From Anaerolineae bacterium (GTDB lineage: Bacteria > Chloroflexota > Anaerolineae > J102): 32,673 nucleotides of DNA. The DNA is taken from positions 1 through 32,673 of the forward strand of contig JALXCB010000194.1 in the NCBI GenBank assembly GCA_026991225.1, written 5' to 3'. The notes beneath the pieces were generated by a model. It saw nothing but the letters and a program-made list of their open reading frames with translations, had not been told where the DNA came from and ran no database searches. Shown piece after piece: positions 1 to 32,673 of this stretch. The stretch's first letter is position 1. Each line of letters opens with the position of its first letter. The position numbers and the translations under genes were made by a program.

Positions 1-2384
1 GGCGTCAAGGTCGGCGTGGGTGTGGGCGTCGGTGTGGGGGTGAGAGGGGAGGCGCACGGTTGCGCATCCGTAGGATGGAGGTCGGGATGGTTGGTGATCA
101 GGAACGCATCCAGCCTGGCGTTCCCTTCGCGGGTTTTGAAGCGCAGGGTGTGCGTGCCTGCGGTCAGACCGAAGGCGTGGGATTGGGGGTTGCCGGTGTC
201 GACGAGGCGCCAATGCCATTGCCCATCAGGAGGGACGATCTCGAAATGCAGGGGCGTTTGATCATCCCATTGCACCCAAAAGGAGTTCTGGTTCCAATCC
301 ATGCCCATGACCCGGGCCCAGAGGAAGACGTTTTCGTTCCTCTCCTGATGGATGGTGAACTCGACCGCGCCATCGCTCCAGGCCTGGGCGTCGCTCACAT
401 ACCGATACCTACAGGCGGTGTTATCCCATTGCGGGCCCATGGGCGGGGTGATCTGCCCATCTTCGGCTTCCTGGCGAAAGAGGGAGGGGGATCGCGGCAG
501 GGGGCGCAGCACCCACAGGCCCGTGCCCTGGTTGACGGCGTAGATCAGATCGTTTTGGACGAAAAGGGCGTTGCCGTTCCCCATCGCAGCAGGATAACCG
601 CCCGCCACGTAGGGCAGGCTGGGATCGAACATGCCCAGGACCTGCTCAGGCAGCAGGAACAATCCCCCCATGATGTCGATGCGCTCATAGAAATAGCCGC
701 CCAGGCGCTGGAAGCCGATCTGGCGGGGATGAGCAGGATCGGAGACGTCGATGACCTCGCCCGATGAGAGATACACCCTGTTTCCACGCGCCAACACGTG
801 GCTGGCAGGGGATTCGTAGTAATCGCGCACGCGTTGAAGCTGGATGCGAGCGACCTCGATGACGTTTGCTTCGTCCGTGACGTCGTAGATGGCGAGATAA
901 AAAGGATCGTCAAAGGTGTAAACCAGCCGTTTATCCCCCTGCAAACGCACGTCAAAGGCGTGGAAATAGCCCTCGATCAAGCGTCGGGGATTGTTCCCAA
1001 GAGGGTCCATGACCCATAAATCACTGTTGTGAAGATAATAGATGCGTCCCGGTATCGAGCGGATGGTCGAGTTCCATGAATTGACCGCGGGGATCTCTCT
1101 GGCGCCCGAGGTCGCGAGGGTTTGCGTCGTGTCTATGATGAAAATCTGCCTTTCTCCCGCCAGGTAGGCCACGCCATCCTGAACGGTCATCTCTCGGATA
1201 TGGCTCTCGGGCAAATCCCACTGGGAGAGCGGGCGCGGTTGGGCGGGGTCGCTGACGTCGTACACGTCCAGGCTATAGCTATCGGCCACGTAGGCGCGGT
1301 CATCTTCCACGGCGATGGCGGTGGGAAGGCTGAGTTCAACGCGATAGCGCCCCACAGGGGCGGGATGCTCGATATCGGAGATATCCAGGAGTTGCAGGCC
1401 CCAGGAACCCCGGGCCATGAATACCAGATCGTCTGCGAAAGCGAACCCATAGTCCTCTTTCCCTTTGTGTATCCAGTACGATGTGACGACCGTGGGGGCC
1501 GTGGGGTCGTGGTAATCCAGGATCACAAAGCCTTTGCTCTGGTAATAACCAGCCTGAGTCTTCCCTAGAAAAATGTAGTCTTCGGTGACGGCAAAAATGG
1601 TGTTCAGATCTGGGTCCTGGAATGTGCCCACTGCGCCCAAGAGTTGCGGTTGCCTCTCATCATGGATGTCGTAGATGGCGTGATAATAGACCCCCTGAAT
1701 GAAGAGTTTGTCGTTGTATCGATAAAGGGCGTCATAGGGACGATTATCCAACAACGCGTGGCCAATGTATTGCGGTTGTTGGGGGTCGGACACATCCAGG
1801 ATGCTGAGAATGGCTCGCTCAGGAAGATTGGATGTGCTGATCAGGTAGAGATGATGGGATGAGAGCAGGGCTGTGGCAATGTCCATCTCCGATTCATATT
1901 GCCCCACTTGTTTAGACGAAGAGGGTTGAGCAAAGTCCATGAACAGGAGTTTTCTCATGGGATGGCCGACGCCAATCACCACCAGACTCCCTTCCATCGA
2001 GAGGGGTTCGCCCGGCACGTAATCCCCTCCCAAAAAGGTCAGGGTGTCATTGGTTTCGATGCGGAAGACCCACACACCCTGCGCGGAGAGGGCATAGAGA
2101 CGATCCCCATCGATGACCATGTGGCGAATGCCCCCTTCTTTCCCCCGGATTTCGAAAAGGGAACGAGGCTGCGAGGGGTCGCTGATATCCAGGATTTCGA
2201 GATAGCTGCCCGTTGCCAGATAGGCCCGCTGGCCCCGGATGGCCACAGCGCTTGCCAGGCCGTGAGCGTCACGATGGCCGATGATCTGCCAATGGGGCGG
2301 CTGAGGGATGGGCAGGGCGGCCCGGGCCCGCTGTGCCAGCAGAGGAAAGATGAGAATCAGCAGAAAGAGAAGTCGTTTTTTCAT
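1..2384 (-). CDS. LVIVD-type beta-propeller secreted protein, with Thr-Pro-rich linker; 3' end beyond the window
   Basis: Reverse-strand reading from ATG at 2384 (preceded by GGAGGTCACC) gives MKKRLLFLLILIFPLLAQRARA... followed by repeated 'LDISDPSQPRSL', 'ILDVSDPQQPQYIG', 'LLDISDIEHPAPVGRYRV', 'VYDVSDPAQPRPL', 'VIDVSDPAHPRQIG' blades, then a TPTPTPT tract at the window edge. Absent from the ORF track because it has no stop in the window. Confidence 0.85.
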   Translation of the reverse strand, partial: MKKRLLFLLILIFPLLAQRARAALPIPQPPHWQIIGHRDAHGLASAVAIRGQRAYLATGSYLEILDISDPSQPRSLFEIRGKEGGIRHMVIDGDRLYALSAQGVWVFRIETNDTLTFLGGDYVPGEPLSMEGSLVVIGVGHPMRKLLFMDFAQPSSSKQVGQYESEMDIATALLSSHHLYLISTSNLPERAILSILDVSDPQQPQYIGHALLDNRPYDALYRYNDKLFIQGVYYHAIYDIHDERQPQLLGAVGTFQDPDLNTIFAVTEDYIFLGKTQAGYYQSKGFVILDYHDPTAPTVVTSYWIHKGKEDYGFAFADDLVFMARGSWGLQLLDISDIEHPAPVGRYRVELSLPTAIAVEDDRAYVADSYSLDVYDVSDPAQPRPLSQWDLPESHIREMTVQDGVAYLAGERQIFIIDTTQTLATSGAREIPAVNSWNSTIRSIPGRIYYLHNSDLWVMDPLGNNPRRLIEGYFHAFDVRLQGDKRLVYTFDDPFYLAIYDVTDEANVIEVARIQLQRVRDYYESPASHVLARGNRVYLSSGEVIDVSDPAHPRQIGFQRLGGYFYERIDIMGGLFLLPEQVLGMFDPSLPYVAGGYPAAMGNGNALFVQNDLIYAVNQGTGLWVLRPLPRSPSLFRQEAEDGQITPPMGPQWDNTACRYRYVSDAQAWSDGAVEFTIHQERNENVFLWARVMGMDWNQNSFWVQWDDQTPLHFEIVPPDGQWHWRLVDTGNPQSHAFGLTAGTHTLRFKTREGNARLDAFLITNHPDLHPTDAQPCASPLTPTPTPTPTPTLT

Positions 2385-2432
2385 GGTGACCTCCTTATCG
2401 GGCCATGCGGGGATCGCATATTTTGAGTTGTG

Positions 2433-2650
2433 GTACTGCTAACGGGCCCCTGCTCACTTGACACGGATAGGAGAAAGCACGGATAAAATCTTTTGTAACT
2501 GCTAACGTCCTCGACTTTAAGCCGCAAGAAGCCACGAAGGCGCGAAGTTTTATCAAGACACGAAGAAAAAAACAAAGGAAAAAACGTCATGTCTTCGTCT
2601 TTCTTCGTGTCTTCGTGGCAAAAAATGGTGACACGACCTTAGTAGTTTTT
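2433..2650. repeat. Composite intergenic MITE-like repeat (GTAACTGCTAACG family, two left ends)
   Basis: GTACTGCTAACGGGCCCCTGCTCACTTGACACGGATAGG at 2433, second left end GTAACTGCTAACGT at 2495, inverted CCACGAAG/CTTCGTGG arms, right end ACCTTAGTAGTT. Homologous to 6689-6842 and 16811-16953. Confidence 0.7.
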
Positions 2651-2860
2651 CGAAATTCACGCGGGCGCGGTGGGCCCGTCCAAAGACAAGTATAGCAAAC
2701 AGGGATGAACATAGCGTGAAAACGCCATCGAAAGGGATGAAAGAATGTTCATGCGAGGCCGCGTCGACTGGCATTGAATGAAGCATCCGTCCCCTGCTCA
2801 CCCCGCGCCCAATCTCGAATTCGTTTCGCCCCTTTGTCGTTGGGGTTGGCTCCCGTTCCC

Positions 2861-3361
2861 TTATGCGTAAAACGCCTGCCACACGAAGATGACAATCATC
2901 ACCACCGCGAAGGCCATTTTCACGGCCATGGCCGCGAGGTAGCCAAGGATGAAGCCGCGGCTGGCTTTCCAGGCCTTGCGCAGTTCCCATCCCTGCCGAT
3001 AGGCTTCCCATAACAACAGGCCCAGGAACGCGCCCACCAGCGCGCCGATGAGGTTGAAGAGGATGAACCCGATGATCGCGGCTGCGCCCGCTACGACCAT
3101 GCTGAACCAGGATGCGCCACCCCCTTTCGCGCCCAACGCGGCCAGGGCCACGTCGCTAATCTCAGCCAGGATGGCGATGCCGCCCAGCACGGCCAGGGTG
3201 GGCCACCCCACGGCCTGAAAGCCATCAGCCCAGGCCCACAACAGCGCGCTGAGCCAGATGAGGATAGGGCCGGGGATGATGGGCAGCACGACGCCGATGA
3301 CGCCAGCGACGAGGCCGACGTAGGCGAGGATTTTCAGGAATTCGGCAAGGGATGGAGACAT
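2861..3361 (-). CDS. DUF456 family membrane protein
   Basis: 166 aa; MSPSLAEFLKILAYVGLVAGVIGVVLPIIPGPILIWLSALLWAW..., Gly-rich TM pattern typical of DUF456. Confidence 0.75.
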   Translation of the reverse strand: MSPSLAEFLKILAYVGLVAGVIGVVLPIIPGPILIWLSALLWAWADGFQAVGWPTLAVLGGIAILAEISDVALAALGAKGGGASWFSMVVAGAAAIIGFILFNLIGALVGAFLGLLLWEAYRQGWELRKAWKASRGFILGYLAAMAVKMAFAVVMIVIFVWQAFYA

Positions 3362-3494
3362 GGGGGGAATCAGTCTTCAGTCGTAACTGGTAACGTGATC
3401 CAGTTCATTCAACACGGATACGAAGAGACACGGATAAAACTTTTTGGGATGGCGAGGATCTTTTTCCCTTATCGATGAAAATTGTGGTCGGGAG

Positions 3495-3612
3495 CCCAGG
3501 AAACCAGTAGATCAGGAAACCGGGGCGGGCCGCTGCCCCCCTGGTTTTCCGGTCTCCCGGTTTACAATCTTTTTGAACCATCCGTGTTTTTCTGTGTTCA
3601 TCCGTGTTCTAT
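3495..3612. repeat. Intergenic inverted repeats (CCGGTAGACCAGGAAACC family and ATCCGTGTT family)
   Basis: gaaaccagtagatcaggaaaccgg ... ccggtctcccggtt, then atccgtgtttttctgtgttcatccgtgtt. Same motifs at 15236-15325 and 31715-31752 (first) and 2460/16847 (second). Confidence 0.6.
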
Positions 3613-3614
3613 TT

Positions 3615-4352
3615 TCAATGCAGCACGCGGAGGAGAGGGCCGGGGGCGAAGATGGGCGGGAGGTCGATGTCCAGGTCCTCGTAGAGGACGGGAGGGACGC
3701 TGATGTCGGCCAGGAAGAGATCGCCCACCACCTGCGGCGCGGCGAACAGGCCCGCTTTGGGCAGAGCCAGGGTCATGGTGGCGTCGGCCTGGATGCAGGG
3801 GTGATAGACCCGTCCGGAGCCCGCGTCCAGACCCGAGGGTGCGTCCAGGGCCAGGATGGGCGCAGGATGGCTGTTGGCGAGCTGGATGAGGTCCGCGGTC
3901 GTGCCTTGGGGGTCGCCCGAAAGCCCGTAGCCAATGAGCGCGTCCAGGATCAGGTCGGCGCTGGGCAGCTCCCAGCCGTCTCCCGCGGTCATCACCGAGA
4001 CGCCCATCGCCAGCAGGATATCCAACTGGCGAGCGGGGACGCCGCGGAAATCGTCGAACTCGCGCGGGGTGACCACCTGCACCTCGGCCCCGCGGTTGGC
4101 CAGATGCCGGGCTGCGGTCAATCCCCCGCCGCCATTGTTGCCCCGGCCCGCCAGCACAAGCACGGGGCGATCTCGCACCTCGCCGCCCAGCAGGGCCTGG
4201 GCCAGGTCGGCCAGATTCCGCCCCGCGTTCTCCATCATCTGGATGAGCTGGATGCCATAGACTTCGATCATGAGCCGGTCCACCTCGACCATCTGGGCCG
4301 TGGTGAGCGCGGGCAGGGCGGAGCTGGGGATCGTAGGGAAGTGGGCGGTCAT
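3615..4352 (-). CDS. nnrE: NAD(P)H-hydrate epimerase (YjeF N-terminal domain)
   Basis: 245 aa; LTTAQMVEVDRLMIEVYGIQLIQMMENAGRNLADLA..., VLVLAGRGNNGGGGLTAARHLANRGAEVQV, DALIGYGLSG, ALDAPSGLDAGSG. Confidence 0.9.
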   Translation of the reverse strand: MTAHFPTIPSSALPALTTAQMVEVDRLMIEVYGIQLIQMMENAGRNLADLAQALLGGEVRDRPVLVLAGRGNNGGGGLTAARHLANRGAEVQVVTPREFDDFRGVPARQLDILLAMGVSVMTAGDGWELPSADLILDALIGYGLSGDPQGTTADLIQLANSHPAPILALDAPSGLDAGSGRVYHPCIQADATMTLALPKAGLFAAPQVVGDLFLADISVPPVLYEDLDIDLPPIFAPGPLLRVLH

Positions 4353-4362
4353 CAGTTATCGG

Positions 4363-5970
4363 TCATCCGTGAGAGGGGTTGGGGAGCAAAGAGTGGAGGG
4401 CGGTGAGGACCTCATCCTTCCGCACGTCGTCGTAGACCCCGACGTCGCCAATGGCCCGGGGCAGGACAAAGCGCACCTTGCCCTGCTTGCGCTTCTTGTC
4501 CGTGCCCATGGCCGCGAGGATGGCCGCGGGATCGTAGCCTGAAAGCGTCGTGGGCAGGCCCAGGCGTTCCACCACGGCCTCGATACGCCGGGGAATCTCG
4601 GGCGGGCACAGACCCCGGCCCGCAGCCAGCCGGGCGGCGGCGATGAGGCCCAGGGCCACGGCCTGCCCGTGGGGGATGGCGTAGTCGCTGACTCGCTCGA
4701 TGGCGTGGGCGAAGGTGTGGCCCAGGTTGAGATGCGCCCGCTCGCCCGCCTCGAAGGGGTCCCGCTGCACGATGCCGATCTTCACCCGCAGGGCGCGGGC
4801 GATGAGGGCTTCCAGGGAGGAGGGGCCGGAGGTCTCCAGTTGGGTGAAGAGTTCCGGGTCGGCGATGATGCCGTGTTTGATGACCTCGGCCAGGCCGTTG
4901 CGGAACTCCTCGGGCGGCAGGGTGGCGAGGACGTCGGGATCGATGATCACCAATTCGGGCTGCTTGAACGCGCCCACCAGGTTCTTGCCCTGAGGCAGGT
5001 CCACGCCCGTCTTCCCTCCGACCGACGCGTCGACCATGGCCAGCAGGGAGGTGGGGATTTGCACGAAGCGCACCCCGCGCAGGTAGGTGGCCGCGGCAAA
5101 TCCGGCCATGTCGCCGATGACGCCCCCGCCCAGGGCTACGACCACGCCCGATCGGTCCAGTTCCGCCTCCAGAAAGCGGTCGTACAGGCGGCGAATGGTG
5201 TCCAGGTTCTTGTGGGCTTCCCCCGCGGGCAGGGTGATCAGCTTCGCCCGAACCCCGGCCTGGGCGAACGCGTCCAGCAGGGGATAGCTCCAGTGAGGAG
5301 CCACGTTGGCATCGCTGACCACGATCACGTCCCCGGTGACGTCCCGTTGGGCCATGAGCCGGGGCGCGTGGGCCAGCAGGCCCGCGCCCAGTGCGATATC
5401 ATAATCCCGACCGCCGGGCGCGGCCACAGGCAGGCGCAGATAGCGCGGCGCATTCCCTTCCGCCAGGGCGATGACCTCTTCGGCCACCTCGGCCACGGTG
5501 CGGCCCGTGGTGTCGATCTGATAGGGGATCTCGGCGTAGGCCGCGGCGCGGCGGGCCATCAGGGCCTTGATCTTGTCCCGGCGATTGTTTCCGGCCAGCA
5601 GCGGGCGGCTTTCATCCGTTTCCAGCCGCTCCAGGATGGCGTCCACCCCCGCGGTGAGGCAGACCACCAGGCTGGTGCGCGTGGCCATCACTCGATTCTC
5701 TTCGGGGACCAACGCGCCGCCGCCGGTGGCGATGACCAGGTCCTTCTGGAAGCTCAACTCCCGCAGCAGCTCTTTCTCCAGCGCCCGGAACACCTCCTCG
5801 CCATGTTGGGCGAAGATGTCGGCGATGCTCATGTCGGTCTGACGCTCGATGGTCTCATCCATGTCGATGAACGTGCGGCCCAAACGCGCGGCCACTTCGC
5901 GGCCCACCGCGCTCTTGCCCACGCCCATGAAGCCGGTGATGACGATGTTAGGAGAAGGTGAATGGGTCAT
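4363..5970 (-). CDS. aroKB: Bifunctional shikimate kinase / 3-dehydroquinate synthase (AroK-AroB fusion)
   Basis: 535 aa; N-terminal GFMGVGKSAVGREVAARLGRTFIDMDETIE P-loop kinase; C-terminal LPAGEAHKNLDTIRRLYDRFLEAELDRSGVVVALGGGVIGDMAGFAAATYLRGVRFVQIPTSLLAMVDASVGGKTGVDLPQGKNLVGAF. Confidence 0.95.
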   Translation of the reverse strand: MTHSPSPNIVITGFMGVGKSAVGREVAARLGRTFIDMDETIERQTDMSIADIFAQHGEEVFRALEKELLRELSFQKDLVIATGGGALVPEENRVMATRTSLVVCLTAGVDAILERLETDESRPLLAGNNRRDKIKALMARRAAAYAEIPYQIDTTGRTVAEVAEEVIALAEGNAPRYLRLPVAAPGGRDYDIALGAGLLAHAPRLMAQRDVTGDVIVVSDANVAPHWSYPLLDAFAQAGVRAKLITLPAGEAHKNLDTIRRLYDRFLEAELDRSGVVVALGGGVIGDMAGFAAATYLRGVRFVQIPTSLLAMVDASVGGKTGVDLPQGKNLVGAFKQPELVIIDPDVLATLPPEEFRNGLAEVIKHGIIADPELFTQLETSGPSSLEALIARALRVKIGIVQRDPFEAGERAHLNLGHTFAHAIERVSDYAIPHGQAVALGLIAAARLAAGRGLCPPEIPRRIEAVVERLGLPTTLSGYDPAAILAAMGTDKKRKQGKVRFVLPRAIGDVGVYDDVRKDEVLTALHSLLPNPSHG

Positions 5971-6010
5971 GGAAATTGGAGAGATGAATGATAGAAGAAT
6001 GAAGACGGAC

Positions 6011-6095
6011 GTGAAACGTCATGCGTGATGCGTAAGGTTCTCACGTTTCACGTTTTCACGCATCACGCCCGTGGCAGACTCGCCCAATGCGGGCT
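6011..6095. repeat. Intergenic repeat, ATGCGTGATGCGTAA/TTACGCATCACG family
   Basis: gtgaaacgtcatgcgtgatgcgtaaggttctcacgtttcacgttttcacgcatcacgcccgtggcagactcgccc; related copies at 18816, 21051, 22287. Confidence 0.65.
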
Positions 6096-6132
6096 TCGAG
6101 TTGCTTTTGCAAGCGAACGCGCAACGCAATTT

Positions 6133-6651
6133 TCAAAGCATCGGTTCCAGCGACGTAGGCACTTCGACCCAGACGAACTCGCCCGTCCCCGCGTCGTACA
6201 GGCCCCAGGTGGGCGCGTGTTTCAGGCCCAGCAATTCGCCCGGATTGACCAGCAGGGTGGAGCCGACGACCTCGCGGTGCTGCGTATGGTCGTGCCCGTA
6301 GCATACCAGGTCGAACGCGCCCGATTGGGCGATGCGGCGGGCGGGCTCGGGGTAGTGGATCAGCGCGATCCTGCGCCCGAACAGCTCGAGCTCCGCGTAG
6401 TCGCCGTGGTGGGTGACGTGATCGTATTTGGCCGCCTGCGTCTGGATGAGGCGACCGTCGCCCTCGTTGTTGCCGAAGATGATGTGGATGGGACCGTCGA
6501 AGTTGCGGGCCAGCAGGCCCACGATGAAGGGCGCGTTCATGTCGCCGCAGTGGAGCAGCGCCTCCGCGCCCGCTTCGCGGGCCTGCTCCAGGGCTTTTGT
6601 CAGGTGCCAGACGTTGTCGTGGGAATCGGAGAAAATGGCGATTTTGGACAT
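6133..6651 (-). CDS. YfcE/MJ0936-type metallophosphoesterase
   Basis: 172 aa; MSKIAIFSDSHDN, LLHCGDMNAPF, FGNNEGD, HGDYAEL, LIHYPEP, CYGHDHTQ, LLVNPGEL motif series. Confidence 0.92.
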   Translation of the reverse strand: MSKIAIFSDSHDNVWHLTKALEQAREAGAEALLHCGDMNAPFIVGLLARNFDGPIHIIFGNNEGDGRLIQTQAAKYDHVTHHGDYAELELFGRRIALIHYPEPARRIAQSGAFDLVCYGHDHTQHREVVGSTLLVNPGELLGLKHAPTWGLYDAGTGEFVWVEVPTSLEPML

Positions 6652-6688
6652 GGCGAACCTCCTGGGGGCAGTTTTTCAGTGTTCAGGT

Positions 6689-6842
6689 GTAACTACTAAG
6701 GTCGCGCCGCCGCTTTTTGCCACGAAGACACGAAGAAAACGAAGGCACGACGTATTTTTCTTTATTTTTCCTTTCGTGTCTTCGAAAAACTTCGAGCCTT
6801 CGTGGCTTTTGGCGGCCTAAAGTCCAGTACGTTAGCAGTTAC
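6689..6842. mobile_element. MITE-like element with 8-bp target duplication
   Basis: Ends GTAACTACTAAGGT / reverse complement of right end GTAACTGCTAACGT; flanked by perfect direct repeat GTTCAGGT (6681-6688 and 6843-6850). Confidence 0.8.
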
Positions 6843-7263
6843 GTTCAGGTTGTTTTTTCGCGGTGGATGGCAGGGCGTGTCCTCGTCGGCTGAGGGCAAA
6901 CCATGCGACCGCACCAATCCATGCGCCGATCATATCCACGCCCAGGTCGAACCACTCATCCCCGCCCCAGGCCCGATGCTTGTACGCGAGCTGGACGGCT
7001 TCCTGCAGGAAAGCGGCCACCAGCACGACGCCCAACACCATCGCCAGCCGTGGCCAACGCATCTCACCCCCGGGCATGAGCAGGGTGAGGAGCAGGAAGG
7101 CAAGCACGCCGAACAGGAACGCGTGACTCACCCAGTGCATCCAGGCCGGGCCGAATACGAAGGCGAAGGCCGCGTCGTAGCCGGGGATATGGCGGGCGAT
7201 CCAGGCCATGGGCGCCAGCATCCCCAGCAGCCAGAACAGAAGCAGCGTCTTGCGGTGGATCAT
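6832..7263 (-). CDS. VanZ-like family membrane protein
   Basis: Starts MIHRKTLLLFWLLGMLAPMAWIARHIPGYD, four-TM pattern, HRAWGGDEWFDLGVDMIGAWIGAV. ATGA overlap with the upstream protease gene. Track ORF 6832..8484 is the same frame extended upstream and its N-terminal half is spurious. Confidence 0.8.
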   Translation of the reverse strand: MIHRKTLLLFWLLGMLAPMAWIARHIPGYDAAFAFVFGPAWMHWVSHAFLFGVLAFLLLTLLMPGGEMRWPRLAMVLGVVLVAAFLQEAVQLAYKHRAWGGDEWFDLGVDMIGAWIGAVAWFALSRRGHALPSTAKKQPERNC

Positions 7264-8399
7264 TGCACCAGGGTGATGGGGATGGGGGTGAATAGCAGGA
7301 CGAGCAGGAGCATCATGAACCAGCCCAGGGCCTTGTATTTGCCGGGCAGGGGCGTCAGATCGTCTCGGGGGACAGCATACACCCGGCCCAGGAAGAAGAG
7401 CAAGGCTGTCCAGATCAGCCAGCCGGGATATTTGATGGAGAGCAGGAGGAAACCAGCGACGACGGCGTAGCTCAGGTATTTCGCTTTGGGCCCGAGCAGG
7501 GTGTAGATGACATGGCCGCCGTCCAGTTGCCCGGCCGGGATCAGGTTCAGCCCAGTGATGAACAGGCCCACCCAGGCCGCGAACGCGATATTGTGGATCA
7601 TCACGTCCATGCCGCCCGAGGGCAGTATCTGGCCGAAGACCAGCCATTTCGCGGCCAGGTAGAAGATGGAATTGCCTTCGAGGATGTAGGGCGGCGGGGG
7701 CAGAGGCGACACCTGGGAGAGGAAGAGGCCGTAGAACAGGAAGGGAATGGCCAGGATGAGCCCGCCCAGCGGCCCGGCCACGGCCATCTGGAAGAGTTGC
7801 TTGCGGTTCTTGGGCGGTTTGCGCATGACGATGACCGCGCCCAGGGTGCCGAAGATGGAGAAAGGCATGGGGATGAAGTAGGGCGGGCTGGTGGCCATTT
7901 TGTTGCGGCGAGAGACGAGAAAATGCCCGAACTCGTGGAAGAGGAGGATGAGGATCAGGGGGATGGCGAAACTCAGCCCGCCCTTCCAGTCCAGCCCGCC
8001 TGGGGTGATGGCGTGCACCGAGAAGACTGAGGCCAGCGTGGCGATGAGCAGCGCCCCAAAAAGGAGCCAGTTGGGTTTGGTCTCGGGCCATTGCCCCAGG
8101 GCCGCGTAGACCACTTGCTCCCCCTCCTCTTCCCGGAAGAAAACCTGCCAGCCCTCGCCCGCCAGCCGCCGCGAGATGACTTCGAACGCGGTTTCCGTGT
8201 CGGTGAGAAACCGTCCATGCAGACGGACGGCGTGATCGAAGGGCTTGAAGACCGCGTCGAAGCGGATGCCCTGGATATCGAAGTAGCCATCCACGGCCGC
8301 GGCCAGCATTTGGGTGAGACGTCCTTGAACGATGGGGTCGATGGTCACGGGCTTGTGAGGGGGAGTGAGAGGGGGGAATGAGTAGGTAAACAACGTCAA
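7260..8399 (-). CDS. Site-2 protease family (M50) intramembrane metalloprotease
   Basis: 379 aa; LLFHEFGHFLVSRRNKMATSPPYFIPMP (HExxH) and LNLIPAGQLDGGHVIYTLLG second motif. Confidence 0.92.
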   Translation of the reverse strand: MTLFTYSFPPLTPPHKPVTIDPIVQGRLTQMLAAAVDGYFDIQGIRFDAVFKPFDHAVRLHGRFLTDTETAFEVISRRLAGEGWQVFFREEEGEQVVYAALGQWPETKPNWLLFGALLIATLASVFSVHAITPGGLDWKGGLSFAIPLILILLFHEFGHFLVSRRNKMATSPPYFIPMPFSIFGTLGAVIVMRKPPKNRKQLFQMAVAGPLGGLILAIPFLFYGLFLSQVSPLPPPPYILEGNSIFYLAAKWLVFGQILPSGGMDVMIHNIAFAAWVGLFITGLNLIPAGQLDGGHVIYTLLGPKAKYLSYAVVAGFLLLSIKYPGWLIWTALLFFLGRVYAVPRDDLTPLPGKYKALGWFMMLLLVLLFTPIPITLVQ

Positions 8400-8412
8400 A
8401 TTTCCCGGCCCG

Positions 8413-8533
8413 CCCGGAGCTGAAGCCTCTGGGCCAGGAAACGACGCCGGGTGAACCCGGCTTTTTGCTTACACGGCCAGCCAAAAGCCCCGTTCATGGG
8501 GCGTCGTTTTTAGCCCGCAGGTTCACCTGCGGG
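8413..8533. repeat. Inverted pair of twin-hairpin modules (four hairpins)
   Basis: Hairpins CCCGGAG(CTGAAGC)CTCTGGG 8413-8433, GCCGGGTGAACCCGGC 8446-8461, GCCCCGTTCATGGGGC 8487-8502, CCCGCAGGTTCACCTGCGGG 8514-8533, with linkers AAACGACGCC and GGCGTCGTTT facing each other. Confidence 0.8.
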
Positions 8534-9310
8534 TGTCTGGGTGTGAATAGGACGTTCCAGATAATGATACCCCAACTCCTCCAAAATCCGCGCATCCAAC
8601 TGTTGGCTGATGAATCGCGCATCCTCCTCCTTCAGCTCCTCTCGCCAGCGTTCATTCAGGTAATAGTCCCGATAATAGGCGAAATCCCGGTCCTCTTCAC
8701 CCTTGACGGCTTCCCGCACATTCTCGAAAATTCCGGCCCGCCGCGCAAACCCCGCCCCCGCGATGGCGGCGATGACGGCCTCGGGGGCAGCCACCAGGTC
8801 CTCGTAGCGGATGATCTGGCCTTCCACCTCTCGGGCCAGGGCCAGATAGGACGCGTTCTTCTGATTCCACATGACGACGGGATTGGGGAAGGGCTCCCGG
8901 CCGACGTTCTCCCGCCCCAGGGTGGGCCATGCCGCCCGGATGAAGGCGCTGAAGTCGCTGGCCGGGGTGGGATGATGGTAGGGATGGCGGTGCAGGGAGA
9001 GCAGCCAGGCGTAGGGATTTTTGACCAGAAAGAGGAAATGGGTCTGGCCCAACGGGCGGATGCTGCGCTCCAGCCGCCAGCGCGGGGGTGCGAGCATGTG
9101 TTTCCAGCCCAGATTACGCCCGAAGGTGACGTAAAAATAGGCGTCGATGGCCCGTTCCCGCAGGCGGGGATGGCCGCGAAAACGGCGTCGCAGCCAGGCC
9201 GGGGCCGCGCCCGGCAGGATGACTGCATCCAGATTGCGCCGGATGAGTTGTTCCAGGTAATTCGTGCCGGTGTTGCGCTCGCCGTAAAGCTTGATGAAGG
9301 TGGGGTTCAT
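8510..9310 (-). CDS. Sulfotransferase-like protein
   Basis: 266 aa; MNPTFIKLYGERNTGTNYLEQLIRRN (PAPS-binding-like start), HFLFLVKNPYAWLLSLHRHPYH, IIRYEDLVAAPEAVI. Confidence 0.75.
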   Translation of the reverse strand: MNPTFIKLYGERNTGTNYLEQLIRRNLDAVILPGAAPAWLRRRFRGHPRLRERAIDAYFYVTFGRNLGWKHMLAPPRWRLERSIRPLGQTHFLFLVKNPYAWLLSLHRHPYHHPTPASDFSAFIRAAWPTLGRENVGREPFPNPVVMWNQKNASYLALAREVEGQIIRYEDLVAAPEAVIAAIAGAGFARRAGIFENVREAVKGEEDRDFAYYRDYYLNERWREELKEEDARFISQQLDARILEELGYHYLERPIHTQTPAGEPAG

Positions 9311-11181
9311 GGCGCGGGATAGAAAACATCCAGAACCTGATCTGCGGGGATGCGCGTGAGCGTTTGCTCGTTGCCGTCGGGCCAGAGGATGGTAAGCCGG
9401 TCAATCATGGTCTGCGTCCCCATGCCGAAATAGAGACGGTAGTGGCCCTGACCATAGTGACTGCTTTCGCTCCAGCCCACGCGGCTTTCCCGACGGATTC
9501 CTTCGGCCTGAACAATGACCTTGGCTCCCATAGCGGCTTCGTTGCCTTCCGGGCCATGTAAGAGGACTTCCAGCCAATGGTTGGGGCCAGGACGGCGTTG
9601 GAAATAAGCGACTTGCCATTGTTTATCCAGCGTCTGGGTGGCTGTGACGAGTTCCTGATAGCCGTCGTTGTCCGCGTCGAACCAGACGGCGCGGGCGCTG
9701 CGCAAATTTTCCAGTGCGGGCGCAGGGGGCAGGCCCATGTCGGTGGCGAGCTGGAATCTGCCATCGGCAGTCTGACGAAACACGCCGTCGGGAACCGCGT
9801 GCAGGTCCATGCGGCCGTCATTGTCCACATCCACCCAATGAGCCGTGAGGCTGGCTCGGGGAAGTCCCAGGGATTCGGGAGCCTGATAGCGCAACGCGCC
9901 GTCATCATTGATCAGGATCAAATTGGCGTCCTTGGAAGCCACGAAGGCGTCGCCATCGCCATCGCCGTCGAAATCCCCCAGCGTGATATGCTGAGCCCAA
10001 ACCTTGGGCGCTTCGATTTGCTCTCTCCGAAAGTGCTCTCCCAGGTTGCGATAGAGTGAGACGCCATACTCCCCCGCCCAAATCATATCTGGACGGCCAT
10101 CATCATCTACATCCAGCCATGCGAAGGTCCCGGCATCGGGCATATCCAGGCCCAGGTCGGCCGCGGTCTCGGTGAAACGTCCTTCTTCGGAGCCCAAAAA
10201 CAGTTGATTCGCGGTCTGGCGCACGCATGTCACATAAAAATCCCCCCAGCCATCTCCGTTCACGTCTCGAAAACTGGCCTGGCGCGCTGCGCAGCCCCCC
10301 TTTTTCAAACCCCATCGGGCCCCGTCCAGCCGTCTGAACCGCTGTCCATCCATTTGAAAATACTCATAGGCCCGACGGTCGGAGGGCAGAACGTCGGTCA
10401 GGCCCAGGTTGGCGCCGCCGGTGATGAACACGCGCGTCTCTTCATCCCCTGCTGGCAACCAGATCACCCCATGCCGGTCTTTCAGGTCCAGGAGGATGTT
10501 GGGTTCGGGCGGCGACGTCCGCTCCTGGCCGATGAAGGTGCGCCGGGTCATGGCCGCATCCGCGAGCTCCAGGCGGATGGGAGAGCCTACGCGGGGATAG
10601 GGCTGAGGCGTGAGGATGAGTTGGCCGTTCCCATTCGCCTGAAATCCCACGACGGTGCGCTTTCCGGTTTGGACAAGGGAGGATGTCCATGCGCCAAAAT
10701 CCCCGCGGCTTTCGATGGTGAGGGGGGTAAAGAAGATGAGTTGACCTCGCACGGGGTTTGATGTCAAATGATGGCTGTTCAGCACGAGGCGGGAGTCATT
10801 CCAGTAGAGGTACAGGCCCGGTGTGGTGAACTGGGGGGTGTGGTCGGAGTCCTCCAGGCCCGGGAAGGCGGGGGATTGCGAAAGCCCGGTGGCTTCCAGG
10901 GGCCACTCTTTCCATCCGCCGCGGCCATTCCCCAACAGAAAGCTTTGCCGGGCGCTGTGATTGGCGGTAAACAGATCCAGGACGCCATCCCCGTTCATGT
11001 CGGTGACGCCAATATCGAAGAGGTGGAAGCTTTCGATAGGTAACGGACGGACCTGAAATGGATTTGATTGATCCGGCCGACGCCATTTCGCGGGCAAAAT
11101 GCAGCCCGCGACCATGCCCAACATCGCCAATGTCCCCAGGATCAGAATGAATCGCCACAAAGACGTCGAAGAATGGTTCAT
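9307..11181 (-). CDS. FG-GAP/VCBS repeat lipoprotein with C-terminal ASPIC/UnbV domain
   Basis: 624 aa; lipobox-like LGMVAGC; DINGDG-type repeats (DMNGDGVLDLFTANH, DVNGDGWGDFYVT, DVDDDGRPDMIWA, DFDGDGDGDAFVA, DVDNDGRMDLHAV, DADNDGYQELVTA); NHWLEVLLHGPEGNEAAMGAKV...RLTILWPDGNEQTL. Confidence 0.92.
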   Translation of the reverse strand: MNHSSTSLWRFILILGTLAMLGMVAGCILPAKWRRPDQSNPFQVRPLPIESFHLFDIGVTDMNGDGVLDLFTANHSARQSFLLGNGRGGWKEWPLEATGLSQSPAFPGLEDSDHTPQFTTPGLYLYWNDSRLVLNSHHLTSNPVRGQLIFFTPLTIESRGDFGAWTSSLVQTGKRTVVGFQANGNGQLILTPQPYPRVGSPIRLELADAAMTRRTFIGQERTSPPEPNILLDLKDRHGVIWLPAGDEETRVFITGGANLGLTDVLPSDRRAYEYFQMDGQRFRRLDGARWGLKKGGCAARQASFRDVNGDGWGDFYVTCVRQTANQLFLGSEEGRFTETAADLGLDMPDAGTFAWLDVDDDGRPDMIWAGEYGVSLYRNLGEHFRREQIEAPKVWAQHITLGDFDGDGDGDAFVASKDANLILINDDGALRYQAPESLGLPRASLTAHWVDVDNDGRMDLHAVPDGVFRQTADGRFQLATDMGLPPAPALENLRSARAVWFDADNDGYQELVTATQTLDKQWQVAYFQRRPGPNHWLEVLLHGPEGNEAAMGAKVIVQAEGIRRESRVGWSESSHYGQGHYRLYFGMGTQTMIDRLTILWPDGNEQTLTRIPADQVLDVFYPAP

Positions 11182-11196
11182 GGCTCCAATTTTACA

Positions 11197-12093
11197 TCAC
11201 CCTCCTTCCGACTTCAATTCCTTTTTCAGATGTTGTTCCAGATAATTTTTGGCGTGGGCGTGGAGGATGACATCGAGTTGGTTGTATGCGCGAATCATGT
11301 CGATAACATTGGGCGGCAATTCCTGGACTGAGGGCCGCATTTTCGTTCGATTGACATGGTCTATGAAGACGCGGCGCCAGCCAAAGACGCGAGCGAAATA
11401 CTGGACGGATTGGGCGTAGGCTTCGGTCACGCCCAGTTCGTAGTGTGCGTCAAGGATATGGAGGGCGTGTTGCAAGGCATTGTGCAGCGATGCAGGCGCG
11501 CCGGGCAAAAAAGGAATGCCCGTCACATCGAGATGAGGGCCGAGAATGGCGCGCGTTTGGCCGTTGAAAAAGGGCGCCAAAAGGGAAGCGTGTTCTGGAT
11601 CGATCTCACCTTGAGCGGCATGGCGATAGATATCTCCCAAATCCCAGCCGAGAGCGTCCAGCAAACGCCCGATGTCGGCCCCTTTCCCCTTTCCTTTTCG
11701 GGTCAGGATTTTGGCGAAGTAGTAGAGAGAGAGCACGCGATTCACCGGGTCGCGCAGCAGAGTGAACACGCGAAAGGGCCGGTCGAGCACGGGGATGATG
11801 TAGTGGGCGGAGTGGGCGGCGATGCACTGGATGGCGGCTTTACGCTCGGGAGAAAGCGACCGGTAATACGCCTCATACCAGGCTACGGAGCCGCGATTGG
11901 GGCCGTAGAGCTCCAGCAGAGCCTTGCCCTTGTAGTTGGCCTGCACCACCTCGCGCAGCGAGGTGCCGCCCGTTTTGGCGATATGGTGATAAATGATCAC
12001 CGGGCCGTAGGGAGGCGAGGGCGTTTCACGTCGTTTCCGCCAGAAGCGTGGGATCATGGGCAGGGAGAATGGAAAAGCAGCGCACCCGGCCAT
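11197..12093 (-). CDS. Sulfotransferase family 2 (HS2ST-like) protein
   Basis: 298 aa; VIIYHHIAKTGGTSLREVVQANY, FRVFTLLRDPVNRVLSLYYFA; PSB/3'-PB-like motifs. Confidence 0.8.
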   Translation of the reverse strand: MAGCAAFPFSLPMIPRFWRKRRETPSPPYGPVIIYHHIAKTGGTSLREVVQANYKGKALLELYGPNRGSVAWYEAYYRSLSPERKAAIQCIAAHSAHYIIPVLDRPFRVFTLLRDPVNRVLSLYYFAKILTRKGKGKGADIGRLLDALGWDLGDIYRHAAQGEIDPEHASLLAPFFNGQTRAILGPHLDVTGIPFLPGAPASLHNALQHALHILDAHYELGVTEAYAQSVQYFARVFGWRRVFIDHVNRTKMRPSVQELPPNVIDMIRAYNQLDVILHAHAKNYLEQHLKKELKSEGG

Positions 12094-12142
12094 GGATGCG
12101 CTGCTTGAGATCTGACTATGTCAGAGAGGGGTGGAGCGTGAA

Positions 12143-13600
12143 TTATTCGGGGATGCCGTTGGTGGTGCCGGAACCGGCATTGGGAGCCTTGGAGACGCCG
12201 TTGAGCACAACGCCAATGGCGCCGGAGCCCGTCACCACGGCGTGCCCCTCGAAATTGTCGCCCAAGGGGATGAAGTCGGAAGCGTCGCGGCTGCCGCCGT
12301 TTTTGGTGTTGTAGCCAATCGAGGCGCCTCCGGACAGCGTGTCGGTCAGGGTCAGTTTGAGGTTGCCATTGCGGTCGTAGAACTTGACGGTGACGGTGTT
12401 ATCGCTGTTGGTCAGGTTCTGGACGATGACGGCGCTGAATTCTTTCCAGGCGCTACCATCCTTGATGCGGCGGATGCCGGGAACGAAGTATGTGGTCGCT
12501 TGAGACTGGGAGGCGTTGGGGGCTGCGTAATAGCCAGACTCCTTGCCACTGGAGCGCCACCATTGGGTGATGACGTTGGCGACGACGGCCTTGTCGGACA
12601 CGATTTTGACGGAGCCATCCCAAGAGGTGCCCAGATCATCGAAGAAGTCAGAGGGCTTGTCGCCGCCGTTGCGGGTGTTGAGACCGGCGGCGGAGTAAGG
12701 CGGGATGGTGATATCAAAGGTTTTGGAAGGGTTGACGCTGGCGTCGCGGGGAATGTACTCCAGGGTCACATTGGCGGTGGAGCCTTCCAGATTCTGGATG
12801 TTGATAGCAGAGAAGAGGAGCCAGCGGCCGTCATTGGTGGCCATGCGATACTGGCTGGGAACCACCAGCGTCGTAGAGCCAGAAGCGCCCGCGCAGTCGG
12901 CCGCGTTGTAGGTGGCGGTGCGGCCTTGCTGATAAACCACGCCTACGCCTGCCACGGTCTGGCCATTGGTGACTTCCACGACGGCGGAGCCATCCCACGG
13001 AGCGGTCAGGTTGGGCACGGCGCCGCCGGGATTGCTCAGATCATAAGTGTGTTGTGCGCCCGCGGGGATAGTGTCGGTGAATTGGCCTTCGTTGGTTCCA
13101 TTGCGCCTGAAGTAGGTGATGCGGAGGTCCGCCGGGCCGGTCCCCGTATTCTGGACGGTAAAGGAGGCGTAGATGGAGGGAGGGATCTTGAAGAGGCTGG
13201 GGAAGCAAATCTTGCTGGATCCCTGTGACACGCCTGAGTACAAGGCCATCTGGTAGCCGTCGCCAGGCCCGCCGGTCCACACGGTCTTCACCACCGAGGC
13301 CAACGGCTGGTTGGAGGAGACGACGCCCGCGCCCTGGAAGTTCTGGGGAAGCTGGACGCTGTCGGGATCGATCATGATCGAGCCGTTGCCAGGAATGGTG
13401 CGCTGCGGGCCCTGATGCACGCCGCCGCTGGTGTCATAATAGGTAAGCTGCGCTGTGGCCGCGTCCGCGGTTTTGTTCGCCAGTTCGGTGTAGGTGCTGC
13501 CCACGCCCGGATCGGGGTAGCTCTGGGCAGCCACGGGCAGGGCGACCATCGCCAGCAGCACGACCACTACAAGTGCGAGGGTCAAACGTCGTTTGGTCAT
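12143..13600 (-). CDS. Secreted protein made of about four tandem ~110-aa repeats
   Basis: ATG at 13600 preceded by AGGAGAGACTTCACC; MTKRRLTLALVVVVLLAMVALPVAAQ signal peptide; repeats each start near 'VQN' and end '...VP..R...G.W..FS'. Track ORF starts 39 codons upstream. Confidence 0.75.
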   Translation of the reverse strand: MTKRRLTLALVVVVLLAMVALPVAAQSYPDPGVGSTYTELANKTADAATAQLTYYDTSGGVHQGPQRTIPGNGSIMIDPDSVQLPQNFQGAGVVSSNQPLASVVKTVWTGGPGDGYQMALYSGVSQGSSKICFPSLFKIPPSIYASFTVQNTGTGPADLRITYFRRNGTNEGQFTDTIPAGAQHTYDLSNPGGAVPNLTAPWDGSAVVEVTNGQTVAGVGVVYQQGRTATYNAADCAGASGSTTLVVPSQYRMATNDGRWLLFSAINIQNLEGSTANVTLEYIPRDASVNPSKTFDITIPPYSAAGLNTRNGGDKPSDFFDDLGTSWDGSVKIVSDKAVVANVITQWWRSSGKESGYYAAPNASQSQATTYFVPGIRRIKDGSAWKEFSAVIVQNLTNSDNTVTVKFYDRNGNLKLTLTDTLSGGASIGYNTKNGGSRDASDFIPLGDNFEGHAVVTGSGAIGVVLNGVSKAPNAGSGTTNGIPE

Positions 13601-13785
13601 GGTGAAGTCTCTCCTGTGTTGAGTGGAAGGTTGGGATATTGCGGAAATTGAAATTGATTTCGCTGGGGAGCAAGCTTTGACTGTCTCCAGTTTAGCAACC
13701 TCGCAACCGGATTTCAATAGCTCATGAGGCGTATTTTTCAGGATTCGCTACGCCAGACGCTCCGAAAAGGGCTAATACTATCGGG

Positions 13786-15183
13786 TTAGTCTTCGGTTTC
13801 CGCCCGATTTCGGGCCGGATTCAGCCGGATGCGCACGCCTGACGGCCAGTCGGCGTAGGATGCGCCTCCGATCAGCGCGGGCAGGTCGCCTGAGCGAGCG
13901 ACTGACGCCAGCCAGGAGAGGAGATGCCCGCCGCGATCGATGACGCCTTCCGCCTTCAGAATCACTCGCCACCAGCCGGGATGCCATCCTGTCGCCAGGG
14001 CCATGAAGCCCGGAGGCGCGTCCGGTGTGAGATCGGAGGGGGATTGAAATGGATGTAAGAGGCCTTCGGTGTCGTAACCGGCCACGCCCAGTGGGCGATC
14101 GTGGACAGTCTCATCGACTGATGACGCTTCATAAGCCTTCCGTCGTTCCTGGATGAGGATGTCGACATGCGCCCGGCTATGCCATTCGCCCGTCATCATC
14201 TGTTTGATTTCTTCGATCTCCAGCATGAAGATCTCATCAGGATGGTGGATGCGCCCGTCATCTGCGCCCTCTTGCGCCGCGGCCAGAGCCCAATGCCGCG
14301 CCGCGGCCAGCACATAAGCCAGGGCTTCGCGGGCCTGGGCGTGGGCGACCAGGGCTTGCTGCGTCAGATCGATGGCCTTGCGCACGCCCGAGCGTCCTAA
14401 CATGCCCGCCTGGGAGAGGGCCTGCTTTTCCGCTTCTCCCCGGCGCTTTTGACCCCGCCCCACGTCCCAGTTCCAAACGTCCACAGGGGGCGTCGCCAGA
14501 AGCTCCTCGGGCGCGTCCATCACCCGCGGCAGCGCCACTTCGCCTTCCTGGGCCAAGGGCATGTGGCCGAACCTCTCGCGAAGCTCAGCCACCGGCTTGC
14601 CCACGACCAATCCGTGCAGAAATCGGCTGTCGGGCGTTTCCAGGCCCGCCACCAATCCCAACCGCAGGGCCCCAGCCCGCGCCGGGTCCTTCTCTTTCTT
14701 TGCCAGCAGCGTTCCAAGGTGTTGGTAACTTCCCACCGCGGTCAGGGCCAGAACGTGCACCCAGTTCAGCGCCTCCGCCACTTTGGGTTCGATTTCCTCC
14801 ATGACTTGCAAAAGCTGGGCCTGGCTCCATTCCGATTCGAAAACCCATTCCGACCAGCGCCGCAGTCGCGTGTAAGCGCCGGAGAAGTCCTGGAGCGCGG
14901 TCTGGGCCCGTTTCATGCCCTGGCCGGGTTTGCCTTTTCGGGTCACAGAGGGGGGAGCAACGCCCAACAACTGGCCCACATCGGGTTCGGAGCCGCCCCA
15001 TGTCGCCAGCACGAGTTCCGCCAGAAAGGCGTTGACGGCCTGGGGTTGGGTGATATCGGAGGGGGTGGGCGAGGACGGCGCTTGTTCGCTGGCGAGCCTG
15101 CTCAGAGAACTTGCCAGGGCCGGGCGGAGGATGCTCTGGCTGAAGGGGGTGAGTTTTGCGGGAATGTTCATTGTCGATTCCAT
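13786..15183 (-). CDS. PEP-utilising-enzyme-like protein (central helical region + degenerate mobile/swivel domain, no ATP-grasp)
   Basis: FGHMPLAQEGEVALPRVMDAPEELL, ALAYVLAAARHWALAAAQ...GRIHHPDEIFMLEIEEI, TGWHPGWWRVILKAEGVIDRGGHLLSWLASVARSGDLPALIGG. Probable start MESTMNIP at 15183 (or ATG at 15171); the upstream part of the 646-aa track ORF overlaps yebC and is unlikely to be coding. Confidence 0.65.
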   Translation of the reverse strand: MESTMNIPAKLTPFSQSILRPALASSLSRLASEQAPSSPTPSDITQPQAVNAFLAELVLATWGGSEPDVGQLLGVAPPSVTRKGKPGQGMKRAQTALQDFSGAYTRLRRWSEWVFESEWSQAQLLQVMEEIEPKVAEALNWVHVLALTAVGSYQHLGTLLAKKEKDPARAGALRLGLVAGLETPDSRFLHGLVVGKPVAELRERFGHMPLAQEGEVALPRVMDAPEELLATPPVDVWNWDVGRGQKRRGEAEKQALSQAGMLGRSGVRKAIDLTQQALVAHAQAREALAYVLAAARHWALAAAQEGADDGRIHHPDEIFMLEIEEIKQMMTGEWHSRAHVDILIQERRKAYEASSVDETVHDRPLGVAGYDTEGLLHPFQSPSDLTPDAPPGFMALATGWHPGWWRVILKAEGVIDRGGHLLSWLASVARSGDLPALIGGASYADWPSGVRIRLNPARNRAETED

Positions 15184-15235
15184 GAAGTGGCTGTGCGCCG
15201 GTGAGGATGAAGATGGCGGGCTACGTAGCCTCGTA

Positions 15236-15325
15236 AACCGGTAGACCAGGAAACCAGAGAAACCAGGTCGGGTCGCTCGCCCTCCCGGTCTACTGGTGTA
15301 CCGGTTTCCCGGTTTCCCGATTGCT
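15236..15325. repeat. Intergenic inverted repeat, CCGGTAGACCAGGAAACC family
   Basis: aaccggtagaccaggaaaccagagaaacc ... cccggtctactggtgtaccggtttcccggtttcc. Confidence 0.7.
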
Positions 15326-15420
15326 AACGTTATTCTCGAATCGGGCTTGGAGATGAAACCATAGATTCGGAGAAAAAGGCAAGAAGCGGGAGCGCGTCGC
15401 GGGGAGTTTGCATAGGATTG

Positions 15421-15429
15421 TGATATAAT
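15421..15429 (+). promoter_or_regulatory. Candidate extended -10 promoter for yebC-ruvC
   Basis: TGATATAAT (TGnTATAAT) about 85 bp upstream of the yebC ATG. Confidence 0.45.
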
Positions 15430-15514
15430 GGAACCATAAGGCAGGCTGCGCCGGCGAATCTCTCGCCCGCGGGGTCTGGCGCAATCATCACTCTTTTTTG
15501 GAGACGTATTTTCT

Positions 15515-16264
15515 ATGGCAGGACATAGCAAGTGGGCGAATATCAAACGCCGTAAATCCGCCGTCGACGCCAAGCGCGGCAAACTGTTCACCAAGATCGC
15601 TCGCGAGATCCAGGCCGCGGCCCGGATGGGCGGTCCCGATCCCGAATCGAATATCCGTCTGCGGTTTGCGCTGGACAAGGCCAAGGCCGCCAACATGCCC
15701 AAGGATAATATCCAACGGGCCATCAATCGCGGCGCGGGCCTGGAGAAGGGCGCGGATCTGGAGGAGCTCGTCTATGAAGGCTATGCGCCCTATGGCATCG
15801 CCGTCATTGTCGAGGTGCTGACTGACAACAAGAACCGCACGGTGGCCGAGCTGCGCCATGTCTTCACCAAGGCGGGCGGCAATCTGGCCAGCAACGGTTC
15901 AGTGGCCTGGCAGTTCGAGCGCAAGGGCCAGATCACCGTCAAAATGGATGGGGTGGATGAAGACGAGCTGTTTTTGGTGGCTGCGGACGCGGGCGCAGAG
16001 GATGTGGAATTCGATGAGGGCGTGGCTATCGTCACCACCGCGGATACGGACCTGGCCGCCGTGCGGGATGCGCTGGTGGATGCAGGCTATGAGGTGGAAG
16101 ACGCCGAGCTGACCATGGTCCCCAAGACTGAAATGACGCTGCCCGTGGATCAAGCCATGAAGGTCACCGCGTTGCTGGAGCGGCTGGAAGACCTGGATGA
16201 CGTGCAAAAGGTGCATTCCAATCTGGCCATGAGCGACGAGCTCTACGCGGAACTGGCGGCGTGA
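15515..16264 (+). CDS. yebC: YebC/PmpR family DNA-binding regulatory protein
   Basis: 249 aa; MAGHSKWANIKRRKSAVDAKRGKLFTKIAREI ... NKNRTVAELRHVFTKAGGNL. Confidence 0.96.
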   Translation: MAGHSKWANIKRRKSAVDAKRGKLFTKIAREIQAAARMGGPDPESNIRLRFALDKAKAANMPKDNIQRAINRGAGLEKGADLEELVYEGYAPYGIAVIVEVLTDNKNRTVAELRHVFTKAGGNLASNGSVAWQFERKGQITVKMDGVDEDELFLVAADAGAEDVEFDEGVAIVTTADTDLAAVRDALVDAGYEVEDAELTMVPKTEMTLPVDQAMKVTALLERLEDLDDVQKVHSNLAMSDELYAELAA

Positions 16265-16752
16265 GTGCAGGAAGTCCGGTGGTGCTGGGCATTGATCCCG
16301 GCACCGCCATCACCGGCTTTGGCGTGGTGAAGGAGGAGAACAACGCATCCCGGGCGCTGGATTACGGCGTCATTCGCACCCCGGCCAACCAACCTTTGCC
16401 CCAACGCCTGGTCACCATCTACGCCGAACTCAACGCCCTCCTGGACCGTCATCAGCCAGACGCGGTGGCGGTGGAGGAGGTGTTCTTCTCCAAGAATGCC
16501 CGCACCGCGCTCAGCGTGGGCCACGCCCGCGGCGTCGTCCTGCTGGCCGTGGCCCAACGGGGCATCCCCCTCTTTCACTACAAGCCCACCCAGGTGAAAC
16601 AAGCCATCACCGGCTACGGCGGCGCGGACAAGCGTCAGATTCAGGAGATGGTGCGGATGTTGTTGGGGCTGGACGATATTCCCCGGCCCGACGACGCAGC
16701 CGACGCCCTGGCCATCGCCCTCTGCCACCTTCACTCCGCCTGGGCATATTAA
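16261..16752 (+). CDS. ruvC: Crossover junction endodeoxyribonuclease RuvC
   Basis: 163 aa from GTG; VLGIDPGTAITGFGVV, AVEEVFFSKNARTALSVGHARGVVLLA, DDAADALAIALCH. Confidence 0.95.
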   Translation: MSAGSPVVLGIDPGTAITGFGVVKEENNASRALDYGVIRTPANQPLPQRLVTIYAELNALLDRHQPDAVAVEEVFFSKNARTALSVGHARGVVLLAVAQRGIPLFHYKPTQVKQAITGYGGADKRQIQEMVRMLLGLDDIPRPDDAADALAIALCHLHSAWAY

Positions 16753-16810
16753 CTCAACCGGTTCATTTTATGAATAGGCGCAACAGGTAGAACCTTATAA
16801 TTCGCCCGAT

Positions 16811-16953
16811 GTAACTGCTAACGTAGCCCTGTTCACTTGACACGGATAGGAGGAAACACGGATAAAATCTTTTTTGAATGACTTCGTGCCTTCGTTTCCG
16901 TCGTGTCTTCGTGGCAAAAGAGGATGGTTAGGGCCGACTACCTTGGCAGTTAC
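16811..16953. mobile_element. MITE-like element, same family as 6689-6842
   Basis: Left GTAACTGCTAACGTAG, right end reverse complement GTAACTGCCAAGGTAG; flanking 8-mers CGCCCGAT / CACCAGAT match 6 of 8. Confidence 0.65.
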
Positions 16954-16970
16954 CACCAGATTGAGGAAAA

Positions 16971-17198
16971 ATGAAGCAGGATTATCATATCAACATTTTC
17001 TATTCGGAAGAAGACGGGGGCTATATTGCCGATATTCCGGACCTTGAAGCCTGCTCTGCATTTGGCGAGACGCCCTTGGAAGCCTTGCGTGAGGTAGAGA
17101 TAGCCAAGGAAGTCTGGCTGGAGGCGGCCCGCGCCGCTGGAAAGCCCATACCTCGACCTCGTTATCGTCCGGTGATTTATCAAACCAAGGCTGCTTGA
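16971..17198 (+). CDS. HicB-like antitoxin-family protein (solitary)
   Basis: 75 aa; YHINIFYSEEDGGYIADIPDLEACSAFGETPLEALREVEIAKEVWLEAARAAGKPIPRP; GAGG RBS upstream. Confidence 0.88.
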   Translation: MKQDYHINIFYSEEDGGYIADIPDLEACSAFGETPLEALREVEIAKEVWLEAARAAGKPIPRPRYRPVIYQTKAA

Positions 17199-17779
17199 AA
17201 ATCGTGATCCGTCGTCTGCGCGGGCGCATCGAAGCCCTGACCGAAGAGACCGCCATTGTCGATATCGGGCCTATCGGCCTGGAAGTCTACGCGCCCGCGA
17301 CACAGCTTGCTGAATGGCAGGTGGGCCAGCCCGTGGCCCTGTTCACCTATCTCCATGTGCGGGAGCAGGAGCTGACCCTGTTTGGGTTTGGTTCGGAAGA
17401 GGATTTGGAGCTGTTCGAGGTGTTATTGGGGGTGAGCGGCGTCGGGCCCAAATTGGCCCTGAGCATCCTCTCCACCCTCCCGCCCGATACGATCCGCATG
17501 GCCGTGGCCAATGACGAGCCGGGCCTGCTCACCCGCGTGCCGGGCATTGGCGCCAAAAGCGCCCGCAAGATCCTCTTTCACCTCAAAGACAAGATCGGCG
17601 CGCCCGAGTACGAAGGCGTGGGCGTGACGCCCATCACGGATGAAGACGCGGAGGTCATCGAAGCCCTCACCAGCCTGGGATACAGCGTCGTGGAAGCGCA
17701 GCGGGCGGTGCAGGCCGTGCCCAAGGATGTTTCGGGCGTGGAGGATCGCCTGCGCGCGGCCCTGGCGCAATTGCTATGA
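17195..17779 (+). CDS. ruvA: Holliday junction branch migration protein RuvA
   Basis: 194 aa from TTG; LRGRIEALTEETAIVDIGPIGLEVYAP, LFTYLHVREQELTLFGF, GVGPKLALSILS, VPGIGAKSARKILFHLKDKI. Confidence 0.95.
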   Translation: MKIVIRRLRGRIEALTEETAIVDIGPIGLEVYAPATQLAEWQVGQPVALFTYLHVREQELTLFGFGSEEDLELFEVLLGVSGVGPKLALSILSTLPPDTIRMAVANDEPGLLTRVPGIGAKSARKILFHLKDKIGAPEYEGVGVTPITDEDAEVIEALTSLGYSVVEAQRAVQAVPKDVSGVEDRLRAALAQLL

Positions 17780-17916
17780 AAATAGGATTAGGGAACGCAG
17801 ATGACGCAGATTGAAACGGATGGACGCAGATGATAAAGAAAAAATCTGTGAAAATCATCTGCGGAAATCTGCGATGCGAAGCATCCATGTCATCTGCGTT
17901 CTCATTTTCGTCCATC
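17772..17916. repeat. Intergenic inverted repeat, GAACGCAGATGACGCAGAT family
   Basis: TGCTATGAAAATAGGATTAGGGAACGCAGATGACGCAGAT ... CATCTGCGGAAATCTGCG ... CATCTGCGTTCTCATTTTCGTCCATC. Confidence 0.7.
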
Positions 17917-17945
17917 ATCTTTATTGTGAATGATTCTCAGCACGC

Positions 17946-18731
17946 ATGACCATGAATAACGCCCCCACTCTTTCTCTACTGCGCGAGCTCAGCGCCGAAC
18001 TGGGCCGTCAGCTGGACGCCCACCATCTCACCATCGCCCTGGCGGAAAGCTGCACCGGCGGCCTGCTGGCCAGCATCCTCACCGATATCCCCGGCAGCTC
18101 CCATTACGTCATGGGCGGGGTGGTCTCGTACAGCAATTTCGCCAAGATGAAGGTGCTGGGCGTGCGGCCCGAGACCCTGGAAGCCCACGGCGCGGTGAGT
18201 CCGGAGACCGCGCAGGAGATGGCGCAGGGCTCGCGGGCGTTGTTGCAGACGGATATCGCCATCGCTATTACGGGCATCGCCGGGCCGGGCGGGGGCTCGC
18301 CCGAGAAGCCGGTGGGGCTGGTGTATCTGCATCTGGCCGCGGAGGACGCGGATTGGGGCGAGATGCATGTGTGGCCTCATGATCGCATCGGGAACAAGCA
18401 GGCGACCGTGGCCGCGGCCCTGCGTCTGGCCCTGCGCTATGTGAAGGATCGCACCGCGCGGGTGGACCCCAAGCCTGCGCAGCCGGAGGCGTCCTCGTCC
18501 ACGGTGCTGGTGGAGGCGTCATGGCGCAATGGCGCCTGGCGGCCCGAGGCGGTGTGGCTGGGCGGCCAGCGCAAGCAGGTGGTGGGCGTGGGGCGGCAGG
18601 AGCGAACGCCGGAGGGCGTGTGGATCATGACAGTGGAGTTCGGGGATGGCGGTCGGGCGGAGCTGGAAGCCGACGCCGAGGCGGGCGTGTGGCGTTTGCG
18701 GCGGCACTGGCCCCCGCGACGATACGCCTGA
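17946..18731 (+). CDS. pncC: CinA C-terminal domain / nicotinamide-nucleotide amidohydrolase with extra C-terminal region
   Basis: 261 aa; LTIALAESCTGGLLASILTDIPGSSHYVMGGVVSYSNFAKMKVLGV, AIAITGIAGPGGGSPEKPVGLVYLHL; residues after ~165 are an extension. Confidence 0.9.
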   Translation: MTMNNAPTLSLLRELSAELGRQLDAHHLTIALAESCTGGLLASILTDIPGSSHYVMGGVVSYSNFAKMKVLGVRPETLEAHGAVSPETAQEMAQGSRALLQTDIAIAITGIAGPGGGSPEKPVGLVYLHLAAEDADWGEMHVWPHDRIGNKQATVAAALRLALRYVKDRTARVDPKPAQPEASSSTVLVEASWRNGAWRPEAVWLGGQRKQVVGVGRQERTPEGVWIMTVEFGDGGRAELEADAEAGVWRLRRHWPPRRYA

Positions 18732-18732
18732 T

Positions 18733-18762
18733 TTGGGATGGGTTTTCCCTTTCACCTATAAT
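18733..18762 (+). promoter_or_regulatory. Candidate sigma70-type promoter upstream of sucCD
   Basis: TTGGGA - 18 nt - TATAAT; implies a ~210-nt leader that would include the repeat at 18816-18916. Confidence 0.35.
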
Positions 18763-18815
18763 TGAAACGACCATGAAGTCGGCGTCGATGACGGCGCAAT
18801 GGTCGAAGCCAGATT

Positions 18816-18916
18816 GGCGCGGGAAGCCGATGCCGTAATGCGTAATGCGTGATGCGTAATGACCTCACGGATTACGCATGACGTTTCACGTCCGTCGTCC
18901 GCCCGCCCAATGCTGG
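18816..18916. repeat. Intergenic repeat, ATGCGTAATGCGTGATGCGTAA family
   Basis: ggcgcgggaagccgatgccgtaatgcgtaatgcgtgatgcgtaatgacctcacggattacgcatgacg; near-identical core at 21051-21140. Confidence 0.7.
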
Positions 18917-18980
18917 ATCGGAAACGATTTTCGCAACACATTTCAAATCTATATCCTTTCGATTCCCAAAGGAGGGAACA

Positions 18981-20123
18981 TTGAAACTCCACGAATATCA
19001 GGCAAAACGGATTTTCGCCAAGTATGGCGTGCCCATTCCTGAAGGGGATGTGGCGACGACCCCGGAGGAAGCCCGAGCCATTGCGGAACGCATCGGCGGG
19101 CCCGTGGTCGTCAAAGCGCAGGTTTTGGTAGGCGGTCGTGGCAAGGCGGGCGGCGTGAAGCTGGCCAAAACGCCGGAAGAGGCCGAGGAGAAGGCCCGGG
19201 AGATCCTGGGGATGGACATCAAGGGGCTGACGGTCAAGAAGGTGTTGATCGATCCGGCCGCGGACATCCAGGATGAGATCTATCTGGGCATGATCATCGA
19301 CCGGGCCCGCCAGCGCGTGGTCATGATGGCGTCCAGCGAGGGGGGCGTGGACATCGAAGAGGTGGCCGCGACCAAGCCCGAGGCCATCAAGAAGGTGTTC
19401 ATCGACCCGTTCCTGGGGATGCGCGGCTATCAGGCGGTGGAGATCGCGTCGGGCATCGGGCTGGATGCAAGTCAGTTTCGGCAGTTCGGCAAGATCGCCA
19501 CGGGGCTGTACAACGCGTTCGTCGCCTCGGACGCGGAGCTGGCTGAGATCAACCCCCTGGTGGTGCAAGGGGATGGCAGCCTGCTGGCCGTGGATGGCAA
19601 GATGGTGCTGGATGACAATGGTCTGATCCGGCATCCCGATCTGGCCGCCATGCGCGACCTGGATGAGGAGAATCCGGCCGAGACCGCGGCGCGGGAAGCG
19701 GGCCTCAGCTACATCAAGCTGGATGGCGAGATCGGCTGCATGGTGAATGGCGCAGGTCTGGCCATGGCCACGATGGATATCGTCAAGCATTACGGCGGGG
19801 AGCCCGCCAACTTCCTGGATATCGGCGGGGGCGCCAATGCGACCAAGGTGGCTGCGGCCCTGCGCATCATTCTGGGCGACCCCAATGTGAAGGCGGTGCT
19901 GGTCAATATCTTTGGCGGCATCACCCGCTGCGACGAGGTGGCCAAGGGCTTGCTTCAGGCCATCGAGGAAGTGCAGCCGGATGTTCCCTTTGTGATCCGG
20001 CTGGTTGGCACGAATGAAGAGGAAGGTCGGGCGCTGCTGGCGGAAGCCAACTTCCCGACCGCGCGAACCCTGGCGGAAGCCGCTCAAATGGCCGTGGCTG
20101 CCGCCCGCGGCGAGCTCAAGTGA
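18981..20123 (+). CDS. sucC: Succinate--CoA ligase (ADP-forming) subunit beta
   Basis: 380 aa from TTG with [83 protein letters not shown]. Confidence 0.97.
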
Positions 20124-20128
20124 GGTGA

Positions 20129-20998
20129 ATGATGAGCATTTTAGTGAACAATGACACGCGATTGATTGTTCAGGGTCTGACCGGCCGCGAGGGCAGCTTC
20201 CACGCGGCGCAGATGCTGGACTATGGCACGAATATCGTGGCGGGCGTCACGCCCGGCAAGGGCGGCCAGGAGCATCTGGGCGTGCCCATCTTCAACACGG
20301 TGAAGGAGGCCAAAGAGGCCACCGACGCCAACGCCTCCATCATCTACGTGCCCGCCCGTTTCGCTGGCGACGCCATTCTGGAAGCCACGGCCGCAGGCCT
20401 GGACCTGGTGGTTTGCATCACCGAGGGCATCCCTGTGCTGGACATGATCACGGTGAAAGCGTTCGTGGATCAGCATCCCACCCGGCTCATCGGCCCGAAC
20501 TGCCCGGGGCTGACCTCGCCCGGCCAGGCCAAGGTGGGCATCATCCCCGCCAATATCCACATTCCCGGCCCGGTGGGCGTGGTTTCTCGCTCGGGCACGC
20601 TGACCTATGAGGCGGTGTTCGCGCTCACGCAGCGGGGCATCGGCCAGAGCACGGTGGTGGGCATCGGCGGCGATCCCATCATCGGCACGAAATTCATCGA
20701 TGTCCTCGAACTGTTCGAGAAGGATCCCGACACCAAGGCGGTGGTCATGATCGGCGAGATCGGCGGCACGGATGAGGAGATCGCCGCGGAATACATCAAG
20801 AATCACATGACCAAGCCGGTGGTGGGCTTCATCGCCGGGCGCACCGCGCCTCCGGGCAAGCGCATGGGCCATGCCGGCGCCATCATCAGCGGCGGCAAGG
20901 GCACCGCAGCCGAGAAGATCAAGGCGCTGGAGGCCGCGGGCGTGCCGGTGGCCAACTTCCCCGAGGAGATCGCAGAGCTCATCGCCGAGCGGCTTTGA
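20129..20998 (+). CDS. sucD: Succinate--CoA ligase subunit alpha
   Basis: 289 aa; [81 protein letters not shown]. Confidence 0.97.
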
Positions 20999-21050
20999 TC
21001 CCGCGTTCCAGATGGCCGTCGCTGCGGCCGAAAATGTCTCGCGGCCACAT

Positions 21051-21140
21051 GGGCGCGGGAAGCCAATGCCGTAATGCGTAATGCGTAACGGCTTCACGGA
21101 TTACGCATCACGTCCGTGGCAGATTCGCCCATCGCTGGCC
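21051..21140. repeat. Intergenic repeat, ATGCGTAATGCGTAA family
   Basis: gggcgcgggaagccaatgccgtaatgcgtaatgcgtaacggcttcacggattacgcatcacgtccgtggcagattcgccc. Confidence 0.7.
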
Positions 21141-21225
21141 CGACAAGCCTTTCGCAATCTGCGCCAACACGCTATTTCCAAAACAAAGTACACGTCCAGA
21201 AATTAGTTCCCGTTTTTTGTGCTCA

Positions 21226-21423
21226 CCGACTCAAGTCGGGTGCTTCAGGCCTGCGGCCGGTGGACGGCCTTCGCCGTCCAAAACGACGACAAACAAAAGG
21301 GTCGCCGAAGGGCGACCACCGGCGCCATCGAATCCTCCTTCCTTATCTCCTCCCCCGCCCGTCTCGGAGTGGGGGAGGAAGCAAAGGAGGGGGCTTGCGC
21401 CTAAAGAGCCCGAGTTCACTCGG
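21226..21423. repeat. Large quasi-symmetric multi-hairpin element
   Basis: CCGACTCAAGTCGG 21226-21239; outer stem GCCGGTGG 21256-21263 / CCACCGGC 21316-21323 enclosing GGACGGCCTTCGCCGTCC and GGTCGCCGAAGGGCGACC; TCCTCCCCC/GGGGGAGGA 21348-21379; CCGAGTTCACTCGG 21410-21423. Confidence 0.75.
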
Positions 21424-21506
21424 CCAGTGTTGCGGCGAAAAAGGGAAGTTATTTTTAGACGCTCACAAAGGGGACGGTTTCCCATTTGGGGAGCCGTCCC
21501 TCGCGT

Positions 21507-22214
21507 TTACGGGGTTCGGCGGTCCTGGATGGGGCTGGAGAGGATGGCGGGGAGCAGGGTCATCATGCCGTAGGCGACCAGCAGGATGACGGTGAGGATC
21601 GCCACATGAGCCCAGATGGTTCTGTGGGTCAGGGGATTGTGCAGGATGTCGAGGAGTTGACGGAAGAGGGCGTTGGGCTGGATGAGGATGTCCCAACTGT
21701 TCCAGCGCAGGAAGCGCCCGAGATAGACGCCGAAACTGGCCAGCGCGATGACGCTCACGGCGAAGCCCCGCGCGGGCCAGCGTCCCCATCGCTCCCGCAC
21801 GACTTCCTGCATCCAGGCCAGGGATGCGAATCCCAGCATCAGTCCTGTCAGCGCCAGGCTGAAGAGCATGGTCACATCGTAGAAGTAGGGGATGTGGTCG
21901 AAGGGGCGGAGATGGGCGATGTCGGTGATGAGGTAGGGTGCGTTGGGCAGGAAGATGAGCCAGGCCAGGGCGCTGGCCAGCGCCAGCAGCCAATGCCCCC
22001 ACGCGCCGCGTTCACGCGCCCGGCCGCGGGCGTAGGCCAGCGTCGCCATCCAGGCGAAAAGCAGGGGCAGCCAGGCCAGGAGGAGATTCCACAGCAGGAA
22101 GCCGTAGAGGATGGTGTGGGTGTAGGCCATGCGGAAGAGGATCAGGCCCGCGGGCGCGCCCGCGGCCAGGGTCAGGGCCAGGAATTGTCGGGTGTGGGGA
22201 AGGAATCGGGACAT
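21507..22214 (-). CDS. DUF1361 family membrane protein
   Basis: 235 aa; WNLLLAWLPLLFAWMATL, FLPNAPYLITDIAHLRPFDHIPYFYDVTMLFSLALTGLMLGFASLAWMQ typical of DUF1361. Confidence 0.85.
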   Translation of the reverse strand: MSRFLPHTRQFLALTLAAGAPAGLILFRMAYTHTILYGFLLWNLLLAWLPLLFAWMATLAYARGRARERGAWGHWLLALASALAWLIFLPNAPYLITDIAHLRPFDHIPYFYDVTMLFSLALTGLMLGFASLAWMQEVVRERWGRWPARGFAVSVIALASFGVYLGRFLRWNSWDILIQPNALFRQLLDILHNPLTHRTIWAHVAILTVILLVAYGMMTLLPAILSSPIQDRRTP

Positions 22215-22286
22215 GATATAGAAACAGCGTGGGTGTCGTTTGCAAAGGAATCTCGAAGATCACGTCGGGCGAGCCTGCAACAATGT

Positions 22287-22342
22287 AAAACGTGATGCGT
22301 AAAACGTGATGAACCCACGCATCACGTTTCACTCATCACGCC
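22287..22342. repeat. Intergenic repeat, ACGTGATGCGTAA family
   Basis: aaaacgtgatgcgtaaaacgtgatgaacccacgcatcacgtttcactcatcacgcc. Confidence 0.6.
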
Positions 22343-22343
22343 A

Positions 22344-23927
22344 TCAGCTTCCCGCATCCGTCGGGCTGGCAAACGTTTTTATCGGGAGCGGTGCGAGCTC
22401 GCTCACAGTTGGGCTTTCTTCGAAATGTGTTTGTAACAGGTGATACGCCCGCCAACGGGAAAGGTTCCATGACTGCCACGCGCGCCAGGCGTCATCCTCC
22501 TGCATGCGCTGATAGCGACGACGCAGGTCTTCTTCCACCGCGGGCCTGGCCCCGCGCAGGTTGGGCAGTTCCTCCAGCAGGGCGGGCACGGCGTCTTCGG
22601 ACAGGGTCTGGAAGTAGTAAACGTCCACGGATCGGCTGTTCATGAAGTCGGCCAATTTCCCATGTGCTCGAAAGCGGGCGACGTTCTGGCGGACGATGAA
22701 GGCGTCGGGGTTGAGGAGGTTGAGGGTGAGGATGAAGCCGAAGGCCGCGGTCAGGATGCCAATGGCCAGCCGTCCGGGCGCGATCCACAGGGTGATGATG
22801 AACCAGAGCAGCAGCGCGCCCAGCCAGACCATGAACACATGGGGCAGGAGGCGCATGAGGGTGAATCCGTAAGCGGATTCGTACAGGGCCAGACGTTTGA
22901 ACGCGGAGAGGAGCAGGATGATGGTTAGCGTCAGGAGCAGGGTGGCGGCGAGATTGAAGGCGCGTCGCGCCCGCGGGCTTTCCAGACGGCCCAGGCTGCG
23001 CAAGACGAGGATGACGCCGAAGATAATCAGGGCCGCGATCACGAGCTCGGCGAAGCCGCGGCGGGCGTACTCGGCATAGGTGTAGCCATGCTCGGTGATG
23101 TTGGCGACGCCGCCAAAGAGATAGGCGATCTGAATGATGATGAAGATCAGGAAGAGCAGGTTGGTCAGGATGAGGGGGATGAGGACTTCGATGGGGCCCA
23201 ACCGGGGGGATTGGGACGTTTTCGTGGCTGAGGTGGATGGGGTTTCGGCGATTGCGGGTGCGGGCGTTCTGGTTTGGGCGGTGTAGACCCACGCGCCCCC
23301 CACCAACAGCCCCAGCAGCCCCATGAACAGGAGGCGGACGCTCCGTTCGATGATGGCGTCCAGGACGAAGATGCTTCGCATCATGTCCGCGAAGACCATG
23401 TCCGCCGACATGAGCAGGGGGATGAGGACCAGCAGCAGAGGCAGGGAGATGAGCAAGCCGATCATCACGGCGGGGAGATTGCGCGTGGGCTTTTCGCCGA
23501 GATCGCGTCTGATGGCCCGGCGGCTTTCGCCCAGGAGGAAGACGGCTCCCGACAGGGAGTAGACCATCGCTTCGAGGGGGGCCAAAAGCAGATCGCGCAC
23601 GCGCAGCCCCAGGGTGGCGTTTCGCACCAGGTTGGCGCTGATGAGAACCAGCAGGGCCAGGACGGCGGCGACGTTGAGGAAAATGAGAAAGGCGTTGGCG
23701 CGGATGAAAGCCCAGGCGGCGAACACGAGGACCAGAACGGGCATCCACAAATTGACGGGCATCGGCTGCACCCGTTGCCAACGGAGGGTCAGCGCCAGGC
23801 CCGCCAGCAGCAGGATTGCGTAGATGAGGATGGATATGCCGGGCGTCTTACCCCAAAAAAGCAGGTCGAAGGCCCAACCCAGGCCCAGACCCGCCAGCAG
23901 TAAGCGAACAGGATGGCGGATGGTCAT
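22344..23927 (-). CDS. DUF4173-like polytopic membrane protein
   Basis: 527 aa, many TM segments; HGYTYAEYARRGFAELVIAALIIFGVILVLRSLGR, NLLNPDAFIVRQNVAR. Confidence 0.75.
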   Translation of the reverse strand: MTIRHPVRLLLAGLGLGWAFDLLFWGKTPGISILIYAILLLAGLALTLRWQRVQPMPVNLWMPVLVLVFAAWAFIRANAFLIFLNVAAVLALLVLISANLVRNATLGLRVRDLLLAPLEAMVYSLSGAVFLLGESRRAIRRDLGEKPTRNLPAVMIGLLISLPLLLVLIPLLMSADMVFADMMRSIFVLDAIIERSVRLLFMGLLGLLVGGAWVYTAQTRTPAPAIAETPSTSATKTSQSPRLGPIEVLIPLILTNLLFLIFIIIQIAYLFGGVANITEHGYTYAEYARRGFAELVIAALIIFGVILVLRSLGRLESPRARRAFNLAATLLLTLTIILLLSAFKRLALYESAYGFTLMRLLPHVFMVWLGALLLWFIITLWIAPGRLAIGILTAAFGFILTLNLLNPDAFIVRQNVARFRAHGKLADFMNSRSVDVYYFQTLSEDAVPALLEELPNLRGARPAVEEDLRRRYQRMQEDDAWRAWQSWNLSRWRAYHLLQTHFEESPTVSELAPLPIKTFASPTDAGS

Positions 23928-24064
23928 GCGACGGCTCCTTGGGATGGTTGCTGATGGATATCCCCAGCTTACCCTGTCGCCAGCCCGCTTTCAAGGGCCT
24001 GAATGCCCGATGTCGCGCACTCAGGTGCTTGACGAAATGTTCGCCTTGGCGCACAATGATCTTT

Positions 24065-24814
24065 ATGGCAGCCCAATCTTTACGCATTCTCGTGGTCGAA
24101 GACAATCCCCGCCTGCGTCCGGCCCTGTGTCGCGGCCTGGACGCCACAGGCGCGGTGCAGGTCATCGCTTCCTGCGACAGCGGCGAAGACGCGCTGGACC
24201 TGTGCCTGCGCCAGCCGCCCGACGCCATCCTCATGGATGTGCAGCTCGCGGGCGTGATGAACGGCATCGAGGCGGCCGTGGCTATCCGTCGGGAATTCCC
24301 CCGCATGCCCATCGTCTTCTACTCCATCCAGGATGATGACGAGTACTATCGGCAGTTTCGCCGCGCGGGCGTGCTCACCCACTTCGCCTACGTGCGCAAG
24401 TCGAACTATCTCCTGCCCGAGATGCTCATTCCCCTGTTTCGGGATGCGGTGGATGGCCGGAGTTTCATCGATCCCGACATCGCCGACCGGGTGCAGGAGG
24501 TGCAGCGCAAAGACGCCAACGATCCCATGGCCTTGTTGGAGCCCAACGAACGGCAGGTGGCCCGCATGTTGGCCCAGGGGCTGACCAACGAGCAGATCGC
24601 GGCCCGGCTGGGGTTTCGGGACAAGCGCACCATTAGCCGGGTGAACGGGCAGATTTACGCGGCCTGGGACCTGAAGCATTCGGCCGCGGATGAGAAGGTG
24701 GCCCGCACCCGGGCCGCGCTCATCGCCCGTCTGGGCATCCTCATCCATTGGGATGATGAGGGCAACGCCTATGTGCTGAATCAGCAGGATGAGTGGGAGT
24801 TGTGGAGACCATGA
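24065..24814 (+). CDS. NarL/LuxR-type response regulator
   Basis: MAAQSLRILVVEDNPRLRPALCRGL ... DAILMDVQLAGVMNGIEAA receiver; C-terminal LEPNERQVARMLAQGLTNEQIAARLGFRDKRTISRVNGQIYAAW HTH. Track ORF begins 42 codons too early. Confidence 0.88.
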   Translation: MAAQSLRILVVEDNPRLRPALCRGLDATGAVQVIASCDSGEDALDLCLRQPPDAILMDVQLAGVMNGIEAAVAIRREFPRMPIVFYSIQDDDEYYRQFRRAGVLTHFAYVRKSNYLLPEMLIPLFRDAVDGRSFIDPDIADRVQEVQRKDANDPMALLEPNERQVARMLAQGLTNEQIAARLGFRDKRTISRVNGQIYAAWDLKHSAADEKVARTRAALIARLGILIHWDDEGNAYVLNQQDEWELWRP

Positions 24815-26913
24815 CCTCGAGTTTTTTCCTCAACTGGGTGCTCATCGCCATCTCCCTGTTCAACGCCATCCTGCTGCTGTGGCTGAGCCTGACCGTCTGG
24901 CTCAACGCGGATCGGCGGTCTCTGGGCGTGATTCTGGCCGCGGGCGGATTTCTCCTGGGATCGTTGTTCTTCGTCAGCCATTCCGCCCTGCTGATGAAGC
25001 GCGGCGCGCTTTATCTGACGCCCAGCACCATCCCCTGGTTCGTGCTGGGGATGGCGCCGGTGGTCATGCTGCCCGCGGCCTGGTATCTGGTCATCCTCTG
25101 GCATGCGGGCTATTGGGATGATCCCCAATCCCGGCTTCATCGCCGTCATCGTCCCTGGCTGTGGTTGATGATGGGGATTCTCCTCGCGGCGCTGGTCAGC
25201 CTGGCCCTCATGGGCATCCCCCATCTGCCCCTGCTGCATCGACTTACCCCCGTCATCTGGCCGGAGCGGGAGCTGCTGCGCTACCCCATCTTCGGCATCC
25301 CCATGACCACCGCGGCCTTCCCCGTCTACGTGCTGCTGGCCATGCTCCTTTCCCTGGACGCCATCCGGCATCCTGAGCCCAGCCGTCGTTTGATGGGGGA
25401 TGAGGCCCGGCGCCGGGCCCGGCCCTGGCTCATGGCCGCGTCTATTTTGTTGCTGCTGGTGGCCGTCGTCGTCGCTTTTGTGATTTTGTGGACGGTGCCT
25501 CGGACCCGCGCGCCCAACGGCCTCTACATCTTCACGCAGGAGACGCTGAACGCCATCGGCCTGCTCGACCTCACCGCAGAAGCGCTGATCGCCGGGGTTA
25601 TCCTCATGCTGGGGCAGGCCATGGCCGCGTACGAGTTGTTCACTGGCAAGGCTCTGCCCCGTCGCGGGCTGGCTAATCAGTGGCGGCGGGCGTTGCTGCT
25701 GGCGGGCGGATTCGGCGTCGTGGCGGGCGGGCTGCTGACTTTGGATCGACCGCCCATCTACATTGCCCTGTTTTCGGCTTTGCTTGTGGCCGCGTTCGCC
25801 GCCCTGTCGGGCTGGCGCATCTTTCACGAATGGGATCGCAGCATGCAGCAACTGCGCCCTTTCGTTTCCAGCCAGCGTTGGTACGATTCTCTCACCGCGA
25901 ATCGATCGGCCCGGTCCCCTGATCCCTTTCTGGCCCTGTGTCGCGACCTGCTGGATACTTCCATCGCCTACCTCATCCCCTCGGGGCCGCTGGCTCCTTT
26001 CGTGCCGCCGCGTAGCTACCCGCCCGACCGCCCCATTCCCGAAACAGGAGAGCTGCTCCAGCGGCTGCAGGAGGATGCGCTGGCCGTTCCCATCGATCCC
26101 GTCCGGTATGAGGGCTGCGCATGGGCCATTCCCCTGTGGAGCGAGCGGGGACGCATTGGCGTCATGTTGGTGGGCCCGCGGCGGGATGGCGGGCTGTACG
26201 CCCGGGAGGAGATGGAGATCGCCCGGGCCACGGGCGAGCGTCTCATCGACGCCGAGGCCAGCCTGGCGCTTTCACGACGCCTGATGGCGTTGCAGCGAGA
26301 GCACATGGCCGCGACGCAATTGCTGGACCAGCGCACCCGCCGCATCTTGCATGATGACGTGCTGCCCCTCATCCACACGACCATGCTCGCCCTATCGGCC
26401 AACGAGGATCCCGCGCGGGTCATGGAGAAGCTCTCCCGGGCGCATCAGAATATCGCAAACCTGTTGCGCGATCTGCCCGCCATCACCACGCCCGACATCG
26501 CCCGCCTGGGCTTCATCCCGGCGCTACGCCGCCTCATCGAGACCCAGTTTGGCCGCAGTTTCGACGCCATTCACTGGCAGGTGGATGAGGATGCGGCTCG
26601 GGCGCTGGATCAGCTCAATCCTCAGGCCCAGGAGGCCATGTTCTACGCGGCTCGGGAGCTGGCGCGCAATGCCGCCCGTCACGCTTTTCCCGAAGGGAAC
26701 GGCGCGTCGCGGGAGCTGCGCGTCCGGGCGTGGCTGGGCGAGGGCGTGGTGCAGCTGGTGGTGGAGGATAACGGCGTGGGCATGCAGGTTGGGGGCGAGC
26801 AGGGACGCGGCCTCAGCCTCCACGGCGCGCTCATGGCCATCGCGGGCGGGTCTCTGGCCCTGGAAAGCGCGCCAGGCCACTACACCCGCGGCATCCTGCA
26901 AATGCCGGTTTGA
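24811..26913 (+). CDS. Membrane sensor histidine kinase (HisKA_3/NarX type)
   Basis: ATGA overlap with response regulator; N-terminal multi-TM; GAF-like middle; LDQRTRRILHDDVLPLIHTTMLAL H-box; ARELARNAARHAFPEG ... VVEDNGVGM ... GRGLSLHGALMAIAGGSLALES ATPase. Confidence 0.88.
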   Translation: MTSSFFLNWVLIAISLFNAILLLWLSLTVWLNADRRSLGVILAAGGFLLGSLFFVSHSALLMKRGALYLTPSTIPWFVLGMAPVVMLPAAWYLVILWHAGYWDDPQSRLHRRHRPWLWLMMGILLAALVSLALMGIPHLPLLHRLTPVIWPERELLRYPIFGIPMTTAAFPVYVLLAMLLSLDAIRHPEPSRRLMGDEARRRARPWLMAASILLLLVAVVVAFVILWTVPRTRAPNGLYIFTQETLNAIGLLDLTAEALIAGVILMLGQAMAAYELFTGKALPRRGLANQWRRALLLAGGFGVVAGGLLTLDRPPIYIALFSALLVAAFAALSGWRIFHEWDRSMQQLRPFVSSQRWYDSLTANRSARSPDPFLALCRDLLDTSIAYLIPSGPLAPFVPPRSYPPDRPIPETGELLQRLQEDALAVPIDPVRYEGCAWAIPLWSERGRIGVMLVGPRRDGGLYAREEMEIARATGERLIDAEASLALSRRLMALQREHMAATQLLDQRTRRILHDDVLPLIHTTMLALSANEDPARVMEKLSRAHQNIANLLRDLPAITTPDIARLGFIPALRRLIETQFGRSFDAIHWQVDEDAARALDQLNPQAQEAMFYAARELARNAARHAFPEGNGASRELRVRAWLGEGVVQLVVEDNGVGMQVGGEQGRGLSLHGALMAIAGGSLALESAPGHYTRGILQMPV

Positions 26914-27088
26914 ATGCGTATACACGCTTCTCCTCATAGCGAGGCAAAAACCACGAAGACACGACGACACGAAGGGGTAAGTAGCAGGTGGGAGGTAGCA
27001 GGTAGCAGGTGAAAAGCCTCTTATTGAGCAGACTTGCCGCTTGCGACCTGCAAACTTGCAAACCTGCATTGGCTTCGTTCCTTCGAGC

Positions 27089-27540
27089 GGGTGCGTCCCA
27101 AATTATGGGCGGGTTGCGTCTGACGCCCCGGAGGTGAACTCCGGGCTAGAGGCTGTTATGCACTTTTCCGCCCTCAAAGGTCAGGATCGCCGCATCGGAG
27201 GTTGAAATTCGCCGCAGATAACGCGGATAAAGCAGATTTCCGCGGATTTTTTCAAAAGGATGCCATCTTTTTTCCGTAACAATCCGTGTTGATCCGTCGC
27301 ATCAGCCTCATCCGTGGCGAATTGAAACGCACGTCACCCACAAAATCACGCCAAATTGGCGATAAGTTCATAACAGGCTCTAGTAACGACGCCCCCTCAA
27401 GGGGGCTTTCCGAGCCAGCCCGCGCCCAAAGCCGGGTTCACCCGGCGTGGTTTTGTAGCCCGGCGCTTCAGCGCCGGGTGGAGCCCGCATGACCGAATTC
27501 CTGATGACAACGCGATTGGCCAAAATTTTAGGACGCACCC
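27089..27540. mobile_element. Non-autonomous element, copy 1 (interrupted), GGGTGCGTCC TIRs
   Basis: GGGTGCGTCC 27089-27098 and GGACGCACCC 27531-27540; carries the four-hairpin cargo; 218 bp after removal of the insertion and duplicated CTAG. Confidence 0.8.
27150..27379. mobile_element. 230-bp MITE inserted into copy 1, CTAG target duplication
   Basis: AGGCTGTTATGCACTTTTCCGCC at left; reverse complement of right end AGCCTGTTATGAACTTATCGCC; CTAG at 27146-27149 and 27380-27383. Confidence 0.8.
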
Positions 27541-27549
27541 CTTTCTCTC

Positions 27550-27765
27550 GGGTGCGTCCCAAATGGGCGCGTTGCGTCTGACGCCCCGGAGGTGAACCTC
27601 CGGGCTAGAAACGACGCCCCCTCAAGGGGGCTTTCCGAGCCAGCCCGCGCCCAAAGCCGGGTTCACCCGGCGTGGTTTTGTAGCCCGGCGCTTCAGCGCC
27701 GGGTGGAGCCCGCATGACCAAATTCCTGATGACAACGCGATTGGCCAAAATTTTAGGACGCACCC
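27550..27765. mobile_element. Non-autonomous element, copy 2 (intact), GGGTGCGTCC TIRs
   Basis: GGGTGCGTCC 27550-27559, GGACGCACCC 27756-27765, 216 bp; hairpins at 27585-27604, 27616-27631, 27656-27671, 27684-27703. Confidence 0.85.
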
Positions 27766-27842
27766 CTTCGAGCCTTCGTGGCTTTTGGCGGCCTAAAGTC
27801 AAGTACGTTAGCAGTTACATCGAATTTCAGAATGACTTCAGT

Positions 27843-28604
27843 TTAGGGACGGGAGGGTGCGATGTTGTACACGACGACCACCCACAGCGCGTTTTCGGGG
27901 CTGAACATCCCTACGGAACGCGGATACAAATACACCAGAACCCGGTAGGGATGCTGCGCAACCTGCTTGACCAAGGTGACATCCTGAACGGACTCCCATG
28001 CGCGCACGCCGCTTGTTTCATCAACACCCTGGACGCCTGGTCCAATTAGCACATCCAAACTCTCGGGGTGCGAAGACAACCGCTTTCCCTGACCGATTTT
28101 CTCCGCAGGCAGGGGCGTGGCGGGAAAAAGCTGCTCGCCCGCGCCTGACCACACGATACTGCCCGCGAAATTCAGCAGCCCGCTGCATCGATGCATGATG
28201 GCGAATCCGCCAAAATCGCCGGGTTCTATTTCCAGCACCGCCAGATCATGAACATGTTTGATTTCAAACCCCATGACTTTCTGAGGTCGACCATGCTCGT
28301 CAGTCACGACCTGATACGTCCAGTATGCACCCACGGCATCGAAAAAACCGCTGGCTTTCTTCAGCAGGATGTCGTCGGACAAAGGAGCGTGGAGTTCGTC
28401 ACAGGCCGTTTGTTTGCGAGCATAGAGACGTTGAAATTGGAAGGTTTGAAAGTCCAATACGACCATCCCCACGTTGGCGAAGTGCGGGTCCACGTCGAAG
28501 GTGGTTTGGGATCGGCTTTGGCAAGCGGTCACCAACAAAATGGCGGTACATGCCAGAAGCAATCCTAAGCGTTTCATCATCATTCTCCAAATCGTGAAAG
28601 CCAT
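27843..28604 (-). CDS. Hypothetical lipoprotein
   Basis: Lipobox in MMMKRLGLLLACTAILLVTACQS; no recognised domain. True start is probably the internal MMMKRLG rather than the first ATG. Confidence 0.65.
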   Translation of the reverse strand: MAFTIWRMMMKRLGLLLACTAILLVTACQSRSQTTFDVDPHFANVGMVVLDFQTFQFQRLYARKQTACDELHAPLSDDILLKKASGFFDAVGAYWTYQVVTDEHGRPQKVMGFEIKHVHDLAVLEIEPGDFGGFAIMHRCSGLLNFAGSIVWSGAGEQLFPATPLPAEKIGQGKRLSSHPESLDVLIGPGVQGVDETSGVRAWESVQDVTLVKQVAQHPYRVLVYLYPRSVGMFSPENALWVVVVYNIAPSRP

Positions 28605-28610
28605 CTTCCC

Positions 28611-30200
28611 TCAGGGTTGAAGGGCAGCGGGGAAGGTTTGGATCATCGGCAGGAAGGCGCGGTGGGGGTTCAGCGCCGTGCGGGCGTTGGCGACGCCCCA
28701 GCCGTAACCATTGTTGGGGATGGCGTCGGGGGCGTCGCCGCCACAGCCCTGGGCGGAAGTGTGCGGGTCGGCGGTGGTGGTGAGCCAGGCGCGGATGCGT
28801 TCGGGATGGCCTTTGAGGTCGGGGCGGGCGGAGAGCAGCAGTGCAGCCACGCCCGCAACATGGGGCCCGGCCATGCTCGTGCCGCTGGAACTGCCGTAGC
28901 GGTTTCCGGGAATGCTGGATACGACGGAGACGCCCGGGGCGCTGATGTCGGGCCCGGCGCGGGTCTGGCCGTCGTAGGTGACGGGCCCCCGGCTGCTGAA
29001 GCTGGCCAGATTGTCATTGCTGTCGGTCGCGCCTACGGTAAACGCTTTGGGATAGATGGCGATGGGATCGCGGATGGAGCCGCAGGAAGGGCCGCTGTTC
29101 TGGGCGGAGGCGACCACCAGGATGCCCGCGGCGTCGGCCGCGTTCAGGGCCGGTTCGATGACATCCAGATTCTCGGGTTTGCAGCCCTCATCCGGGGGAC
29201 AGCTCCAGGAGTTGTTGATGATGTCGGGGGCTTTGGCGGGATCGTCGTCGGCGGTTGGATCGCCGCCGATGGGCCAGGGGGCGACGAACCATTGGAAGCA
29301 TTCGATGTAGGTGGAGGGCATGCCCCAGCCCCGCTCCATGTTGCGACAGCCGATCCAGCGGGCGCCGGGCGCGATGCCGATGGGGTGCGCTGCGGCCTGG
29401 GGCCAGTCTGCGGCGTCGGGGGCAAGGTCGTTACCCACCATCGTGCCCATGGTATGCGTGCCGTGCCCGTAATCGTCGCAGGGTTCGGGCGAATCGAGTC
29501 CGCAGGGGTTGTCGCCGGAGAGGTTGGGGTTCAGTTCGTGGATGGCGTCGTGCCAGTTGTAGTCGTGGGAAACGGCGTCCGCGCTCGCATCGTAGCCGCG
29601 ATAGGCCCGCTTGAGGGTCTCGTGAGTCCAATCGTAGCCGGTGTCCTGGCCTGCGACCACAACGCCCTCGCCGGTGACGCCCTGCACCCAGGCCCAGGGC
29701 GCTTCCACCCGTTCGATGCCCCAGGGGATGGTTCCTGAGGCGGTCTGGATGGCGGTCGACGGTTCGGGGTGAGGGCCCGCGGCCCGAAAAGGCGCGTTGG
29801 AAGTGACTCGACGCACCTGTGAGAGGCGCAAGAGCTGGTTCAATTGCCCGGCATCCACCTGCACCCGCACCGCATTCACCACCCAAAAGGGTTGATAGTT
29901 CATGCCCATGCGGTCCAATTGCGCCAGGAGAGGGCGTTGGGTGGCGGCGGCGTGTTTTTGCAGTGTGTCGACGACCCAGCGCCCGCGAGCGGTTTTGTCG
30001 GGCAGGGCGTAGGCGGGATCAAGATCGGCCTGGGGTAGCTGGATGATGACGTCCGCCTTGCCCCGGGCGTCCAGCTCCTCCCAGACGGAGGCGGTCACCC
30101 GCGGGTCGGGCGGAGGCGCGGCCATGAGCGAACCGTCGGTTGCGAGCAAGAACAAACCGGCGAGAAAAACCAGCAGAGCAAATGACAATTGTTGTTTCAT
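28611..30200 (-). CDS. S8 family (subtilisin-like) serine peptidase
   Basis: 529 aa, signal peptide; VVVAGQDTGYDWTHETL (Asp), YGHGTHTMGTMVG (His), SSGTSMAGPHVAGVAALLLS (Ser). Confidence 0.95.
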   Translation of the reverse strand: MKQQLSFALLVFLAGLFLLATDGSLMAAPPPDPRVTASVWEELDARGKADVIIQLPQADLDPAYALPDKTARGRWVVDTLQKHAAATQRPLLAQLDRMGMNYQPFWVVNAVRVQVDAGQLNQLLRLSQVRRVTSNAPFRAAGPHPEPSTAIQTASGTIPWGIERVEAPWAWVQGVTGEGVVVAGQDTGYDWTHETLKRAYRGYDASADAVSHDYNWHDAIHELNPNLSGDNPCGLDSPEPCDDYGHGTHTMGTMVGNDLAPDAADWPQAAAHPIGIAPGARWIGCRNMERGWGMPSTYIECFQWFVAPWPIGGDPTADDDPAKAPDIINNSWSCPPDEGCKPENLDVIEPALNAADAAGILVVASAQNSGPSCGSIRDPIAIYPKAFTVGATDSNDNLASFSSRGPVTYDGQTRAGPDISAPGVSVVSSIPGNRYGSSSGTSMAGPHVAGVAALLLSARPDLKGHPERIRAWLTTTADPHTSAQGCGGDAPDAIPNNGYGWGVANARTALNPHRAFLPMIQTFPAALQP

Positions 30201-31498
30201 GCGTCCAGGTTGGCCCCCAGCCCGCGCAGGGTTTCCACAAAGCCGGGGAAGGAGTCGGCCGCGCAGGCGATGTCTTCGACCACGGTGGTGCCGTCCGCGG
30301 CCAGGCCGGCAATGGTCAGGGCCATGGCCAGCCGATGGTCGCCGTGGGACCAGACGAGCGCGCCTTTCAGCCGCGTGGGGCCGTGCACGACGAAGCCGTC
30401 GGGCCGTTCCTCGATGTCTGCGCCCAGCTTACGCAGCTCGGCGACGGTGGTGGCGATGCGGTCGGTCTCTTTCACCCGCAATTCCCCCGCGTCCCGCACG
30501 ACGGTCTCGCCCCGGGCCTGGGTGGCGATGACTGCGAAAACGGGCAGTTCGTCGATCATGGTCACGATCTGGTCGCCTTGCAGGGTGATTGCTTTGAGTG
30601 CTGTGGGGCGGATGTGAAGGTCGCCCACGGGTTCGCCGCCGCTCTCGCGCCAGTTCGTCAGGGTGACGTCCGCGCCCATGGCGATGAGGGCGTCGAGCAG
30701 CCCGCGGCGGGTGGGATTGACGCCCACGCCCAGGATGTGGATGTCGCTGCCGGGGAGGATGGCGCCCGCGGCCAGGAGGAAGGCGGCGGAGGAGAAGTCG
30801 CCGGGGATAGTGATGTCGAGGGGCGCGATCTCGCTGGGAGGCTGCTCGGAGCTGATATAATGGCCTTTGCGCAGGATGGGCGCGCCCATGCTGGCCAACA
30901 TGCGTTCGGTGTGGTCGCGGGCCGGGCCGGGTTCGATGACTACGGTCAGGCCCAGGGCGTAGAGGCCGGCGAGGAGGATGGCGCTTTTGACCTGGGCGCT
31001 GGCCACGGGCAGTTCGTATTCGATCCCGCGTAAGGGGGAGCCGATGATGGCCAGGGGGAGCAGACGGCCTTCATCCCGACCGACGATCTGCGCTCCCATC
31101 CTCCGCAACGGCTCGGTGATGCGCCCCATGGGGCGTTTGCGCAGTTGGGGGTTGCCCGCCAGCACGCTGAAAAAATCCTGTCCCGCCAGCAGGCCCGCGA
31201 CCAGGCGGGCTGTGGTGCCGCTGTTGCGGCAATCCAGCACCTCTTCCGGCTCCTGCAGGCCGTGCAGGCCCCGCCCATGCACCAGCCATTCCCCGGCGTC
31301 GGTCTCCCGCACCTCAACGCCCAGCTTGCGCGCCACGTCCAGGGTGGCCAGGGTGTCGCCGCTGCGCAGGGCGTTGCGCACGCGGCTGACGCCGTCGGCG
31401 ATGGCGCCGAAGAGGAGGGCGCGGTGGGTAATGGATTTGTCGGCGGGGACGGTGGTGCGGCCTCGCAGCGGGCCGGGGGTGATGATGAGCTGGTCCAT
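30197..31498 (-). CDS. aroA: 3-phosphoshikimate 1-carboxyvinyltransferase (EPSP synthase)
   Basis: MDQLIITPGPLRGRTTVPADKSITHRALLFGAIADG, LDCRNSGTTARLVAGLL, GNPQLRKRPMGRI, RVKETDRIATTVAELRKLGADI, HGDHRLAMALTIAGL. Start set at ATG 31498; the track ORF is 28 codons longer. Confidence 0.95.
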   Translation of the reverse strand: MDQLIITPGPLRGRTTVPADKSITHRALLFGAIADGVSRVRNALRSGDTLATLDVARKLGVEVRETDAGEWLVHGRGLHGLQEPEEVLDCRNSGTTARLVAGLLAGQDFFSVLAGNPQLRKRPMGRITEPLRRMGAQIVGRDEGRLLPLAIIGSPLRGIEYELPVASAQVKSAILLAGLYALGLTVVIEPGPARDHTERMLASMGAPILRKGHYISSEQPPSEIAPLDITIPGDFSSAAFLLAAGAILPGSDIHILGVGVNPTRRGLLDALIAMGADVTLTNWRESGGEPVGDLHIRPTALKAITLQGDQIVTMIDELPVFAVIATQARGETVVRDAGELRVKETDRIATTVAELRKLGADIEERPDGFVVHGPTRLKGALVWSHGDHRLAMALTIAGLAADGTTVVEDIACAADSFPGFVETLRGLGANLDA

Positions 31499-31536
31499 GG
31501 CGGATATGCTATCACCAATGCGGGGGGAATGCAATC

Positions 31537-31752
31537 TGCTATGAAAATAGAGCCACGAAGGCGCGAAGGAAAGCGAAGGCACGAAGAAAAAAGACTGAAG
31601 ACTAAAGACTGAAGATTATCTGCGGAAATCAGCGTTGCATCTGCGTCATCTGCGTTCTCATTTTCATCGGTATCGGCGCGCCGCCGCGCGTGGTACCTGC
31701 TATGAAAATGGATTTGGGAAACCGGGAAACCGGTACACCAGTAGACCGGGAT
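31537..31752. repeat. Mosaic of intergenic repeats
   Basis: TGCTATGAAAATAG + GCCACGAAGGCGCGAAGG + GACTGAAGACTAAAGACTGAAG + CTGCGGAAATCAGCG...CATCTGCGTTCTCATTTTCATC + TGCTATGAAAATGG + GGGAAACCGGGAAACCGGTACACCAGTAGACCGGG. Confidence 0.7.
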
Positions 31753-32673
31753 TCAGGGATGGTTGATGACCAGGGGCTGGTAGAGGCGCAGGGGTTTGGG
31801 GATTTCGTTGGGATAGGTCATGAGCAGGGGCGGGATGGCCTGGGTGGTGCCCAGGAGCAAGGTGCCGGGTTGGTCGCTCCGCCACCAGAAGGCCCCATCT
31901 TCCGCCTGGAAGCTGAGCAGCGCCTGCACCGCGTTCTGATCGCGGGTGAAGAGGGGGCCTTCCGGGTCCCAGCCCACAGCGATGAGGCCCTCTGTCACCA
32001 GGGCGGTGGAGTCTACATTGCTGACTTCATCTCCGTAGATGCCGCTGAGCTCCCAGCCGCCGTCGTCGTTCTGCATGGCCCGCAGTCGGGCGATGCACTG
32101 GCTCGCCGCGGGGTGGTCGGGGCGGCCCGCCGCGGCGAAGGCCTGCAACGTGCGGCCAGAAGTGTCGGTGTCGGAGGCGGTGGCGTTGGGGTCGATGGGC
32201 CAGCCCCAGCAGCCGTCGGGGTTTTGGGCCGCGGCCAGGGCGTCCACCGCTTTGGCGGGGATGGGGCGTCCGGCCCGGGCCAGGGCGATGATGGCCATGT
32301 CGTTGCGGAAGAGGTTGTATGCGTGGTAGTAGCCGGTGGCGGGGTCGTATTCGTCCTCGATGAAGGCGATGAGGTCGGTTCCGGCGAAGTGGCGGGGGTC
32401 TTTGCCCGCGGCCAGGGCCGCGCGCAAGACTTTGGCGCCTTCGCCCGCGTCTTTGCGCGTCAAGCTCTGAAAGGCGCTCTCGCAACGGTCGAGGAGGCTG
32501 GCTCCTTCACGGGTCCAGTCTGGGCCGTCGGGGTTTTGCCCGGCGAGGGCGACGACGTAGGTCGCGTCGCAGAGGGACATGCCTTTGATTTCGTCGGTTG
32601 CGAACTGGCCGTGGAGCCAGTCGATGGCGCGGGCGACCGCGGCTTCGCGCTGTGGGCGGGTGGTGGCGGGGGA
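31753..32673 (-). CDS. Prenyltransferase/squalene-cyclase repeat protein, 5' end beyond the window
   Basis: Open to the window edge (...AVARAIDWLHGQFATDEIKGMSLCDATY...); QW-like repeats AAQNPDGCWGW, AMQNDDGGWEL, SFQAEDGAFWW. Confidence 0.8.
   Translation of the reverse strand, partial: SPATTRPQREAAVARAIDWLHGQFATDEIKGMSLCDATYVVALAGQNPDGPDWTREGASLLDRCESAFQSLTRKDAGEGAKVLRAALAAGKDPRHFAGTDLIAFIEDEYDPATGYYHAYNLFRNDMAIIALARAGRPIPAKAVDALAAAQNPDGCWGWPIDPNATASDTDTSGRTLQAFAAAGRPDHPAASQCIARLRAMQNDDGGWELSGIYGDEVSNVDSTALVTEGLIAVGWDPEGPLFTRDQNAVQALLSFQAEDGAFWWRSDQPGTLLLGTTQAIPPLLMTYPNEIPKPLRLYQPLVINHP

Follow-up and report, generated by a model that had tools for sequence, protein, structure and literature searches.

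The window analysed here, a stretch of 32,673 nucleotides from an Anaerolineae bacterium, carries at 27089-27765 two MITE copies of the same family, A and B, in direct orientation. The pair is interrupted within A by a second MITE, flanked by TA, and is itself lodged in a host repeat, so that the locus nests three element families (Table 1). An initial annotation had described a transposon in a transposon in a repeat with the empty site preserved; this arrangement was observed again, and the coordinates, the terminal repeats, the 9-bp spacer and the 8-bp duplication of CTTCGAGC were all re-found in the sequence. The duplication can alternatively be read as CCTTCGAGC, provided that it takes in the final C of the right end. 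The length of about 217 bp proposed for both copies suits B (216 bp) and fails for A, which spans 452 bp and holds the nested MITE of 232 bp. The 161-bp part common to A and B contains two differences (27384/27609 and 27495/27720) where a single one had been reported.

Table 1. Features of the nested locus and of the second host-repeat copy in the window
Feature	Position	Strand	Remarks
Host repeat (third family), left part, ending in target copy	26949-27088	+	about 75-87% similar elsewhere
Left target duplication CTTCGAGC	27081-27088	.	read from sequence; single in paralogous empty sites
MITE copy A	27089-27540	+	452 bp including nested MITE; TIRs GGGTGCGTCCCAAATT / ATTTTAGGACGCACCC
Nested MITE (second family)	27149-27380	+	232 bp; TIRs GAGGCTGTTATG / CATAACAGGCTC
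Spacer CTTTCTCTC at the A/B boundary	27541-27549	.	9 bp; recurs in C164 and C16 arrays
MITE copy B	27550-27765	+	216 bp; 4-bp deletion after GGGTGCGTCCCAAAT
Right target duplication CTTCGAGC	27766-27773	.	read from sequence
Host repeat, right part	27774-27818	+	ends ...ACGTTAGCAGTTAC; same family as 6790-6842 and others
Second host-repeat copy	6689-6842	+	one-sided empty site, right flank only

The host repeat family counts about 40 members or more; its 140-bp left part resembles about 40 other places in the genome, several of which cross the insertion point. The empty site had been placed at 6790-6842, where 52 of 53 bases equal those of 27766-27818; this right-flank match stands, but the left side diverges and the site is one-sided. 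Two-sided sites are found elsewhere in the genome. When the two flanks were joined at one CTTCGAGC and compared with the genome, several host-repeat copies were found to span the joint, and the four that were aligned (contigs C136, C122, C18 and C61) each display CTTCGTYCCTTCGAGCCTTCGTG uninterrupted with a single CTTCGAGC. These are two-sided paralogous empty sites and stronger evidence than the match at 6790-6842. Since the sequence to the left of A and that to the right of B form one repeat in them, they also argue against a chimeric contig. Two candidate orthologous sites were rejected, one within the genus where the downstream gene is kept but the upstream gene differs, the other the C16 ortholog, where the intergenic DNA differs.

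The nested MITE in A lies between duplicated TA dinucleotides (27147-27148 and 27381-27382). Its family counts 45 genomic matches, several at 100%, with TA on both sides in nearly all listed copies. Identical or nearly identical copies occupy six places, including the window, C155, C86, C187 and C80, and this near-identity could reflect either recent activity or spread through conversion. On C155, two TA-MITE copies lie within the same MITE backbone as the one in the window. C137 offers a three-level nest at 30015-30627, with the host repeat in a TA-MITE in a MITE of the 216-bp type, the whole bounded by a perfect 9-bp duplication, TGCCTGGAC.

In the 3.87-Mb genome, 51 matches to the 216-bp element were obtained; a search for its end sequence gave 219 occurrences, compared with 3 for a reversed-pattern control. 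Family copies devoid of target duplications had been proposed as an argument against transposition; this outcome was not observed. At the loci examined, about 30 elements of several size classes have duplications, which in the majority of intact copies measure 9 bp and in a few 8 bp. Short, non-coding, bounded by TIRs and present in many copies with constant-length duplications and paralogous empty sites, these elements have the attributes of MITEs. Shortness, lack of coding capacity, TIRs, target duplications and high copy number are likewise reported for bacterial MITEs such as MITEAba12 from Acinetobacter (PMC6382973); the copies described here are in addition arranged in tandem at several loci, with a spacer fixed at 9 bp. 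A related family, with ends GGGTGCGTCCTAAATGAGTTGG, is found in the genome of the window and is common in other Anaerolineae, also with 9-bp duplications.

End-to-end junctions of exactly 9 bp were counted with up to two mismatches over part of the genome sequence, giving 16 in the genome of the window (1 in the control) and 10 in the congener G015 (0 in the control), with no excess over the control in the remaining members of the genus. For 110 randomly placed elements, about 0.003 such pairs would be expected. Together, the counts of ends (219 versus 3) and of junctions (16 versus 1) put the MITE pattern far above chance. In G015 (contigs C343, C110, C569 and C766), the many 9-bp junctions have AT-rich spacers, AAATCAAAA being found at two loci.

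Nearly all junctions of the genome under study fall within two spacer classes. Class I, with spacer CTTTCTCTC, comprises the window, a trimer on C164 and both contig ends of C16; class II, with TCCTTTCTC or a one-base variant, is found on C70, C112, C137 and C196. The 4-bp deletion of copy B is also carried by the copies adjoining CTTTCTCTC on C164 and C16, and in every case it lies beside this spacer. All five copies in the window and C164 arrays have a SNP that, at each of these loci, is situated about 23 bp inside the outer right end; the only other copy with it is a partial one on C71. The outer duplications differ, CTTCGAGC in the window versus AAAGAATG on C164, and a comparison of the 1-kb flanks of the arrays revealed no mutual similarity; the same inner junction is thus present at unrelated loci with different outer duplications. 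The same holds in class II for C112, with outer duplication CAAAACATA and inner spacer TCCTTTCTG, versus C70, C137 and C196, and this second array lineage behaves like the first.

A full-length IS sharing one end with the MITEs, for which a search had been proposed, was found in the congener G009 (DRQW01000106.1, Anaerolineae HyVt-591). The IS of G009 measures 1463 bp, has the ends GGGTGCGTCCCAGATATTTGGCAA and TTGCCAATAATTTGGGACGCACCC, and encodes in its second ORF an ISKra4-family transposase (256 bits, cut-off 205). When the right end of this IS, GGGTGCGTCCCAAATTATTGGC, is read inwards, it coincides over 22 bp with the left end found in a subset of MITE copies; the commoner left end departs from it at one base. 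The IS has no clear flanking duplication. Its two overlapping frames (L210:133-1477, same as L187) are offset by +1 close to a T5C5 run, owing perhaps to a programmed shift, to mutation or to a sequencing error; in the ISMich2 group the offset is -1. Mutator-like transposases of the ISKra4 family (p-MULT 4) generate direct repeats of 8-9 bp, and Chloroflexi are among their hosts (PMC3942029). The elements studied here agree with that family in their ends (GGGTGCGTCCC...), in the 22-bp identity with the congener IS, in their 8-9 bp duplications and in their Chloroflexi host, and differ from it in being 120-260 bp long and without a transposase gene. Shared ends and duplications of the right length are present, but a cognate transposase was not found in the genome: no match to the ISKra4 (NF033572) or DDE_Tnp_1 (PF01609) models was obtained in the 97%-complete assembly, from which we infer mobilisation in trans. 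In this genome the cognate gene may have been collapsed in assembly or left unbinned. On C155, an end-to-end span of 1453 bp, considered as a candidate full IS, resolved into two separate MITEs.

Some arrays carry hints of how tandem copies begin. On C166, C181 and C15, and on C343 of G015, the spacer is the same or nearly the same as the outer duplication and the two MITEs are different, which indicates repeated insertion at one target. The AAATG-type family has a 9-bp target consensus, roughly WWWTSAWTT (p < 0.002), suggesting that a duplicated target stays attractive. A target set drawn mainly from the genome of the window gave no consensus (p = 0.39), so that restacking there would need another cause, either targeting beside resident ends or recombinational duplication. 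The latter is exemplified on C137 by a duplicated composite, in which the nested MITE occupies the same place in both copies.

Taken together, these observations suggest that the locus probably represents a non-autonomous ISKra4-type MITE in dimeric form, inserted in one piece. The dimer would have originated elsewhere, extra copies having been added beside a resident copy with one 9-bp target between neighbours. An ISKra4-type transposase supplied in trans would then have acted on the outermost terminal repeats while passing over the inner ones, so that the A-spacer-B unit was moved into CTTCGAGC. Through later recombination between copies, A and B would have become homogenised and A would have acquired the nested TA-MITE, or a flank variant of it. 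This reading is favoured by the shared spacer with the B-type deletion beside it, the right-end SNP, the differing outer duplications and the unrelated flanks, and also by the two-sided paralogous empty sites and the 22-bp end identity with the congener ISKra4-family IS. Movement of a common ancestral array as a unit would explain the pattern in the fewest steps. The initial suggestion that the pair moved as one unit is accordingly strengthened by the spacer, the outer duplications and the flanks, without being proven. Counted against it are the lack of a family transposase in the assembly, the evident conversion between copies, the lack of an orthologous site in the genus that would decide between movement and conversion, and the fragmentation of the assembly at repeats.

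The main rival to movement in one piece is the conversion of single copies by existing arrays, whereby one MITE would have inserted at CTTCGAGC and dimerised later through unequal homologous recombination or gene conversion with an array already present. We consider this rather unlikely, although exchange between copies is well represented in the genome. A and the C155 copy have a nested MITE identical over 230 bp and a common adjacent two-base deletion in backbones only about 95% alike, A and B share a SNP absent from every other aligned copy, and the composite of C137 is duplicated. The sharing between A and C155, with the SNP private to A and B, makes conversion between copies likely in this genome; that A and B are nearly identical seems to reflect homogenisation within the array. 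The near-identity had been taken to show a recent doubling, but this conclusion is not warranted: arrays elsewhere have both the spacer and the B-type deletion, which implies a dimer older than its insertion in the window. Readers of genomes should be cautious here, since the near-identity of two copies gives no date of duplication. Dimerisation in place would require independent conversions at the window, C164 and C112; moreover, as the array SNP is so near the outer right end (about 23 bp) in the window and on C164, both tracts would have had to extend nearly to that end.

An assembly error, in which array sequence from another place was wrongly built into a locus with one true copy, is very improbable, even though the assembly counts 201 contigs, of which C16, C70, C90 and C26 end inside MITE copies, and N gaps interrupt the arrays of C112 and C196. 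Copy B duplicates no other copy examined and has in common with A a SNP seen in none of the other aligned copies; the outer flanks, with their shared duplication, are contiguous in the paralogous empty sites; C164 and C16 have the same arrangement, and another genome of the genus contains 9-bp junctions with spacers of other sequence. Least credible of all is a pair of independent insertions, A landing first and B then entering its flank. Different MITEs are indeed stacked at one 9-bp target on C166, C181 and C15 and in the congener G015, but such stacking predicts a spacer equal to the outer duplications, whereas CTTTCTCTC is observed against CTTCGAGC, and CTTTCTCTC recurs at other loci. Independent stacked insertions are the likely origin of the founder array and not of the window locus.

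ISKra4-type elements and MITEs are already known. So are IS copies in tandem and double insertions of the head-to-tail kind (PMC7780238, PMC12368964). What is new is the recurrence of CTTTCTCTC in the C164 and C16 arrays beside the same 4-bp-deleted variant, and a partial literature search returned no precedent for a bacterial MITE multimer that seems to move as a unit. Head-to-tail double insertion of eukaryotic DNA transposons was described by McGurk and Barbash (2018), as cited in PMC12368964. Those tandem copies are likewise able to seed longer arrays; the present case differs in concerning bacterial MITEs, with arrays of the same spacer at unrelated sites under new outer duplications. ISCth4 likewise forms end-to-end junctions with a short spacer of flanking DNA, and its IS256-type transposases are relatives of the Mutator-like enzymes. 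Its spacers vary from 6 to 8 bp (PMC7780238), whereas nearly all junction spacers here are 9 bp; no promoter was found at the junction. As in composite transposons, the outer ends of two flanking elements would act together; the modules here are MITEs in direct orientation, with only 9 bp of DNA between them. The pair is thus an unusual variant of well-known mobile DNA and no new kind of system.

More tentatively, ISKra4-type MITEs of this genus might build tandem multimers by adding copies beside resident ends, these multimers serving as transposition units. If true, bacteria would have a path leading from MITEs to mobile arrays resembling satellites, in which the 9-bp spacer is a heritable founder tag. 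With the spacer as its tag and with its outer duplication, each array lets both its formation and its movement be read from sequence. It thereby becomes testable whether a Mutator-type bacterial transposase is able to use outer ends and bypass inner ones, and in what way tandem copies start.

The four hairpins described initially as the cargo of the element correspond to four palindromes located in copy B (27585-27604, 27616-27631, 27656-27671 and 27684-27703). Their reading as a structured RNA was rejected: in an alignment of 32 copies they fold well and covary little, 3 of 63 pairs having a compensatory case, and a search of the hairpins against Rfam returned nothing reaching the gathering score. 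In these covariation and Rfam checks of the four palindromes, no evidence of a function of the MITEs beyond mobility was seen. For the final pair of hairpins in both copies (27430-27478 and 27655-27703, minus strand), a match to Acido-Lenti-1 RNA (RF01687) stays below the gathering score (31.2 bits versus 37, E 5.7e-05); this likeness is either due to chance, given paired GC-rich hairpins, or a hint at a motif riding on MITEs. On C16 (8391-8758), both copies of the 216-bp type carry the same paired change in one hairpin, from GCCCCCTCAAGGGGGC to GCTCCCTCAAGGAGGC, by which the palindrome is preserved.
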